A DNA stretch of 64,000 bases, taken from Vicinamibacterales bacterium. GTDB taxonomy: Bacteria > Acidobacteriota > Vicinamibacteria > Vicinamibacterales > Fen-181. Where the stretch lies: positions 1-64,000 of the forward strand of contig DASXVO010000029.1 in assembly GCA_036504215.1 (NCBI GenBank). The letters run 5' to 3'. Positions 1-64,000 of this stretch are shown piece after piece (within the stretch, counting starts at the first letter, position 1; each line of letters starts with the position of its first letter). Below the pieces are notes generated by a model, which was not told the origin of the DNA, did no database searches, and saw only the letters and a list, made by a program, of their open reading frames with translations. The position numbers and the translations under genes are program-made.

Positions 1-459
1 CTCCGCGAAGTACCGGTTTCGAGAGTGGGGAATCAGGCCGGCCGCAGGGAGGCTCTTGTCCACGCTGAGTGGATGCGTCAGCGGCAGGTTGTTGACGAAG
101 TCGATGCGGACTGGCGTGCCCCGTTGCGCCACGATGAAGCCACCAAGATAGCGGTGGTTCGGCGCCACTCCCGGCGTCGTGATGTCAGCGTATCCCCAGA
201 GATGCGACTCGGGGAGGTCGGGATGGAACGATTGCGTGTAGGCGGCAGCTCTGATTCGATAGAAGTCGGTCCCTGGATAGGCGGCTTTGTCCGGAGCGGC
301 CATCGGCAGGCCGCTCGGTCCGAGCCCGGGCAGCGGAGCGATGAACTTCCTGAGGATCGGGCTCTGCGAGTACGCGAACACCCGCTGCCCACGGAACAGG
401 TACAATCCCGCGCCCGCGATCACCGACGTCTTCATGAAGCTGCGACGGTTCATCGGCAT
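1..459 (-). CDS. Multicopper oxidase, N-terminal part (cut by window start)
   Basis: This gene reads leftward off the window, so only the first 153 codons are visible. The start at 459 has a purine-rich ribosome site (GGAGAAGG) just upstream; a second ATG two codons in is also possible. The N terminus carries a twin-arginine signal (NRRSFMK followed by a hydrophobic stretch), so the protein should be exported folded to the periplasm. The rest resembles the first cupredoxin domain of bilirubin oxidase/CotA-type multicopper oxidases: the segment VAQRGTPVRIDFVNNLP followed by THPLSVD. The copper-binding His clusters would lie beyond the edge and cannot be checked, so substrate (bilirubin-like, phenolic, or Cu(I)) is unknown. 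Confidence 0.8.
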   Translation of the reverse strand, partial: MPMNRRSFMKTSVIAGAGLYLFRGQRVFAYSQSPILRKFIAPLPGLGPSGLPMAAPDKAAYPGTDFYRIRAAAYTQSFHPDLPESHLWGYADITTPGVAPNHRYLGGFIVAQRGTPVRIDFVNNLPLTHPLSVDKSLPAAGLIPHSRNRYFAE

Positions 460-828
460 ACGGCCCTTCTCCTCTGTTCACCGAATTTGGAAACCCGGCA
501 TCAGCGGCCAGAAGACCTGCAGGGCGGCCGCGGCCGCACACACTTCCAGCGATTCAGGTCGTGCAGTGTTGAAGTGGAGGGGCGGCTCTCAGTCCCATGC
601 CAGAGTGGCCGCCCTGTTCAAACTAGCGGTGCCTGAGGCGAGTGGCAATGACGCAAAGGTACTGTGCTGGAGGTACAAAAGTACCAAAGGGATCCGGCGG
701 GCGCATCGCGAACCCACAGCAGGCGACGGCGCGCCAGGACGGGCAGCGGGTCTCGTGAGGCCAGCAGAGGGGATCGGAAATCGGAAATCGGAACCGACTC
801 CTGATCACCGATCCCTTCGTTTTCGCTC
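460..828. other. Intergenic region with a small dyad and a short tandem repeat
   Basis: This is a gene-free stretch between the oxidase start and the end of the lectin-like gene. It holds a perfect inverted repeat GGTAC-AAAA-GTACC at 672-685, about 210 bases upstream of the oxidase start, which could be an operator or a weak hairpin. A threefold repeat of ATCGGAA lies at 773-793. I see no convincing coding sequence or consensus promoter. Confidence 0.4.
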
Positions 829-1770
829 CTACTGCCAGCTCATGGTCACCCTGAACGCGCCGCCGTTGTCGTCGAAGTAGTCGTCGTTGATCCCGAGAAA
901 CAGACGGCCCGACGCCGGCATCGCCATCGGCTCGGTGAAGGCGCCGATGAGGAAGGGTTCGCCGTCGTCCACTCTGCCGATGAGCGCTCCAGCTGGCGCA
1001 TTCCGCACCGGGCACCTGGAACACCTCACCGCCCTGGTTCCTGCCGGGCCCGAGCTCACCCGGTCGGCCAACGTGATGCGCCCGGTGGCGACGAAGACGA
1101 GACGCCGCCCTTCCCGAACGCGCACGCCGGTGTCGACCCACGGCTGGTTCCCGTCGAGGCGGATTGCGCCAGTGTTCTGGTCATCCGGGCCGCCGAACAC
1201 CTGGCCCCGATCCTGCCCTCGGCCCTGTCCCCGGCCCCGATCCTGTTCCTGGCCCCGGCCTTGGGCACGACCCTGACCTTGACCCTGACCCTGACCTCGT
1301 TCCTGGTCACGGCGCAACATCGAGTCGTACGCCAGGTGCGCGGACGGCGGATTCAGGTACAGGCGGCTCACATCACGAATGGCCCAGTTCTGGCGCACTC
1401 CCGCCTCGTTCACCCACTGCACGTGACCGCTCGCGATGATGTTGTGCAGGTGTCCTCGGACCTTTCCCCCATCCCGCATCACCATGACCCCTGTTCGGCC
1501 GTCCGTGGGCAGCGAGTCCAGTTCCGATGTCGAAGGGTTGGCACCGGTGAAATCGATCGCCGCCACCTGGTCCATTGGAAACGCGCGATCATTTCCCGAA
1601 ACGCTCAGGTGGAACTGAAGGTCGACGATGTTGTTGTCACCCCGGCCATAGATGAGAGTTCCGCCGAATCGCTGGCCGTCGGTCAGAACAAACGTCGCAG
1701 ACTCGCCCGCCCAGCCGGAGGCAGCGGTTCCGGCGATGAGAATGGCAGCCAGAAGAGCTCGACGAACCAT
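829..1770 (-). CDS. Secreted protein with C-terminal LecA/PA-IL-like domain
   Basis: A 313-residue protein. The start at 1770 has GGAGG seven bases upstream and gives a clean Sec signal peptide (MVRRALLAAILIAGTAASGWAG). Residues about 25-150 are a beta-rich domain of unknown type. Residues about 165-205 are an extreme low-complexity linker of Gln, Gly and Arg. The C-terminal 110 residues (from QPWVDTGVRVREG to FDDNGGAFRVTMSW) look like the PA-IL/LecA galactose-binding fold, including the Asn-Asp-Asp and Asp-Asn-Gly pattern that binds calcium and sugar in that family. The role may be binding of cell-surface or plant sugars. The lectin call is by motif resemblance only, and sugar specificity cannot be inferred. 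Confidence 0.65.
   Translation of the reverse strand: MVRRALLAAILIAGTAASGWAGESATFVLTDGQRFGGTLIYGRGDNNIVDLQFHLSVSGNDRAFPMDQVAAIDFTGANPSTSELDSLPTDGRTGVMVMRDGGKVRGHLHNIIASGHVQWVNEAGVRQNWAIRDVSRLYLNPPSAHLAYDSMLRRDQERGQGQGQGQGRAQGRGQEQDRGRGQGRGQDRGQVFGGPDDQNTGAIRLDGNQPWVDTGVRVREGRRLVFVATGRITLADRVSSGPAGTRAVRCSRCPVRNAPAGALIGRVDDGEPFLIGAFTEPMAMPASGRLFLGINDDYFDDNGGAFRVTMSWQ
1200..1312. repeat. Imperfect short tandem repeats encoding the Q/G/R linker
   Basis: On the plus strand this stretch is built of degenerate units such as CCCTGACC and GGCCCCGATCCTG. On the coding (minus) strand they give Gly-Gln and Gly-Arg dipeptides in the linker of the lectin-like protein. Arrays like this change length by slippage, so linker length may vary between strains. 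Confidence 0.7.
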
Positions 1771-1838
1771 GATGTCCTCCTGTCGGATGCCTGTCGGGTG
1801 GCCACGCTCCATGAGTGAAGCGGCGATGCCGTGCCTGC

Positions 1839-2024
1839 CTATAAATCTAACGCCGCAAGCCACTCTCCGCCAGGGAGATCGATGAGGCCTGTGGATTCCA
1901 CCACGTCCTCCCGCGCGATGTTCAGGGGGTTGTAGACGATGACCGGCGTGCCCTTGACCTGCGGGTTCTGGCACGTGGCGATCCGGGTGGCGCTCGTCAG
2001 GACGCCCGCGAACCGGGAAGAATG
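1839..2024 (-). pseudogene. Remnant of a GH38-type alpha-mannosidase
   Basis: In the gap between the lectin-like gene and the hybrid kinase, the minus strand encodes a short open stretch containing GTPVIVYNPLNIAREDVVE, with no usable start. It ends at a TAG at 1839-1841, and a TAG at 2025-2027 closes the frame upstream. The pattern 'GxPVVVxNPLxxxREDVVE' is typical of the C-terminal half of glycoside hydrolase family 38 enzymes. It lacks the catalytic domain entirely, so it is best read as debris from a deleted gene. The rest of the 1771-2171 gap shows nothing recognisable. Confidence 0.5.
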
Positions 2025-2171
2025 CTACAATCGGCCCGTCCAGCGCGGACCTCGCACAGAGCGAAGAGGCGCTGTTCGTCGTGACGCTGCTCCGCGACGC
2101 GCGCTGGCCGAACCGACACGAGATCCAGGTCGCCGAGCGCAGGTTCAAGGAGCCGAAGGCGGAGGCGCTCG

Positions 2172-3863
2172 ATGGACCCTGGGATCGCTCCGAAATCGGT
2201 CGACGACCTGCGCCGGCGATTGGCGGAATTGGAAGCGCAGGTCGAACACCTGCGGCGCGCCAACGAAGCGCTCCAGCAGATCGACGCGCCACACGAACGA
2301 CTGGATGCCGCGCTGCGCGAGGCGGGCGCCCTCCTGACCAAGTCCCAGGCGATCGCCCACGTCGGGAGCTGGATCCTCGACCTGCCCACGGGTCGACTCG
2401 TCTGGTCGGACGAGACCTTTCGCATCTTCGGCCTCGAAGCGCAGGAGTTCGCAGCCACCTACGAGGCCTTCCTGGAAGCCGTCCACCCGGACGACCGGGC
2501 GGCCGTGGACGACGCCTACTCCCGCTCGGTCCGCGAGGCAGCCGACAGCTACGACATCGAGCACCGCATCGTACGGCGACACAGCGGCGAAATCCGGGTC
2601 GTCCACGAGCGGTGCGAGCACGAGTGGGACGCGTCGGGTGCGATCGTCCGCTCGATCGGCATGGTACAGGACATCACCGAGCGCAAGCACCTCGAGGAAG
2701 AACGGCAGCGGCTCCAAGGCCAACTCCTCCAGTCGCAGAAGCTGGAATCGATCGGGCGACTGGCCGGCGGCGTGGCCCACGACTTCAACAACATGCTCTG
2801 CGTCATCCTGGGCCGCGTGGAACTGGCCCTCGCCCAGGGGCACGCCGCAGACGCGATGCACGAGGATCTGGTGGCGATCGAGCACGCCGCGAGACGCTCG
2901 GCCGACATGGTCAGCCAATTGCTCGCCTTCGCCGGCAAGCAGCCCATCGCACCCAGGGTGATGGATCTCGGCGAGGCGGTCGGCGGCATGCTCACGATGC
3001 TGCGGCGACTGATCGGCGAGAACATCACGCTGGTCTGGACGCCGGACGGAAAGGCGTGGCCGGTCCGGATCGACCCCGCACAGCTCTCTCAGTTGCTGGC
3101 GGGCCTCTGCCTCAACGCCAGAGACGCCATCGTCGGAACCGGCACCGTTCGCGTCGAGGCGACCAACGTCACGGTCGCTCGCGATCATCCGGCGGCGCGC
3201 GCCGGCGGTCATCGAGGCGACTACGTCCTCCTGGCGGTCGCCGACGACGGCCGCGGCATGGAGGCCGAGGTCGTCGAACACCTGTTCGAACCATTCTTCA
3301 CGACCAAAGGTGTCGGGCGGGGACCCGGCCTCGGGCTGTCGTCCATCCACGGCATCGTCAGCCAGAATGGCAGGTTCATCGACGTGGAGAGCAGTCCCGG
3401 CTCCGGTTCGACCTTCAGCATCTACCTGCCGCGTCACACGGCGTGCGAGACACCAACTCGGGGCGGGCGGCCGGAGGCGCCGGCGGACCGCGGTCGCGAG
3501 ACCATTCTGCTGGTCGAAGATGAGCCCTCGATCCTGAAAATGGCCCAGCGCATGCTCGAAGCCCGGGGCTACACGGTGTTGACCGCGAAATCTCCTGGCG
3601 AGGCGCTCGAGTTGGCACAAGCGCACTCCGGCGACATCCACCTCGTCGTCACCGATGTGATCATGCCTGGCATGAACGGGCGCGAGTTGGCCACGCGGCT
3701 CTCGCTGCTTCACCCGAAGATGAAACGCGTGTTCATGTCCGGCTACGCGGCCAACGTCATCGCCAACGACGGTATGATCGAAGAGGGCGTCCAGTTCATC
3801 CCGAAGCCTTTCTCGGCGACTGCGCTCGCGACCAAGGTCCGCGCCGCGCTGGGACAGGCGTGA
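2172..3863 (+). CDS. PAS hybrid sensor histidine kinase with C-terminal receiver
   Basis: 563 residues, soluble, with no membrane segment. The start at 2172 is preceded by GGAGG at 7-base spacing. Domain order: coiled coil (about 8-50), PAS_3-type sensor (about 55-170, ending MVQDITERK), HisKA with phospho-acceptor His203 in VAHDFNN, HATPase with DDGRGMEAEV and GLGLSSIHGIV, then a receiver domain (about 443-563) with Asp495 in VVTDVIMPGMNG and the KPF lysine. This layout is that of cytoplasmic hybrid kinases that pass phosphate on to a separate phosphotransfer protein or regulator. None is encoded next to it, so it is an orphan and its signal is unknown. Confidence 0.92.
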   Translation: MDPGIAPKSVDDLRRRLAELEAQVEHLRRANEALQQIDAPHERLDAALREAGALLTKSQAIAHVGSWILDLPTGRLVWSDETFRIFGLEAQEFAATYEAFLEAVHPDDRAAVDDAYSRSVREAADSYDIEHRIVRRHSGEIRVVHERCEHEWDASGAIVRSIGMVQDITERKHLEEERQRLQGQLLQSQKLESIGRLAGGVAHDFNNMLCVILGRVELALAQGHAADAMHEDLVAIEHAARRSADMVSQLLAFAGKQPIAPRVMDLGEAVGGMLTMLRRLIGENITLVWTPDGKAWPVRIDPAQLSQLLAGLCLNARDAIVGTGTVRVEATNVTVARDHPAARAGGHRGDYVLLAVADDGRGMEAEVVEHLFEPFFTTKGVGRGPGLGLSSIHGIVSQNGRFIDVESSPGSGSTFSIYLPRHTACETPTRGGRPEAPADRGRETILLVEDEPSILKMAQRMLEARGYTVLTAKSPGEALELAQAHSGDIHLVVTDVIMPGMNGRELATRLSLLHPKMKRVFMSGYAANVIANDGMIEEGVQFIPKPFSATALATKVRAALGQA

Positions 3864-4002
3864 AGCCCGCCCGCGCGCCTGACGGCACCACCGGGATCTT
3901 GCAGTTGGAATGTGGCCGCACCGACGGGCCCACCGTCAGCGATGTCTTGGTGGACCCGACCGAAGTGCCTCGCCCAGACCGCGAAGTCGGGTAGGAGGCA
4001 GC

Positions 4003-5040
4003 CTACCGCTTCGCCGTGAAGATTGCCTTCGGCAGCTTCACATGGACGCCGAGTGTTTGATCGACGAGCTGCGTGATGGCCACGTCGCCGGCCAGGCTGG
4101 TCAGCTGGTATGCCTCGTGTTTGGTCAACCCCTTGGTCGCGGCCAGGAAGTCGATCATTTCCTGAAGCGCGGCTTTCGTGGCCACGGCCAGGTCCAGATC
4201 GGTCGCCATGCTGATGAAATGTGTCGGCGTTTCGGCGCGGGGCCACTCGAGCTTCATCCCCTTGCGGACCGTGAGCCGCAGCTTGCCGCGCAACGAGGTT
4301 TCGATCGCGGTCTGATCCACCTCCCCGTCACCCTGTGCCGCGTGGCCGTCCCCCACTTCGAAGAGCGCACCAGCCACGAATACCGGGATGTAGAGGGTCG
4401 TCCCCGCGACGAGTTCCTTGTTGTCGATGTTTCCCGCGTGTCGACCGGGAGGCGTGCTGCTGACGCGGCCCAGGGCCGGTAACGGGGCCACGCCCATGCT
4501 GCCGAAGAACGGGCGGAGCGGCACGACGATGCCCGGCGCGAACGTGGCAGTCATCGTCTTGTTGTCGAGAGGGATGATGCGGATGCCCGCACTGCGATCG
4601 CAATTCTCACGCACGAAGCCGCTGCAGCCGTTGTAACCGTAGTCAATCGGCAGTTCGATCGTGAGAATGTCCACCTGGAGCGTGTCTCCAGGTTCGGCGC
4701 CCTCGACGTAGATCGGCCCCGTCAGGATATGGCCGCCGGGACCGCGCCGATCGCCCGTGACGTCGGCGACCACCGACCGCAGCGAGGCCTCGACCTTGGC
4801 GGGCGGCACCCCGGCTCGCTCGAGCCCGGTTGGCGTGTTGGTGAGCAGCGTATCGACATCGACGACGTCGCCCGACGCGATCCGCAGGACCGGCCTGGCG
4901 TCGGACCAGTAGTAGCCATAGGCCACGGTGCCCGCCGTGGCCTCCAGGCGATGCACGCGACCACCGACCGCGTTCTGTGCGGCCGTGGGGGATGCGACAA
5001 CAATGAGAGTCGAGACGGTTGCGAGAATGGCGCGCCACAT
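4003..5040 (-). CDS. Secreted acetamidase/formamidase-family protein
   Basis: 345 residues with a Sec signal peptide ending near PTAAQ. The body matches the FmdA/AmdA family: GDVVDVDTLLT near the N terminus, GPIYVEGAEPGDTLQVDI, and the conserved AAQGDGEV segment with GDGHA just before it. Family members hydrolyse formamide or short-chain amides, but export to the periplasm suggests a different or scavenging substrate. It starts 48 bases downstream of hflC on the same strand and may be co-transcribed with hflKC, although no functional link is known. The 140-base gap to the kinase gene on the other side holds nothing evident. Confidence 0.85.
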   Translation of the reverse strand: MWRAILATVSTLIVVASPTAAQNAVGGRVHRLEATAGTVAYGYYWSDARPVLRIASGDVVDVDTLLTNTPTGLERAGVPPAKVEASLRSVVADVTGDRRGPGGHILTGPIYVEGAEPGDTLQVDILTIELPIDYGYNGCSGFVRENCDRSAGIRIIPLDNKTMTATFAPGIVVPLRPFFGSMGVAPLPALGRVSSTPPGRHAGNIDNKELVAGTTLYIPVFVAGALFEVGDGHAAQGDGEVDQTAIETSLRGKLRLTVRKGMKLEWPRAETPTHFISMATDLDLAVATKAALQEMIDFLAATKGLTKHEAYQLTSLAGDVAITQLVDQTLGVHVKLPKAIFTAKR

Positions 5041-5088
5041 GGTGCCATTATCGGCAATTCCGGTCGGAGCACAAGGCCGTGTCGCGGG

Positions 5089-6024
5089 TTACTTGCTCTC
5101 CTTCAGGAACCTCAAGAACTCGCCGTCGGTGGACAGGATCAGCGTCGTGTCCGATGCAAACGTCTTTCGATAGGTCTCCATCGTCTTCAGGAACTGGTAG
5201 AGTGCCGGGTCGCGACCGTAGGCCTCCGCGTAGATGCGCGTCGCTTCCCCGTCGGCTTTTCCCATCACCTCCTGGGCCTTGCGGTACGCCTCCGACTGGA
5301 TCCCCTTCAGCTCGCGTTCCTTCTGGCCGCGGATCTCGGCCGCCTTGCCGTTGCCTTCCGACCGCGACCGCTCGGCGATGCGCCGGCGCTCGGAGATCAT
5401 CCGGTCGTAAACCTTCTGCTGCACCTCGGCGACGTAGTTGACGCGTCTGATCTGGACGTCGACCAGCTCGATGCCGAACTCCGCGACGATATGTCGTGAC
5501 TTCTCGAGAATCGCGCGGGTGATCTTGTCGCGGCCCATCGCGATCTTCCCCGCCACCGCGGCAGCGCCCATGTCCACGTCGGCGTTCTCCTCGGTTTCCG
5601 GAAACGCCCGGTCGGTGCTGCGAACGACCTCGATCAGGTCATTGTTGGCGATGACGTTGCGCGTCTCACCGTCCACGATGTCGTCGAGGCGCGACTGGGC
5701 GCTGCGCTCATCCGTCACGCGTTGGTAGAAGAGCAGTGGATTCTTGACGCGCCAACGCGTGTAGGTGTCCACCCAGATGTACTTCTTGTCTCGCGTCGGG
5801 ATCTGGTTCGGATCGCCGCTCCATTCGAGCCACCGTCTGTCGAAGATATGGACGGTCTGGATGAACGGCACCTTCATATGGAGGCCGGCATCGGTGTGCG
5901 GCTGACCGACCGGCTCGCCGAACTGGGTGATGATCGCCTGCTCGGTTTCCGCGATTGTGTAGACCGACGACCACAGGAGGATCAGTCCCAAGCCGATGAC
6001 GATGGCGAAGATCGGGCGCTTCAC
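5089..6024 (-). CDS. hflC: HflC, membrane protease modulator (SPFH family)
   Basis: 311 residues. It begins with a GTG that overlaps the hflK stop in the sequence GTGA, so the two are translationally coupled. One N-terminal membrane segment (about 5-25) is followed by the SPFH/band 7 domain (ETEQAIITQFGEPVGQ onward) and a charged coiled coil (about 200-260, rich in RRRIAERSRSEG). HflC forms a large periplasmic-facing complex with HflK that surrounds and restrains the FtsH protease in the inner membrane. Length and features are normal for the family. Confidence 0.95.
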   Translation of the reverse strand: MKRPIFAIVIGLGLILLWSSVYTIAETEQAIITQFGEPVGQPHTDAGLHMKVPFIQTVHIFDRRWLEWSGDPNQIPTRDKKYIWVDTYTRWRVKNPLLFYQRVTDERSAQSRLDDIVDGETRNVIANNDLIEVVRSTDRAFPETEENADVDMGAAAVAGKIAMGRDKITRAILEKSRHIVAEFGIELVDVQIRRVNYVAEVQQKVYDRMISERRRIAERSRSEGNGKAAEIRGQKERELKGIQSEAYRKAQEVMGKADGEATRIYAEAYGRDPALYQFLKTMETYRKTFASDTTLILSTDGEFLRFLKESK

Positions 6025-7061
6025 TGCTTCACCTCCTGCTTCACCGAATCGAGATTCAGGAGCGGCAGGATCCCCTTCATCGACGAATCGATGATCAGCT
6101 TCCGGCCAGTCTTCGGCAGCACCTCGTTCAGCGTCTCCAGATACAGGCGCTTGCGGGTCACGTCCGGAGCTTTGCGATACTCGTCGTAGATATTGACGAA
6201 CCTGGCGACATCGCCCCGCGCATTATTGACCCGCTCGAGCGCGTAGCCTTCCGCCGCCCGCACAACCCGCTCGGCCTCCCCGCGTGCGTTGGGAACGGTC
6301 TGGTTGTAGTCCGCCCATGCCTCGTTGATGAGCCGTTCCTTCTCCTGGATGGCCTGGTTGACCTCGTTGAACGCCGGCTTGACCCGGTCCGGCGGGTTCA
6401 CGTCCTGGAGGACGATCTGGAGCACCTCGAGGCCGGTCTCGTACCGGTCACACAGACGCTGGAGCAGCAACTTCGCATCGATCTGGATCTCCTCCCGGCC
6501 GACAGTGAGGACCTCGTTGACGCTATGGTCGCCAACGACCTCGCGCATCACCGCCTCGTTCATGTCGCGAAACGTCGAGGGGTCACCGCGATGGGTCGCG
6601 TTGTCGAGGTTCCGGACCTTGAACAGGTATTTGTAGGGATCCTTCACCTTGTACTGCACGATCCACTCGACCACCGCGACGTTGAGGTCGCCAGTCAGCA
6701 TCAGCGACTCGGCTTTGGTGACGTCGGTCTGCTCGAATTGGGACTGCACCGCGGCCGCCGTCGTGCGAAACCCGAACTCGGTCTTCAACTGCCGTTGCAC
6801 GGGCACGCGGATCACGGTCTCCACGAGCGGGATCTTCACGTGGGGCCCGGGGTCGGTGGTCCGCACGTACCGACCGAACCGCTGCACGACGCCGAGTTCG
6901 TCGGCGTTCACCTGGTAGTAGGTCGATGACAGCGCGAGAAGTACGAGCAGGGCGAGCGCGATCCTGCCGATCAGGCGACCTCGGCCCTGAAACGAGATCG
7001 GGGGCACGCGGCCGACATCGACGACCTCCTGTGCCCGCCTCGTCCAATCAACGATACTCAT
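6021..7061 (-). CDS. hflK: HflK, membrane protease modulator (SPFH family)
   Basis: 346 residues from the ATG at 7061, chosen because GGAGGA lies about nine bases upstream and the product then begins just before the expected membrane segment (about 31-50). The SPFH domain follows (NADELGVVQRFGRYVRT), then a coiled coil with the NEVNQAIQEKERLINEA heptads typical of HflK. It partners HflC, encoded immediately downstream with a 4-base overlap. The usual Gly-rich cytoplasmic N terminus of enterobacterial HflK is short here. The 295 bases upstream, to the next gene, show no clear promoter. Confidence 0.94.
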   Translation of the reverse strand: MSIVDWTRRAQEVVDVGRVPPISFQGRGRLIGRIALALLVLLALSSTYYQVNADELGVVQRFGRYVRTTDPGPHVKIPLVETVIRVPVQRQLKTEFGFRTTAAAVQSQFEQTDVTKAESLMLTGDLNVAVVEWIVQYKVKDPYKYLFKVRNLDNATHRGDPSTFRDMNEAVMREVVGDHSVNEVLTVGREEIQIDAKLLLQRLCDRYETGLEVLQIVLQDVNPPDRVKPAFNEVNQAIQEKERLINEAWADYNQTVPNARGEAERVVRAAEGYALERVNNARGDVARFVNIYDEYRKAPDVTRKRLYLETLNEVLPKTGRKLIIDSSMKGILPLLNLDSVKQEVKQ

Positions 7062-7356
7062 GATGTGCTGTCCTCCGCGGCGCCGCGCCGCCAGTACGAG
7101 CGTCCGAGCGATGCCATCCAGGTGCGGACTGTACCTCATCATAGGTCGGCGTTCGAGAGCGAACTGTGCAGAAGAGCACACCGGCGGCTGGTCCCGGGAG
7201 CACCCCAACCGCGAAGCGTCGCCTCACACCGCCGAACTCGCTTCGCCCACGTTGTTTCTGGACGACGCCTCCGGCGTCGTCATCGACATCTTCCAGGGGC
7301 GGCAGCGCGGCGCGAGAACGTGCTTCATTCGTCACGCTCTGACCCCTGAACGATGT

Positions 7357-8778
7357 CTAGCCTGCCGACGACGACCGACGAAGTCGTGTGCGCACCAGGT
7401 TGGCTACGTCTTCGGGCAGGAACGGCTTGCGCAGGACCGGAAAATCCTGGCGTTCACAGAGCGCGGATTCGTCCGGCGAGAGTTCGGTGCCGGTCGTCAG
7501 CGCGATTTGCAGGCGGGGATGGATCCGCAGGAGTTCGAGGGCCAGCGACAGACCATCCCCGTCGGGCAGCACCATGTCCACGATCGCCAGGTCGGGCCGC
7601 TCGCGGGCGGCGATCTTCCGGGCCTCTTCTGCGGTTGACGCGACGATTGTCACCACGCCCACGCTGCTGAGCGCGTGATCCAGCCAACGAAGCAGGTGCG
7701 CGTTCTCATCGAGGACGAGCGCGACGGGCCGCGCAGGTGGAAGCTCTCCGATCGAGGTGTCGGCCCGAAGACTCAGCGTCGACCCGTCCCCGCTCGCGTC
7801 CACTTCCACGTGACCGCCCGGCGGGATCTCGCCATCGGCAACCAGCGTGGCGATCGGCTGCGTCAGCATCCGATGAACCGTTCGTTTCAGCTCCCGCGCG
7901 CCGTACTCCTCGCTCGTTCCCTTCTCGAGCAGCAGGTCGCGCGCGGCCGTCGTGACGGTGATGTCGAACGAGCGGTCCGCGAGCCGCGTGTGGACGTGCT
8001 GCTGCAATTCCGCGATGTGGTGATCGAGGATCTCGCCGAGCGCCGCGACATCGAGAGGACGGTACGTGATCACGACGTCGATTCGATTCACGAACTCCGG
8101 GGAGAACCGGCGGCGCACCGCCCCGACGCCCACCGTCTGCAGCCGGTCGAGCACACCGGCGGGCGATCGGCGGTCGACCCCTTGGAAGCCGATCTCGGGC
8201 CGCACGACCTTGAGCATCTCGCGCGCACCGAGGTTGCTCGTCAGGAAGACGAGCGTCTTCTCGAAGTTCACCGTCACGTTGTCGCCGAGCCGCAGCGTTC
8301 CGCGATCGAGAACGCCGAGCAGGAGCGCGGTCAACGAAGGGGCCGCCTTTTCGATCTCGTCGAACAGGATGATCGCGAGATCCGAACTCGAGCTGACGGC
8401 CGCCAGCAGCCGCTCCTGAGTGAGGAGCGGTTTGGTCTCACGGTGGCCGATGTACCCGGGCGGCGCCCCGATCAACTTCGCGACCTCGTGATCGGACTGG
8501 TACTCGGCGCAGTCGATCTTCAGCAGATGTTTGGGGCTGCCGTGGAGGATCTCTGCGAGCGCTTCGACGGTGCGAGTCTTCCCGGTTCCGGTGGGACCGA
8601 GGAGAAGGAAGATCCCGGCCGGGCGGTCGGGTGGGCTCAGGTGGGCCTGGTACATCTGAACGTACGGAACGATATGCCTCAACGCATCCGGCTGCCCCAC
8701 CACCTTGCGCGACAAGAGTGCCGCGAGCTGGCCGGCTCCTCCGGTCGGAGCGTCGAGCGCGCCGTTGCCGCCGTCCAC
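7357..8778 (-). CDS. Clp/HSP100-type AAA+ ATPase fused to a receiver domain
   Basis: About 473 residues. An ATG at 8787 touches the AGGAGG directly, which is too close for initiation, whereas the in-frame GTG at 8778 sits nine bases from it; I therefore prefer GTG. Residues about 20-330 form one AAA+ module of the ClpA/B second-domain type: Walker A LLGPTGTGKT, a substrate-loop-like GAPPGYIGH, Walker B ILFDEIEKA, sensor LTSNLGA, and a ClpB D2-small C-terminal part (EEYGARELKRTVHRML). Residues about 350-473 are a CheY-like receiver with phospho-acceptor Asp in LAIVDMVLPDGDG and a terminal RKPF. There is no ClpN domain and no first ATPase ring. The fusion suggests phosphorylation-controlled remodelling; the partner kinase is unknown. 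Confidence 0.88.
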   Translation of the reverse strand: MDGGNGALDAPTGGAGQLAALLSRKVVGQPDALRHIVPYVQMYQAHLSPPDRPAGIFLLLGPTGTGKTRTVEALAEILHGSPKHLLKIDCAEYQSDHEVAKLIGAPPGYIGHRETKPLLTQERLLAAVSSSSDLAIILFDEIEKAAPSLTALLLGVLDRGTLRLGDNVTVNFEKTLVFLTSNLGAREMLKVVRPEIGFQGVDRRSPAGVLDRLQTVGVGAVRRRFSPEFVNRIDVVITYRPLDVAALGEILDHHIAELQQHVHTRLADRSFDITVTTAARDLLLEKGTSEEYGARELKRTVHRMLTQPIATLVADGEIPPGGHVEVDASGDGSTLSLRADTSIGELPPARPVALVLDENAHLLRWLDHALSSVGVVTIVASTAEEARKIAARERPDLAIVDMVLPDGDGLSLALELLRIHPRLQIALTTGTELSPDESALCERQDFPVLRKPFLPEDVANLVRTRLRRSSSAG

Positions 8779-9071
8779 GAGTGTCATCCTCCTCGAGGCG
8801 ATTATAGCGCGCGGCTCGGGCCGGCCCCCTGCACCGAGCAACCCGGCCGCGCGCCTCGTCGCCAACCGCGCCAAGGCAGAGACGGCGGCGGCTCAGCCAT
8901 CGAAAACGCTGGCGGCGCGCGTAGGAACGAGCTATAAGGGTCTTCTCCCACCAATCCAGTCTGGGCCGGAGGCTCGTGGCGTTCACGAGCGTCGGGACGT
9001 CGTTTCCATGACTGCGGTCGGCTGCCGCGAGGTGCGGTCGCTCCCGTCAGTCAGTCCCCAAGGAGGCGTAT

Positions 9072-9506
9072 ATGGCCGACAAGACCACCATCGTCCGCCG
9101 TCTGTTCGACGATGTCTGGAGTAAGGGCAACGTGAAACTCCTCGACGAGATCGTCACCACCGACTACGCCCACAACGACCCGATGAACGACCTGCAAGGT
9201 CCCGACGCGATGAAGGACCTCGTGAAGAAGTACCGAAGCGCATTCCCCGATTGCCGAATCGACATCGACGAACTGCTCACGGCCGGCGACAAGGTCGTCG
9301 CACGCTGGCGGTACAGCGGCACGCAGACCGGACAGTTCGAGGGCATGCCGCCGACCGGCCGGCACGCGACCGGCCCGGGCATTACGATCTTCAGGTTCCA
9401 GGGGGATCGCGTCCAGGAAAGCCACAGCACCTGGGACGCCCTGGGCATGATGCAGCAGCTTGGAGTCGTGACGCTACCAGGCAAGGCCGCGAGGGTCAGC
9501 CGGTAG
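9072..9506 (+). CDS. SnoaL-like polyketide cyclase family protein
   Basis: 144 residues, cytoplasmic. A strong AAGGAGG lies eight bases before the ATG. The sequence follows the SnoaL/ester-cyclase pattern: an N-terminal helix (VRRLFDDVWSKGNV), the conserved DYAHNDP, FPDCRIDIDELLTAGDKVVARWRYSGTQ, then GMPPTGR and a terminal sheet (IFRFQGDRVQESHSTWD). The fold is a small alpha+beta barrel with a hydrophobic pocket. Members range from polyketide aldol cyclases to proteins of unknown role, and there are no polyketide genes nearby, so no substrate can be named. Confidence 0.85.
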   Translation: MADKTTIVRRLFDDVWSKGNVKLLDEIVTTDYAHNDPMNDLQGPDAMKDLVKKYRSAFPDCRIDIDELLTAGDKVVARWRYSGTQTGQFEGMPPTGRHATGPGITIFRFQGDRVQESHSTWDALGMMQQLGVVTLPGKAARVSR

Positions 9507-9605
9507 GGTCGTTAGAGAGTCGTCAGGTCGGGGCGAATTCGGGTTCCTGGAATTCGTCCCGACCCGTTCGAGCGCGTGGCGGATCCACGCCCGACAGATC
9601 CAATC

Positions 9606-10616
9606 CTACCCGGCATCCGACCTACTGCGGCGCGCCCTCATCTCCGCCCAGCTCACCATGTGTCGGCCGGTCTCGTCCACCAGGCGGAGGCGTAGCGAGC
9701 GCAGACTGCGCCGAATCGTCAGCGGAGGGACGGCCTGGAACGCCGGAATCGCGGTCTGGCACCGCTGCAGGTTGTAGAACGGGATCCGAGGCTGAACATG
9801 ATGGATGTGGTGCAGCCCGATGTTGCCGGTGAACCACTGCAGCACCCTCGGAAGCTTATAGTAGGAGCTGCCCTCCAGTGCCGCCTTCATCGGTTCCCAC
9901 GCTGGCCGCCGCGCCCAGTACACATCCTCGAACTGGTGCTGGACGTAGAACAGCCACACTCCGGCTGTTGCGGCAAGGAGCAATGTGGGCAACTGCGTCA
10001 TCAGGAAGATCGGCAGCCCAACGGTGAGGTGGGCGACGATCAGACTGGCCGCGATTCCCAGGTTTGTGACGTGCACGCTGAACCGCTCGCGGCTGGTCTC
10101 ATGGCGCGAAGGCCACCTGTTTCGAATCACGAACAGGAGCCCAGGGCCGATACCCAGCATGATGAACGGGTTGCGAAAGGCCCGGTAGAAGAGCCGCTTC
10201 CACCTCGGAGCCGCCAGGTACTCGCCCACTGTCAGGGTCCATACGTCTCCCGCGCCACGACGATCCAGGTCGCCCACCGTCGCGTGGTGCTCGGCATGTG
10301 AACGCTGCCACTTCTCGAAGGGGGTCAGCGTGAGAAGGCCTGTCACGTACCCGGCGATGCGGTTGGCCCTGCGAGACGGGAAGAAGGACCCGTGACAGCA
10401 GTCGTGGAAGATCATGAAGACTCGTACGAGGAACCCCGCCGCGGCGACGACCAGCGGCAGCGTCACCCACACATATCCCCACCTTGCGAAAACCATCGAG
10501 GCGACGGCCAGGGCGAGGTAGGGAACCACCGTCTCCAGGAACTCGACGAGAGCCCGGATCCGCTGAGGCCGTCCGAACGGCTCGACCAACGAATACAGCG
10601 GGGATCTCGGTGCCAC
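9606..10616 (-). CDS. Fatty acid desaturase family protein
   Basis: About 336 residues from the GTG at 10616; an upstream GTG at 10676 is also open, and the start is uncertain because neither has a clear ribosome site. Hydrophobic segments near residues 30-75 and 165-205 flank three histidine boxes: HDCCHGSFF, HAEHHATVGD and HHIHH. These bind the di-iron centre of membrane fatty acid desaturases, which insert cis double bonds into acyl lipids using O2. The sequence QHQFEDVYWARR before the third box is typical of the delta-12-like bacterial group. Regiospecificity cannot be told from the sequence. Confidence 0.88.
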   Translation of the reverse strand: MAPRSPLYSLVEPFGRPQRIRALVEFLETVVPYLALAVASMVFARWGYVWVTLPLVVAAAGFLVRVFMIFHDCCHGSFFPSRRANRIAGYVTGLLTLTPFEKWQRSHAEHHATVGDLDRRGAGDVWTLTVGEYLAAPRWKRLFYRAFRNPFIMLGIGPGLLFVIRNRWPSRHETSRERFSVHVTNLGIAASLIVAHLTVGLPIFLMTQLPTLLLAATAGVWLFYVQHQFEDVYWARRPAWEPMKAALEGSSYYKLPRVLQWFTGNIGLHHIHHVQPRIPFYNLQRCQTAIPAFQAVPPLTIRRSLRSLRLRLVDETGRHMVSWAEMRARRSRSDAG

Positions 10617-10678
10617 GACACAAGTGTACGGAACGGCGAGGCAAGCGGGGTGTTCAATACCGCACACACGCCCCACCC

Positions 10679-10758
10679 GTCGGAGTCCATCTCGTCGATC
10701 CCAGCAGCATGGCCTTCGACACCGCTGTGATCACGCCGCGATGGCTTTACGCCAACGC
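10679..10758 (+). pseudogene. Possible remnant of a B12-binding radical SAM protein
   Basis: The plus strand encodes VHLVDPSSMAFDTAVITPRWLYA, which resembles the extreme N terminus of bacterial B12-binding-domain radical SAM proteins ('vlLVDPs..gFGTAVITPRWLyvlAaaTP'). It is followed by sequence with no further similarity, and there is no start or ribosome site. I read it as the stub of a deleted gene. The recognition is from memory of the family and rests on about 25 residues. Confidence 0.35.
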
Positions 10759-10997
10759 CCTTCGCGGGTACGACGTCGGACGCGCCGAGCGCGCCGGATC
10801 GCGCGTCGCTGCCGACCGCTGTTCGCGGCTCGCCCGATGCCGGGCCTGCGCGTGCCGACATGGCAGGATGCCGTGGATCGAATGCTGCGGCGCCCACATC
10901 ACGACTGCCGGGCTGGACAAGTGGGAGACGTCTGTGCCGGATGGTACAGACGGTTGCTTCCGCACAACGTAGCCTGTGATCCGGGGGGAGGTACGCC

Positions 10998-11132
10998 GTG
11001 TGGCTTACGATCGGCTTGGTGCTCGTCGGACTGTGCGGCCTGGCAATCTGGTGGGTGTCGCGCGCCTCGCGTGCCGACCTCGGTTGGATGAGCCAGCAGT
11101 GGCTTGCAGAGCACCGGGCCGGCGGCCGCTGA
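10998..11132 (+). CDS. Small single-pass membrane protein (44 residues)
   Basis: A GTG at 10998 is preceded by GGGGGGAGG at ideal spacing. It opens a 44-codon frame: a hydrophobic segment (residues 2-20, WLTIGLVLVGLCGLAIWWV), then a basic/polar tail ending HRAGGR. The strong ribosome site, clean membrane helix and positive-inside tail favour a real gene, perhaps a small membrane modulator. It has no recognisable family. The neighbours are a desaturase and a two-gene small-protein unit on the other strand. Between 10759 and 10997 I see no other feature. Confidence 0.5.
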   Translation: MWLTIGLVLVGLCGLAIWWVSRASRADLGWMSQQWLAEHRAGGR

Positions 11133-11158
11133 GGGGGCCTGTCCGCCTCCGTCATCGC

Positions 11159-11422
11159 TCAGGGACGGCGTACGGCGAGGCGTTCGCGGGCCAACTCCGC
11201 TGTGAGACGAGCGACCTCAGTGGCGTGATGCCCGCGGTCTCGGTCCAGTCGCTCGATCATCAACGCCGCCTCCCGGAGCAGCAGCTTCGGCACCGAAAAG
11301 GCGACCAGGCGACCGGCTGCGTCGCGAAGCCGCGACAACAGGTCGTGGATACCAGGGCCCTCGGCTGGTCGCTCCGGATGGTCGAGGACGGGCGCGCCGC
11401 CGATAGTCTGTAGCGTCGTCAT
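11159..11422 (-). CDS. Small cytoplasmic amphipathic protein of unknown function
   Basis: 87 residues. Its ATG overlaps the stop of the upstream 80-residue membrane protein as ATGA, so the pair is translated together. The sequence is mostly amphipathic helix with paired basic and acidic residues (LLSRLRDAAGRLVAF, then ALMIERLDRDRGHHATEVARLTAELARERL), suggesting a coiled coil or a phasin-like surface binder. No signal peptide and no Cys are present. I do not recognise a family. Confidence 0.6.
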   Translation of the reverse strand: MTTLQTIGGAPVLDHPERPAEGPGIHDLLSRLRDAAGRLVAFSVPKLLLREAALMIERLDRDRGHHATEVARLTAELARERLAVRRP

Positions 11423-11661
11423 TTCGTGCCCCGGCCGGCGGTCTCTGCAGCCTCCGCCCCGGCGCGAATCTGCCCGAGGGAAGGCGCCGGTTCGTGAGCG
11501 GACCACAACGCGGAAGCAGCAAACAGAAGAACGGGGCCACCCAGGGCGAGCGCAGCGAAGGAGCTGACCGACAGGAAGGCCGGCACGAGGACCATCCACG
11601 CGCCTCCCATCACTGCGACCCACCCACCCAGTGCTGACCACCGATTCACGTACCTCGTCAT
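11419..11661 (-). CDS. Small two-helix membrane protein of unknown function
   Basis: 80 residues from the ATG at 11661, which has GAGGAGAC just upstream. Two hydrophobic stretches (about 10-31 and 34-52, with VAVMGGAWMVLVPAFLSV and a Gly/Ala-rich second helix) form a likely hairpin, followed by a polar tail with SAHEPAPSLGQIRAG. It is the first gene of a two-gene unit with the 87-residue helical protein. The pairing of a small membrane anchor with an amphipathic soluble partner is suggestive of a complex, but no function can be assigned. Confidence 0.6.
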   Translation of the reverse strand: MTRYVNRWSALGGWVAVMGGAWMVLVPAFLSVSSFAALALGGPVLLFAASALWSAHEPAPSLGQIRAGAEAAETAGRGTK

Positions 11662-11766
11662 ACCGTCTCCTCTCGTCACTGAATGCAGCATGCAGCCTGG
11701 TGCTTGTTGCGCGCCAACGAGTTCGATCCAGACGTACGACAGCATACAGGTACCGGGGCGACACGT

Positions 11767-11784
11767 CTGTGCACTATTGCACAG
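11767..11784. promoter_or_regulatory. Perfect palindrome CTGTGCA-N4-TGCACAG, candidate operator
   Basis: A perfect 7+7 inverted repeat with a 4-base centre sits about 105 bases upstream of the 80-residue membrane protein gene and about 285 upstream of the RRM gene. Its core reads TGTGC-N6-GCACA, the size and symmetry of CRP/FNR-family sites (TGTGA-N6-TCACA) with one changed base per arm. It may equally be a hairpin. The rest of the 11662-12008 gap holds no recognisable gene. Confidence 0.4.
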
Positions 11785-12008
11785 CGGTGGTGGCATCGAG
11801 TGGCCAGCCGAACACGGACGCCAGCGGGACCGAGCGCGCGCGAAGGGGCGCCGGACCGGTGGGCGACGCCGGTGTGTGATAAACTATGTGCCGTCAGGTT
11901 GGACAACCGCATTTCCGCTCTGCCGCGTCTGGCGGCATCTTCTGGAAGGGCCTTTCTCCATCCCGCTCGAGGTCCGGATCCGGATCCCGATCGACAGTAG
12001 ACGATGAA

Positions 12009-12058
12009 CGGACGTTGACGGTCCGCCATCACCACCTCCCGCAGAATGCGGGGAGGAG
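12009..12058 (+). promoter_or_regulatory. Two adjacent hairpins in the RRM leader, second one hiding the ribosome site
   Basis: CGGAC (12009-12013) pairs with GTCCG (12021-12025). Directly after it, CCTCCCGC (12035-12042) pairs with GCGGGGAGG (12048-12056) around an AGAAT loop, with one bulged G. The right arm of the second stem is the Shine-Dalgarno sequence of the RRM gene that starts at 12068. Translation would need the stem to open, by temperature, by a chaperone, or by the RRM protein itself. Confidence 0.5.
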
Positions 12059-12067
12059 ATTGAGCGA

Positions 12068-12379
12068 ATGGGACGAAGACTTTACGTGGGCAACCTTCCG
12101 TACGACGTCGGCGAAACCGATCTCCAGCAGTTGTTCGGCGCAGCCGGGACGGTTGAAACCGTCAATGTCGTGCGCGACATGGCCACTGGCCGCGCGCGCG
12201 GGTTTGCGTTTGTCGAGATGGCGAGCGACGACGAGGCACAGAAGGCGATCACGCAGTTCAATGACCACTCGATGGGTGGGCGCAACCTCACGGTGAACGA
12301 AGCGCGTCCGAAGCCGGAGCGATCCGGCGGATTCGGTGGCGGCGGCGGCAGCAGGCGCCGGTCGGAACCGCGCTGGTAG
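12068..12379 (+). CDS. RRM-domain RNA-binding protein
   Basis: 103 residues: a single RNA recognition motif (residues 2-80) with both signature boxes, RNP2 LYVGNLP and RNP1 RGFAFVEM, followed by a short Gly/Arg tail (GGFGGGGGSRRR). This is the small bacterial RRM type (Rbp family), which binds single-stranded RNA and in cyanobacteria is often cold-induced. The gene stands alone. Its GGGGAGGAG ribosome site is part of a hairpin just upstream, which fits temperature or autogenous control. Confidence 0.93.
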   Translation: MGRRLYVGNLPYDVGETDLQQLFGAAGTVETVNVVRDMATGRARGFAFVEMASDDEAQKAITQFNDHSMGGRNLTVNEARPKPERSGGFGGGGGSRRRSEPRW

Positions 12380-12542
12380 GGATTGACGTCGCGGAGCCGG
12401 GTGCCTGACACCACGGCGTCGCGCGAGCACGCACCGGGGAGGCTCGATCCATCGGACCGCAACTGTCCGAACGGTGTGGGCTTCCCCGTTCTTGTTTGCG
12501 CCGCGCCATTGGGCGCTGACGTCCTCGATGATTCGGAGGCAC

Positions 12543-12728
12543 ATGACGAAGCCAAAACCCACATTCCTCAAACGGGAACGCGAGAAGGCGAAGCGCGAGC
12601 GCCAGCAGAAGAAGTCGGCGCGGCGCGCCGAGGTGAGTGCCCGCAAGGCGGCCGCGCCTGAGCACACCGACGGCGAAGATCCGGACATCGCCGGAATCCG
12701 CCTGGGACCGCAGCCTCCGCAGGAGTGA
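12543..12728 (+). CDS. Small highly basic conserved hypothetical protein
   Basis: 61 residues. The ATG at 12543 has GGAGG three bases upstream. The first 36 residues are almost entirely Lys/Arg with regular Glu and Gln (FLKREREKAKRERQQKKSARRAE), a single charged helix; the tail is acidic (GEDPDIAGIRLG). Small proteins beginning 'MxKPxxxFLKRxREkxRrErqqeK' recur widely in Gram-negative genomes without known function, often near RNA-binding genes. The nucleic-acid-binding idea is inference from charge. Confidence 0.7.
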   Translation: MTKPKPTFLKREREKAKRERQQKKSARRAEVSARKAAAPEHTDGEDPDIAGIRLGPQPPQE

Positions 12729-12988
12729 GTCTCAGCCGCCGGCCCTGACGAATCCCAGGCCGACTCCCCCGCAACGCAGGACTTGTCATCCTCTGGCCGT
12801 TTCCGGAGGGCAGGATGTTGTTGTGGAGAGCGGAACGGCTGCCCACCGAAACGGGCACTCCCCGATTCCCCCCAAGGACTGCCGCAGCCGCCATCGCCCC
12901 TGTGAACCGCTCATCACGATGCCCGCAGCGATCGTGAAGGAGCCGCCGGACGGACGACGATCGAATCTCTGCGTGGTTTGTAGGACGA

Positions 12989-14230
12989 ATGCGGACACTC
13001 CGACTGGTCTTCTTCGGTTGGTTGGCAGTTGCTGCTCTTGGCGCGACGGTATCGGCCCACGACGACCCCGACCATGGCGGGAACGCCGGTTCGCCGGCCG
13101 CCGTCGATGTCGGCGACCTGTGGCACAAGGTCCGGGGTCAGACGTTCGCCACGGACATCGAGACCCTCCCAGAGCCTCGGCGTTTTCTGGTTCTCACCCC
13201 ATCCATCGGCTCGAAACCGTCCACCGGGCTGACCGGCGGTTTCTCCGGGAGTGGCGCGTTCTTCAGCGGCAGTCCGGGCACCACGCACATCTCGTCGCTG
13301 TCAGGGGGCTTCAGCGTCACGCAGCAGAAGCAGGCGATGCTCGGCGTCAAGCTGGCACTGTTCACCGCTGATGATCGCTGGTTCATCCTGGGGGACAATC
13401 GGCTCTCGTGGACGTCGCAGGACACGTACAGCCTGGGTGGACGCGCGCCGGGAAGCTCCGCCGAGAACCTGAGGTTCGATTCGTCCCGACTGTACGGAAC
13501 CGTCTACCGTAACGTCGAGCCTGGTCTGTTCGTCGGCGTCGGGCTGAACGTCAACACGCATTCGAACGTACGGGCGAGCGCTGGCGACCCGGCGTCGTTC
13601 AACCGGTCTGCGTACGTGGCCTACAGCGCCGAGCACGGCTTCACCACCGAACACCAGACTTCCTCTGGAACGAGCGTTGGACTGCGGTACGACACCCGCG
13701 ACAACGCCATCAACGCGCAACGGGGCTGGCTGGCGAGCGCAACCTACCGCACGTTCTTCCGCGGCGTGCTCGGCGGGGATTCGACGTGGCAGGAGGTGAA
13801 TCTCGACGTGCGCACCTACAAGAGCCTGTCGAAGGATGGACGTCACAAGATCGCCTTCTGGTTCCTGGGCGACCTCGTGACTGGCGGGGCGGCGCCGTAC
13901 TTCGACCTGCCGGCCACCGGTTCGGATGGGCGGTCAGCGCGCGGTTACAGCGAGGGCCGTTACCGGGGCGAGCATCTCCTCTATGGCGAGGCGGAGTACA
14001 GAGGCACGATTACGCGGAATGGGCTCGTCGGATTCGTCGCGTTCGCCAACGTCACGACGGTGGGCAGCGCGGAGAGCGGGGACAGGCTGTTCGGTTCCTA
14101 CGCACCCGCTGCGGGTGTCGGGCTGCGCGTGCTGCTCAACAAGCGATCACAAACGAGGCTGTGCGCCGACTACGGCTGGGGCCGCGGCGGCTCGGGCGGA
14201 TTCTACCTGGCCATTCAAGAGGCGTTCTGA
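12989..14230 (+). CDS. Outer-membrane beta-barrel protein, D15/BamA (surface antigen) type
   Basis: 413 residues with a Sec signal peptide ending near VSAHD. From about residue 75 the chain is alternating beta strands of a barrel (GLTGGFSGSGAFF, QQKQAMLGVKLALF, TSVGLRYDTRDNAINAQRG). The segment ARGYSEGRYRG followed by GEAEYRG is the hallmark of the D15/Omp85 barrel, whose conserved RGY-type loop lies inside the pore, and the chain ends in a C-terminal Phe. There are no POTRA domains, so it is a barrel-only member rather than BamA or TamA itself. Role unknown, perhaps lipid or peptide passage. Confidence 0.8.
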   Translation: MRTLRLVFFGWLAVAALGATVSAHDDPDHGGNAGSPAAVDVGDLWHKVRGQTFATDIETLPEPRRFLVLTPSIGSKPSTGLTGGFSGSGAFFSGSPGTTHISSLSGGFSVTQQKQAMLGVKLALFTADDRWFILGDNRLSWTSQDTYSLGGRAPGSSAENLRFDSSRLYGTVYRNVEPGLFVGVGLNVNTHSNVRASAGDPASFNRSAYVAYSAEHGFTTEHQTSSGTSVGLRYDTRDNAINAQRGWLASATYRTFFRGVLGGDSTWQEVNLDVRTYKSLSKDGRHKIAFWFLGDLVTGGAAPYFDLPATGSDGRSARGYSEGRYRGEHLLYGEAEYRGTITRNGLVGFVAFANVTTVGSAESGDRLFGSYAPAAGVGLRVLLNKRSQTRLCADYGWGRGGSGGFYLAIQEAF

Positions 14231-15025
14231 TCACCCGGAGATCTGTCTCGCCACGCTCCGCGACAGCAGGCTGGTGGACGTGAACGGTGACTCGTTCCGG
14301 CGATATCGCTCAGGCAGGTGGACAACGGACACTTCCCACTTTCCACCGTCGCCTTTCAGTTCAACAACTGCAATGGCGCCGCCATCGTCCGACCACGCGG
14401 GCAGAGTGAAGTGCCCCTTCAGCACCCGCGCCGGGCTGCGGCCGTCGGCACTGGCCACCCACAGGTCACCCTTCTCGTCCACGTAGCAGACGCGGTTCAG
14501 CTCCGCTGACGACCACCCCCACACCTCGCCGTCATACGGCTCGACGTCGCGGCGCTTGTGGATGACCAGGTTCCCCAATCTCACTTCGGTGGTCACCACC
14601 GCGCCGCCCATGTCCATCGCGTCGGCAAACCGCTTGCCCTGCGACGCGATGCCATACAACGGCAGCTTCGAGTCGGTCTTCAGTTCGATCTTGCCGAGGC
14701 CGGTCGGACTGGTCCGGCTCGATTTCAGCTTCCAGGCCTTGTCGATCCCTGGCGGTGGAGAGGCCAGGGGGCGCAGTTCCATCCCCTTGCCTGGCACCAT
14801 CAGGTAGCCCAACTTGATGCCGCCGTTCTTCCTGTCCATGGCGGCGGTCTGGATGACGAGGGTCGCGCCGTCCCAAGCCAGTCCGGAGACGATGCCTCCC
14901 TGGAGCGTGGGACCGGAGATCGTCGCGACCAGTTCCCTGTCGACGCTCTGTGACACGAGCACGGCGCCCGCGGACAGGAAGAACAGTGTCGCCGGAATCA
15001 AGGCGCTGCGAACGGCGATGGACAT
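14231..15025 (-). CDS. Secreted protein of unknown function, propeller-like
   Basis: 264 residues with a Sec signal (LIPATLFFLSAGAVLVSQS). The mature part has blade-like repeats (GLAWDGATLVIQT, VWGWSSAELNRVCYVDEKGDLWVASADG, LPAWSDDGGAIAVVEL) reminiscent of TolB/WD40-like beta propellers, but too short for a full seven-blade ring. Its stop directly abuts the stop of the convergent barrel gene. It lies 79 bases downstream of nosY on the same strand and could be read through from the nos operon, though a GC hairpin lies between. No family recognised. Confidence 0.6.
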   Translation of the reverse strand: MSIAVRSALIPATLFFLSAGAVLVSQSVDRELVATISGPTLQGGIVSGLAWDGATLVIQTAAMDRKNGGIKLGYLMVPGKGMELRPLASPPPGIDKAWKLKSSRTSPTGLGKIELKTDSKLPLYGIASQGKRFADAMDMGGAVVTTEVRLGNLVIHKRRDVEPYDGEVWGWSSAELNRVCYVDEKGDLWVASADGRSPARVLKGHFTLPAWSDDGGAIAVVELKGDGGKWEVSVVHLPERYRRNESPFTSTSLLSRSVARQISG

Positions 15026-15079
15026 GCCCTGTCAGCTCCTCCGCGCCCATTATGCCACGCGCGCCGAGGTTGTCGGGGG

Positions 15080-15093
15080 GGGCGGTGTCGCCC
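15080..15093 (-). terminator. GC hairpin after nosY, possible weak terminator
   Basis: GGGCG-GTGT-CGCCC forms a perfect five-pair stem just beyond the nosY stop at 15105. There is no T tract (a C run follows on the minus strand), so intrinsic termination would be poor. It may attenuate read-through into the downstream secreted protein gene. Confidence 0.25.
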
Positions 15094-15104
15094 GGACATG
15101 ACCG

Positions 15105-15950
15105 TCACACGTCTGCGCGCGACAAGCGGCGTGCGGCAAGCCCGATCGGCACGACCGTCCAGAGCACCAGCGAGCAGGATAGGACGACCGCGGCGCCCGT
15201 CGCGCCTCCGGTGAAACGCAGCAGAGCAAGCGAGGCGGCGCCGAAGGCAGCGGTGCCTTCGATGGCGAGCAGGGTGCCCGTCCGGACCGCATCCACCGGG
15301 TTGATGAGGACCGCGGTGATCAGCAGGCGCGAGGCGTGGCCGGAGCGAAGCAGCGAGGCCACCCCGAGCGCCGCCAGGTCGAACAACACCACCGCCACGA
15401 ACCACACGACCAGCGCCACCGCGAGCGCGCGCGTCCGACGTCCCGTGCTGCCCGCCGCGATCAGCGCGGCGATCCCGAGAAACACGGCCGTCAGCACCGC
15501 CGCACCGCCTATCAGCGCGACAAACGAGGTCACGCCGTCGCTGCCCGCTCGAGAGAAGATGACCAGGCCCGACGCCCCGAAGCCCAGTGCCTGTGCGCCG
15601 ATCAGCGCTTCGAACAGTCCCAGCAGTTTACCGAGCAGGATCTTCCAGCGGGCTACGGGCTGCGAGAACAGCAATTCCGCCGCGCCGCGGTCCGGCGCCA
15701 GCGCCAGGACGCCGATCACGATCGCCGTGAGCGGCACCAGCAGCAAGACCAACTGGACGAGCGACACCGCGGTGCGCGCGAACTCCTGCACGCCGCTCCC
15801 GCCCGAGAGGATGTAGCCCGACAGCGCCACGCCGAGCGACAGGGCCGCGAACACCACGGCGAAGGTCTGCGTCCACCGCGAACGGACCGCCAGCGTCAGC
15901 TCCTGCCGGGCGCACAGCAACAAGGCGGAACGTGAGGTAGTGAGCGTCAT
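15105..15950 (-). CDS. nosY: NosY, ABC transporter permease for NosZ maturation
   Basis: 281 residues with about six hydrophobic segments. The first follows a short cytoplasmic N terminus (ARQELTLAVRSRWTQTFAVVFA), matching the NosY/ABC-2 permease opening. The conserved LLFSQPVARWKILLGKLLG loop is diagnostic of NosY. It pairs with the NosF ATPase and periplasmic NosD to deliver sulfur or copper for the CuZ cluster of nitrous oxide reductase. Its ATG overlaps the nosL stop by four bases. Confidence 0.93.
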   Translation of the reverse strand: MTLTTSRSALLLCARQELTLAVRSRWTQTFAVVFAALSLGVALSGYILSGGSGVQEFARTAVSLVQLVLLLVPLTAIVIGVLALAPDRGAAELLFSQPVARWKILLGKLLGLFEALIGAQALGFGASGLVIFSRAGSDGVTSFVALIGGAAVLTAVFLGIAALIAAGSTGRRTRALAVALVVWFVAVVLFDLAALGVASLLRSGHASRLLITAVLINPVDAVRTGTLLAIEGTAAFGAASLALLRFTGGATGAAVVLSCSLVLWTVVPIGLAARRLSRADV

Positions 15951-16420
15951 CGGGGGGCCTGTCCTCCTGGTGGTCCAGCCGGGCCGAAGATCTCCGGGAT
16001 CCCGACCGGGACGCCGCCCTTGGTGTCGGGATCGGCGAGCCGGGACGCTGCGTCGACGTAGGCGACGAGGTGCGAGCCCATTGGCGTCTCGAGCCGATCG
16101 ACCCGCGTGAAGGTCGCGCTCGACGCGAGCACCCACGCCCGGGTCCGGTGATCCGCTACGTAGGCAACGGCGCCTTGCGGAAGCCGCGTCTCCTGACGGA
16201 GAAACGCGGCCAGGCACCCGATGTCGTCGAAGAACATCGGCTCCTCTCCCGGCGCCACCACCTGCGCGGCGACGCGCGGGTCCGACACGGTCATCCGGCA
16301 GAATCGGCACGCGTCGTGGCGAGGGTCGAGCGTGGCCGGCCCTGGCGGTCCGCCGCCACACGAGGCGGCGAGAATCACGGTGGCGACGACGGCGACGACC
16401 CACAACCGCGGCGCGTTCAC
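15947..16420 (-). CDS. nosL: NosL, copper-chaperone lipoprotein
   Basis: 157 residues. A GTG start overlaps the nosF stop as GTGA. The N terminus has a lipoprotein signal with lipobox LAASC. The body carries the NosL copper site CRFCRM and the family segments EPMFFDDIGCLAAFL and HLVAYVDAASRLADPDTKGGVPV. NosL binds Cu(I) on the periplasmic face and hands it to the NosDFY complex and NosZ. Normal length; fourth from the end of the nos operon logic but placed between nosF and nosY. Confidence 0.93.
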   Translation of the reverse strand: MNAPRLWVVAVVATVILAASCGGGPPGPATLDPRHDACRFCRMTVSDPRVAAQVVAPGEEPMFFDDIGCLAAFLRQETRLPQGAVAYVADHRTRAWVLASSATFTRVDRLETPMGSHLVAYVDAASRLADPDTKGGVPVGIPEIFGPAGPPGGQAPR

Positions 16421-17316
16421 CGGTGCTCTCCCACGAGTTCCCGATACAGGAGGTCGAGCCGTCCCTCCTCGGTCGTAATCGCGCGGATCTCACCGCCGGC
16501 AGCCCGAATCCGGTCGAGGATCTCGGGACGACCAGACGCCGGCCCGTGGACCACGATCTCGTCGGACGACCAGGCCGCATCAGGCCCCAGGGCGGCCAGG
16601 AACACGGCCGGCTCTGGTCCACCGGGGGCGAGGCGTACGCGCATCACACCCCGGTCGCCAAGGCGCTCGTGCAACTCCGCGCGGGTCAGCGTGGCAACCA
16701 ACTGCCCTTCCACCAGCACGGCGAACCGATCGGCCAGGCGCTCGACGTCGCCCAGTTGGTGCGACGTGAACAGCACGGTCCCGTGGTCCTGCTTCCGGCG
16801 TTCCATCAGCGTGTAGAACGCGGACAGGCCCTCCGGGTCGAGCGCAGCTGTCGGCTCGTCAAGCAACATCACGGGCGCCTCGGCCAGCATGGCGACGGCC
16901 AGGCCGAGGCGTTGGACCATGCCGCCCGAATACGTGCCGACCGCCCGCCCGCTCGCGCCGTTGAGCGCCGCGAACCGCAGCACATCGCCGGTGCGACCGG
17001 GGCCGGCACCGCGCAGCTCGCGATAGAACTCGACGACCTCATAGCCGGTCAACGCTTCGGGGAACGAGACCTTCTGCGGCAGGTATGAGATGTCACGTCG
17101 TGCGTGGGGCTCTGACGCCGGACGGCCCGGCTCGCCCAGGAGCACCTGGCCGCGGCTCGGGCGGATCAGCCCGGCGGCAGCCTTGAGCGACGTGGTCTTC
17201 CCAGATCCGTTCGGCCCGAGCAGCGCAACGGCCTCGCCGCGGCGGACATCGAGCGACAGGTCGATCACGGCGCGATGCGCCCCGAAGGACTTCGTGAAGC
17301 TCCGGAACGCAATCAT
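16417..17316 (-). CDS. nosF: NosF, ABC transporter ATPase for NosZ maturation
   Basis: 299 residues, a single ABC nucleotide-binding domain: Walker A GPNGSGKTT, Q-loop in SYLPQKVSFPEALTG, signature YSGGMVQRLGLA, Walker B MLLDEPTAALD, and switch His in FTSHQL. It energises the NosY permease. The YLPQ.. QKV..PEALTG wording after the Q-loop is typical of NosF rather than of general ABC-2 exporters. The ATG at 17316 overlaps the nosD stop by four bases. Confidence 0.95.
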   Translation of the reverse strand: MIAFRSFTKSFGAHRAVIDLSLDVRRGEAVALLGPNGSGKTTSLKAAAGLIRPSRGQVLLGEPGRPASEPHARRDISYLPQKVSFPEALTGYEVVEFYRELRGAGPGRTGDVLRFAALNGASGRAVGTYSGGMVQRLGLAVAMLAEAPVMLLDEPTAALDPEGLSAFYTLMERRKQDHGTVLFTSHQLGDVERLADRFAVLVEGQLVATLTRAELHERLGDRGVMRVRLAPGGPEPAVFLAALGPDAAWSSDEIVVHGPASGRPEILDRIRAAGGEIRAITTEEGRLDLLYRELVGEHR

Positions 17317-18743
17317 GGCCGGGCGCCTTTCCTCCGCGCCACCCGCGCCCCCTTCGTGAGGACGACGCCACCCGCACCGGCCACGGCGACCGCGATCGCG
17401 ATTCCGCGCACATCGCCCGCGGACCGGTCCTGGCGCGCGGGGGGCACCGCCGGGAGCGACGGGGGGCGCACGAGCGGCGACCGGTCCTCGGGCGACACGG
17501 CCTCGAGCACCGGAAACGCGCGTTCAGCCAGCCCGAGCGCGGTCGCCGCAAAGCTCTGGGCGATGAGGTCTGCCGCAATCAGATTGCCCCGCAGGTGATC
17601 GAAGACGCTCGACAACCGAAATGGCCTGTCGCTACGGCCGTCGCCGTCGAGGTCCGGCTCGTCGTTGTCGGACCAGTAGTTGCCGTCGAATGTCGTGTCC
17701 GTCCGCTTTCCCACCAGCGACAGCGGTGTCATGTTGCCGACGAACGAGTTCCCCTCGAACCGCACGTCCGCGCACGATGCGAACAGCACGATCGCGATGT
17801 CGGATTGGGCGACGATGTTGCGGCGAAACACGTCGCGGCGCGAACCTTCGAGAAAGATCCCCCGGGCGTTGTCCGCGATCAGGTTGTCCTCCGCGATGAC
17901 ATCGTCGCACCCCTGGAAGAGCAGGCCAACCGACGCAAACCCGCGGTTGTGGAGGAAGCGATTGCGGCGGAAGACGATCCGCCGCGAGTACATGATCGCG
18001 GTGCCGGCGGCACCGTTCTCGAACACGTTGTCCTCGAACAGGTTGTCATCGGAGAACATGTAGTGGAGGCCGTAGCGGACGTCCCGAACCTGGTTCCCGC
18101 CGATATGGCCTTTCGAGGACGACTGCAGGTAGATCCCGTCGCGCGCCTCGACGATCACGTTCTGCTCGAGGCGAAACCCTTCCGTGTTCCACGCATGGAT
18201 TCCGGATCCCTTCTCGCCGGGATCCCTGCCCGGGATGCCGTTGATGCGGCAGCGGACGACCCGGGTGCCGTGCGCCTCGCGAAGATAGACTCCGAAGAGC
18301 GAGCGGCGCACGTAGCAATCTCGAATGGTAGCCCGCCGTCCGGCGACGTGGATCCCGGACGAGTCGCGGCCGAGGTCGCCCCCGTTCCGGCCATCCACGT
18401 CGAACCCGTCGATCACCACATCGTCGGCCCTCACGCGGATGACGCTGCCGACGCCGGACCCCACGAGCAGCGGGCGTCCGTGCCCAATGAGGGTGATCGG
18501 CCGATCGATCTCCAGATCGCCGGTGTAGGTTCCCGCGGCGACCTCCACCGTGGCGCCGGAGGCTGCGTCGTCGATCCGTCGCTGGAGTGGCGACACCTGT
18601 CCGGAGGCCGGGCGGGGCTCGAGCGTGCCCGGCGACGTGCCATGGTCCGCGATGCCCTGCGGTCCCACGGCCGAGACGGCCGCGAGAGCCAGCGCGAGGA
18701 TCACGCGCTCCCCATCCGCCGCGCGCGCCCAGCGCTTCGCCAC
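17313..18743 (-). CDS. nosD: NosD, periplasmic copper/sulfur-handling beta-helix protein
   Basis: Up to 476 residues. The GTG at 18743 gives a good signal peptide with basic n-region; a second GTG at 18704 overlaps the nosB stop as GTGA and is a real alternative. The body is a right-handed parallel beta-helix (CASH/NosD repeats: GIHVAGRRATIRDCYV, GIYLQSSSKGHIGGNQV, GLHYMFSDDNLFEDN, GIFLEGSRRDVFRRN), with FDGNYWSDND near its end. There is a hydrophobic C-terminal segment (about 440-462), so it may be membrane-anchored, which is seen in some NosD. It works with NosFY in CuZ assembly. Confidence 0.94.
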   Translation of the reverse strand: MAKRWARAADGERVILALALAAVSAVGPQGIADHGTSPGTLEPRPASGQVSPLQRRIDDAASGATVEVAAGTYTGDLEIDRPITLIGHGRPLLVGSGVGSVIRVRADDVVIDGFDVDGRNGGDLGRDSSGIHVAGRRATIRDCYVRRSLFGVYLREAHGTRVVRCRINGIPGRDPGEKGSGIHAWNTEGFRLEQNVIVEARDGIYLQSSSKGHIGGNQVRDVRYGLHYMFSDDNLFEDNVFENGAAGTAIMYSRRIVFRRNRFLHNRGFASVGLLFQGCDDVIAEDNLIADNARGIFLEGSRRDVFRRNIVAQSDIAIVLFASCADVRFEGNSFVGNMTPLSLVGKRTDTTFDGNYWSDNDEPDLDGDGRSDRPFRLSSVFDHLRGNLIAADLIAQSFAATALGLAERAFPVLEAVSPEDRSPLVRPPSLPAVPPARQDRSAGDVRGIAIAVAVAGAGGVVLTKGARVARRKGARP

Positions 18744-19345
18744 GCGAGGAACAACGCCAGCAGCAGGGCCGGGACCACCAGGCCCAGCGCGTACGACGCG
18801 GCCGCCGGGTACGAATACACCTCGAAATTCGCCAGCTGCTTGTAGCCGAACATCGGCGGCATGAACGCCGGGACCTTGACCGCCGCAGTCGGCGCCAGCG
18901 AGTGACCGTAGCTGTACATTTTGAATGCGAACGACCAGATGGCAAACCCGGCGAAGTAGAGATACAAGACGATCACGTCAACCAGCTGCGACATCGTGCC
19001 GTGAACCGCCGCACGCAGGAACAACAGACCGAGCGCGCCGACCACGAACGGCAGCCACTTGAACTCGGTGAAGTCGTCGGTGACCAGGTCCTTCATCCCG
19101 ATGTAGTGGTTGAGGACGTTGATCTCCTTCACGTCCTGGCCGCGGTTTCCCCCGTCCAGCTTGTAGCTGTAGATGTCCATTCGCAGGCCATCCGGGTACT
19201 GCGGGGCGAACATCGTCAGGTTCCACAGCGGAAAGATGTAGACCGCAACCAGCAGCACGGCTGCAAGGACGAGCAGCACGCGCGACCGCAGGTCCAGCGG
19301 CACGGCCATGAACCCATTCGCCCGTTCGATGAGCCTTTGCATCAT
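18701..19345 (-). CDS. nosB: NosB-type integral membrane protein of clade II nos clusters
   Basis: 214 residues from the ATG at 19345, which has GGAG just upstream; longer starts exist but enter the nosZ end region without a ribosome site. Five hydrophobic segments are seen (about 20-40, 92-110, 115-145, 185-207). A conserved periplasmic loop between helices 1 and 2 reads NLTMFAPQYPDGLRMDIYSY. A membrane protein of this size directly after nosZ is the hallmark of clade II (atypical) nos operons and is named NosB. Its biochemical role is unproven. It overlaps the nosD frame by about 43 bases. Confidence 0.82.
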   Translation of the reverse strand: MMQRLIERANGFMAVPLDLRSRVLLVLAAVLLVAVYIFPLWNLTMFAPQYPDGLRMDIYSYKLDGGNRGQDVKEINVLNHYIGMKDLVTDDFTEFKWLPFVVGALGLLFLRAAVHGTMSQLVDVIVLYLYFAGFAIWSFAFKMYSYGHSLAPTAAVKVPAFMPPMFGYKQLANFEVYSYPAAASYALGLVVPALLLALFLAWRSAGRARRMGSA

Positions 19346-19408
19346 CCGTCTCCACCACGACGACAGGGGCGCGGCGCGCCGCGCCCCCATCGCCGCGCGG
19401 CAGCGGGA

Positions 19409-21271
19409 TTACTTCTTCTTGACGATCAGGTAGCCCTGCATCTCCTGGTGGAGCGCCGAGCAGAAGTTCGTGCAGTAGTACGGGAACACGCCGGCCTTGT
19501 CGACCTTGAACGTCACGGTCTTGGTCTCGCCCGGGTCGACGACCACGTTGATGTTGTAGTCGAGCAACCCGAGGCCGTGCAGTTCGTCGGTCGTCTGCTC
19601 GATGTTGGTGAGCGCGATCGTGACGATGTCGCCCTCGTTCACCTCGATCGCGGACGGCGTGATGGTCGACCGCACGAGCACGGTCTTGACGATGACCTTG
19701 TTGCCCTGACGGGTCACCCCCGCGTCCTTCACATCCCAGACCGCGAGCGGATGCTTGTTCTCTTCCTTCGGGTAGACCTCGATCGGGTGCAACTTGTCGG
19801 CCTTCACCATCTGCGCGTAGTGCGGCTCGGGCTCGGTGAACGCATCGTAGAGAAGCTTCATCTTCTCCTCGGAGATGTCCACGAGCTGTGACGATTCCGG
19901 CTGCGACGGCCCGACCGAGAGGTGCCGCCCGTGCGAGAGCTTGTTGAGACCGACCAGGTACTTGCCGTCGGGCGAGACCGTGTCGCCCTCGGCGGCGGTC
20001 AGATGGCCGATCGAGTAGGACATCGGTATCTTGTCCACGACCTCCCAGGTCCCGAGCTTCCACTTTGCGATGGCGCTGTCGACAAACAGAGACGTGTAGG
20101 CCCAGCCGTCCGGCGCGAACTGCGTGTGGAGTGGCCCGAGACCGACCGTGACCTCCGCTTCCTTGATCGACTCGTACTTCAGTACAGGGATCCCGTCCTC
20201 ATCGCCGGTGAAGTCCTTGTTGCGAATCGCCGTCTGGATCTTCTCGAAATTGAACACGGTCGTGACACCCTGGAGCTTGCCCGAGCCCACGATCCACTTT
20301 CCGTCGGGCGCGACGTCCACCCCGTGCGGCGACTTTCCGCACGGCATCAGGTAGACGATGCCCGGCACCTTCTTCGGATCGAGGACCTTCACCCCGCCGA
20401 TCAGCTCGCCCTTGCCCTCGGCAATCGCCTTCTCGGCGGCCTTCCAGTCCACCGCCGCGATGTAGTCGCGATCGCGCTGCGACGCGGTGACCTCGAGCTT
20501 GCCCGTCGCCCGCTCGGCGTTGTAGCAGGTCCAGAACATCCACCCGTCCGACATCTTCTTGCCCGCGTCGCCGAGGTCGTAGTCGAACGGCGGCATCAAG
20601 ATTTCCCAGCCCATCGAGATCTGGCCCGTCTTCGGATCGATCTTCATCGCCGCCACGACGCCCTTGTACTCGGTGGCGTACTTGTCGATACCGACCACGG
20701 TGCCCTTCGGGATCGGGATCGAGAAGCGCGACGCCATCATCGAGTAATCCGTGTTGGGCGTCACGAACGCCGACCCATGGTTCCCCGACACGTTCGGCAC
20801 CGGGCCGAAGATCTGCTTGGTCTTGAAGTCCCGCAGATCGATGCGCGCCACGCGGCCGTTCATGTCGTTGACGAACAGCCAGCGACCGTCGTAGTCGCCG
20901 GCGGTCTCCGAGAGAGCCGGGTGGTGCACGTCACCCCAAGTCAGCCCGCCCAACATGGCCTTCGACTCGTCGTCGAACCCGTAGCCGGTCCCCGGGTAGG
21001 GCGTGAACACAGGGATCGTCGACAGGTGGCGCATGGACGGCACTCCGTACACGTAGACCTGCCCCGAATGGCCGCCGGAAGAGAACATGTAGTACTCATC
21101 AAGATCGCCGGGCGCCACGTAGGTCTTCTGCGCCGCCACCGCCATGTCAGATGCACCCGCCGCGGCCTTCTTTGCCTTTGGCGCGGTCGGCGCGCATTTG
21201 CCGGCCATGACGCCAAGCGCCAGGACGGCAACGAGCGTAAACAGGGTTCTCACGCGAGCCGTCAGCTTCAT
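19409..21271 (-). CDS. nosZ: Nitrous oxide reductase, clade II (Sec-exported)
   Basis: 620 residues. It reduces N2O to N2 in the periplasm. The leader (MKLTARVRTLFTLVAVLALGVMAG) has no twin-arginine motif, so export is Sec-dependent, as in clade II enzymes. Residues about 50-500 form the seven-blade propeller that holds CuZ, with ligand-type histidines in GDVHHPALS (H116, H117), SGNHGSAF, CGKSPHGVDV, GLGPLHTQF and YSIGHLT. The C-terminal cupredoxin holds CuA: C600-x3-C604-x3-H608-x2-M611 in YCTNFCSALHQEM. All key residues are present, so it should be active. It is followed by nosB and preceded by the cytochrome genes of the same operon. Confidence 0.97.
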   Translation of the reverse strand: MKLTARVRTLFTLVAVLALGVMAGKCAPTAPKAKKAAAGASDMAVAAQKTYVAPGDLDEYYMFSSGGHSGQVYVYGVPSMRHLSTIPVFTPYPGTGYGFDDESKAMLGGLTWGDVHHPALSETAGDYDGRWLFVNDMNGRVARIDLRDFKTKQIFGPVPNVSGNHGSAFVTPNTDYSMMASRFSIPIPKGTVVGIDKYATEYKGVVAAMKIDPKTGQISMGWEILMPPFDYDLGDAGKKMSDGWMFWTCYNAERATGKLEVTASQRDRDYIAAVDWKAAEKAIAEGKGELIGGVKVLDPKKVPGIVYLMPCGKSPHGVDVAPDGKWIVGSGKLQGVTTVFNFEKIQTAIRNKDFTGDEDGIPVLKYESIKEAEVTVGLGPLHTQFAPDGWAYTSLFVDSAIAKWKLGTWEVVDKIPMSYSIGHLTAAEGDTVSPDGKYLVGLNKLSHGRHLSVGPSQPESSQLVDISEEKMKLLYDAFTEPEPHYAQMVKADKLHPIEVYPKEENKHPLAVWDVKDAGVTRQGNKVIVKTVLVRSTITPSAIEVNEGDIVTIALTNIEQTTDELHGLGLLDYNINVVVDPGETKTVTFKVDKAGVFPYYCTNFCSALHQEMQGYLIVKKK

Positions 21272-21394
21272 GCAGCCTCCTCCCAGGGGGCCGACGCGGG
21301 GCGCGGCCCCGAACTCACACGACGTTCGGTCTCGTGGTTCGATTCACCAGGGCAGCCAGGTCATGCGTTCGCACGCCTGGCCATCTGTGCTCAC

Positions 21395-22630
21395 TCAACG
21401 GCCTGCGGGCGGCTTCGGCGCCCTCTCGGTCTCGGCCTTCTGCCGCTGGTATTCGGCAAACGCCTCCCGCAGCTTCTGGATTGCCACCTGCTTCTCGGCC
21501 GGCGACAGGATGATCTGTCTCGAGAGAACGACTGACATCGTCCCGGTGGGGTTCATGAAGAAGTCATCCACCGTGCGACCGAACCGGCGCTGCGTGTCCT
21601 CGACGGCGACGGACAGGTCGGGGCCGATCTGCGCCGGGCTCTTCACCCCGAGCGAGGAGATGTTGTGGCACACGAAGCATCCGGTCTTCACGAACCACGC
21701 GCCGGGACCGGTCTTCATCCGCTCCTCCTCGACCTTCTCGTCGGGGGTCTGCGGGTCGGTGCGCGGGACGCCGGCGACGAATTCGGCCGGCACCGGAGTC
21801 TTCCGCCACGACTGGACCAGGATGGCGAGCGACTGCGCGTCCTTGGTCCCGAAGTTGAAGTTCGGCATCACCGTGTCGGCCACCAGCGCCTTCGGGTCCT
21901 TCAGGTGGGCGACATGCCACGCGAACGCCGTCTTCTGACCGGACAGCCGGCTGTAGTCGTACTGTTCAGGCGCCTTGTCGCCAACGAACGTGAGATCCGG
22001 CCCGATCGTGCCGCCCCGCCCGTTGATCGTGTGGCATGCCCGGCACCCCTTCTCCCTGACCAACCGCTTGCCGAGGTTGATCGCGTCGGCCCCCTTGGTC
22101 TCACGGTCGTACCGATGACAGACGTTGCAGTTCATCTGCATCAGCGCGTGCTTGTTGTCCGCGATCGAATAGGCCTCGCCAAGGTCCTTTCCGAGCATCG
22201 GCTCCTCCCAGAACGCCACAGGACCGTGCGCCGGCTCGACGTCGACCGCCCACCCCTGTCCGCCGTGGCACGACGTGCACCCGAAGCGCTCGGGCGGGTG
22301 CGCTCGCAACAGGTCCGCGGGATGTGTGCGGTGGGGTTCGTCCGCCGTCTCGAAGCCCTTCCACGCTGTGGCCTGGTGGCAGGTGACGCATCGATCGGCG
22401 TGTCCCAGCGCCGGCACCCAGATCTGCTGGAGACCCGACGGCACCACGCGCGCCTTCTCCTGGCCGAACTTGTCGGCGACCATCTGGTGGAATTCGCGCT
22501 GGTAATAGCGCCACTCGTGCTCGCGGTCGTTCCGGGTGAACAGCACCGTTGACACCACCAGCAGCAGGCCGACGACGGCCAGCACGGGCCGATCCCGGCG
22601 CGGGTAGGGCGAGTTGGTTCGCTGTTCCAT
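21395..22630 (-). CDS. Five-haem cytochrome c of the nos operon
   Basis: 411 residues with an uncleaved N-terminal membrane anchor (about 15-36) and five CxxCH haem sites: CVTCH, CTSCH, CNVCH, CRACH and CFVCH. Spacing shows two c-type units near the N terminus and single-haem domains at the C-terminal half, the last two with GPDLTFVG and GPDLSVAV loops typical of class I cytochromes, and MPNFNF and NPTGTMS as possible distal Met ligands. It lies between cytochrome b and nosZ with one base after the cytochrome b stop, so it most likely carries electrons from the b/Rieske complex to NosZ CuA. No exact family name recognised. Confidence 0.88.
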   Translation of the reverse strand: MEQRTNSPYPRRDRPVLAVVGLLLVVSTVLFTRNDREHEWRYYQREFHQMVADKFGQEKARVVPSGLQQIWVPALGHADRCVTCHQATAWKGFETADEPHRTHPADLLRAHPPERFGCTSCHGGQGWAVDVEPAHGPVAFWEEPMLGKDLGEAYSIADNKHALMQMNCNVCHRYDRETKGADAINLGKRLVREKGCRACHTINGRGGTIGPDLTFVGDKAPEQYDYSRLSGQKTAFAWHVAHLKDPKALVADTVMPNFNFGTKDAQSLAILVQSWRKTPVPAEFVAGVPRTDPQTPDEKVEEERMKTGPGAWFVKTGCFVCHNISSLGVKSPAQIGPDLSVAVEDTQRRFGRTVDDFFMNPTGTMSVVLSRQIILSPAEKQVAIQKLREAFAEYQRQKAETERAPKPPAGR

Positions 22631-22631
22631 G

Positions 22632-23978
22632 TCAGAGCCTCGTCGGGATCTCGGGCCACGTCTCCCACGGCCAGTACAGGTGCCAGTACGGGCCGCGCAT
22701 GAACGTCCCGACCAGTGTGAGGATGAGAACGACCGCGACGACACCCAGGAACACGAGGTTCTGCGCCCGTCGCGTCCGCGGGAACCACGAGCCGGCCGCG
22801 GCGCCGGGGCTCCGGTCGATCCACGGCCAGGCCGTGAGCAGCCCGACCAGCACGCCCGGCAACAGGACGCCGCCAAGGAACGCACCGTTGATCGTGAACG
22901 TCCCCAACCGGATCGTCGTGTCCGTCACGATCTCCTGCAGCCAGAGGAAGTACCACGGCGCCTTGGCCGGATTCGGGGTGACGAGCGCATTGGCCGCTTC
23001 CTCGAGCGGCGACCGCATCAGCGCCGCCATGATGCTGAGCACGGCGAACGTGCCGAGCACGACGATCGCCGTGCGTCGAGTGAGGTCGGGCACCGCGTTC
23101 ACGGTCGCATCGGCGGCCTCGAGCGTCGTCGTGCGGACGGCCGGCGAGGTCCCGCGGGCCACGCCGAGGAGCGCGTAGGTCTTCGTTGTCGAAGCCGGGC
23201 TCGCCACCGGCGCGGGCAGGACCGACGCCCGGTCCGCTCGTGCCAGCCCGCCGTCCTTGCGCACCCGCCACATGTGATACGCGAAGAGCGCGCCGAGCGC
23301 CGCCGGCAGGACGATGACGTGCAGCGCGTAGAACCGGATGAGCGTCGGCTGGTCGATTCCACGCCCTCCGATCAGCAACTCGCGTATCGAGGGCCCGATC
23401 CACGGGATCGACGACGCGATGTTCGTGCCCACGGTCACCGCCCAGAACGCCAACTGGTCCCACGGCAGGAGGTAGCCGGTAAACGACAGGAACAGCGTGA
23501 GCAGGAGCATGACCACCCCGATCACCCAGTTCCATTCCCGGTGCTGGCCCTGCCCGACGCCGTTCTTGTACGCCCCGGTCAGAAACACCCTGACGAGGTG
23601 CAGGAACACCGCCGCGACCATCAGGTGCGCCGCGAACCGGTGAACCGCGCGGATCCACGATCCGAACGTGATCGCGTACTCGATGTCCTTCACCGACCCG
23701 TAGGCGCGCTCGACCGACGGCACATACAGGAACAGCAGCGGTCCGCCCGAGAGCACCAGCAGCAGCAACAGCGCCGCCGACACGGTGCCCAGCCAGAATG
23801 AGTAGGACCAGTCGAGCGATGACCTCTCGACCTTGGCCGGGAACCAGTGCAGCAGGAAATTCGAGACGATGGCGTCGCCGGACTGGCGGTCCGATCGGGG
23901 CCGCAGGCTCCAGAGACGTCGTGCGTGCACGCCGGGCGCTTCGGCCCGGGCGCGCGGCGTCGTGGCTGGCAGGCTCAT
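22632..23978 (-). CDS. Cytochrome b (bc/b6f type) of the nos operon
   Basis: 448 residues from the ATG at 23978, six bases after GGAGGA; an in-frame GTG at 23984 is too close to that site. About nine hydrophobic segments are seen. The first four carry the haem-b histidine pairs (AVHRFAAHLM and FYALHVIVLPAALGALFAYHMW), as in cytochrome b/b6; LSFTGYLLPWDQLAFW is the conserved Qo-side loop. The C-terminal half (from PDLTRRTA, with NPAKAPWYFLWLQE) corresponds to subunit IV, so this is a one-piece cytochrome b. With the Rieske gene it should form a quinol-oxidising complex dedicated to N2O reduction. Confidence 0.92.
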   Translation of the reverse strand: MSLPATTPRARAEAPGVHARRLWSLRPRSDRQSGDAIVSNFLLHWFPAKVERSSLDWSYSFWLGTVSAALLLLLVLSGGPLLFLYVPSVERAYGSVKDIEYAITFGSWIRAVHRFAAHLMVAAVFLHLVRVFLTGAYKNGVGQGQHREWNWVIGVVMLLLTLFLSFTGYLLPWDQLAFWAVTVGTNIASSIPWIGPSIRELLIGGRGIDQPTLIRFYALHVIVLPAALGALFAYHMWRVRKDGGLARADRASVLPAPVASPASTTKTYALLGVARGTSPAVRTTTLEAADATVNAVPDLTRRTAIVVLGTFAVLSIMAALMRSPLEEAANALVTPNPAKAPWYFLWLQEIVTDTTIRLGTFTINGAFLGGVLLPGVLVGLLTAWPWIDRSPGAAAGSWFPRTRRAQNLVFLGVVAVVLILTLVGTFMRGPYWHLYWPWETWPEIPTRL

Positions 23979-23990
23979 GCGCACTCCTCC

Positions 23991-24497
23991 CTACGCGGTC
24001 GTGAGCCGGAAGTCGTGGCCCACTTCGTTGGCCAGGTCCACGACGAGTTGACCGTCATCCGACGCGAGCGACAGGTGGTACCACGCGAGTGGCCGCGGCG
24101 CGGGCCCTGACACGTTCCCCCCATCGCCGGTGTACTTCGACCCGTGGCACGGACACAGGAAACGGTGCGTGAGGCGGAGCGCCTTGCCGTCAACCGTGCG
24201 GGCCTCCGGATTCGAGAGCGCCTCGGCGCGGACCGTGCAGCCCAGGTGGGTGCACACCGCCGAAATCGCGTGGAACACCGTGCCCTCGCGGAAGATGAAC
24301 AGCCGCTGGTCAGGAAGGAACTTGAGCCCGTCGGGGAACTCGGCGGGCAGGCCCACCTTCACCGTCGTGGGCGCGTCATAGGACACGTTGGGCACCAGCG
24401 AGCGGAGCGAGGCGGCGCCTTGGTAGCCGAGGGCCGCGATGCCCGCGCCGGTGCCGAGGGTCAGGAGAAAGTCACGCCTGTTCTGCGGTTCGCCCAT
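23991..24497 (-). CDS. Rieske [2Fe-2S] protein of the nos operon
   Basis: 168 residues. The ATG at 24497 lies 26 bases inside the end of the upstream flavoprotein gene, so the two are coupled. A twin-arginine motif (NRRDFLLTLG) precedes the hydrophobic anchor. The cluster motifs are CTHLGC and CPCHGS, followed by the Pro-loop region GPAPRPLAWYHL. The mature domain sits on the periplasmic side and accepts electrons from quinol via the adjacent cytochrome b. It is smaller than a mitochondrial-type Rieske protein and resembles the b6f-like bacterial group. Confidence 0.93.
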   Translation of the reverse strand: MGEPQNRRDFLLTLGTGAGIAALGYQGAASLRSLVPNVSYDAPTTVKVGLPAEFPDGLKFLPDQRLFIFREGTVFHAISAVCTHLGCTVRAEALSNPEARTVDGKALRLTHRFLCPCHGSKYTGDGGNVSGPAPRPLAWYHLSLASDDGQLVVDLANEVGHDFRLTTA

Positions 24498-26448
24498 GGA
24501 TGCCTCGCTCGTTCGTATCGTCGAACCGTTCGGTAATGGCAAACTGCTCCATCGTCATCGCGTCGGTCGGGCAGCGTGTGGCGCACAGCCCGCAGCGGAT
24601 GCACCGCTCGTCGTCCTTCACCATGGCCGACAGCGGCAGACCGCTGTCCCCGGCCCGCTCGATGAGCGTCTGGCGAGTGTCGGCACCGAGGCCGAGTTCC
24701 TCGAACGGCACGATGGCCAGACAGTACTCTGGACACACGTCGACGCACCGGTTGCACAGAACGCACTTCTCGGGGTCGTAGATGGTTTGGACGTGGCAGA
24801 CGAGGCAGCGGGCGGCCTGCCGGCGCGCGTCCGATTCGGAATAGCCGGATTCGACCTCCGCGATCCCCGTGCGACGTCCAAGATCCAACGTCGGCGGAGC
24901 CGCGCGATCGAGTTCCTCGAAGCCGGCAATCATCCGGTAACGGGGCGTCGGGATCTTGGCGATGTCGAGACGGACGTCGAGCGGTGCGTCGTGCGGCGCG
25001 AGGAACTGGTGGATCGACCGTGCGGCCCGCTTGCCGTTCGCCACGGCGTCGATGAGATTGCGCGGCCCGAACGCGACGTCGCCGCCGGCGTACACCCCGC
25101 GAGCAGTGGTCGCCAGCGTGACCGGATCGATGCGAATCGTTCCGCCGGGAGCCAGCTCGACGCCATCCTCCGGCCTCAGGAACGCCAGGTCGGCGCGCTG
25201 ACCAACCGCCAGGACGCATGCATCGGCCTCGACCGTGACGACATCGCCGTCGTCGTACGCAGGTGCGAATCGGCCAGTCGCGTCGAAGACCGACGTGACG
25301 GCGCGAAGCTCGATGGCCTGCAGGCGGCCCTGGCCGACGAAACGGTTCGGTCCGCGCCTGGGGACGAACCGAACGCCCTCGTTCTTCGCCTCCTCGAATT
25401 CCTCGTGTCCCTGGGTCGTTCGAAGGACGGGCATCTCGTCGAAACTCTCGAGCGAGACGATGGTGACCTCACGGGCCCCGCCGCGCAGCGCCGCCCGCGC
25501 CGAATCGAGCGCCTCCTTGGCGTGCGAGGCCGATTCCGCCGCGATCTCTCCGAGAGCGTCGATGCCGGCGTCGGCACCGAGCCGCAAGGCCGTTCGGGCC
25601 GCATCAAAGGCCACGAACCCCCCGCCGATCACCACAACTCGCCGGCCAAGATCCGCACGGTAGCCCCGGTTGACGTTGAGCAGGTAGTCGACCGCCTTGA
25701 CGACGCCGTCGAGCTCGATGCCCGTCACCTGGATGTCGCGGCCCTTGGAGACACCGACCGACAGGAAGATCGCCTCGAAGCCCAGCTCCCTGAGAGCGGC
25801 GAGGCCGAAGTCGGGCGACAGGGTGACGCCCGTTTTCAGCGTCACGCCGAGCGCCAGGATCTTGTCGATCTCCGCCCGGATCAATGAGCGAGGGAGGCGG
25901 TATTCCGGGATGCCAAACCGCATCATCCCGCCGGGCTCGTCGGCGGACTCGAACACCGTCACCGCGTGGCCGAGCAGCGCGAGGTCGTGCGCGGCCGCCA
26001 GGCCTGCCGGCCCGGCGCCCACGACCGCGACACGAGAGCGTGAAGCCGGCGCGTCGGGCGTCCGCACCGCACTGGACGGCGTCACGGGAAGGTGGCCGGC
26101 GTATCGATTGCCCTCGTCGATGAGCGTCGTGAGCAGGCGGTCCTGAGTGCCGGGTTGCGTCGATTCGACGCCGTACTGCTCGGTGACGAACCGCTTGAGG
26201 GCGCGGATGGAGATTGGGGCGTCAATCGCGGCCCGGCGGCATGCGTCCTCGCAAGGCGCAGCGCAGACCCGACCGCAGACGGACGCAAATGGATTGGGAG
26301 CCCGGGCGACGAGGTACGCATCCTCGTCCCGCCCGTCGGCAATCAGTTGCACATACCGACCCGCGTCGGTGGCGACCGGACAACCCGACTGGCACTTGAC
26401 CTGGGCCTTCCAGTGGTCCAGATCGGGGAGGCGGACGGGCAAAGCCAT
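24472..26448 (-). CDS. GltD-like FAD/NAD(P) oxidoreductase with multiple Fe-S motifs
   Basis: 658 residues from the ATG at 26448 with GAGGGA upstream; cytoplasmic. Domain order: an N-terminal Fer4_20-like Fe-S domain with CQSGCPV and CGRVCAAPCEDAC; FAD Rossmann fold (VAVVGAGPAGLAAAHDLALLG, then GIPEYRLPR); NAD(P) fold (VVVIGGGFVAFDAARTALRLGAD); a second FAD motif (GVYAGGDVAFG); and a C-terminal ferredoxin with CVLCNRCVDVCP and CIRCGLCATRCP. This is the glutamate-synthase small subunit/NfnB superfamily. As first gene of the nos operon it probably moves electrons between NAD(P)H or ferredoxin and the quinone pool or Rieske complex, but this is inference. It lacks any glutamate synthase partner. 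Confidence 0.85.
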   Translation of the reverse strand: MALPVRLPDLDHWKAQVKCQSGCPVATDAGRYVQLIADGRDEDAYLVARAPNPFASVCGRVCAAPCEDACRRAAIDAPISIRALKRFVTEQYGVESTQPGTQDRLLTTLIDEGNRYAGHLPVTPSSAVRTPDAPASRSRVAVVGAGPAGLAAAHDLALLGHAVTVFESADEPGGMMRFGIPEYRLPRSLIRAEIDKILALGVTLKTGVTLSPDFGLAALRELGFEAIFLSVGVSKGRDIQVTGIELDGVVKAVDYLLNVNRGYRADLGRRVVVIGGGFVAFDAARTALRLGADAGIDALGEIAAESASHAKEALDSARAALRGGAREVTIVSLESFDEMPVLRTTQGHEEFEEAKNEGVRFVPRRGPNRFVGQGRLQAIELRAVTSVFDATGRFAPAYDDGDVVTVEADACVLAVGQRADLAFLRPEDGVELAPGGTIRIDPVTLATTARGVYAGGDVAFGPRNLIDAVANGKRAARSIHQFLAPHDAPLDVRLDIAKIPTPRYRMIAGFEELDRAAPPTLDLGRRTGIAEVESGYSESDARRQAARCLVCHVQTIYDPEKCVLCNRCVDVCPEYCLAIVPFEELGLGADTRQTLIERAGDSGLPLSAMVKDDERCIRCGLCATRCPTDAMTMEQFAITERFDDTNERGIHGRTAEQA

Positions 26449-26593
26449 ACGTCCCTCAGGGCGGGAGTGTCGCCTCGACCGAGCGCGGCGCTCAATCAGG
26501 GCACGAGCATTTCTGCTCAATCGTTTCGACCGGACCGTCCTGACTCCGAAGCGGACGCCGCCGACCGACCCCCACCCGGGGGATGACTCGGTT

Positions 26594-26610
26594 GTAGATG
26601 TGAAATCTAC
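26594..26610. promoter_or_regulatory. Perfect dyad GTAGAT-N5-ATCTAC upstream of the nos operon
   Basis: A perfect 6+6 inverted repeat (GTAGATGTGAAATCTAC) lies 146 bases upstream of the first nos-operon start, in the only long gap on that side. Its length and spacing suit a dimeric repressor such as an Rrf2-family (NsrR-like) or other winged-helix regulator. It does not match the FNR/NnrR box TTGAT-N4-ATCAA. Closer to the start, GAGCA-GAAA-TGCTC (26507-26520 region) is a smaller hairpin. The remaining gap (26449-26988) shows no clear -35/-10 pair. Confidence 0.4.
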
Positions 26611-26760
26611 TACGGTCGCTCCGGCTCCGCAAGATCACCCACCTTGCAGCGACGCGATGCTACCCGGACGGCGGCTGGAGTCCTGATGATCCAGGTCATA
26701 CGGCATGAACAACGCGGAACGAGGCGCGCAGAGGGATGCCGCGGCATCACGCACAGGCGA

Positions 26761-26844
26761 TACCAGCTGCCACCGCTGGAGTCCCGACAGGAAATTGAAT
26801 GAGGGCATACCACGATGCGTGTTGCCGCCGGTGGTCTTCCAGAA
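26761..26844 (-). pseudogene. Remnant of a cytochrome c C-terminal end
   Basis: The minus strand encodes FWKTTGGNTHRG, MPSFNFLSG and LQRWQLV in one frame. This matches the last part of many mono-haem cytochrome c domains ('lfWkitnGn..rGMPsF..Ls..eRWqLVnYlR'), including the distal Met. No CxxCH lies upstream, and after RWQLV the frame runs into unrelated sequence. It is a stub of a lost gene in the regulatory gap of the nos operon. Confidence 0.42.
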
Positions 26845-26988
26845 TGGCGCCTCGCCGCGGCTGGAGCGGCCGTCCACGCCGGGTCACGCACGCCGACCTG
26901 CGCGCCGGCCGGTGTTACCAAACGGTCCCGCAGCACTCTGTATGACCGAGGGCGGGTCATGAGGCTCGCCACAGGGGAGGATACGGAC

Positions 26989-27669
26989 ATGCTGGCACAC
27001 GACAGGAACTGGATTGTGGTTGCGCTCGCGGCGAGCGCGTTGATCGTCGGTGGAACGAACCGGTTGGCGGCGCGGCAGGACAACGCGATGGGCCATGAAA
27101 CGGCGCGGCCCGCGGCGGCCACCGCGCGATCGGCGATCGACCACGCGCAGTTGCGGCAGGACATGCGGAAGCTCTGGTCCGATCACGCGATCTGGACCAG
27201 GGAGTATATCGTCGCGGCGGTGGACGGCACACCCGACGCACAGGCGGCGGCCACCCGGCTTCTGAGAAACCAGGACGACATCGGGCGGGCCATCGCGTCC
27301 TTCTACGGAGATGCCGCCGGCGAGAAACTGACCGGCCTGCTGAAGCAACACATTCTCATTGCCGTCGACCTCGTGGCCGCAGCGAAAGCAGGCGACCACG
27401 CCAAGTCCGCCGCCGCGGATCGCGCATGGACGGCCAATGGGGAGCAGATCGCGGACTTCCTGAGCCGAGCGAACCCCAACTGGCCGAGGGCGGCCGTCGC
27501 CGACATGATGGCCATGCACCTGGCGACGACGACCAAGGAGGTCGTGGCGCGCCTCAACAAGAAGTGGGATGACGATGTCCAGGCGTTCGACGAGGTGTAC
27601 TCGCATCTGATGAAGATGGCGGATGTCCTGACCGACGGCATCGTCAAGCAGTTCGCCGCCGGAGCGTGA
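26989..27669 (+). CDS. Secreted helical protein of unknown function
   Basis: 226 residues. The ATG at 26989 follows AGGGGAGG at eight bases. A Sec-type leader (WIVVALAASALIVGGTNRLAA) is followed by an all-helical protein with the recurring features LWSDHAIWTREYI, TRLLRNQDDIGRAIASFYG, LLKQHILIAVDLV and MMAMHLATTTKEVV, reminiscent of a four-helix bundle with inward-facing His residues. Related proteins with 'LW..H..WTR..I' occur in Bacillales and soil bacteria without known role. It is divergent from the nos operon and shares its upstream region. Confidence 0.7.
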   Translation: MLAHDRNWIVVALAASALIVGGTNRLAARQDNAMGHETARPAAATARSAIDHAQLRQDMRKLWSDHAIWTREYIVAAVDGTPDAQAAATRLLRNQDDIGRAIASFYGDAAGEKLTGLLKQHILIAVDLVAAAKAGDHAKSAAADRAWTANGEQIADFLSRANPNWPRAAVADMMAMHLATTTKEVVARLNKKWDDDVQAFDEVYSHLMKMADVLTDGIVKQFAAGA

Positions 27670-27750
27670 TCCGGACCGCAGTGGCCGGCGTCGGTTCGGC
27701 TGGCAGATCGGATCTCGGAAGCCTGGGTTGTGCTGGTGGGCGCGTCGTGA

Positions 27751-28340
27751 TCAGACCTCGGAACGGGATGGTGGAGCCACCCTGGCCAGCGGCAGGAACA
27801 CGGTGACCGTGGTTCCCTGGTTCTCGACGCTCTCGATCACGATGCGCCCACCGCATCGCATCACCAGGTCCCGCACGATCGTCAGGCCGAGGCCGGTGCC
27901 ACGTTCCTCCACCGCCTTTGCGTTCCTCGCCCTGAAAAACTCCCCGAAGAGGCGCGGCTGTTCTTCCACTGGGATCCCGATCCCCGTGTCGGCCACCACG
28001 ATCCGCGCACGCTCCCCCTTCGCGCGCAAGCTCGACGCGCACGCCGCCGACGCGCGTGTACTTCACGGCGTTTCCCACGAGGTTGTCGGCCATGCGGTCG
28101 ACTCCCGCCTCGTCCGACCACACCGAGAGGCCCTCCTCAGGGCAGGAGAATTGAAGCGACACGTTCTTGGCACGGCTGGCAGCATCGAACCTCGCGCACA
28201 CGCGCCGGAGCGCCTCGGCCAGGTCAACGAGCCCCTGCGTCGTCTTTTCCTCGCGGACATCGGTCCGGCCCGCGGCCAGATCGAGCAGGTCGTCCACGAG
28301 CGTCCAGAGAAACGCGATGCGGTGCCGGAGAACGAAGAGG
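27751..28340 (-). pseudogene. Truncated, frameshifted sensor histidine kinase
   Basis: Two frames together rebuild the C-terminal half of a kinase. Codons from about 28340 give IAFLWTLVDDLLDLAAG and the N-box DNLVGNAVKYTRVGG; near 28030 the frame breaks, and from about 28029 a second frame continues RAKGERARIVVADTGIGIP, then GTGLGLTIVRDLVMRCGG to the stop at 27751. Removing one T at about 28032 restores a continuous protein. No phospho-acceptor His box, sensor domain or start exists upstream before the OmpA-type gene, so even a repaired frame lacks half the protein. Confidence 0.7.
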
Positions 28341-28493
28341 GGAATCGTGCGGCAGAGCGAGGAGCCCGCCGCGGAACACGGGAGGAGGGCCGCGCCGAAT
28401 GGCGTCGACGCGGCCATGGCCCTCGAGGAATCCGGATCGGGTCTCCACCCGCAGGCAGTAGTCCCTGTCCGGCGAGGTTGATGCTCCGATTTC

Positions 28494-29207
28494 CTACCGC
28501 TTGACGAGCTCCACGCGCCGATTGCGGGCGCGGCCGTCCTCGGCGTCGTTGCTGGCGACCGGAGCGAGCGGGCCGACGCCACGGCCGACAAGACGCGCGG
28601 CGGCGATTCCGTGCTTGGCCACGAGCGCCTGCACCACCGCGTCGGCACGGGCCTGCGACAGTCTCGTGTTCACGTCCAGCGACGAGACGTTGTCCGTGTG
28701 GCCGACGACGAAGACCTTCAGCGCCGGGTCCGCCGTGAGGAACTTCGCAATCTCCGCGACGGCGGCATCCGACTCCGCTTTCAGCTCGGACTTGCCGGTG
28801 TCGAAGTAGATGCCCGGGACCTCCACGTGGCCGGCGGCCTTCAGGCCCGACTGGAAGAGCTCCGCGCTCGCGATCACTTCCTGCACCATCGCCTGTTTCT
28901 CGACGATGGTCAGGAGGTACCCCTTCATCCAGGCGGTATCGACCTGCGCCCAGATCTCCTGGCCGTTCCTGGACACTTTCAGGACCGTGTACCGCTGGTC
29001 TTCGTACTGGACGGCGCCGCCGATCTTGGCGACGGCCTGCTGGTGGTTGCGGATGATAGCCAGCGGGCTCGGGGCCGTCTGCCCCGCATCCGTCTGGTAC
29101 TTGATCTCGAAGCGCCGGCCCTCCACCGCCTGTGTCGTCTTGCCGGTCTTGAAGACCACGCGGTCGAAATCGGTCGCTTTGCACAACACGATGCGCATGC
29201 CCTGCAT
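28494..29207 (-). CDS. OmpA-family protein, probably 5'-truncated
   Basis: At most 237 residues from the first in-frame ATG at 29207. The C-terminal part is an OmpA peptidoglycan-binding domain: GIYFDTGKSELKAESDAAV, VVGHTDNVSS, LSQARADAVVQALV and GRARNRRVELV. The N-terminal half (EIKYQTDAGQTAPSPLAI onward) matches a fuller acidobacterial type that normally begins with a signal peptide and GCKDHPLF. Here GCKDHPLF is encoded just upstream of the ATG, but the frame has no start codon before a TAA near 29305, and no ribosome site precedes 29207. The leader seems lost, so export and function are doubtful. Confidence 0.7.
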   Translation of the reverse strand: MQGMRIVLCKATDFDRVVFKTGKTTQAVEGRRFEIKYQTDAGQTAPSPLAIIRNHQQAVAKIGGAVQYEDQRYTVLKVSRNGQEIWAQVDTAWMKGYLLTIVEKQAMVQEVIASAELFQSGLKAAGHVEVPGIYFDTGKSELKAESDAAVAEIAKFLTADPALKVFVVGHTDNVSSLDVNTRLSQARADAVVQALVAKHGIAAARLVGRGVGPLAPVASNDAEDGRARNRRVELVKR

Positions 29208-29346
29208 GCGAGAGAAGAGCGGGTGGTCCTTGCAGCCGGCGGCATCCGGCGATTTTGCCTGCGGGGCGTTTCCCTCCCGGAATCCGATATGGTGCCACGG
29301 ATGTTATCACTGTGGCACCGCTCTCCTCCGGTGGCCGCCTCATTCG

Positions 29347-30639
29347 CTACGTGGCTGCGCCAGCTGACGCCTCCTTGGGCGCCCAGGACACGTCCATGCC
29401 CGCCCGCTTGTAGAGCGAGAGCAGAGCGGCCTTGTCTACGGTTCGGGTATAGGCCTCCTCGGGGGAGACGACCTGTCTCTTCACCAAGTCGAACAGGGAC
29501 TCGTTCATCATGCACATGCCGAATTTCTTGCCGGCCTGCATGATGGACGGGATCTGAAACGTCTTGGCCTCGCGAATCAGGTTGCACACCGGAGGCGTGG
29601 CGATCAGCACCTCGAGCGCGGCCACGCGGCCCCCGCCAATCTTCCGGCACAGGACCTGGCTCACGACCGCGCGCAGGCTCTCCGCCAGCATGATCCGGAT
29701 CTGCTGCTGCCGATCCGCCGGGAACTGGTTGATGACCCGGTCGACCGTGGACGGCGCCGACGAGGTGTGGAGCGTGCCGAACACGAGGTGCCCTGTCTCG
29801 GCGGTCTCGATGGCGATCGCCACGGTTTCGAGGTCGCGCATCTCGCCCACCAGGACGATGTCCGGGTCTTCGCGCAGCGCGGCGCGCAGCGCGTGCTTGA
29901 ACGAGTCGGTGTGGCCGCCCACCTCCCGCTGGTTCACGAGGCACTTCTTGTTCTCGTGGACGAACTCGAGCGGGTCTTCGATCGTGATGATGTGGTCGCT
30001 TCGGTTGCGGTTGACGTAGTCGATCAGGGCGCAGAGCGTCGTGGACTTCCCCGACCCCGTCGGGCCCGTGATGAGGACGAGGCCTTTCGGGAGGTGACAA
30101 ACCTCGAGGAGTTCTCGCGGGAGAGCCATCTCCTCGGCCGTCATGATCTTGCTCGGGATCACGCGGAAGACGCCACCCGGACCCTTCCGATCGACGAACA
30201 GGTTGCAGCGAAATCGCGCGAGCCCCGCAATTTCGTAGGCGAAATCGGTATCGTGGCGCTCGGCGTACTCCTGGCGGTACCGCGGCGGGGCAATCGGCAG
30301 CAGCAGCCGCTCCGTATCGGCGGCCGTCAGCGCCGCGCGCCCGGCAATGGCCTCGATCTGGCCATCGTGCCGCAACAGGGGCGGGGATCCAGCGGACACG
30401 TGCAGGTCGGACGCCTTCCGTGCCACCATCAACCGGAACAACTCCTCGATCTCGGGCGTCCCGGGCGTCACCGGAGCGCGGGCGTCGGGCTCGGCGGGCC
30501 GCCCTTCGGGCACCGTCGCTCTACCGTCCAATGCCATCGAGGCCTGGCAGTGCGGGCAGCGGATCGAGAACGAACCGGCCGGCACTCTCGCGTCGTCGAT
30601 GAGCAAGCGTCGCGCACACTGTGGGCAGGTCACTTCCAC
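29347..30639 (-). CDS. PilT-like type IV pilus ATPase with N-terminal zinc ribbon
   Basis: 430 residues from the GTG at 30639, chosen because GGGAG lies seven bases upstream and the product then begins directly with the zinc ribbon; an ATG at 30663 also exists. Residues 1-38 form an MJ0042-type zinc finger (CPQCARRL and CPHCQASM). After a Pro-rich linker comes a PilT/VirB11-type ATPase: ASDLHVSAGSPP, Walker A GPTGSGKST, Asp box IITIEDPLEFVH, Walker B DPDIVLVGEMRDLET, His box GHLVFGTLHTSSA. PilT retracts type IV pili. The zinc ribbon is not part of standard PilT. The gene is followed 140 bases later by the OmpA-type gene and coupled to the small gene upstream. Confidence 0.92.
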   Translation of the reverse strand: MEVTCPQCARRLLIDDARVPAGSFSIRCPHCQASMALDGRATVPEGRPAEPDARAPVTPGTPEIEELFRLMVARKASDLHVSAGSPPLLRHDGQIEAIAGRAALTAADTERLLLPIAPPRYRQEYAERHDTDFAYEIAGLARFRCNLFVDRKGPGGVFRVIPSKIMTAEEMALPRELLEVCHLPKGLVLITGPTGSGKSTTLCALIDYVNRNRSDHIITIEDPLEFVHENKKCLVNQREVGGHTDSFKHALRAALREDPDIVLVGEMRDLETVAIAIETAETGHLVFGTLHTSSAPSTVDRVINQFPADRQQQIRIMLAESLRAVVSQVLCRKIGGGRVAALEVLIATPPVCNLIREAKTFQIPSIMQAGKKFGMCMMNESLFDLVKRQVVSPEEAYTRTVDKAALLSLYKRAGMDVSWAPKEASAGAAT

Positions 30640-30640
30640 G

Positions 30641-31111
30641 CTATGTCTCCCGTATCTCGGCAACCCTGGAAATGCGGTCCTTCTGGATGAGGTGCTGCCT
30701 GTGGCCAGACTGCACGAGCAGAAACGCCTCGGGCCGATTCAGATGGTCGACCAGCCGGCGCTGGTTCTCCGGCATGTCGATGACAATCTCGCCCTCGAAA
30801 CGCTCGCTTCCCGCTTCGACGAGAACGTGGCGGACGAGGGCCGCCGAATCCCACGACCGCTCGTCCTCCCGTGAGGGTGACGCCACGGACAGCGACAGCA
30901 CCTGGCGCTTGTTCACCAGGACGGTCGACCCTCCCTCACCTGACCGGAACGGGAAGAACGATGACGGGCCGTTGATCCACTCCTGGGGGAGCATCGGCCC
31001 GGTCTGCAGCGCGGACAGCACGGGCAGGTAGCAGGTGCCGTGAAGCACGGTGCCATCCAGACACTGGATATCTGTTTCTACCTGAACCGTTGGGACCCTG
31101 AGATCATCCAT
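30641..31111 (-). CDS. PilT-linked protein of unknown function
   Basis: About 156 residues from the ATG at 31111; a longer start near 31260 is possible. The stop lies one base before the GTG of the PilT-like ATPase gene, so the two form a coupled pair. The sequence is beta-rich, with VQVETDIQCLDGTVLHGTCYLP, WINGPSSFFPFRSGEGGSTVLVNKRQVLSLSV and a C-terminal repeat-like half (ENQRRLVDHLNRPEAFLLVQ), reminiscent of a split-barrel regulator such as PilZ-like or DUF6812 proteins. It could sense a ligand and regulate the ATPase. The 284 bases upstream, to the chemoreceptor gene, hold nothing clear. Confidence 0.6.
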   Translation of the reverse strand: MDDLRVPTVQVETDIQCLDGTVLHGTCYLPVLSALQTGPMLPQEWINGPSSFFPFRSGEGGSTVLVNKRQVLSLSVASPSREDERSWDSAALVRHVLVEAGSERFEGEIVIDMPENQRRLVDHLNRPEAFLLVQSGHRQHLIQKDRISRVAEIRET

Positions 31112-31395
31112 ATACGTCTGCTCGGAGGGCTCGGGTGCGGCCGCCAGAGGCCGGCCTTCCAAGGAACAATCGGCATGTTGGGCCGTCCGCATGACCGCTG
31201 TCGTCGAACTGGTGCCCGGGAAGCTGTTCGAGGAGACCATCTGCACGGGTGTCGGCATTCCCCACCCGGCGGGCGCAATGGGGCGGTAATTGCGGGGGCC
31301 GAAGCGGAGAGCAGTATTCGGCAGGCTGCCGGGCGCGGCGCGGCGCGCCGCGCCCGGACGGTGCACAGGTCGTCGGCGGGCCTGAGCCCGCCGGT

Positions 31396-34300
31396 CTATA
31401 GGTTGAACCGGCCCACCAACTGCTGGAGCTGGCCGGCCATGGTCGCGAGCGACCGTGCCGCCCCCTGCGTGTCGGCCGCTCCCCTGGTCGTGCCGTCGGC
31501 TGCAGTGGCCACGCCGGCGATGTTGCGCGCGATCTCCGCGGACCCGCGCGCCGCCTCGGTGATGTTCCGCCCGATCTCGTTGGTCGTCGCCGTTTGCTCC
31601 TCCACCGCCGAGGCGATGGTGTTCGACACGTCGTCGATTTGGCTGATGAGGGCGCTGATTTGCCGGATGGCTTCCACCGCTCCGCTGGTGTCCCCCTGGA
31701 TGGCGGCGATCTTCCCGCTGATGTCCTCGGTCGCCTTCGCCGTTTCCTTGGCCAGTTCCTTCACTTCGTTGGCCACCACGGCAAATCCCTTGCCGGCATC
31801 CCCGGCCCGGGCCGCCTCGATGGTCGCATTGAGCGCCAGGAGGTTGGTCTGTTCGGCAATCGACGTGATGACCTTGATGACGTTGCCAATCTCGGTCGAG
31901 GAATCGCCCAGCTTCTGGACTGTCTGGTTGGTGGTGTCAGCCACCCCAACGGCGTGCTTGGCCATCCGGGCCGCCTCGTTCGCGCTCTTGGCGATCTCGC
32001 GCACCGACGCGAGCATCTCCTCGGCGCTCGTGGCGACGACGGTCAGGTTACGCGAGATCTGCTCGGAAGCGGCCGAGACGACGCCCACCTGGGTCGAGGT
32101 CTCCTCGGCGTTGCCCGTCATCTGCTGGCTGATGGCTCCCAGTTCTTCCGCCGAGCCGCCCAGTGCCTGGGCGTTCTGCGTGATCTGCTCGATGTTCTCC
32201 CTGAGGCCTGTCACCATCGTGTTGATGGAGGTCTTCATGGCGGCATGGTCGCCAACGTAGGCCCCGGCCACCTGGACCCGCAGATCCTGCTTGGCCACCT
32301 TCTCGAGGACGGCCGCGGCTTCATTCAGTGGCTTGATGATCGCATCGAGCGTGTCGTTGACCCCCTGGATGATCGCGCGAAAGTCCCCCTGGTGCTTCGC
32401 CGCGTCAGCGCGCATCGCGAGTCGCCCTTCGATGGCCGCTTGCGACAAGGCTGTGGCATCCTGGACGAGGGCGCGCACGCCACGGACGGTGCCGTCGAGG
32501 CCGGCGTTGACCTTCGCAAACAACTCGGCTACCTGCCGGGTGTCGGCGTCGGACGAGCCGACGGTGGTATCTACCGCGAGATTGCCCAGCGAGAGACGCT
32601 CGAGGTTGACGACCAGCTTGTTCACCTCTTGGCCCTGGAAGTCGGCCTGCTTCTTGGCGACCCGCGCCGCGGTCTTGACGGCGGTAAGGTCGGTGGCCAC
32701 CTCCATCGCGCCGACGACCCGCCCCGTCTCGTCCTTGATCGGGACGCCGGAGTAGGCGATGTCGAGCGCCTTGCCCTGAGGATGCACATCTGTCTCGCCA
32801 CTGACCATCTGGCCGCGCGCCATGCACTGCCCCGTGGCACAGCGATCGGTTCCGCAGTCTGCCGCGCGGAGGTGATCGCGGCACTGCGTGCCCAGCAGCG
32901 CCTGCAGCGGCCGGCCGGTGAGGTCGGAGATCACTCGGTTGGCGTACTGGATGCGGAACTCGCGGTCGATGATGAAGGCCGGTGTCGGCATTACGTCGAT
33001 CAGCGCGACCACCGCGTCGAGCGTGTGGTTGAGACCGTCGATGACCTTCCGGAAGTCCCCCTGGTGTTTCGCTGCGTCGGCGCGAACCGTCAGCCGGCCG
33101 GTGGCGGCCGTCCGCGCCAGTCCGTCGGCATCGGCAACCATCAGGTTGACCGCCTGGATGCAGGTGTTGAGGTTGTTCTTGATCTCGTTGAAGTCGCCCC
33201 GGTATTCGTCGGTGATTCGCGGCGGAATGTCCCCCTTGCTGATCCGATCGACGTATTCGGCCGCCATGTTCAGCGGTCCGATGACCGCGTCCAGCGTGTT
33301 GTTGACCCCCTGGATGGTCTTCCGGAAATCGCCCTGGTGGCGCGACGCATCCGCGCGCGCGTCCAGCTTGCCCTCCACGGCTGAGGTCGCCAGCGACGTC
33401 GCGTCGGCGACTAGTCGCTCGATGGCGTCGATGCAGGTATTGAGGTTGTTCTTCAACTCGTTGAAGTCGCCGCGGTACTCCTCGGTGACCCGCGACGGTA
33501 TGTTGCCCTTGCTGATCCGATCGACGTATTCGGCCGCCATGTTGAGCGGCCCGATGACCGCGTCCAGCGTGTCGTTGAGGCCGCGCAGGATCTTCCGATA
33601 GACGCCCGCCGACTTCTCCGCGTCCACGCGCACCGCGAGCCGGCCTTCCCTGGTGCCGGTAATCGCCACGCCGATCTGGTCCACCAGGATCCCGAGGGCG
33701 CCGATGCAGGTATTGAGGTTGTTCTTCAGCTCGTTGAAATCGCCCTGGTACGTGTCGGTGATAGCGGGCGGGATGTCGCCCTTGCTGATGCGGTCCACAT
33801 ATTCCGCCGCCATGTTCAGCGGGCCGATGATGGCATCGAGCGTGTCGTTGACGCCCTGGATGATCTCGCGATAGCCCCCTTCGAACTTGGCGACGTCGCC
33901 GCGGGTGGCCAGCTTGCCATCGACCGCCGAGCGCGACAACATGGCCGCTTCGCCGACCAGGCCACGCAGGGCGGTGACGGTCGCCTTCAGTGCCGGCGCG
34001 ATCTCATCCTCGGCATCCTTCGCGTGGACCTCGACAGAGAGATCGCCGCGAGCGATCTTCTGGAGCGCCGCGACGACGTCGCCCTGGAGGGCGTCGGCGA
34101 ACTGGTCCATGGCGCTCGTCAGCTGTCCGATCTCGTCCTTACGGCCGAGGCGCAACCGCCGGCCGAGGTGCCCCTTGGTCAGCTCCCGCATCATCTCGAC
34201 GCCGCGGGCGAGCGGCCGCGTGATGCTGGAACTGATGACGAGGCCGAGACCGACGGCGAGCAGAAAGCCGACGAACCCGGCGGTCGCCATCTGGCGTGCG

Positions 34301-34866
34301 GACGACCTGGCCGTCTCGTTGCTCGCGGTTTCGAGGGCTTCAGCACTCGCGACGTTGAAACTCACGAGTGTGCCGATGGCCGCTCCTACCGCCTTTCGGG
34401 AATTCGCCGTCTTGCCGCCGTCGCGTGTCGCGTCGATCACGGCTTTCGATCGACCCGCCTTCGTCTCCGAGAAACTCCACTCCACCTGTGCCAGGTAGTC
34501 CCGAAGCGCGGCGTCGAACACGGCCAACGCCGCCTTCTTCTTCTCGTCCTTCGTCAAGAGGGCGTACTTCGCAGCTTCGCCCTTGATGGTCGCGATGGAT
34601 TTGGCCGCGTTCTGCACAGTCAACTCGTACTCGTCGGGGAGGAGCACGACCTTGTAGACGTCTCCCCGAAGCCGGTAGAGTTCGGCGTTGACGATCGCCA
34701 GCTGTGTCGTCGGAACGAACTCGTTCGCATAGAGCGAACTCTGGTTCGCCTGCATGTCACCGATGTTTCGATAACCAAGAACCGCGACCACGCCGAGCAT
34801 CAGCGCGACCGCGAGGAATCCTCCGACGAGCTTGACGCCCGTCTTCAGATTGTTGAGTGATGCCAT
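31396..34866 (-). CDS. Large methyl-accepting chemotaxis protein with repeated modules and PAS
   Basis: 1156 residues from the ATG at 34866 (GGGAGAAGG upstream). Order: membrane segment (about 8-30), periplasmic four-helix-bundle sensor (about 35-185), second membrane segment (about 190-210), HAMP, a linker, then about four to five copies of a 92-residue module whose core is [16 protein letters not shown] followed by [14 protein letters not shown]. Inside the array sits a PAS domain ([17 protein letters not shown]) with a Cys-rich insert ([20 protein letters not shown]). The C-terminal signalling domain has [19 protein letters not shown] and [12 protein letters not shown] at the hairpin tip. 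No CheR-tethering pentapeptide is seen. There are no che genes nearby. Confidence 0.93.
33130..33958 (-). repeat. Three tandem 276-base repeats inside the chemoreceptor gene
   Basis: Near-identical segments recur exactly 276 bases apart: the plus-strand words around 33241, 33517 and 33793 differ at only a few positions. Each unit encodes a 92-residue HAMP-like module. The exact period points to in-frame duplication. A diverged further copy at 32300-32500 lies after the PAS domain. Confidence 0.85.
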
Positions 34867-35390
34867 CGACCTTCTCCCGCCGTATCTTTGCGGCACGTCA
34901 TGATGAGGTAATGAATGAGGCCTTGCTTCGAAGTCGAGTAACCAAGAATCGGACCGGGCGCTCTCGTAGGCACCGCGGCGGGGCCGTTCAGGCGAACGCC
35001 CGAATCCGGCCAGTAATTGTGTGGTTGATTGAAGGAAATGACGCGGCTGACAAGCTCAGCCGTGTATAAGTGTCGACATCCCGATGATGACCACCTTCCG
35101 ACCGTCAGCCCTTTCGCCACCCTGCCGCTCACGCACGCATCCGTATTCACACGATCCTTCTACTGTTGAGAATCGGCACAACCATCGTGTTCTGTAATTA
35201 GGCACGGACGAGCTTTGGGGACCAAGCGCGCTGGCCAGAGTGAGTTGCGGTAGCACGCCCGCGCGCCCCCCATGGCACGCCGCCGCGCCACTCCCCTTCT
35301 GCAAATCGCCAACCTGGACTATTCTCTTCGCCAACTTGCTGCGTCGGAGAATGAGTCTTCGTCGCTCGATCCAGCCCCGTGGCGTGCCGC
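34867..35390. other. Divergent intergenic region with one stem-loop
   Basis: This gap lies between the chemoreceptor and the DUF5916 gene, which point away from each other, so it should hold both promoters. The clearest element is a perfect seven-pair inverted repeat CGGCTGA-CAAGC-TCAGCCG at 35044-35062. I do not see a convincing sigma-70 or sigma-54 promoter, and no open frame in it looks like a real protein. Confidence 0.4.
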
Positions 35391-37430
35391 ATGAAACTAC
35401 TCGTGTCTCGGATCCTCGTGTGCGTCGCGGTGCTGGTCGCGGGCATCGCTCCTGCCGTAGCCGGGCAGGTTCCCCGACGGTTCGAGATGAAGGCCGTCCG
35501 AGCGTCCAAGCCACCGGTGATCGATGGCGTGGTGGACGAAGAGGAATGGCGCGGCGCGCCGGTGGCCTCCGACTTCGTGCAGTTCGAGCCCGAACGCGGT
35601 GAGCCGTCCACCGTGAGGACCGAAGCGCTCGTCCTCTACGATGCCGGCCACCTCTACGTGGCGTTTCGCGCCTGGGACCGGGAACCGCTCACGGCTCAAC
35701 TGACACAGCGCGACGCCGACCTGTTCGGTGACGACTCGGTCATCGTCATGCTCGACAGCTACGGCGACCGGCAGTCGGCCTACTACTTCCAGACGAACGT
35801 CGTGGGCACACAGGCGGACGGTCGCATCGTGGACGATGGCCGCCAGGCGGACGGCAGTTGGGACGCGCCGTGGCGGTCGGCGGCGAGACGGACTGAGTTC
35901 GGTTGGACGGCCGAGATCGCGATTCCGCTGACCTCGATCAAATACGCCACGGGCGACGACCGCTGGTGGGGGATCAACTTCGGCCGGAGCCGGCGGCGTA
36001 CGCTCGAGTTCTCCACCTGGGCAGGCCCCCTCGACAATCGCGCGCGGGTATCCCAGGCCGGCCGGCTGACCGGCCTGACCGTCGCCGCCCCAGCCCGGCG
36101 ACAGCAGATCATTCCCTACGGCCTCTCGCGGGTCCGGCAAGGCACGTCGCCGGACTGGCAGGCTGGTGTCGATGCCCGCTACGCCCTGACGCCACAGACA
36201 GCCGTGTACGCCACCGTCAATCCGGACTTCGCGACCATCGAGGCCGACCAGGAGCAGATCAACCTGACGAGATTCGAAGTGTCGCTCAAGGAGAAACGCC
36301 AATTCTTCCTCGAGGGCCAGGAGCTCTTCGGCCAGCGGATCCGGACGTTCTATTCGCGTCGCATCGCCGACGTCCTGGCCGGCGGCAAGGTTCTCGGCAA
36401 GCAGGGCCCGTGGACCATGGCGTTCCTCTCGGCCGAGTCCGATCCGATCGACACCTCGGGCCGGGCGAACTACACGGTCGGCCGGGTCCAGCGTGATGTA
36501 TTCGGCCGATCGAAGGTGGCCCTGACCACCGCAAACCGGAACCTGGCCGGCGTCAACCAGGGCTCGATCGGCGTGGACACAAACCTCTTCTTCACCAAGA
36601 CACTCAGCCTGACCGCGCAGGTGGTCAAGAGCTGGGGCCTGTTCAGCCACGGCACCGAGGGGTTCTACGTGCGCCCCACCTATGATTCGCCGACGGCCCA
36701 CTTCCACGTTCGCTACACGCACCTCGGGGACAGGCTGGCGGAGAACGTGAACCCGATCGGGCAGGTCACCGACGATGACCGACGGGAGATCGACTCCGCG
36801 GTCGAGAAGACGTTGTGGATTCGCCGCGGCGCGGTGGAGCGGATCGCGTACGGGTCGAACTACAACATCTATTGGAGTCAGAAGGGCGTCTTGCGGAGCT
36901 GGGAGGTGGACGAATCGATCGAAGTGCAGCTCCGGAGCCGGTGGAGCGCCGAGGTCCAGTACACGGAAGAGTTCAAGCGGTTCGAGAAGGACTTCCGAAA
37001 TCGCCAGATTGGCTTTCACGTCGGTTACAACACGCGGGAGTATCAATCGGTTCGGATGGGCTACGAGTTCGGTCGCAACTTCGACGCCGACTTTCAGTTG
37101 TGGACCGCGAGCGGCAAGTACAAGGTGACCGCCGCGCTGTCGGCCGAGTACGAGCTGCAGCGACTGCGGCTCGACCCTGACCCGCGCGACGAGAGCACGT
37201 GGATTCACGTGGTCAGGGCGAACCAGTTCTTCACCAAGGACCTCTTCCTGCGCCTCTTCTTCCAGACCAATTCCGCCATCGACCGCCGGAACGTGCAGGC
37301 CGTCTTCGTGTGGCGCTACCGTCCGCCGTTCGGCAGCGTCCAGGTCGCCTTCCAGCGCGGGACGGCGGCCTTCGGCCAGCGGTCGGGCCAGGGAAACACG
37401 TTGTTCGTCAAGATGACGACGATCTTCTGA
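35391..37430 (+). CDS. CBM9-like / DUF5916 outer-membrane protein
   Basis: 679 residues; the ATG at 35391 is preferred over an in-frame GTG four codons earlier because it starts the signal peptide (LLVSRILVCVAVLVAGIAPAVAG). Residues about 35-220 are a CBM9-like domain (PPVIDGVVDEEEWRGA, YDAGHLYVAFRAWD, WTAEIAIPLTSIKY, WWGINFGRSRRR). The rest is DUF5916, a beta-barrel of repeated strands with NPDFATIEADQEQINLTRFE and KRQFFLEGQELF as its signature. Such proteins are abundant in Acidobacteriota and Bacteroidota and are thought to handle carbohydrates at the outer membrane. The next genes encode an alpha-galactosidase and an aldolase, which supports a sugar role. Confidence 0.85.
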   Translation: MKLLVSRILVCVAVLVAGIAPAVAGQVPRRFEMKAVRASKPPVIDGVVDEEEWRGAPVASDFVQFEPERGEPSTVRTEALVLYDAGHLYVAFRAWDREPLTAQLTQRDADLFGDDSVIVMLDSYGDRQSAYYFQTNVVGTQADGRIVDDGRQADGSWDAPWRSAARRTEFGWTAEIAIPLTSIKYATGDDRWWGINFGRSRRRTLEFSTWAGPLDNRARVSQAGRLTGLTVAAPARRQQIIPYGLSRVRQGTSPDWQAGVDARYALTPQTAVYATVNPDFATIEADQEQINLTRFEVSLKEKRQFFLEGQELFGQRIRTFYSRRIADVLAGGKVLGKQGPWTMAFLSAESDPIDTSGRANYTVGRVQRDVFGRSKVALTTANRNLAGVNQGSIGVDTNLFFTKTLSLTAQVVKSWGLFSHGTEGFYVRPTYDSPTAHFHVRYTHLGDRLAENVNPIGQVTDDDRREIDSAVEKTLWIRRGAVERIAYGSNYNIYWSQKGVLRSWEVDESIEVQLRSRWSAEVQYTEEFKRFEKDFRNRQIGFHVGYNTREYQSVRMGYEFGRNFDADFQLWTASGKYKVTAALSAEYELQRLRLDPDPRDESTWIHVVRANQFFTKDLFLRLFFQTNSAIDRRNVQAVFVWRYRPPFGSVQVAFQRGTAAFGQRSGQGNTLFVKMTTIF

Positions 37431-37560
37431 AGCGCGCAACCGGCATCACTTCAGCGGCGAGTGGGAGACTCCCGACACCCAGGTAACAGGCTGGGACTGC
37501 TCGATGAAGCCCTGGAATCCAGGGTGCTGCAACCAGCGCCTCGACTACAATGGCGGGAAC

Positions 37561-39087
37561 ATGACACCACCTGCCCTCCGACTCCTCGCGATCTCGGCCA
37601 TCCTGGCGTCGACCGTCGCGGCCGGTCCGGTGGCGATCGATCTCACCGCTCACTGGGTGTCGCGCGTCCCCAACGGCGACGGGACGTTTCGCGAGACCGT
37701 CGTCGTGCTGAAACAGCAGGGCGCAACCCTTACCGGGAGGGTCATCAACCCGACCTCCGAGCAGCCCATCGTCGACGGCACGGTCGGCGACGGATCCTTC
37801 GCCTTCGCGACTGTCACCGGACGCCCGCCCAACGAACGTCGAATCGAGTACAAAGGCGTCGTGGTGTCGGCGGACGCCGTGCGGATCCGCATCGTGCGAA
37901 CCGGCCGGCCCGATCAGGAACTGACTGCCGAGCGTGGGCCCGACAGTGCCGGCGAACTCCCGCCGCGCATCGCGCCGCCCGCGTTGCGCCCGGTTGGAGA
38001 CAACGGCCTGTCGCGGACGCCGCCGATGGGATGGAACAGTTGGAATCGCCTTCGTGGAAGGGTGGACGACGCGACCGTGCGCGCGACCGCCGACGCGATG
38101 GTCGAGAGCGGCATGAAGGCTGCCGGCTACGTGTACGTCAACATCGACGACACCTGGGAGGCGGGACGCGACAGGTCCGGCAGGATCCTCACGAACAGGA
38201 AGTTCCCCGACATGAAAGGCCTGGCCGACTACGTGCACGGCAAGGGACTGAAACTCGGCATCTACTCGTCGCCCGGCCCGCTGACGTGTGCGGGTTACGA
38301 GGGAAGCTACGGCCATGAGGCCGACGATGCGGCGACCTATGCCGCGTGGGGTATCGACTACCTGAAGTACGACTGGTGCAGCGCCGCGAGGCTCTATCCG
38401 GACAGCGACATGCAGGCCGTCTATCAGAAGATGGGGGACGCGCTCCGGGCGACCGGGCGGTCGATGGTGTTCAGCCTCTGCCAATACGGGCGGAACGACG
38501 TCTGGAAGTGGGGCCCCGAGGTGGGCGGCAACCTGTGGCGCACGACCGGCGACATCGGCGACAACTGGAACTCGATGACGCGCATCGGGTTCGGCCAGGA
38601 CTCGCTGGCGCCGTTCGCGAAGCCCGGCCACTGGAATGACCCCGACATGCTCGAGATCGGCAACGGAGGGATGACCGACGTCGAGTACCGCACCCACATG
38701 AGCCTGTGGGCGCTCCTCGCCGCACCGCTCCTGGCCGGCAACGACCTCCGAACCATGGCGGCGGACACGCAGCGGATCCTCACCAACCGGGAGGTGATCG
38801 CCGTCGATCAGGATCCACTGGGCCGACAAGGGCACCGCGTCAGGGCGGACGGCGACCTCGAGGTTTGGATGCGAACGTTGTCTGGGGGCGCCATCGCCGT
38901 CGGCCTGTTCAATCGCGGCGCCTCGGCGGCGCAGATATCCGTTCGCTGCGAGGAGTTTCAGGCTTGTGGAGGGTACACGGCGCGCGATCTCTGGATCGCC
39001 TCGGACCTGGGACGCTTCGGCCCGTCCTATGCGGCCACCGTGCCCAGCCACGGCGTCGTCCTGCTTCGCCTCACGCCGACGCCGTAG
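37561..39087 (+). CDS. GH27 alpha-galactosidase with N-terminal beta domain, secreted
   Basis: 508 residues from the ATG at 37561. A signal peptide (LAISAILASTVAAG) is followed by a beta-sandwich of about 110 residues (VVVLKQQGATLTGRV onward) that is not part of the basic GH27 enzyme and may bind substrate. The catalytic barrel starts at RTPPMGWNSWN. It carries the nucleophile in YLKYDWC and the acid/base Asp in WRTTGDI, plus CQYGRNDVWKWG and the GHWNDPDMLEIGNGG hallmark. A C-terminal Greek-key domain follows. It should remove terminal alpha-linked galactose (or N-acetylgalactosamine) in the periplasm or outside. A 6-pair hairpin at 37510-37524 precedes the gene. Confidence 0.93.
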   Translation: MTPPALRLLAISAILASTVAAGPVAIDLTAHWVSRVPNGDGTFRETVVVLKQQGATLTGRVINPTSEQPIVDGTVGDGSFAFATVTGRPPNERRIEYKGVVVSADAVRIRIVRTGRPDQELTAERGPDSAGELPPRIAPPALRPVGDNGLSRTPPMGWNSWNRLRGRVDDATVRATADAMVESGMKAAGYVYVNIDDTWEAGRDRSGRILTNRKFPDMKGLADYVHGKGLKLGIYSSPGPLTCAGYEGSYGHEADDAATYAAWGIDYLKYDWCSAARLYPDSDMQAVYQKMGDALRATGRSMVFSLCQYGRNDVWKWGPEVGGNLWRTTGDIGDNWNSMTRIGFGQDSLAPFAKPGHWNDPDMLEIGNGGMTDVEYRTHMSLWALLAAPLLAGNDLRTMAADTQRILTNREVIAVDQDPLGRQGHRVRADGDLEVWMRTLSGGAIAVGLFNRGASAAQISVRCEEFQACGGYTARDLWIASDLGRFGPSYAATVPSHGVVLLRLTPTP

Positions 39088-39155
39088 ATGTCGGATCGTT
39101 CCGAGGAACTTCCGCTGAGATACGTGAAATCTGCCAACCCGAAGGAGAGTCTCCG

Positions 39156-39974
39156 ATGCTTCGCCGCCTCATCCCCTGGACGCTCACTCTCGTCGTCATC
39201 TCGTGCGTCGCGCCAGACGCCGTGGCCCAGGAGCGCGCAAACCGCTTGATCGCGCTGCTCGAGGCGGGCAAGCCCGCCATCGGAGTCTGGACCGCGGCCA
39301 CGACCGCCCCGCGCATCACGAAGGTGCTCGCCACCTCGGACGCCGACTACATCGTGGCGGACATCGAGCACGAAGTGTACGACTTCCCGGCGCTCAGGAG
39401 CTTCCTGCTGGGCGTGCAGGACTTCAGCCTGCGCTATCGCGCCGAGCCCAGGAGCGCGCCTGTTGTGCTCGTGAAGCTGGCGAACCGGGCGACGTGGGAC
39501 CCGCGCTACGAGATCGCGGAGTCGTTGAAGGTCGGGCCCGCGATGGGCGTGTGGATTCCGTTCGTCGAGAGCCGCGCCGACCTCGAGCGCGCGATCTCGG
39601 CCGTCCGCAACGCGGAGACGTCGGCACTGGCCGGCCTGAACATCCCGCGAGAACGGCGCGACGTGTGGCCCCTCAATCCGAAGGGCGAACTGCTCGTCGT
39701 CGCGATGATCGAAACGGAGAACGGCGTGCGCAACGCCAAGGAGATCGTCGAGACGCCGGGTGTCGGCGCGGTCGAGTGCGTGCACATTCCGGACGCGGAC
39801 GCCGCGCGCATCCTTCAGATGTGTCTCGCCAGGAAGGTCGTGGCGGCCACGGATGCGGCACCAGCGGACGTGCAGTCGAAGATCGCAGCCGGCTATCGGA
39901 TGCTCAGCGTCGGGTGGGACTACGCGCTCCTGCAGCGCACCCTGGGAGACACCGTGAAGGCGATGCGCAAGTAG
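39156..39974 (+). CDS. HpcH/HpaI-type aldolase with signal peptide
   Basis: 272 residues; GAAGGAGAG precedes the ATG at 39156. The first 25 residues form a Sec signal peptide (LIPWTLTLVVISCVAPDAVAQ), although this family is normally cytoplasmic. The rest is a TIM barrel of the HpcH/HpaI type: PAIGVWTA, DADYIVADIEHEVYDF, VVLVKLAN, MGVWIPFVESRADLE, VVAMIETENGVRNAKEI and GVGAVECVHIPD. Metal-binding Glu and Asp (IETE, IPDAD) are present; the catalytic Arg/His that are typical of HpaI are not clearly matched. It follows the alpha-galactosidase by 68 bases. Substrate unknown. Confidence 0.82.
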   Translation: MLRRLIPWTLTLVVISCVAPDAVAQERANRLIALLEAGKPAIGVWTAATTAPRITKVLATSDADYIVADIEHEVYDFPALRSFLLGVQDFSLRYRAEPRSAPVVLVKLANRATWDPRYEIAESLKVGPAMGVWIPFVESRADLERAISAVRNAETSALAGLNIPRERRDVWPLNPKGELLVVAMIETENGVRNAKEIVETPGVGAVECVHIPDADAARILQMCLARKVVAATDAAPADVQSKIAAGYRMLSVGWDYALLQRTLGDTVKAMRK

Positions 39975-40029
39975 ACCATCCCTCCGAAAGAGTGATCGAT
40001 GGCGGTCGTATCCAGTGTCGGGCCCGGCG

Positions 40030-41919
40030 TCACCGCTCCTTCACGAATGCCATCGTCGCCGATGAAAGGACCACCAGCACCGAACCGATGTTGTGCACGA
40101 TGGCCCCCATGATGGGTGTCAGATAGCCACCGCCGCTCGCCAGAACGGCGACGGCGTTGAATGTCAGGCCAAACGCGATGTTCCACTTGATGATCCTGAG
40201 CATGCGCCGGCTCAATTGAACCAGGAATGGGATTCTGGTCACATCGTCGTGCATCAGCGCGATGTCGGAGGTTTCGAGCGCCACATCTGTGCCTGCCGCC
40301 GCCATCGCGACCCCGACGTCGGCCGTGGCCAACGCGGGCGCGTCGTTGATGCCGTCGCCGACGAACACGACCGTCAGACCCTGCCGCTGAAGATCCTTGA
40401 CGACATCGGGCTTGCCCTCCGGGGACAGGTCGGACCAACAGTCATCCGCACCGACCGCGTCGGCGATCCGACGCGCCGCTCGCGCGTGGTCGCCGGAAAC
40501 AATCCCGACCTGACGGATCCCAAGCGCGCGAAGGCGCGCGACGGTTTCCTTCGCGCCGGGCCGGACCTGGTCGGTCACGCTGAGGATGCCGACGGCGCGC
40601 TTGTCCTCGAAGACGACGAGTGGCGTCGCGCCCCGATCCTTGACCCGATCGAGGTGCCTCCGCAGTGACGCTGGAACGGCGGATCCGCCTCCGCCGAGAT
40701 GGGCACTCCCGACTTCGACCTGCCGGCCCTCCACCATGGCCCGCACGCCGAGGCCGACCTCCGTGACCATGTGCTCCGCCTCCGAGAGGTCGAGTCGAGC
40801 GTCCCCGGCGGCCTTCAGCACGGCGCGGGCGAGCGGGTGCGTGCTGTGTTGCTCGACCGAGGCCGCCCGCTGCAGCACGTAGCTGGGATCGATGCCGTCG
40901 GCCGTTTCCACTTCGTCCACGCAGGGCGTGCCCGCCGTGAGCGTCCCCGTCTTGTCGAACAGAATGGCAGTTGCCCGCCCGACCGACTCCAGGTGCACTC
41001 CGCCTTTGACGAGAACGCCAGCGCGCGCGGCCCGGCCGATGGTGGCGACGACCGCTGTGGGGGCGGCCAGAATCAGGGCGCACGGACACCCGACAATCAA
41101 CACGGCAATCGCCCGGTCGGCCTGGCCGGTGACCACCCAGGCGACCACCGCCGCCGCCAGAATCGTCGGCGTGAACCATCGTGCGTACCGATCGATCATC
41201 CTGACGGCCGCCGGGCGCTGGGCTTCAGCCTGCAACACGAGTTCGATTACCCGGCCGAGCGTGGTGTTCTCGCCGACCTTCGTGGCGACGATTTCGATGA
41301 CGCCCTGATGGTTCAGCGTGCCGGCGAAGACGTCGTCTCCTGCGCGTTTCTCCACCGGCATCGGTTCGCCGGTCATGGAGGATTCGTCCAGCCACGTCAT
41401 CCCGTTGACGACCCGGCCGTCAACCGGCACGCGCTCGCCCGATCGGACGAGCACACAATCACCGACCGCCAGGTCCTCGACCCGGGCTTCGACCCGACGG
41501 CCGTCCCGAAGAACCGTCGCGTTCTCGGGTGCCAGGCGGACGAGCGTCTCCACCGCCTTGCGCGCCGCCGTGGCCGTGGCCTGTTCGATCAGGCTCCCGA
41601 ATACCATGACAAAGCTCACGACGGCGGCGGTCAGGAATTCGCCTCGAAGGAGGCTGCCGGCAATGGCCAGCGCGACCAACTCGTCGACGTTGACTCGCTT
41701 CTCGAAAAGCCCTTTGAGCGCGGCCCAGATGATGGGCGCGCCGTTGAGCGCCACCGACGCGAGAGCGAGTGCGGCGCCAACGTGGGAGGTGAGCGGCCCT
41801 CCGCCGTTCGGCAGGAGATAGCTGGCCAGCGCCAGTCCGCCGGCGATCGCGACCCGAAGGAAGTCTTGGGAGCGGAGAAGCTCGCGATAGACGCCGAGCT
41901 GGGAGAAACGCCCGATCAT
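40030..41919 (-). CDS. Heavy-metal P1B-type ATPase without N-terminal metal domain
   Basis: 629 residues. There is no HMA, YHS or His-rich N terminus; it starts almost at the first membrane segment. Landmarks: actuator TGEPMPVEK, membrane metal site GCPCAL (CPC), phosphorylation DKTGTLT, HP dipeptide in STHPLARAV, hinge [11 protein letters not shown]. The last membrane helices contain NIAFGLTFNAVAV and GAIVHNIGSVLVVLSS. This His-Asn-x-Gly-Ser ending differs from the Cu type (MSFSS, seen in copA of this window) and from the classical Zn/Cd type, so the metal cannot be named. It sits beside the ZraSR-like two-component genes, same strand, 193 bases downstream of them. Confidence 0.9.
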   Translation of the reverse strand: MIGRFSQLGVYRELLRSQDFLRVAIAGGLALASYLLPNGGGPLTSHVGAALALASVALNGAPIIWAALKGLFEKRVNVDELVALAIAGSLLRGEFLTAAVVSFVMVFGSLIEQATATAARKAVETLVRLAPENATVLRDGRRVEARVEDLAVGDCVLVRSGERVPVDGRVVNGMTWLDESSMTGEPMPVEKRAGDDVFAGTLNHQGVIEIVATKVGENTTLGRVIELVLQAEAQRPAAVRMIDRYARWFTPTILAAAVVAWVVTGQADRAIAVLIVGCPCALILAAPTAVVATIGRAARAGVLVKGGVHLESVGRATAILFDKTGTLTAGTPCVDEVETADGIDPSYVLQRAASVEQHSTHPLARAVLKAAGDARLDLSEAEHMVTEVGLGVRAMVEGRQVEVGSAHLGGGGSAVPASLRRHLDRVKDRGATPLVVFEDKRAVGILSVTDQVRPGAKETVARLRALGIRQVGIVSGDHARAARRIADAVGADDCWSDLSPEGKPDVVKDLQRQGLTVVFVGDGINDAPALATADVGVAMAAAGTDVALETSDIALMHDDVTRIPFLVQLSRRMLRIIKWNIAFGLTFNAVAVLASGGGYLTPIMGAIVHNIGSVLVVLSSATMAFVKER

Positions 41920-42112
41920 GCCAGGCCCTTGCGCATATCCATCAAGCTCATCTTACCGTCGCCGCACGTGGTCCTTCGACGCACATGTACGGCAACGTAT
42001 TCGTGCCCTCAGGAATTGGTGCTGAGCGAGCGACTCCGGCTGGCGCGTCATCGCCACACAGGGCGGCGCCGTCCATTGTGAGACAGGGTGCGGGCCCGTC
42101 GGGGGCAGGTTG

Positions 42113-43516
42113 TCAATCCGGGCTGCCCACGGGGGGCGGAGCGGTCTTGTCCCGTTCCAAACCGAACTTCTGCATCCGGTACAGGAGCGTGCTCCGCGTG
42201 ATATTGAGGTAGGCGGCAGCGCGGGTCTGGTTCCAATTGTGCTTCTCGAGGGCGGCCAACAGCAGTTCCCGCTCCACATCCTCGAGCGAAATCCCCTCGT
42301 CCGGCAGTTCAATCCGCAGGTTGCCGATCCGCTGTCCGCTCGCCTTCAGGCGATCGGGTAGATCGTCGAGGCCCAGGAGGCCGTCGCGATCGAGCACCAG
42401 GGCCCGCTCGATGACGTTCTCGAGCTCACGGATGTTGCCCGGCCAGGCGTACAGGTTGAAGGCCGAGTACACTGCCTTGTCCACCGCGGGGCGCGGGCGA
42501 CCGAGCCGCTCGGCGTGCTTGGCGAGGAAGTGATCCACGAGCAGAGGAACGTCGTCCGACCGCTCGCGCAACGGTGGGACGCGAATGGAGACGACCGCCA
42601 AGCGGTAGTAGAGATCCTCGCGAAAGCTCGCGTCGGCCGTCATCTTCTCCAGACTGCGGTTGGTCGCCGCAATCACGCGGACATCCACCTTGATCGGGCG
42701 CGTTTCGCCGACCTTGTCCACCTCGCGCTCCTGGAGCACGCGCAGGATCTTCACCTGCAACAGGAGCGGAAGCTCCCCGACCTCATCGAGGAAGATGGTT
42801 CCCCGGTTCGCGGCTTCGAACTTCCCCTGCTTGTCCGCGATGGCGCCCGTAAACGCCCCCCGGCGATGCCCGAACAACTCCGACTCGAGCAGGTTCTCCG
42901 GGATGGCCGCGCAGTTGACGGTCACGAACGGCCCGCGGCTGCGACCGCTGTTCACGTGAATCGCCTTGGCCAGCAGCTCCTTCCCTGTCCCGCTCTCGCC
43001 CTCGAGCAAGACGGTCGTGTCGCTCGCGGCCACCCGGGATGCCGTGTCCGTCACGTCGCGCATGGCTCGCGACCCGGCAATCATGCTGGCGAACGAGAAG
43101 CGCTCGCTCACAATCTGCCGCAGCTGACGGTTCTCGCTGGCGAGCGCGCCAAGCTCGAGGGCCTTCCGAACAGACGCTTTCAGTTGATCGCGCGAGAACG
43201 GCTTGGTGAGGTAGTCGAAGGCCCCGACCTTCATCGCCTCGACCGCCGAGTCGATCGTCCCGTGCGCTGTGAGCACGATGACGGGGAGGTCGGGCTGCAT
43301 CGCCTTCAGGTGCGCCATCAACTCGACGCCATCCATCTCCGGCATACGGACGTCGGTCAGGACCAGATCGACGCCCGTCTCCTGGAACCGCTGCAACCCG
43401 CTTCGGCCGTCGGTGGCCGTCACCACCTGGTACCCGTCCTCGCGCAGGTTGTACTCCACCACCCGTCGCAGGCTCTCGTCGTCGTCGATCAGAAGGATGG
43501 TCTTCGGGTCACTCAT
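42113..43516 (-). CDS. Sigma-54-dependent response regulator (NtrC/ZraR type)
   Basis: 467 residues. A receiver domain with phospho-acceptor Asp55 (LVLTDVRMPEMDG) is followed by a sigma-54 AAA+ domain (Walker A GESGTGKE, the GAFTGA loop that contacts sigma-54, Walker B GTIFLDEVGEL, and WPGNIRELENVIERA), then a Fis-type helix-turn-helix at the C terminus (NWNQTRAAAYLNITRSTLLYRM). It is coupled to its kinase by an ATGA overlap at 43513-43516. Its placing between a metal ATPase and two CusCBA operons, and a sigma-54 promoter before the second of these, suggests it controls metal efflux. Confidence 0.95.
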   Translation of the reverse strand: MSDPKTILLIDDDESLRRVVEYNLREDGYQVVTATDGRSGLQRFQETGVDLVLTDVRMPEMDGVELMAHLKAMQPDLPVIVLTAHGTIDSAVEAMKVGAFDYLTKPFSRDQLKASVRKALELGALASENRQLRQIVSERFSFASMIAGSRAMRDVTDTASRVAASDTTVLLEGESGTGKELLAKAIHVNSGRSRGPFVTVNCAAIPENLLESELFGHRRGAFTGAIADKQGKFEAANRGTIFLDEVGELPLLLQVKILRVLQEREVDKVGETRPIKVDVRVIAATNRSLEKMTADASFREDLYYRLAVVSIRVPPLRERSDDVPLLVDHFLAKHAERLGRPRPAVDKAVYSAFNLYAWPGNIRELENVIERALVLDRDGLLGLDDLPDRLKASGQRIGNLRIELPDEGISLEDVERELLLAALEKHNWNQTRAAAYLNITRSTLLYRMQKFGLERDKTAPPPVGSPD

Positions 43517-44634
43517 GGCTGGCCCTGAACGGCTCCCGTCGGAGAAAGCGGTAACAGGATCTCAACGACCGTGCCCCCGCTCTGGCCGGGCGTGATTCGA
43601 ATCTCGCCCCGATGCGCTGCGACGATCCGCTGGCTGATAGCAAGACCCAGGCCCGTGCCGCGTTCCTTCGTGGTGAAGAACGGCTCGAAGATCCGCGCCT
43701 TCGCCTCGGGAGGAATGCCCGGACCCTGGTCGGCCACCTCGATCAGGTAACGCCCGTCCCGTGGTTCGTGTCGAAGCCTCACGCGACCGCCGCGCGGGCT
43801 GGCTTGCACGGCGTTCAGTATGACATTCACGAGCACCTGTTCGATCTGCTCGGGATCGATCCGCAGACCCTGTGATGCGGCGTCGCCCTCGACGGCGAGC
43901 GCAACGCCGGCCTGCTCGGCTTGCGGACCAAGGAGGCTCACCACGCGTCGAACGACGTCGGGCAAGTCCGCCGGTCGCAGCCGGGGCGGCTTGGGCCTGG
44001 CATAATCGAGAAACTCCTGGACGAGCCCCTCGAGCCGATGCAACTCCCGTGTCGCGATCCCGGAGAACTCGGCTTCTGGTGTGCCCGCGATCGCGCGCGC
44101 GCTGACGATTTCGAGCGCGCCCTTCACGCCTGCAAGCGGGTTGCGGATTTCGTGAGCCAGGCCGGCCGCAATCTCGCCCAGGGCAGACAGTCGTTCTGCG
44201 CGCCGCAACTGCTCACCCGATTCGCGCAGTTCCCGATTCGCGCGTTCCAGCGACTCGGCAGTCTCCCGGTACCGGTTCGTCAGGCGCCGTTCATGGGAGG
44301 CAATCAGCCCCACCGACAGCCCCAGGGACAGAAACACGACGAGTTCCGCGTACTGACTCATCGTGTACGGCGGATTGTGCGACCACGCGGTGTGGATGTG
44401 CGGCGCGTAGGCGACCGAGCTGATGACGGCGGCTCCGAGGCCGCCTCGCACGCCGAACCAGTATGCGGCCACGATCACCGGCACGTAATACAAGCGTTGA
44501 TAGACGGCGTGCAGGACGAAGTGCTCCGGCGGCGTGACGTAGTGCAGCGCCGACACCGCGGCCACGCCCGCCAGCAACGAGCTCCATTGCGCGACGTTCT
44601 GCGTGCGTGGCGAGGACGGGCCCGAATTCCTCAT
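43513..44634 (-). CDS. Membrane sensor histidine kinase (partner of the sigma-54 regulator)
   Basis: 373 residues. The N-terminal 115 residues hold four to five hydrophobic segments (ALHYVTPPEHFVLHAVYQRLYYVPVIVAAYWFGVRGGL-type start, with several His), rather than one large periplasmic domain, so sensing is probably in or at the membrane. A coiled coil (about 118-150) leads to HisKA with phospho-acceptor His in LAHEIRNPLAG, and a HATPase with the DQGPGIPPEAKARIFEPFFTTK and GTGLGLAISQRI boxes. It is of the NtrB/ZraS group and is divergent from the first Cus operon. Confidence 0.92.
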   Translation of the reverse strand: MRNSGPSSPRTQNVAQWSSLLAGVAAVSALHYVTPPEHFVLHAVYQRLYYVPVIVAAYWFGVRGGLGAAVISSVAYAPHIHTAWSHNPPYTMSQYAELVVFLSLGLSVGLIASHERRLTNRYRETAESLERANRELRESGEQLRRAERLSALGEIAAGLAHEIRNPLAGVKGALEIVSARAIAGTPEAEFSGIATRELHRLEGLVQEFLDYARPKPPRLRPADLPDVVRRVVSLLGPQAEQAGVALAVEGDAASQGLRIDPEQIEQVLVNVILNAVQASPRGGRVRLRHEPRDGRYLIEVADQGPGIPPEAKARIFEPFFTTKERGTGLGLAISQRIVAAHRGEIRITPGQSGGTVVEILLPLSPTGAVQGQP

Positions 44635-44988
44635 CAGGTGCGTGATGACGGAGAGCGCGAGACGATTCCGGTACTAGACAATCAGCCGGCTGGAACTATA
44701 CCACCGGCCAGCAGGTATCCTGCCGCACGATCGCCAATGCCATTGTTCGACCGCACCGCCGGGCGTATTGTTCGGCTTGGTCCTCCATCGCCGATTGCCG
44801 ATCGAGACGGGCCGCACTGTCTGTTATCGCGCTCCGCCTGGGCGTTGCGGTGTCTGAGAACGATCACACCGGGGCCGAGTCCGCCTGGCCCAGGTTCTCG
44901 CGCCGCCCCAGACCGGCTGGGATTCGAGCTGTTGGAAACGGCACTGACGTCAACGTCCGCGGCATGGGCCTTGCCTGAGGGGACTTAC
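44635..44988. other. Divergent regulatory gap between kinase and first Cus operon
   Basis: 354 bases with no supported gene. It should carry the promoters of the two-component pair (leftward) and of the first pump operon (rightward). A GG-N10-GC element, CGGCATGGGCCTTGCC at 44960-44975, resembles sigma-54 promoters, but its start point would fall only about three bases before the GTG at 44989, so I do not trust it as the operon promoter. No consensus -35/-10 pair is obvious. Confidence 0.4.
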
Positions 44989-46311
44989 GTGAAGAGACAG
45001 ACGCTCACGCTTCTCGGCTTCCTCTTCGGCGCGGCCATCGTGCCGGCTGACGCACAGACCGACTCGGGCCCCGGCGCGCATGGCGTCGCACCCGGTCCTC
45101 CAACCACAGCGTCCGCCGGGTCGGTCGTGACCCTCCAGGCGCTCGTCGCCGAGCTCGAGCAGCACAATCCGGAGCTCCAGGCGGGACGACGGGAAGTCGA
45201 CGTCCGCCTCGCGCGGGTTGCTTCGGCCGGGGCACCACCCGAGCCGACGATCACGGCCGGCTACATGGGCGGGCTCGCGAGTGTACCGTTCTTCCCGAGC
45301 GGATCGACCCCGAACGCGTTCCGGCAGTTCACGGTCACCCAGGAGATCCCGTATCCCGGGAAGCTCGGGCTGCGATCGCAGGTGGCGGCCACCGAGGTCA
45401 CGGCTGAGCGCTGGAACTTCGAAGCCACTCGGCGGCGGTTGATTGCGGACCTGAAGTCCGCGTACTTCGACTACGCCTTCGCCGACCGGGCCATCGCGGT
45501 CGTCCAGCGCAACAAGGTCCTCCTGGATCAGGTCCGGCAGATCGCCGAGTCGCAGTTCAGCGTCGGAAAGGGCTCGCAGCAGGACATCCTGAAGGCGCAG
45601 GTCGAAGTCTCGCTGCTGCTCGAACGCCTGACCGTTCTCGAACAGCAACGCAAGACGTCGCAGGCCCGAATCAACGGCCTCCTCTACCGCCACCCCGAGA
45701 CGCCGCTGGGGCCGGTGGCCGAGTACGCGCCGGTGACCCTCCCGGAGGATCTCGACCAGCTTCGATCGCTCGAGCGCCAGCAGAGCCCCGCTTTGAAGAG
45801 CCTGGAGCAGGGCATCACCCGAGGCCAGCAGGCGCTGGCGCTGGCCAACCGCGAACTGCGCCCGGATTTCGGCGTCACGGTTTCCACCCAGAAGTACACC
45901 GGCGACATGCCGTGGATGTACGGCATCGACCTCATGGTGAAGGTGCCGATCTACTGGCAGCGCAAGCAACGCCCGCTGATCGCCGAAGCCGCGGCATCGC
46001 TCGACAGCGCGCGACTCATGCGGAACAACACGCTCGCGACAGAACAGTCCCAGGTGACGCAGGAATTCCTGGCGGCGACCACCAGCCAGCGCCTCGCGGA
46101 TCTCTACCGCGACACGATCCTCCCGCAGGCCAAGCTGACCCTCGAATCCTCCCTGGCCTCGTATCAGGTGGGTCGCGTGGACTTCCTGACGCTCCTCAGC
46201 AACTACCAGACCGTGCTGACCTACGAGGTGAGCGTCGAGGAACAGGCGGCGCGGCTGCGGCAGGCCCTGGCCCGGATAGAACCGTTCGTCAACCAGGAGC
46301 TGGTTCGATGA
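44989..46311 (+). CDS. cusC: CusC-type outer-membrane factor (TolC family), first pump
   Basis: 440 residues from a GTG at 44989 with GAGGGGA five bases upstream. A signal peptide (TLTLLGFLFGAAIVPADAQ) is followed by two TolC-type repeats of long helices (ALVAELEQHNPELQAGRREVDVRLARV; ADLKSAYFDYAFADRAIAVV; QQALALANRELRPDFGV; ASYQVGRVDFLTLLSNYQTV). It trimerises into the outer-membrane channel of the efflux pump. There is no lipobox Cys, unlike E. coli CusC. Its stop overlaps the adaptor start as ATGA. Confidence 0.9.
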   Translation: MKRQTLTLLGFLFGAAIVPADAQTDSGPGAHGVAPGPPTTASAGSVVTLQALVAELEQHNPELQAGRREVDVRLARVASAGAPPEPTITAGYMGGLASVPFFPSGSTPNAFRQFTVTQEIPYPGKLGLRSQVAATEVTAERWNFEATRRRLIADLKSAYFDYAFADRAIAVVQRNKVLLDQVRQIAESQFSVGKGSQQDILKAQVEVSLLLERLTVLEQQRKTSQARINGLLYRHPETPLGPVAEYAPVTLPEDLDQLRSLERQQSPALKSLEQGITRGQQALALANRELRPDFGVTVSTQKYTGDMPWMYGIDLMVKVPIYWQRKQRPLIAEAAASLDSARLMRNNTLATEQSQVTQEFLAATTSQRLADLYRDTILPQAKLTLESSLASYQVGRVDFLTLLSNYQTVLTYEVSVEEQAARLRQALARIEPFVNQELVR

Positions 46312-47840
46312 CTCCATCGCGTGGTCTTGCAGGCAGACGAGACAGCCCTATGACCGACCGCACGTCTCTCCTCCGTTATGGCCTCGTGGCCATGATCTCG
46401 CTCCTCATCGGCGGTGGCCTCGTGTTTCTCGCGCTTCGCGCCGGGCGACCTCCGACCGGAGCAACGGGAGCGCCCGCGGGCGGACCCACGCCACCAACGT
46501 CGGCAGGGGCGGCCCAGGCCGGCGCGGGCATGAAGGGCATGCCCGGGATGGAGACGCCCGCCCCGCCGCCCGGTGAGCCCCCGCCAGCCGCGTCAGGTCC
46601 CACTGTGTTCATCTCACCCGCGCGACAGCAATTGATCGGCGTCCGCACGGCAGCGGTCGAACACCGCACCCTCGACACCACGATTCGCGCCGTGGGCACA
46701 CTCGCCTACGACGAGACCCGGGTGACACAGGTGAACACCAAGGTCGCCGGGTGGATCGAACGCGTCAACGTCGATTACGTCGGCAAGCCGGTTCGCCGGG
46801 GCGAGCCGCTCTTCAGCGTCTACAGCCCGGATCTGGTGGCGACGCAGACGGAGTACCTGCTCGCCCTCAAGGCCCGGGATCAGTTCGCCTCGAGCCAGGT
46901 GGTCGAAACGCGGGCGAGCAGCGAGTCGCTGCTCGCCGCCACCCGCCAGCGTCTGAAGCTGTGGGACGTCTCCGATGCCCAGATTGCCGATCTGGAGAAG
47001 ACCCGCCAGCCTCGCCGCAGCCTGACGCTGTACGCCCCGTTCACGGGCATCGTCCTCGAGCGCAACGCCTTTGCCGGCCAGTACATCACCCCGGAGATGG
47101 CTGCCTTCAAGCTCGCCGACCTCTCCACCCTCTGGGTGATCGGCCAGGTCTTCGAGTACGAGCTCGGACAGATCGCGGTGGGGCAGGACGCCAACATCGC
47201 CTTCCCGTACGGCGAGTACGGCCGCACCATCAAAGGGCGGATCGGCTTCATCTACCCCGACATCGACCCCCAGACCAGGCGGGCACGCATCCGGGTCGAG
47301 TTCAGCAATGCCGGCAACACGTTCAAGCCCGGCACGTACGTGACCGTGTCCATCACGACGCGAGGCGGCCACGTGGTGGCCGTGCCGAAGGAGGCGGTGA
47401 TCGACACGGGGGTCAAGCAGGTGGCGATCGTCGTCCATCCGAACGGGTATTTCGAACCGCGCGAGATCAAGGTGGGCCAGCCGACCGACGAGTTCTACCC
47501 GGTGCTGAGCGGCTTGGCCGCGGGGGATCAAATCGTCACGTCCGCGCAGTTCATGGTCGATTCCGAAGCGAACCTGCAGACGGCGATGCAGGCGATGTCG
47601 GTCAGCATGCCGGGGATGGACATGGGCGGCGGGAAGAAGGCGCCGAGCCCACCGCCCGCGGCTGCGCCGCCTGCCAAACCGCAGGCCATGCCGGGCATGA
47701 AGATGCCACCACCGAAGGCGCCTGACGCGTCGAAGGACCAGATGGAGGATATGCCGGGCATGCCGGGCATGAAGATGCCAGCCGCGAAGAAGCCTCCGGC
47801 ACCGCCGAAGAAGAAGTTCGACGCGGGAGGCGCCCGGTGA
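46308..47840 (+). CDS. cusB: CusB-type periplasmic adaptor with Met-rich tails, first pump
   Basis: 510 residues. The ATG at 46308 overlaps the cusC stop (ATGA) and has AGGAG eight bases upstream; an ATG at 46350 would begin directly at the membrane anchor. After the anchor (about 25-45) comes a Met/Pro-rich stretch (GMKGMPGMETP), then the adaptor fold: lipoyl/barrel-sandwich (VAGWIERVNVDYVGKPVRRGEPLFSVYSPDL), helical hairpin, and beta-barrel (YAPFTGIVLERNAFAGQYI). The C terminus adds several MPGM motifs (SMPGMDMGGG, AMPGMKMPP, EDMPGMPGMKMP). Methionine clusters bind Cu(I)/Ag(I), so these tails may collect metal in place of a CusF chaperone, which is absent. Confidence 0.92.
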   Translation: MTPSRGLAGRRDSPMTDRTSLLRYGLVAMISLLIGGGLVFLALRAGRPPTGATGAPAGGPTPPTSAGAAQAGAGMKGMPGMETPAPPPGEPPPAASGPTVFISPARQQLIGVRTAAVEHRTLDTTIRAVGTLAYDETRVTQVNTKVAGWIERVNVDYVGKPVRRGEPLFSVYSPDLVATQTEYLLALKARDQFASSQVVETRASSESLLAATRQRLKLWDVSDAQIADLEKTRQPRRSLTLYAPFTGIVLERNAFAGQYITPEMAAFKLADLSTLWVIGQVFEYELGQIAVGQDANIAFPYGEYGRTIKGRIGFIYPDIDPQTRRARIRVEFSNAGNTFKPGTYVTVSITTRGGHVVAVPKEAVIDTGVKQVAIVVHPNGYFEPREIKVGQPTDEFYPVLSGLAAGDQIVTSAQFMVDSEANLQTAMQAMSVSMPGMDMGGGKKAPSPPPAAAPPAKPQAMPGMKMPPPKAPDASKDQMEDMPGMPGMKMPAAKKPPAPPKKKFDAGGAR

Positions 47841-50800
47841 TCGAGAAGCTCATCGCCTTCAGTGGGCGGAACGCCTTCGTCGTCATCCTCCTGATCCTGG
47901 GCATCGTCGGCGGCGGCGTGTGGGCGCTCCGCAACACGCCCATCGACGCCATCCCGGATCTCTCAGACGTCCAGGTCATCATCACGGCGAACTGGGATGG
48001 CCGCAGCCCGACGCTGGTCGAAGACCAGGTGACCTACCCGATCGTCACGGCACTCATCTCCGCGCCCAACGTCAAGGTGGTCCGCGGCTTCTCCTATTTC
48101 GACGTCTCCTTCGTTTACGTCATCTTCCAGGACGGCACCGACCCGTACTGGGCACGCAGCCGCGTGCTCGAGTACCTGAACGGCCTCCAGGGCCGTCTGC
48201 CCGCGGGAGTCACCCCGGTCCTCGGGCCGGATGCCACCGGCGTCGGCTGGGGCTTCGAGTACGCGCTCGTCGACCGCACCGGCAAGACCGACCTGTCCCG
48301 CCTGCGCACGCTCAACGACTGGTACGTCCAATACCAGTTGCGGAGCGTCACCGGTGTCGCCGAAGTCGCGCCGGTCGGCGGGTACGTCAAGCAGTATCAG
48401 ATCGAGATCGATCCGAACGCCCTGCTGGCCTACAACATGACGATCGACAAGGTGGCGTCCGCCGTCCGCGCCAGCAACAACGACGTCGGGGGCCGGGTCG
48501 TCGAGTGGACCGGGCGCGAGTACATGGTCCGTGGCCTCGGGTACCTGCAGAGCGTCGCCGACATCGAACAGGTGGGCCTCGGCGCGAAGCCGGACGGGAC
48601 GCCGATCCTGGTGAAAGACGTCGGCCGCGTGCACCTGGGACCCGAGATGCGGCGTGGGGTGGCGGACCTCAACGGCGAGGGCGACGTCGCCGGCGGCATC
48701 GTGGTCATCCGCTCTGGGGTCGACACGAATGCCGTCATCCAGAATGTCAAGAAGGCGGTCAAAGAGAAGGTCCAGCCGTCGCTCCCGAAGGGTGTGGAGT
48801 TCGTCACGACGTACGACCGCTCCGACCTGATCGAGCGGTCGATCAGCAACCTCAAGGAGAAGCTCATCGAGGAAGCGCTCATCGTGTCGCTGGTGTGCAT
48901 CGTCTTCCTGTGGCACTTCCGAAGCGCGCTGGTCGCCATCCTCACGCTGCCGCTGGCCATCCTCCTCTCGTTCGTCGCGATGCGCTACATCGGCCTCGGC
49001 TCGAACATCATGAGTCTCGGCGGCATCGCCATCGCGATCGGCGCGATGATCGACGCCGCGATCATCATGATCGAGAACGCCCACAAGCACCTCGAACACG
49101 ATCAGGGGGCCAGGCCCCGACGGGACATCTTGATCGAAGCGGCGCAGGAGGTCGGGCGTCCGCTGTTCTTCTCGCTCCTGATCATCACCGTCTCGTTCCT
49201 CCCGATCTTCACGCTCGAGGGACAGGAAGGCCGGATGTTCCGGCCCCTCGCCTTCACCAAGACGTTTGCGATGGGGTTCGCGGCGTTCACGTCGGTGTTG
49301 ATCGTGCCGTTTCTCATGGTGCTCTTCATCCGCGGGAAGATTGCCAAAGAGGAGAAGAACCCGATCAACCGCTTCCTGATCTGGGCGTACCACCCGTTCG
49401 TCAAGTTCGTGCTGCGGCACCGCGCCCTGACGCTCATCGTGGCGGTGCTCGTTCTTCTGAGCACGGTCCCGATCTTCATGAGACTGGGCTCGGAGTTCAT
49501 GCCCCCCCTCTACGAGGGCACGATCCTCTACATGCCGATCACACTGCCGGGCGCGTCGGTTCCCACGGCCCAGCAGATCCTCCAGGTCCAGGACAAGCTG
49601 ATCAAGTCCGTTCCGGAGGTCGCGTCGGTGTTTGGCAAGGCGGGCCGCGCGATCTCTGCCACGGACCCGGCGCCACCCGAGATGATCGAAACGGTGATCA
49701 ACCTCAAGCCGGAGTCTCAGTGGCGGCCCGGCATGACGCCGGCCAAGCTGGAAGCCGAGCTCGACAAGAAGGTCCGCCTGCCTGGTGTCGTGAACGCCTG
49801 GACGATGCCGATCAAGGCACGGGTGGACATGCTCTCGACCGGCATACGCACGCCCGTCGGCATCAAGATCTTCGGGCCGAAGCTGGACACGATCAACGCC
49901 ATTGGCGCCCAGATCGAGGGCGCACTCGGGAGCGTGAAGGGCACGCGCAACGTCTTCGCCGAGCGCGTCACGGGCGGCTACTACGTGGACTTCAAGGTCC
50001 GCCGCGACCAGATCGCGCGCTACGGCCTGACCGTCGGCGACGTCGAAATGGTCATCGAATCGGCGATTGGCGGCGCGAACGTGACGACGACGATCGAAGG
50101 CCGTGAGCGGTTCCCGGTCAATGTTCGCTACCAGCGCTACTACCGGACCGACATCAGCACGCTGCGGCGTACGCTGATCGCGACGCCGGGCGGTGCGCAG
50201 GTCCCGCTCGAGCAGGTCGCCGACATCTCGCTCTCGACCGGGCCGACGGTGATCCGGACCGAGCAGGCGCAGTTGCTGGGCTACGTCTACGTGGACGTGG
50301 CCGACCGCGACATCGGGAGTTATGTGGACGAGGCCAAGCGTGTCGTCGGCCAGATGGTGAAGCTGCCCGAGGGGTACTACCTGGAATGGAGCGGCCAGTA
50401 CGAGTACATGCTGCGGGCCGCCGAGCGCCTGAAGATCGTCATCCCGGTCACGCTCCTCATCGTCATCGTGCTGCTCTACTTCAACACGGGCAACCCGGTG
50501 AAGATCGCGATCGTCCTGCTGGCGGTGCCCTTCTCCCTGGTCGGCGCGTTCTGGCTGCTCTTCCTGCTCGGCTACAACATGAGCGTGGCCGTCTGGGTCG
50601 GGATCATCGCGCTGGCGGGCGTCGATGCCGAGACCGGGGTCGTGATGCTGCTCTATCTCGACCACGCGTTCGACCGGTTCAAGGCGGAGGGGCGGATGAA
50701 CAGCCTTCGCGACCTCCAGGATGCGGTGGAGGACGGCGCCGTCAAGCGGATTCGGCCGAAGATGATGACCGTGATGGCGATCCTGATGGGGCTGCTGCCC

Positions 50801-50971
50801 ATCATGTGGGGGCACGGTGCCGGGGCGGACGTGATGAAGCGCATCGCGGCGCCGATGGTCGGTGGCGTCATCACGTCGTTCATTCTCGAACTGTTGATAT
50901 ACCCAGTGATCTTTACCGTCTGGAAATGGCACGCCGAGGTGAAGCCCGGGCTGGTGAAGGCGAACGGCTGA
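47837..50971 (+). CDS. cusA: CusA-type heavy-metal efflux RND pump, first copy
   Basis: 1044 residues; a GTG start overlaps the adaptor stop as GTGA. It has the twelve-helix RND layout with two large periplasmic loops. The TM4 segment GGIAIAIGAMIDAAIIMIENAHKHLE is that of the Cu/Ag (HME4) group. The three Met residues that bind Cu(I) in E. coli CusA are all present, in LYMPITL, PPEMIET and DMLSTGI. It exports Cu(I)/Ag(I) from the periplasm or cytosol through the CusBC channel, driven by protons. Normal length and no breaks. Confidence 0.95.
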   Translation: MIEKLIAFSGRNAFVVILLILGIVGGGVWALRNTPIDAIPDLSDVQVIITANWDGRSPTLVEDQVTYPIVTALISAPNVKVVRGFSYFDVSFVYVIFQDGTDPYWARSRVLEYLNGLQGRLPAGVTPVLGPDATGVGWGFEYALVDRTGKTDLSRLRTLNDWYVQYQLRSVTGVAEVAPVGGYVKQYQIEIDPNALLAYNMTIDKVASAVRASNNDVGGRVVEWTGREYMVRGLGYLQSVADIEQVGLGAKPDGTPILVKDVGRVHLGPEMRRGVADLNGEGDVAGGIVVIRSGVDTNAVIQNVKKAVKEKVQPSLPKGVEFVTTYDRSDLIERSISNLKEKLIEEALIVSLVCIVFLWHFRSALVAILTLPLAILLSFVAMRYIGLGSNIMSLGGIAIAIGAMIDAAIIMIENAHKHLEHDQGARPRRDILIEAAQEVGRPLFFSLLIITVSFLPIFTLEGQEGRMFRPLAFTKTFAMGFAAFTSVLIVPFLMVLFIRGKIAKEEKNPINRFLIWAYHPFVKFVLRHRALTLIVAVLVLLSTVPIFMRLGSEFMPPLYEGTILYMPITLPGASVPTAQQILQVQDKLIKSVPEVASVFGKAGRAISATDPAPPEMIETVINLKPESQWRPGMTPAKLEAELDKKVRLPGVVNAWTMPIKARVDMLSTGIRTPVGIKIFGPKLDTINAIGAQIEGALGSVKGTRNVFAERVTGGYYVDFKVRRDQIARYGLTVGDVEMVIESAIGGANVTTTIEGRERFPVNVRYQRYYRTDISTLRRTLIATPGGAQVPLEQVADISLSTGPTVIRTEQAQLLGYVYVDVADRDIGSYVDEAKRVVGQMVKLPEGYYLEWSGQYEYMLRAAERLKIVIPVTLLIVIVLLYFNTGNPVKIAIVLLAVPFSLVGAFWLLFLLGYNMSVAVWVGIIALAGVDAETGVVMLLYLDHAFDRFKAEGRMNSLRDLQDAVEDGAVKRIRPKMMTVMAILMGLLPIMWGHGAGADVMKRIAAPMVGGVITSFILELLIYPVIFTVWKWHAEVKPGLVKANG

Positions 50972-50991
50972 ACCCGGATGGAAGGGAACCC

Positions 50992-51711
50992 ATGTCGATC
51001 AAGCGACTGATCTCGTACGCGGCGCTGGCTGCGTTCACCGTCGTCGGACCCACGTGGGCAGCGACCTCGCCGCTCGAATTGCCGGTCCGGACGGGGCACA
51101 TGCGCCACGGAAGTCGTGGAACGCTGGTGTTCGGTGACCAGGGAGTCGAGTACAAGACGTCGAAGAAAGACGCGGGCCACCGCTGGACCTACGAGGAGAT
51201 CAAACAGGTCCAGGTGCTGTCACCGACGCGCCTCGCCGTACGCACCTACGAGGACCAGGGATGGACGCGGCTGTGGGTCGACCGCACGGTCGAGTTCGAG
51301 ATTGAGAAGGGGGCGGTGAGCCCCGAGTTGTCCGCGTTCCTGCTCGCGAAGATCCCCAGGCCGGTCATGACGTCGATCCTGCCAGCCATGACCCGTGCGC
51401 CGCGGTACCGTGTCCCGGTCAAGCATGTGCGAGGCCGGCGCGGCAGCGACGGCGACCTCGCGCTCTACGACGACGCGCTCGTGTACACGTCCGCTCAGGC
51501 GGGCGCCAGCCGCTACTGGCGATTTGGCGACCTCGCCTCGGTGTATGCACCTGACCGCTTCCGCCTCGAAGTATTGACGTACGAGGGCGGTGGAGGAGAC
51601 ACCCGGCCATTCACGTTCCAGTTGAAGGCCGACTTGCCGCCTGGGTTCTACGACACGTTGTGGACGTTCCTGAACGCCCCGCCGCCCCTCAGGCAGTCGA
51701 CAGGACGCTGA
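50992..51711 (+). CDS. Secreted protein of unknown function, after first pump
   Basis: 239 residues; GGAAGGGA lies before the ATG at 50992. A Sec signal (LISYAALAAFTVVGPTWAA) precedes two similar beta-rich halves (HGSRGTLVFGDQGVEYKT...YEEIKQVQVLSPTRLAVRTYED and DGDLALYDDALVYTS...YWRFGDLASVYAPDRFRLEVLTYE), which look like an internal duplication of a PH-like or GRAM-like fold. It is 20 bases after cusA and so is probably the fourth gene of that operon. No Met or His cluster, so direct copper binding is not suggested. No family recognised. Confidence 0.65.
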   Translation: MSIKRLISYAALAAFTVVGPTWAATSPLELPVRTGHMRHGSRGTLVFGDQGVEYKTSKKDAGHRWTYEEIKQVQVLSPTRLAVRTYEDQGWTRLWVDRTVEFEIEKGAVSPELSAFLLAKIPRPVMTSILPAMTRAPRYRVPVKHVRGRRGSDGDLALYDDALVYTSAQAGASRYWRFGDLASVYAPDRFRLEVLTYEGGGGDTRPFTFQLKADLPPGFYDTLWTFLNAPPPLRQSTGR

Positions 51712-52053
51712 ACACGACCACCCCGGGACGGCTCCCGGGTCGAGAGGCCCATGAAACGGCTCGGGAAGGTTATCGTCGTTGCACGGGCGCTCGTCGGTGT
51801 CGGCGCCGTCATCGTCCATGTTGGCAGATGAAGTCCGGCTCCCTCCAACCACGCAGCGGCCAGATCAGCCGAAGCGTTGAAAGTGGCTCGTGCGAGACCT
51901 GGCTGTCCACCTGTCTGTTATCCCCCACCACCTCCATCAGCCTGTCTGAAATCGATCACCTCAACGGGCCGGTCGCCTCATCGACGACCGTCGCCTGCCA
52001 GCTAACGCGCCGAAAGAGCCCGGTTCCTGCGCGACACGCCCGATGGCACGGTC

Positions 52054-52069
52054 CGGCACCGCTCTTGCC
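52054..52069 (+). promoter_or_regulatory. Sigma-54 promoter (-24/-12) for the second Cus operon
   Basis: CGGCACCGCTCTTGCC matches the sigma-54 consensus (TGGCAC-N5-TTGCW): the invariant GG (52055-52056) and GC (52067-52068) are ten bases apart. Transcription would start near 52080, leaving a leader of about 115 bases before the GTG at 52195, with a good ribosome site. A sigma-54 activator of the NtrC/ZraR type is encoded at 42113-43516. The rest of the 51712-52194 gap contains two CTGTCTG words (about 51914 and 51943) that could be activator sites, and no supported gene. Confidence 0.65.
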
Positions 52070-52194
52070 AATTACCCCGTCGGCGCTCACCGGCGCCCTC
52101 GAGCCCCCACCTCGAAGTCATCCTCGCCTCATCAGGTGAAGGTCGCGTCTTGCCCGTCCGACAGGGGAACGCCTGCCGGCCCCGGAGGAGTCTT

Positions 52195-53499
52195 GTGCTC
52201 GTTGGGTCCCGTTCAATGGTGCGGTCGATAGTCTTCGCGGCTCTACTCCCGCTGACACTGGCCCCGCGCGCAATGGCTCAGTCGCCGTCGCGCGCCCCAG
52301 ACGCCAACCCGGCTCCTGCCGTCGATACCCTCGTCGAGCGGGCACTCACGCGTGCCCCGTCGCTGGCCGCCCGGCGCGAACGGGTCCAGGCCGCGCAGGT
52401 CGCCATCCGGGCCGCGGACGCCCTCCCGGATCCGATGGTCGAAATCGAGTACCAGTCGTTCAACTTCCCGCGATACACCATTGGGTCGGATCCCGGGTCG
52501 ATGGTTGGCGCGTCGATTCGGCAGGGTCTCCTCAGCCGGGGGCGGCGGTCGGCGAGCCGGTACGTGGCAACCGCCGAGGCGACGCGGCGCGCGGCCGAGC
52601 AGCGGCTGACGGCGGCCGACGTGGCCACGGAGGTTCGGGTTCAGTACGCCCGGCTGTACGCCATTGATCGCGAGCGCGACACGCTGGTCGACGCGGCTGA
52701 GCTCGTTCGGATGCTGGAGTCCACGGTCACCGCCCGATACGCGACCGGTGGAGGCGATCAGGCGAGCGTCCTCCGCGTGCAGCTCGAACAGACACGCATC
52801 GGCCAGCGCGTGGCGGACCTGGCGGCTGAGCGCAGGGTGGTGCAGGCGGCCGTCAATCGTCTGACGAACGACCCGCCCGATGCGCCGATCGGGCGGGTCG
52901 CGGGTCTCCCGCCCGCGGCGCTTCCTGGCGAAGCCGCGTCGGTCCTCGACCAGACCGCCCGCAGCGCCCCGGCCGTGGCGCTCGGTCAGGCGGCGGTGGA
53001 TCTGGCGAGTCGCCAGGTGGACGCGGCGCGACAGGAGCTGAAGCCGAGTTGGAGCGTGGGCGGCGGCATCTTCTGGCAAGGCGGCCTGGACCGCATGGTG
53101 AAGTTCAGCGTCGGCGTCGAACTGCCCTTCTGGAAGGAGCGGAAGCAACTGCCGCTCATCGCCGCCGCCGAGAGCGAACGCCGGGCGGCGCAGCTCGAGT
53201 TGGCGAACACCACCATCGACGTGCGCGCGCAGGCGGCGGGCCTGCTGGTCGAGTATCAGAATGCCATCGACCAGATCGAGCGGTATCAGGGCGCGCTGCT
53301 GCCGCAGAACAGCGCGGCGCTCGACGCCACTCGCGCGAGTTATCTCGGCGGCCGCGGCGACTTCGTCTCGGTCCTCGACGAATTCCGGCGGTGGATCGAC
53401 CTCCGCACGGAGCTGGCCGGACGTGAAGCCGACCGCTTCTCCGCCCAGGCCAGGCTCGCGGCGCTCCTTGGTGCCCCAGCCACCGGCCAGCCTCAGTAG
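52195..53499 (+). CDS. CusC-type outer-membrane factor (TolC family), second pump
   Basis: 434 residues from a GTG at 52195 that is four bases after GGAGGAG; an ATG at 52216 begins the signal peptide core and is an alternative. After the leader (VFAALLPLTLAPRAMAQ) come the two TolC repeats (ALTRAPSLAARRERVQAAQVAIRAADALPDP; VQYARLYAIDRERDTLV; APAVALGQAAVDLASRQVDAARQELKPSW; ASYLGGRGDFVSVLDEF). It is clearly diverged from the first CusC. Unlike in the first operon, it does not overlap the adaptor gene (21-base gap). Confidence 0.88.
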   Translation: MLVGSRSMVRSIVFAALLPLTLAPRAMAQSPSRAPDANPAPAVDTLVERALTRAPSLAARRERVQAAQVAIRAADALPDPMVEIEYQSFNFPRYTIGSDPGSMVGASIRQGLLSRGRRSASRYVATAEATRRAAEQRLTAADVATEVRVQYARLYAIDRERDTLVDAAELVRMLESTVTARYATGGGDQASVLRVQLEQTRIGQRVADLAAERRVVQAAVNRLTNDPPDAPIGRVAGLPPAALPGEAASVLDQTARSAPAVALGQAAVDLASRQVDAARQELKPSWSVGGGIFWQGGLDRMVKFSVGVELPFWKERKQLPLIAAAESERRAAQLELANTTIDVRAQAAGLLVEYQNAIDQIERYQGALLPQNSAALDATRASYLGGRGDFVSVLDEFRRWIDLRTELAGREADRFSAQARLAALLGAPATGQPQ

Positions 53500-53520
53500 C
53501 CTTGGTTCAGGAGTCATCTG

Positions 53521-54999
53521 ATGAACATGCTTGCTCTCATCCGTCGCCGCGGGACTCGCCCGGCCTGGCTGGTCTTTGGCGGCCTCATCGCGGCCATCGT
53601 GGCCGTTGCCTTCCTCGCGGGCTGCGTCGCCAAGGCCGCACCGCAGCTCTATCACTGTCCGATGCACCCCGACTATGTGTCGGACAAGCCGGGCGACTGC
53701 CCGATCTGCGGCATGCGGCTCGTGCCGATGAAGGCCGATGCGCCGAAGCCAGTGCCCGGTGTAGAGAAAGACCACCAGCACGGCGACTCGACCCCGCACA
53801 AGGACGTTTACACCTGCCCGATGCACCCCGAGGTGCAGGCCGAGAAGCCGGGCCAGTGCCCGAAGTGTGGGATGAACCTGGTCAAGAAGACCGTCGCCGC
53901 GGAGCCCCAGAAGACGTCACCTCAACCTGGTGACACGGCGGCGGCGCCGCCGGCCGGCCTCGCCACGGTGCACACCGACGATGGACGCGCCGAGGTGGCC
54001 GGCGTGCGGACCGTCACCGCGACCACTGAGTCGGTCGTGAGTTCGGTGCGAGCCGTGGGAACCGTCGTTCCGGACGAAACACGGGTGCGCCACGTGACGA
54101 CGAAGGTGGGGGGATGGGTACAGAAGCTGTACGTGAATGCGATCGGACAGCCGGTCCGTGCCGGGCAGCCGCTGTTCGAACTGTACTCACCGGAACTCCT
54201 GGCGAGCCAGGAAGAATACGTGCGCGCTCGGCAGAGCGCCGAGCAGTTCGCCAAGTCCTCGCTCCCCGAAGTGCGGCGCGGCGGCGAGGACCTGGCCGCG
54301 TCCGCGAGGCGCCGCCTCGAGTTGTTCGACGTCCCCGAGGAGTTCCTGCAGCAACTCGATCGTACGGGCAAGGCCCAGCGGACGATCGTCTTCCGCGCGC
54401 CCTTCACCGGATACGTGAGCGAGAAGAGCGTCGTCGAAGGACACAAGGTGGAGGCCGGCATGGACCTGCTCACCCTCACGGACCTGTCACGAGTCTGGGT
54501 CACCGCCCAGCTCTACGAAGCCGAAGCCAACGCCGCCCAACTCGGGCGCCCCGCCACCGTCACGTTGCCCTACGACGCGGGCACGTCGCTACGCGGCCGG
54601 GTCAGCCTCGTCTATCCGACGATTGAGACGGAAAGCCGCACGATCAAGGTCCGCCTCGAATTTGCCAACCCGCGCATGGTGCTGAAGCCGGGGATGTTCG
54701 TCAACGTCGCGCTCGAGGCATCCCGTACGAGCGGCGTGGTCGTGCCGGATTCGGCGGTCATCGATTCGGGCACGCGGCAAGTGGTCTTTGTCGAAGCCGG
54801 ACCGGGCCACTTCGAACCCCGCGAGGTGCAGGTGGGGCCGAGGGCTGACGGCAAGGCGCTGCTGAAGAGCGGAGTCCGAGCGGGTGAGCGCGTCGCCATT
54901 GCCGCCAACTTCCTGCTCGATTCGGAGTCGCGTCTGCGCGGGGCGGTGGCCAGCAAGACCGAGGCCCCGGCAACCGGACCACACAAGCACCAGCAATAA
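53521..54999 (+). CDS. CusB-type adaptor with two heavy-metal-binding domains, second pump
   Basis: 492 residues; AGGAG lies seven bases before the ATG. The N terminus has a membrane segment and a possible lipobox (FLAGC). Two heavy-metal-binding domains follow at about 44-70 (YHCPMHPDYV...CPICGMRLVPM) and 97-120 ([10 protein letters not shown]...CPKCGMNL), each with a CPMHP and CPxCGM metal motif. The adaptor fold comes after: VGGWVQKLYVNAIGQPVRAGQPLFELYSPELL and FRAPFTGYVSEKSVVEGHKVEAG. The same domains occur in CopA of this island. They probably catch metal and pass it to CusA. Confidence 0.92.
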   Translation: MNMLALIRRRGTRPAWLVFGGLIAAIVAVAFLAGCVAKAAPQLYHCPMHPDYVSDKPGDCPICGMRLVPMKADAPKPVPGVEKDHQHGDSTPHKDVYTCPMHPEVQAEKPGQCPKCGMNLVKKTVAAEPQKTSPQPGDTAAAPPAGLATVHTDDGRAEVAGVRTVTATTESVVSSVRAVGTVVPDETRVRHVTTKVGGWVQKLYVNAIGQPVRAGQPLFELYSPELLASQEEYVRARQSAEQFAKSSLPEVRRGGEDLAASARRRLELFDVPEEFLQQLDRTGKAQRTIVFRAPFTGYVSEKSVVEGHKVEAGMDLLTLTDLSRVWVTAQLYEAEANAAQLGRPATVTLPYDAGTSLRGRVSLVYPTIETESRTIKVRLEFANPRMVLKPGMFVNVALEASRTSGVVVPDSAVIDSGTRQVVFVEAGPGHFEPREVQVGPRADGKALLKSGVRAGERVAIAANFLLDSESRLRGAVASKTEAPATGPHKHQQ

Positions 55000-55023
55000 C
55001 TCCAGCGCGGCGCGAGTTGAGTC

Positions 55024-58000
55024 ATGATCCGAAAAGTCATCGAGTTCTCGGCCAAGAACCGCCTCCTCGTCCTGCTCGCCACGGCCGCCGTGGTCGTCGC
55101 GGCACTCTACGTCCTGAAGACAATTCGCCTCGACGCGCTGCCAGATCTCTCCGACACGCAGGTCATCGTCTACTCGCGGTGGGACCGGTCGCCAGACATC
55201 ATCGAGGACCAGGTCACCTACCCGATCACGACGGCGCTCCTCGGGGCGCCGCACGTCAAGGCGATCCGCGGTTTCTCCGACTTCGGCTTCTCCTATGTGT
55301 ACGTGGTGTTCGAGGACGGGACGGACATCTATTGGGCACGAAGCCGCGTGCTCGAATACCTGTCCAAGATCCAGCCCCGCCTGCCCGAAGGCGTGCAGAC
55401 CGAGCTTGGGCCCGACGCGACGGGCGTCGGCTGGGTGTTCCAGTACGCCCTGGTCGATCGCACCGGTGCACTGGGACCCGAGCAGCTTCGCTCGCTGCAG
55501 GACTGGACGATTCGCTATGCCATCCAGGCGGTGCCTGGCGTATCAGAGGTCGCGTCGCTTGGCGGCTTCGTGCGCCAGTACCAGATCACGGTGGATCCCA
55601 ACAAGCTGGCGTCCTACAACCTCCCACTCGAGGAGGTGGTGATGGCGGTCCGCAAGAGCAACAACGAGGTAGGCGGCCGCCTGATCGAGTGGAGCGGGCG
55701 CGAATACATGGTGCGGGGCCGTGGCTACGCCAAGACGCTCCAGGACTTCGAGAAGATCGTGCTCAAGGTGGCGCCCGGCGGCGTGCCCGTGCTGCTGCGG
55801 GACGTGGCGCGGATCGAGCTGGGGCCGGAACTGCGCCGAGGGGTGGCAGACCTGAACGGCACCGGCGAGACCGTGGGCGGCATCGTCGTCATGCGGCACG
55901 GCGAGAACGCCCTGAACGTCATTCGGGCGGTGAAGGAGCGCATCAAGGAACTCGGGCCCTCCCTCCCGAAGGGCGTCGAGGTCGTGACCACCTACGACCG
56001 CTCGACGCTGATCGAGCGGGCCATCGAAACGCTGAAGCACGAGCTGACGATCGAGATGATCATCGTCTCGCTCGTGATCCTGATCTTCCTCTGGCACATT
56101 CCCTCGGCCATCATCCCCATCGTCACGATCCCCGTGTCGGTGCTCATCGCCTTCATCCCGATGTACTACATGGGCGTGACGGTGAACATCATGTCGATCG
56201 CGGGAATTGCGATTTCGATCGGCGTGCTGGTGGACGGGGCCATCGTGGAGGTGGAGAACGCGTACAACAAGCTTCACCGCTGGCAGGCCGAGGGGCGGAC
56301 GGGTGACTTCCACGCCATCCGCCTCGAGGCGTTGCAGGAGGTGGGGCCGTCCGTCTTCTTCTCGCTGCTCGTCATCGCCGTGGCGTTCCTGCCGATCTTC
56401 GCGCTCGTGGATCAGGAAGGGCGCCTCTTCAAGCCGCTGGCGTTCTCGAAGAACCTCGCGATGGCGATTGCCGCCCTCCTGGCCATCACGCTCGACCCGG
56501 CGTTGCGCATGCTGTTCACGCGCATGGACCCGTTGACGTTCCGTCCACGGTGGCTCGCACGGATCGCGACGACCGCGCTCGTCGGAACCTACTACGCAGA
56601 GGAGCGGCACCCGATCAGTCGCGCCATCTTCAGGGTCTACGACCCGGCGTGCCGCTTCGTCCTCCGCCGCCCCAAGACGGTCATCAGCCTGGCGCTCCTC
56701 GCCGTGGCGGTCAGCGTGCCGGTGTACTTCAAGCTCGGGTCGGAGTTCATGCCGCCGCTGAACGAGGGCACGATCCTCTACATGCCGACGACCGTGGCCG
56801 GCATTTCGGTGGCGCAGGCGCAGGACCTGATGCAGCGGCAGGACAAGGCGCTGCGGCGCTTCCCGGAGGTCGAGAGCGTGATGGGCAAGGCCGGCCGTGC
56901 GGAAACGTCCACCGATCCGGCGCCGTTCTCGATGATGGAAACGACCATCGTCCTGAAGCCCCAGGACCAGTGGCGACATTTCCCCAGGTGGTACTCGGGC
57001 CGGGTGCCCGGATGGATGGAACCCGCGTTTCGCCCCATCTGGCCGGACCGCATCTCCTGGGACGACCTGGTCAACCAGATGGACGAGGCCGTTCGCATGC
57101 CGGGCGTCAGCAACGCCTGGACGATGCCGATCAAAGGCCGCATCGACATGCTGACGACCGGTGTCCGGACGCCGGTCGGGATCAAGGTGATGGGGGCCGA
57201 CCTGGCGACCATCGAGCGGATCGGGCTTCGCATCGAGGAGATCCTCCGGCCGCTGGCGGGCACGCGGAGCGTCTTCGCCGAGCGCGTGACGAGCGGGAAC
57301 TTCGTGGACTTCATCCCACGGCGCGACGACCTGGCGCGCTACGGCCTGACCATCGACCAGTTGCAGTCCGTCATCATGTCCGCCATCGGCGGCGAGAACG
57401 TGACGACGACAATCGAAGGGCGGGAGCGGTATCCGGTGAACGTGCGCTATCCGCGTGAGCTGCGTGATGACCTGTCGCGGTTGAAGCGCGTGCTCGTGCC
57501 GACGCCTACTGGCGCCCAGATCCCGCTCGAGCAACTTGCCGATATCAAGGTGCTGACGGGACCCTCGATGCTGCGCGACGAGAACGGCTTCCTCGCCGGC
57601 TACGTCTTCGTGGATATCGCGGGACGGGACGTGGGCAGCTACGTCGAGGAGGCCAAGAAGCTGGTGGGAGAGAAGCTCACCCTGCCGCCGAGCTACGTCC
57701 TGAACTGGAGCGGCCAGTACGAGAACATGATGCGGGTGCGCGAACGGTTGAAGGTCGTGGTGCCGATCACGCTGGCGCTGATCTTCGTGCTCCTGTTCAT
57801 GAACACCAAGTCCGTGTTCAAGGCCAGCCTGGTCATGTTGGCGGTGCCCTTCTCGGCCATCGGTGCGATCTGGCTCTTCTACATTCTGGGCTACAACGTG
57901 TCGATCGCCGCGTGGGTCGGGATGATCGCCTTGCTCGGCCTCGATGCCGAGACCGGCGTCTTCATGCTGCTCTTCCTCGACCTGTCGTACGACGAGTTCG

Positions 58001-58338
58001 CGCGGTCGGGTCGGCTGAAGAGTGCCGCCGACCTGGACGAGGCCATCGTACACGGCGCGGTGAAACGCGCGCGGCCGAAGATGATGACCGTGGCCGCCGC
58101 GTTCATGGGCCTCGTACCGATCATGTGGTCCACCTCAGCCGGCGCCGACGTCATGAAGCGCATCGCGGCACCGATGATCGGCGGCCTCGCGACGTCGTTC
58201 TTGCTGGAGTTGCTCGTCTACCCCGCCGTCTTCAAACTGTGGAAGATGCGGACGGCGCTGCCGAGCTTGCTTTCGCCGGCCATCGCGGGCGTATCCCCCG
58301 TGGCGTCACCGGAAGCCGATCGTGTGAATCTGTTATAG
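55024..58338 (+). CDS. CusA-type heavy-metal efflux RND pump, second copy
   Basis: 1104 residues, about 60 longer than the first copy. It has the full RND layout. TM4 reads GIAISIGVLVDGAIVEVENAYNKLH, unlike the Cu/Ag signature of the first pump, yet the three Met residues of the CusA metal path are kept (LYMPTTV, FSMMETT, DMLTTGV). An insertion after QWRHFPRWYSG (about residues 650-680, including WMEPAFRPIWPDRISW) lies in the porter region next to the metal site. Cu/Ag is the likely substrate, but the mixed signature leaves room for another metal. Confidence 0.93.
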   Translation: MIRKVIEFSAKNRLLVLLATAAVVVAALYVLKTIRLDALPDLSDTQVIVYSRWDRSPDIIEDQVTYPITTALLGAPHVKAIRGFSDFGFSYVYVVFEDGTDIYWARSRVLEYLSKIQPRLPEGVQTELGPDATGVGWVFQYALVDRTGALGPEQLRSLQDWTIRYAIQAVPGVSEVASLGGFVRQYQITVDPNKLASYNLPLEEVVMAVRKSNNEVGGRLIEWSGREYMVRGRGYAKTLQDFEKIVLKVAPGGVPVLLRDVARIELGPELRRGVADLNGTGETVGGIVVMRHGENALNVIRAVKERIKELGPSLPKGVEVVTTYDRSTLIERAIETLKHELTIEMIIVSLVILIFLWHIPSAIIPIVTIPVSVLIAFIPMYYMGVTVNIMSIAGIAISIGVLVDGAIVEVENAYNKLHRWQAEGRTGDFHAIRLEALQEVGPSVFFSLLVIAVAFLPIFALVDQEGRLFKPLAFSKNLAMAIAALLAITLDPALRMLFTRMDPLTFRPRWLARIATTALVGTYYAEERHPISRAIFRVYDPACRFVLRRPKTVISLALLAVAVSVPVYFKLGSEFMPPLNEGTILYMPTTVAGISVAQAQDLMQRQDKALRRFPEVESVMGKAGRAETSTDPAPFSMMETTIVLKPQDQWRHFPRWYSGRVPGWMEPAFRPIWPDRISWDDLVNQMDEAVRMPGVSNAWTMPIKGRIDMLTTGVRTPVGIKVMGADLATIERIGLRIEEILRPLAGTRSVFAERVTSGNFVDFIPRRDDLARYGLTIDQLQSVIMSAIGGENVTTTIEGRERYPVNVRYPRELRDDLSRLKRVLVPTPTGAQIPLEQLADIKVLTGPSMLRDENGFLAGYVFVDIAGRDVGSYVEEAKKLVGEKLTLPPSYVLNWSGQYENMMRVRERLKVVVPITLALIFVLLFMNTKSVFKASLVMLAVPFSAIGAIWLFYILGYNVSIAAWVGMIALLGLDAETGVFMLLFLDLSYDEFARSGRLKSAADLDEAIVHGAVKRARPKMMTVAAAFMGLVPIMWSTSAGADVMKRIAAPMIGGLATSFLLELLVYPAVFKLWKMRTALPSLLSPAIAGVSPVASPEADRVNLL

Positions 58339-58396
58339 TGCGTGGTGGGGCAACCCATCTCTACAATTACCAGTCATTCCCGATGGAGAGCGTCGT

Positions 58397-58888
58397 ATGC
58401 GCACATCCTTCCTCGTTGTGATCAGTCTGCTGACCGTGGTCGCATGTGGAGGAACCACCTCCTCACCCGCAACGCCCACTCCGACTTCACCCGCCACGTT
58501 CACGAGCCTGTCCGGCACCTGGACCGGCACCTCGTCCGACACGAGTGGTCAGGACAAGCTGACCTGGACCCTCACCCAGAACGGCAATGCCATGGCCGGC
58601 ACGATGAACATCGCCGATACGGGCCGAAGCATGATGGGGAACGGCTCGATGCAGGGCACCGTCAACGGCTCCACCATGACGTTTCACATGACGGTGCCGA
58701 ACGGCGGCTTCAACGGCATGATGTCGTCTTGCTCCATGGGTGTGGATGGCCAGGCCACCATGTCGAGCGACGGCCACACGATGACGGGCACGTACTCGGG
58801 TGCCATGTCCGGCATGATGTCCGGCGGGATGATGAATCAGTCGTGCGGCGGAGCGATGAACAACGGTCAGTTCACGCTGACCCGCTGA
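58397..58888 (+). CDS. Met- and Ser/Thr-rich lipoprotein in the copper island
   Basis: 163 residues. The leader ends in lipobox VVACGG, so Cys18 should be lipidated. The rest is a small beta-barrel-like domain of repeated strands (SGTWTGTSSDTSGQDKLTWTLTQNGNAMAGTM; GSMQGTVNGSTMTFHM; GHTMTGTYSG), with many Met residues clustered in SGMMSGGMMNQSCGGAMNNG. The strand pattern is that of acidobacterial beta-barrel lipoproteins. Met and Cys richness next to copper pumps suggests periplasmic copper binding, which is inference. An extended -10 (TGTTATAGT, 58331-58339) overlapping the cusA stop may give it its own promoter. Confidence 0.7.
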   Translation: MRTSFLVVISLLTVVACGGTTSSPATPTPTSPATFTSLSGTWTGTSSDTSGQDKLTWTLTQNGNAMAGTMNIADTGRSMMGNGSMQGTVNGSTMTFHMTVPNGGFNGMMSSCSMGVDGQATMSSDGHTMTGTYSGAMSGMMSGGMMNQSCGGAMNNGQFTLTR

Positions 58889-58964
58889 TGTCGATCGGAA
58901 GAGCGCTCGCCTCGGACCGCCTGGCCGGGTCTGCCCGCCTCTGACGAAGATCGCAGCCTGCCAC

Positions 58965-58993
58965 TTGACATACCCCATGGTGGTATCTATGCT
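58965..58993 (+). promoter_or_regulatory. Sigma-70 promoter of csoR-copA
   Basis: A perfect -35 (TTGACA, 58965-58970), a 17-base spacer and a -10 of TATGCT (58988-58993) lie 18 bases before the csoR ATG. It is the best sigma-70 promoter in the window. Confidence 0.8.
58970..58986. promoter_or_regulatory. CsoR-type operator within the promoter spacer
   Basis: ATACCCCATGGTGGTAT is an imperfect palindrome (ATACC...GGTAT arms) of the kind bound by CsoR-family repressors (ATACCC-N4-GGGTAT-like, G/C-rich core). It fills the spacer between -35 and -10, so bound apo-CsoR would block polymerase and Cu(I) would release it. A G-rich stretch ending GGGGGGTAT just after the -10 could be a second half-site. 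Confidence 0.65.
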
Positions 58994-59011
58994 TATAGGG
59001 GTGGGGGGTAT

Positions 59012-59407
59012 ATGACACGAAGAATCGCGGCGGCCAACACCAGACCGACCGCATCAGTGGCTCCGCGCCACGGGAAGGGCGCCTCAGCCTCGACCTGCGG
59101 GTGTGCGGTAACCGGTTCCGAGCGAAAGGCCGTCGGCGTCGATCCTCAGATCAAGACGCAGAACCTGAACCGGCTTCGCCGGATCGAGGGCCAGGTTCGC
59201 GGCCTGCAGCGAATGGTCGAGGGAGACCGCTACTGCGCGGACATCCTCGTCCAGGTGTCGTCTGTGCAGGAAGCCCTCCGGGCAGTCGGCCGCGAGTTGC
59301 TCCGGAACCACCTTCGCCACTGCGTCAGCGACGCTATCGTGAAGGGCCCCGAACAGGCTGAAGCGGTGTACGACGAGCTTCTGCAGTTCTTCGACAGGCA
59401 TTCGTGA
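59012..59407 (+). CDS. csoR: CsoR-family copper-sensing repressor
   Basis: 131 residues. The C-terminal 85 are the all-helical CsoR/RcnR fold ([38 protein letters not shown]). The metal triad Cys75, His100 and Cys104 has exactly the C-x24-H-x3-C spacing of copper CsoR. An extra N-terminal tail of about 40 residues carries a CGC pair (29-31), which is unusual and could be an additional metal site. It probably represses its own operon, csoR-copA, through the palindrome upstream. copA starts 11 bases after its stop. Confidence 0.93.
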
Positions 59408-59417
59408 GGAAAGTCCC

Positions 59418-61877
59418 ATGTCACGCATAGATACGCCAGCATCGACTGCGCCAACCGTCCTTGACCCCGTCTGCGGAATGACCATCGACCCGGCGAAGGC
59501 CGCGGGTCACCTGGATCACGCAGGACACACGTACCACTTCTGCAACGTCTCCTGCCTCGAGCGGTTCAAAGCCGACCCGGCGCGGTTCATCTCACCGGCG
59601 GCGGCAATGCCGAATCAACCGACGGCGTCCAGCGCCCATCCGGTCGAGTACACCTGTCCAATGCACCCAGAGATTCGGCAGATCGGACCCGGCACCTGCC
59701 CGAAGTGCGGAATGGCGCTCGAACCGGTGTTCCCCCAGGCGCCGCAGGCGCGCCGCGTCGAGTACACCTGTCCGATGCACCCGGAGATCGTCCGTGATGC
59801 ACCGGGGAATTGCCCGATCTGCGGGATGGCGCTCGAACCGCGGACGATCACGGCGCCAGAGGAAGGCGACGAAAACCCCGAGTTGGTGGACATGAACCGG
59901 CGCTTCTGGATCAGCGTGGTGCTCACTGTCCCGTTGATCCTGATCGCCATGGCCCACGACCTGCCCGGGAACCCGCTCGCACACCTCGCGTCGCCTGCTA
60001 CCATTCGCTGGGCAGAACTGGCGCTGGCGATGCCTGTCGTGCTCTGGGGCGGCTGGCCGTTCTTCGTCCGCGCGTGGCAGTCACTCGTTTTCCGCAGCCT
60101 GAACATGTTCACGCTCATCGGCCTGGGCGTGTCCGTCGCATTCACGTACAGCCTGGCCGCAACCCTGCTTCCGGAATCGTTCCCCAGTTCGTTTCGCAAC
60201 ATGGACGGACTCGTCGCCGTCTACTTCGAGGCGGCAGCCGCGATTGTCACCCTGGTGCTCCTCGGACAGGTCCTGGAACTGCGCGCTCGCAGTCGTACCG
60301 GTTCAGCGATTCGCGCGCTTCTTGGCCTTGCGCCGAAACAGGCGCGTCGGGTGACCGCGGATGGCCGCGAACAGGACGTGCCGCTCGAGCAGGTCCAGGT
60401 CGGCGACCTGCTTCGTGTGCGGCCGGGCGAGAAGGTCCCAGTGGACGGCATCGTCACCGAGGGGACGAGCGCGGTGGACGAGTCGATGGTGACCGGCGAG
60501 CCGATGCCCGTCGAGAAACACCCGGGCGAGCGGGTCATCGGGGCCACGATGAACACCGCCGGCAGCTTCGTCATGCGCGCCGATCGGGTCGGAGCCGAGA
60601 CACTGCTTTCGCAAATCGTTCGCATGGTCGGAGAGGCGCAACGCAGCCGGGCGCCCGTCCAGCGCCTGGCCGACACCGTGTCCGCCTACTTCGTGCCTGC
60701 CGTCATTGCGGCCGCGGTCCTCGCGTTCATTGCCTGGGCACTGGTCGGTCCGGAGCCGCGTATGGCGTACGCCCTCGTCGCGGCGGTCTCCGTCCTGATC
60801 ATCGCGTGCCCGTGCGCGCTCGGCCTCGCCACGCCCATGTCGATCATGGTGGCGACCGGAAAGGGCGCGAGCGTCGGCGTGCTGTTCCGAAGCGCGGAGG
60901 CGATCGAAGTGCTCCGCCAGGTCGACACCCTGGTGGTGGACAAGACGGGCACGCTGACGGAGGGCAAGCCGAAGCTGGTAGCGGTCGTCCCCCAGGCGGG
61001 ACAGGACGAAGCGGAGGTGCTGCGGCTGGCCGCCAGCCTGGAGCAAGGCAGCGAACATCCGCTGGCGAGCGCGGTTGTGGCCGGAGCCGCGTCGCGAGGC
61101 GTGGTTCTGCCGAAACCGTCCGATTTTCGAGCCATCAGCGGCAAGGGTGTGACGGGCACCGTGGACGGCCATGCGGTGGCGCTTGGCAACCTCGCGCTGC
61201 TGCAGCAACTCCACGTGGATCCCGGCCCGCTCGCGGCGCGCGCCGAGGAACTGCGGGCCGACGGACAGACCGTGATGTACGTGGCGGTGGACGCGCAGTC
61301 GGCCGGCCTGCTGGCCGTCGCCGATCCGATCAAGTCCACGACCGTCGAGGCGATCCGGCAGTTGCACGCCGAGGGTCTCACGATCGTCATGCTGACGGGC
61401 GACAACCGCACGACCGCGCAGGCGGTGGCACGCCGGCTCGGCATCGACGACGTGGTGGCCGACGTGCTCCCCGAACAGAAGGCGGAGGCTGTCAAGCGGC
61501 TCCAAGCCGAGGGACGCGTCGTGGCGATGGCGGGGGACGGCATCAACGACGCCCCGGCCCTCGCACAGGCACAGGTCGGCATCGCGATGGGGACCGGCAC
61601 CGACGTGGCAATGGAGAGTGCCGGCGTGACGCTCGTGAAGGGCGACCTCACCGGCATCGTCCGGGCCCGTCGCCTGAGCCGCGCAACGATGGCCAACATC
61701 AAACAGAACCTGTTCTTCGCGTTCGTCTACAACGCCCTGGGCGTCCCGCTGGCCGCTGGCGTCCTCTATCCGTTCTTCGGCTCGCTCCTGAGCCCGATGG
61801 TCGCCGCTGCGGCGATGAGTTTCAGCTCCGTGTCGGTGATCACGAACGCGCTTCGATTGCGAGGCGCGCGAATCTGA
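59418..61877 (+). CDS. copA: CopA, Cu(I)-exporting P1B-1 ATPase with YHS and two metal-binding domains
   Basis: 819 residues. The N terminus holds a YHS domain (about 14-58: [16 protein letters not shown]) and two nearly identical heavy-metal-binding domains (76-103 and 114-141: [10 protein letters not shown]...[10 protein letters not shown] and ...[10 protein letters not shown]) instead of the usual HMA domains. Eight membrane segments follow, with TGEPMPVEK, the CPC metal site ([13 protein letters not shown]), [21 protein letters not shown] and [12 protein letters not shown]. The final helices have [13 protein letters not shown] and [12 protein letters not shown], the YN and MxxSS residues of the copper type. 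It pumps cytosolic Cu(I) to the periplasm, where the Cus pumps can take over. Confidence 0.95.
59643..59840 (+). repeat. Direct repeat encoding the two metal-binding domains of CopA
   Basis: Two 84-base units, starting at 59643 and 59757 (114-base period), are almost identical in DNA (both begin GTCGAGTACACCTGTCC). Each encodes one CPMHP/CPxCGM domain. The high identity points to recent duplication. Related but more diverged units lie in the second adaptor gene near 53650 and 53809. Confidence 0.8.
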
Positions 61878-61879
61878 CG

Positions 61880-61902
61880 GTCCTGACGGGCCCCGTCGGG
61901 AC
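61880..61902 (+). terminator. Strong hairpin after copA
   Basis: GTCCTGACGGG and CCCGTCGGGAC can pair over about nine to ten base pairs (one G-U) around a small GGCC loop, starting two bases after the copA stop. There is no T run after it, so it may act as a pause, an mRNA 3' stabiliser or a Rho-linked end rather than a classical intrinsic terminator. Confidence 0.5.
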
Positions 61903-62056
61903 GACTCCGGGTGCGGTTCAGGCTCGCGGGCGGCGCCGCGCGTCGCCAACTGATGTAGACTGGGCCTGCACCATCCAACGCCATTCTCCTTCTTCGGCGA
62001 GACGGACCGGCTCATCGTGCCCGCGATCACCGCGGGCGCCCTTTCCGGAGGCTGTG

Positions 62057-62725
62057 ATGCGGGCCGACCACGCCACGGCTTATCACGACGCCGTCTTCGA
62101 CACGGACCGCGAGCAGGCGCTGGCCGTCGTGCAGCGTGCTCTCGACGACGGGGTGACGCCTGAAGACGTCGTCTTCACCATCGTCATTCCCAGCCTGGAG
62201 AAGATGGCCGGCGGTTTGGTGACCGACTCGCTGGTCACGCTCTCCCAACATTTCCTCTCCGCCAAGATCGCCGAGGAAGTCACCGACGCGCTCATTCCCC
62301 GATTCACGGTGGCTCCGGAGATACGGGGCCACGTTGTCATCGGAACGAGCTTTGGCGATTTCCATGGTCTGGGGAAGAAGATCCTGAGCGGCTGTCTCAA
62401 GGCCAAGATGTTTCAGGTGACCGACATCGGCCTCAACGCCCCGCCGGAACGGTTCGTCGACGAAGCGCTGGCCCAGGGCGCGCAGGTGATTGCGGTCTCG
62501 TCGATGATGGTGCACACCGCGCTCGGCGAGCGCGGACCGCGCCGGGTGCGTGCGCTGCTGCGAGAGCGTGAACTCGAGGGCCGGATCAAGATCGTGGTCG
62601 GCGGAGCCCCGTACCGCTTCCACGAAAATCTCTACCGGGACGTCGAGGCCGACGGCTGGGGCGCAACGGCGATCGAGGGAACCAACGTCATCGCCCGGCT
62701 CATCCGGGATGGGCGCCTATCATGA
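62057..62725 (+). CDS. Corrinoid (B12-binding) protein of methyltransferase type
   Basis: 222 residues; GGAGG lies five bases before the ATG at 62057. Residues about 1-85 are a helical cap (REQALAVVQRALDDGVTPEDVVFTIVIPSLEKMAGG). Residues 90-222 are the B12-binding Rossmann domain: GTSFGDFHGLGKKI holds the DxHxxG motif that places His as lower cobalt ligand, with VIAVSSMMVHT and IKIVVGGAPYRF as the SxS and GG loops. This is the MtaC/MtbC/MetH-like shuttle that carries a methyl group on cobalt. Its stop overlaps the next gene as ATGA. Confidence 0.92.
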   Translation: MRADHATAYHDAVFDTDREQALAVVQRALDDGVTPEDVVFTIVIPSLEKMAGGLVTDSLVTLSQHFLSAKIAEEVTDALIPRFTVAPEIRGHVVIGTSFGDFHGLGKKILSGCLKAKMFQVTDIGLNAPPERFVDEALAQGAQVIAVSSMMVHTALGERGPRRVRALLRERELEGRIKIVVGGAPYRFHENLYRDVEADGWGATAIEGTNVIARLIRDGRLS

Positions 62726-63753
62726 CCGGCACGGAGCGCTTTCAGGCCTTGATGACGGGCAGAGTTCCGGATCGGGTTCCCGTCGTCTGCAACCTGCTCG
62801 ATCAGGGCGCCCGCGAGCTGGGCCTGAAACTCGAAGACTACTACGCCCGAGGCGAGCATGTCGCACGGGGACGGCTGCTGTCCCGGCAGAAGTACGGTTA
62901 CGACACCGTCGTCGCCACCTTCTACGCGGCCATGGAGGCCGAGTTGCTCGGCTGCAGGAACATCGTCTATGCCGAGGAAGGCCCGCCCAACGTCGGCGAC
63001 CTCGTGATCCGCACGCCGGACGACATCGACAAACTGCAGGTGCCGACGGATCTTCGCGCTCATCCCCGCTTCCGGGAGCAGGCCGAGTGCATCCGGATCC
63101 TGAAGCGGGAACTGAACGGGGAGTACCCGGTTGTCGCAGTCGCGGTGAGCTCGTTCAGCCTGCCTGCCATCCTGATGGGGATTTCCGGATGGCTGGAACT
63201 GTTGACCTGCGGAACCCCGGCGTCGCGCAAGGTCCTTCTCGAAAAATGCGCCCAGTTCTGCCGCCTGCACATCACGGCCCTGCGGGAGGCCGGGGCCGAC
63301 CTGATCATCTACACGGACTCGGTGGCGACCGCGGACGTCATCACGAGGAAGCAGTTCCAGGAACTGGCGCTCCCGGCGATCCAGCGCGATCTGGACGGGC
63401 TGGGCACGGCCGATGTCGTGTACTTCAACGGCGGCGGCCGGATCAACCCGCACCTCGAGACACTGATGGGCCAGACGAGCCTCCGGGCGTTCTACATCAA
63501 CCCGTTCGACGATGTGGCGGAGGCCAAGCGGATACTGGGCGGACGGGCGTTGCTGGTGGCCGCCATCAACGACATCCGGTTGATCGATTGGACGGTGGAC
63601 GGGATCAACACCGAGGTGCGGCGCATCATGGAGTCGGGTAAGGCGGACGGGGGATTCCTGTTCGGCACGCTGATGATGCCGTTCGCCATTCCCGATTCGA
63701 ACATCCATGCGATGATCGAAGCAGCCCACCGGTACGGGTCCTATGCCGGATAG
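62722..63753 (+). CDS. UroD-family corrinoid methyltransferase (MtaA/MtbA-like)
   Basis: 343 residues; ATG overlaps the corrinoid gene stop by four bases. The sequence has the uroporphyrinogen decarboxylase/MtaA fold: an N-terminal TGTERFQALMTGRVPDRVPV, a barrel with KYGYDTVV, ITALREAGADLIIYTDS, VVYFNGGGRINP and FYINPFDDVAEAKRIL, and a terminal IMESGKADGGFLFGTLMMPF. Pairing with a corrinoid protein rather than haem genes makes a methyltransferase more likely than a decarboxylase. The zinc ligands (His...Cys pattern) are not fully evident. The methyl donor and acceptor are unknown. Confidence 0.85.
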   Translation: MTGTERFQALMTGRVPDRVPVVCNLLDQGARELGLKLEDYYARGEHVARGRLLSRQKYGYDTVVATFYAAMEAELLGCRNIVYAEEGPPNVGDLVIRTPDDIDKLQVPTDLRAHPRFREQAECIRILKRELNGEYPVVAVAVSSFSLPAILMGISGWLELLTCGTPASRKVLLEKCAQFCRLHITALREAGADLIIYTDSVATADVITRKQFQELALPAIQRDLDGLGTADVVYFNGGGRINPHLETLMGQTSLRAFYINPFDDVAEAKRILGGRALLVAAINDIRLIDWTVDGINTEVRRIMESGKADGGFLFGTLMMPFAIPDSNIHAMIEAAHRYGSYAG

Positions 63754-64000
63754 CCACGCGGTGGACGATCGTATGCTGCTTATCGGCTGCGGCATCCTGC
63801 AGAAGGAGATCCGCCACCTGATCGCGAAGAACGGGTGGAAAGTGACGCCGTACTTCCTGCCGTCGGGGCTGCACACGGATTTCGGCAAGCTGCGGCGAGC
63901 CCTCGACGGCAGCCTCGCCGCGCACGCCGGCCGGAGCCGGGTGGTGTTCTACGGCGCATGTCACCCGCTGATGGACCGAATCCTGGCCGACGGGCACACC
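63743..64000 (+). CDS. DUF1638 protein, N-terminal part (cut by window end)
   Basis: 86 codons are visible, open to the window end. The ATG at 63743 overlaps the methyltransferase end by 11 bases. It begins LLIGCGILQKEIRHLIAKNGW, then YFLPSGLHTDFGKLRRALDG and VVFYGACHP, the pattern of the DUF1638 family (conserved GCG, LP..LH and G.CHP motifs). DUF1638 genes are often next to corrinoid methyltransferases in anaerobes, but the function is unproven. Cys and His residues suggest metal or corrinoid binding. Confidence 0.85.
   Translation, partial: MPDSHAVDDRMLLIGCGILQKEIRHLIAKNGWKVTPYFLPSGLHTDFGKLRRALDGSLAAHAGRSRVVFYGACHPLMDRILADGHT

Follow-up and report, generated by a model that had tools for sequence, protein, structure and literature searches.

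A predicted NAD(H)-type Fe-S flavoprotein encoded with a Rieske/cytochrome b module in one lineage of clade II nos operons

Gene content of the locus

The window (the whole 64,000-nucleotide stretch of Vicinamibacterales DNA that was analysed) carries a nos operon whose genes all lie on the minus strand, in the order flavoprotein, Rieske protein, cytochrome b, pentaheme cytochrome c, NosZ, NosB-position protein, NosD, NosF, NosL and NosY. Features were assigned as follows, with the basis of each assignment in parentheses where one applies.

24472..26448, minus strand: GltD/NfnB-like Fe-S flavoprotein, predicted NAD(H)-type, with a two-cluster ferredoxin C-terminus, first gene of the operon (Pfam domains, conserved motifs, AF2 model)
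24475..24807, minus strand: flavoprotein residues 548-658, with C548/C551 (RCLVC) and eight ferredoxin cysteines, C562-C626 (conserved columns)
25447..25455, minus strand: flavoprotein codons 332-334, S-L-E where the NADP(H) type has Y-R-R (alignment tally; motif meaning from PMC7596348)
23991..24497, minus strand: Rieske [2Fe-2S] protein, 168 aa, CTHLGC...CPCHGSKY, high-potential type (best PDB matches 9rk3 and 9rk4)
22632..23984 (start codon approximate), minus strand: cytochrome b, b6-like N-half fused to a subunit-IV-like C-half, with the N-terminal His in LLHWFP and an APWY Qo motif
21395..22636, minus strand: membrane-anchored c-type cytochrome with five CXXCH
19409..21271, minus strand: nosZ, Sec-type (clade II) nitrous oxide reductase (TIGR04246, 907 bits vs a cut-off of 625)
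18701..19390, minus strand: conserved membrane protein in the nosB position, directly after nosZ (position)
17313..18743, minus strand: nosD (PF05048)
16417..17316, minus strand: nosF, ABC ATPase (PF00005)
15947..16420, minus strand: nosL (PF05573)
15105..15947, minus strand: nosY, ABC-2 permease (PF12679)

The operon was classed as clade II (Sec-type), with NosZ above the family cut-off and NosD, NosF, NosY and NosL encoded alongside. The NosB-position protein matched no Pfam or NCBIfam model, yet its place immediately behind NosZ is conserved in the complete loci that were read. No FNR-type box was found before the nos operon, and the single match in the window is no more than expected by chance. 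Elsewhere in the window, also on the minus strand, lie genes for a chemotaxis receptor of 1166 aa, in which one HAMP domain, four HAMP_2 stretches and a PAS domain were recognised (31396-34896), and for an ATPase of the T2SSE type (PilT-like) that has a zinc ribbon at its N-terminus (29347-30663).

Flavoprotein domains and nicotinamide specificity

The flavoprotein gene runs on the minus strand from an ATG at 26448-26446 to a TGA at 24474-24472 (658 aa), and its end overlaps the start of the Rieske gene (ATG at 24497-24495) by 26 bases. A preliminary description of the locus had these coordinates, the 658 residues and the overlap right, leaving the strand (minus) unstated. Its layout of Fe-S, FAD, NAD(P) and C-terminal ferredoxin domains was borne out by Pfam (Fer4_20, residues 17-91; Pyr_redox_2, 139-472; Fer4/Fer4_7, 561-631), and the operon holds no gene for a glutamate synthase large subunit, in line with the partnerless protein it described. 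Assignment as GltD of glutamate synthase was rejected on the lack of GltB in the operon, the extra ferredoxin domain and scores below the cut-offs of the NCBIfam GltD models. An AF2 model built from 58 alignment rows (pLDDT 88.3) gave NfnABC of Caldicellulosiruptor as its best Foldseek match (9bov, E 6e-43), with further matches to other Nfn/Stn enzymes (NfnI, E 9e-36), GltD and dihydropyrimidine dehydrogenase; the GltD/NfnB likeness first noticed in the sequence holds by fold.

A chance reading frame is excluded, since the nucleotide-binding and cysteine motifs are intact across 155 members. Fifteen cysteines are invariant in these members, truncated ends aside, and C58 is present in 152/155; the 16 conserved cysteines would suffice to bind four [4Fe-4S] clusters. 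His552 is characteristic of the nos clade, occurring in 100/100 nos members vs 3/55 others.

The triplet at the NAD(P) motif is S-L-E in nos members and mostly C-L-E or S-L-E in the other members. Glu334 is found in 155/155 members, at the position that the last Arg of Y-R-R takes in NADP(H) enzymes. For DsrL it was shown kinetically that Y-R-R goes with exclusive use of NADP(H), and that with other triplets NAD(H) is preferred or required (PMC7596348). Because the invariant Glu334 replaces the last Arg of Y-R-R, the flavoprotein is predicted with good confidence to use NAD(H) rather than NADP(H). The NAD(P)H link to the quinone/Rieske branch envisaged in the preliminary description is very likely as far as a nicotinamide is concerned, with NAD(H) the probable cofactor in place of NADP(H).

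Linkage to nos genes across genomes

An alignment of ten nos-linked relatives was searched against 84,980 genomes, giving 428 relatives, of which the best 80 were kept. The search patterns came from nos-linked members and the best 80 of 428 are therefore enriched for nos linkage; a NosZ-first survey and a survey of the family beyond nos were independent of these patterns. Among the best 80 of 428, every contig reaching at least 6 kb past the flavoprotein gene carried NosZ (56/56), and all 56 informative loci had the order flavoprotein-Rieske-cytochrome b-pentaheme cytochrome c-NosZ, as in the window. Linkage to nos genes, the check named in the preliminary description, was thus found in 56/56 informative loci from several phyla. 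Rieske and cytochrome b genes lay alongside the flavoprotein gene in 75 of these 80; in the other five, the contig ended (four) or an unrelated reading frame came next (one, L148). Hosts of the nos-linked module were Acidobacteriota, Anaeromyxobacter sp. PSR-1, A. soli, A. terrae, other Myxococcota, Ignavibacteria, other Bacteroidota, Kryptonia and KSB1, together with one Calditrichota contig that stops in the cytochrome b gene. Two Ignavibacteria/Bacteroidota nos operons carry an extra secreted-looking gene between those for the flavoprotein and the Rieske protein (L158:11885-12628 and L160:11844-12632).

In the NosZ-first survey, NosZ was found in 27/247 Acidobacteriota genomes. Where it was at least 64% identical to that of the window, the module was present wherever the contig permits a check (one contig, L189, 81%, ends too early); it was not found near Acidobacteriota NosZ of 40-63% identity, several of whose contigs are short upstream. 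NosZ was found in 38/193 Myxococcota genomes, and the module accompanied 10/10 of those at least 79% identical; seven of about 49% identity were inspected and all were without it. Among the Sec-type NosZ lineages inspected, one has the flavoprotein-Rieske-cytochrome b module and the others do not. The nos-linked flavoproteins form one clade in the tree (SH-aLRT 100, quick method). Pairwise distances of NosZ, flavoprotein, cytochrome b and Rieske protein correlate at 0.89-0.95 (flavoprotein vs cytochrome b, r=0.95), which could also be explained by the common descent of the genomes alone.

Flavoprotein family beyond nos

Close flavoprotein homologues numbered at least 62 in 54/247 Acidobacteriota genomes, and 62 were placed. 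Eleven of the 62 are nos-linked. Another 39 are not, and 37 of these directly precede Rieske and cytochrome b genes without NosZ, mostly with a five- to eight-heme cytochrome c; the remaining two are cut off or have the Rieske gene only. The last 12 have no Rieske/cytochrome b genes downstream, and all eight of those extended have Rieske-cytochrome b-cytochrome c genes upstream. A clade seemingly without Rieske/cytochrome b was rejected on this ground, the genes sitting upstream in cbb3 operons. At the one locus tested against Pfam and NCBIfam, ccoN and ccoO lie between the cytochrome c and flavoprotein genes, and ccoG comes next. A Rieske-cytochrome b-cytochrome c-ccoN-ccoO operon with a sister-clade flavoprotein gene between ccoO and ccoG (L068:1495-7285 with L235:7933-11509, G158:C7) places the module beside a cbb3-type oxidase.

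The genome of the window encodes a second flavoprotein copy (49% identity) in an operon of its own with Rieske, cytochrome b and eight-heme cytochrome c genes (L009:9138-15602, G000:C19). That operon follows genes for an outer-membrane-like protein and a carboxypeptidase-regulatory-domain protein. The only strong cytochrome b genes of this genome are the two flavoprotein-linked ones, a third match being weak. From the paralogues, which share the same Rieske/cytochrome b/cytochrome c set in other operons, including cbb3 operons, the partner of the flavoprotein appears to be the Rieske/cytochrome b module and not NosZ as such. The proposed tie to nos, Rieske and cytochrome b genes is strict in the nos clade, but the family is not nos-specific, having paralogous clades elsewhere, one of which lies with cbb3 genes.

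Rieske protein and cytochrome b

Compared with 177,635 PDB sequences, the Rieske protein of the window was closest to 9rk3 (Kustd1480, E 4e-19) and 9rk4 (Kuste4569, E 1e-18). CPCHGS is kept in 86/86 nos members and is followed two residues later by Tyr in 63; the Ser (all members) and Tyr (most members) are residues that raise the potential.

Ahead of the first helix, an N-terminal His within [N/S]xx[L/F]H was present in all 134 flavoprotein-linked cytochromes b with a letter there, and absent from 29 legible canonical cytochromes b of the phylum (30 fetched, one with an illegible N-terminus). By this residue the flavoprotein-linked cytochromes b are a family of their own. In the nos clade, cytochrome b and subunit IV are fused (the split form occurs in other flavoprotein clades) and the heme cN Cys of b6 (Cys35 position) is replaced by W/Y. 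The N-terminal His could not be matched by spacing to the proposed ligand of the extra heme of Kuenenia, with 190-202 residues from the His to the RK motif here vs 204 implied for Kuenenia, and is at most a candidate for that ligand.

Proposed mechanism and alternatives

Starting from the observed operon, domains, cofactor motifs, strict co-occurrence and single clade, we infer a physical complex, in which the flavoprotein is very probably a subunit of the Rieske/cytochrome b complex. Menaquinol would be oxidised by cytochrome b and the Rieske protein. The first electron would pass from the Rieske cluster through the c-hemes and NosZ to N2O, and the second from the b-hemes through four [4Fe-4S] clusters to the FAD of the flavoprotein, where NAD+ would be reduced. 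The N2O/N2 potential is about +1.36 V, and strongly exergonic N2O reduction would pay for the NADH made from menaquinol. Taken whole, this reading (the flavoprotein as NAD(H) subunit on the cytoplasmic side, a complex with the Rieske protein, cytochrome b and pentaheme cytochrome c that feeds NosZ, and NAD+ reduction by quinol bifurcation) has close to an even chance. Still more tentative is its extension to a dedicated bifurcating complex throughout one clade II lineage, including cultured Anaeromyxobacter, in which N2O reduction would drive NAD+ reduction by menaquinol.

If the flavoprotein is a subunit, net electron flow towards NAD+ seems the somewhat more probable direction. The argument is energetic: complex I, with NuoH found in 12/12 genomes tested, is a better outlet for NADH, the Rieske protein is of the high-potential type and N2O is a strong sink, so NAD+ reduction is slightly favoured. 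Against it counts the slight need for reverse electron flow in heterotrophs that possess complex I. A role of the flavoprotein as stand-in for a missing complex I was rejected given NuoH in these 12 genomes, and the bypass of the usual dehydrogenases suggested in the preliminary description has no such gap to fill. The same complex might instead run forward, with electrons passing from NADH through FAD and the Fe-S clusters to the b-hemes and a cytoplasm-near quinone site; it would then act as NADH:quinone and quinol:cytochrome c oxidoreductase in one and supply NosZ independently of complex I. An NAD(H)-type motif would suit a respiratory NADH oxidase, the sister clade lies beside cbb3 oxidase genes, where NADH oxidation by O2 would be ordinary, and a quinone site of the normal kind might be favoured now that the heme cN cysteine is gone; such a complex would, however, waste the span used by complex I, an objection raised for Kuenenia too (PMC12954380), and we regard the forward direction as a serious but less probable reading.

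It is unlikely that the flavoprotein works outside the Rieske/cytochrome b complex, co-expressed with it as a separate soluble NfnB-/DsrL-like enzyme or as a low-potential donor activating NosZ in a NosR-like role. Its architecture and length are those of DsrL (PMC7596348), and clade I nos clusters likewise carry an Fe-S flavoprotein, NosR (PMC11409646), but the operon has neither NfnA nor dsrAB, the other Sec-type NosZ inspected manage without the flavoprotein, and NosZ-specific activation would leave unexplained a family whose paralogues are tied to Rieske/cytochrome b modules without NosZ. The same paralogues led us to reject a nos-specific maturation factor as the main reading. Pfam found in the flavoprotein neither of the NosR features, an FMN-binding domain and a transmembrane polyferredoxin. 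That a general GltD-like gene landed beside nos genes by chance is hardly credible: GltD-like stretches are common (14 matches in the window's genome), but the order kept in every informative locus across several phyla and the single clade with support of 100 already refute it.

Significance

As far as is known, the greenhouse gas N2O is removed biologically by NosZ-type enzymes, and the route by which electrons get to those of clade II is for the most part a matter of inference. For Acidobacteriota, Anaeromyxobacter and Ignavibacteria, a conserved, predicted NAD(H)-linked subunit in the nos operon alters what is expected of the energetics of N2O respiration. The proposed NADH-forming Rieske/cytochrome b mechanism also becomes open to experiment in a cultured, non-anammox system where the acceptor, N2O, is defined. 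If true, N2O-driven NAD+ reduction by menaquinol would be an energy-coupling mode that we found nowhere described for N2O respiration, and the bifurcating Rieske/cytochrome b complex would be a module paired with cbb3 oxidases too. The kind of complex is known from anammox (PMC12954380); its nos-dedicated form would be a new variant.

Comparison with known systems

DsrL has the same architecture and length, four [4Fe-4S] clusters and, in DsrL-1, an NAD(H)-type triplet as here (PMC7596348), but its partner is DsrAB and not Rieske/cytochrome b; no dsr genes are present in the window's nos operon. The flavin-bifurcating transhydrogenases NfnB/NfnL and NfnABC/StnABC share the fold. NfnB differs in having an NfnA partner and Y-R-R, where this operon has no NfnA and the flavoprotein has S-L-E and a C-terminal ferredoxin that NfnB lacks. 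Given the missing NfnA and the NAD(H)-type motif, an NfnB-like bifurcator, as the preliminary description suggested, is not indicated; any bifurcation would be at the quinol site.

The clade II nos system of Wolinella reportedly comprises NosG, C1, C2, H, NosB and a Rieske/cytochrome bc complex, as Hein et al. are said to have set out in 2017. Sec-type NosZ, a NosB-position protein and electrons passing by way of a Rieske/cytochrome bc complex are common to both systems. Unlike that of Wolinella, the present operon contains a dedicated Rieske/cytochrome b module and the flavoprotein, and no nosG/H was seen in it. In the literature searched, neither a nos-dedicated variant, nor this gene in nos clusters, nor biochemistry of a nos-linked member was found; Sanford 2012 and Hein 2017 lay outside the search and an earlier mention is possible. 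A figure in PMC11102522 shows the nos operons of A. dehalogenans; the flavoprotein gene goes unmentioned in the part of that paper devoted to nos genes.

The closest described systems are the anammox Rieske/cytochrome b complexes with NAD(P) oxidoreductase, Kuste4569-4574 and Kustd1480-1485 of Kuenenia stuttgartiensis (PMC12954380, citing Kartal et al. 2013). They offer a close precedent, though not a nos-dedicated one, for a protein that the preliminary description took to have no described role in N2O respiration. In both cases a Rieske protein, b6-like cytochrome b, multiheme cytochrome c and Nfn-fold oxidoreductase with four Fe-S clusters are encoded together, and NfnABC is the nearest structure for both oxidoreductases, the authors reporting NfnABC of Caldicellulosiruptor as structural homologue of the Kuenenia flavoprotein and having used it as a guide for their model (PMC12954380); the two flavoproteins are likened here by description, not by sequence. 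The Kuenenia Rieske proteins are the nearest PDB relatives and have Ser (with Tyr or Phe) at the potential-tuning positions. The partner in Kuenenia is a HAO-like or unknown enzyme and here NosZ, and this operon has a five-heme cytochrome c and a predicted NAD(H) specificity. In the Kuenenia complexes cytochrome b has four helices and subunit IV is a protein of its own; the published models keep heme cN and propose also an extra heme b between the cytochrome b monomers (PMC12954380). With W/Y in place of the heme cN Cys in nos-clade cytochrome b, the inner electron path would differ from those models, and the fused cytochrome b and missing heme cN Cys make the window's operon a variant of the anammox type rather than a plain member.
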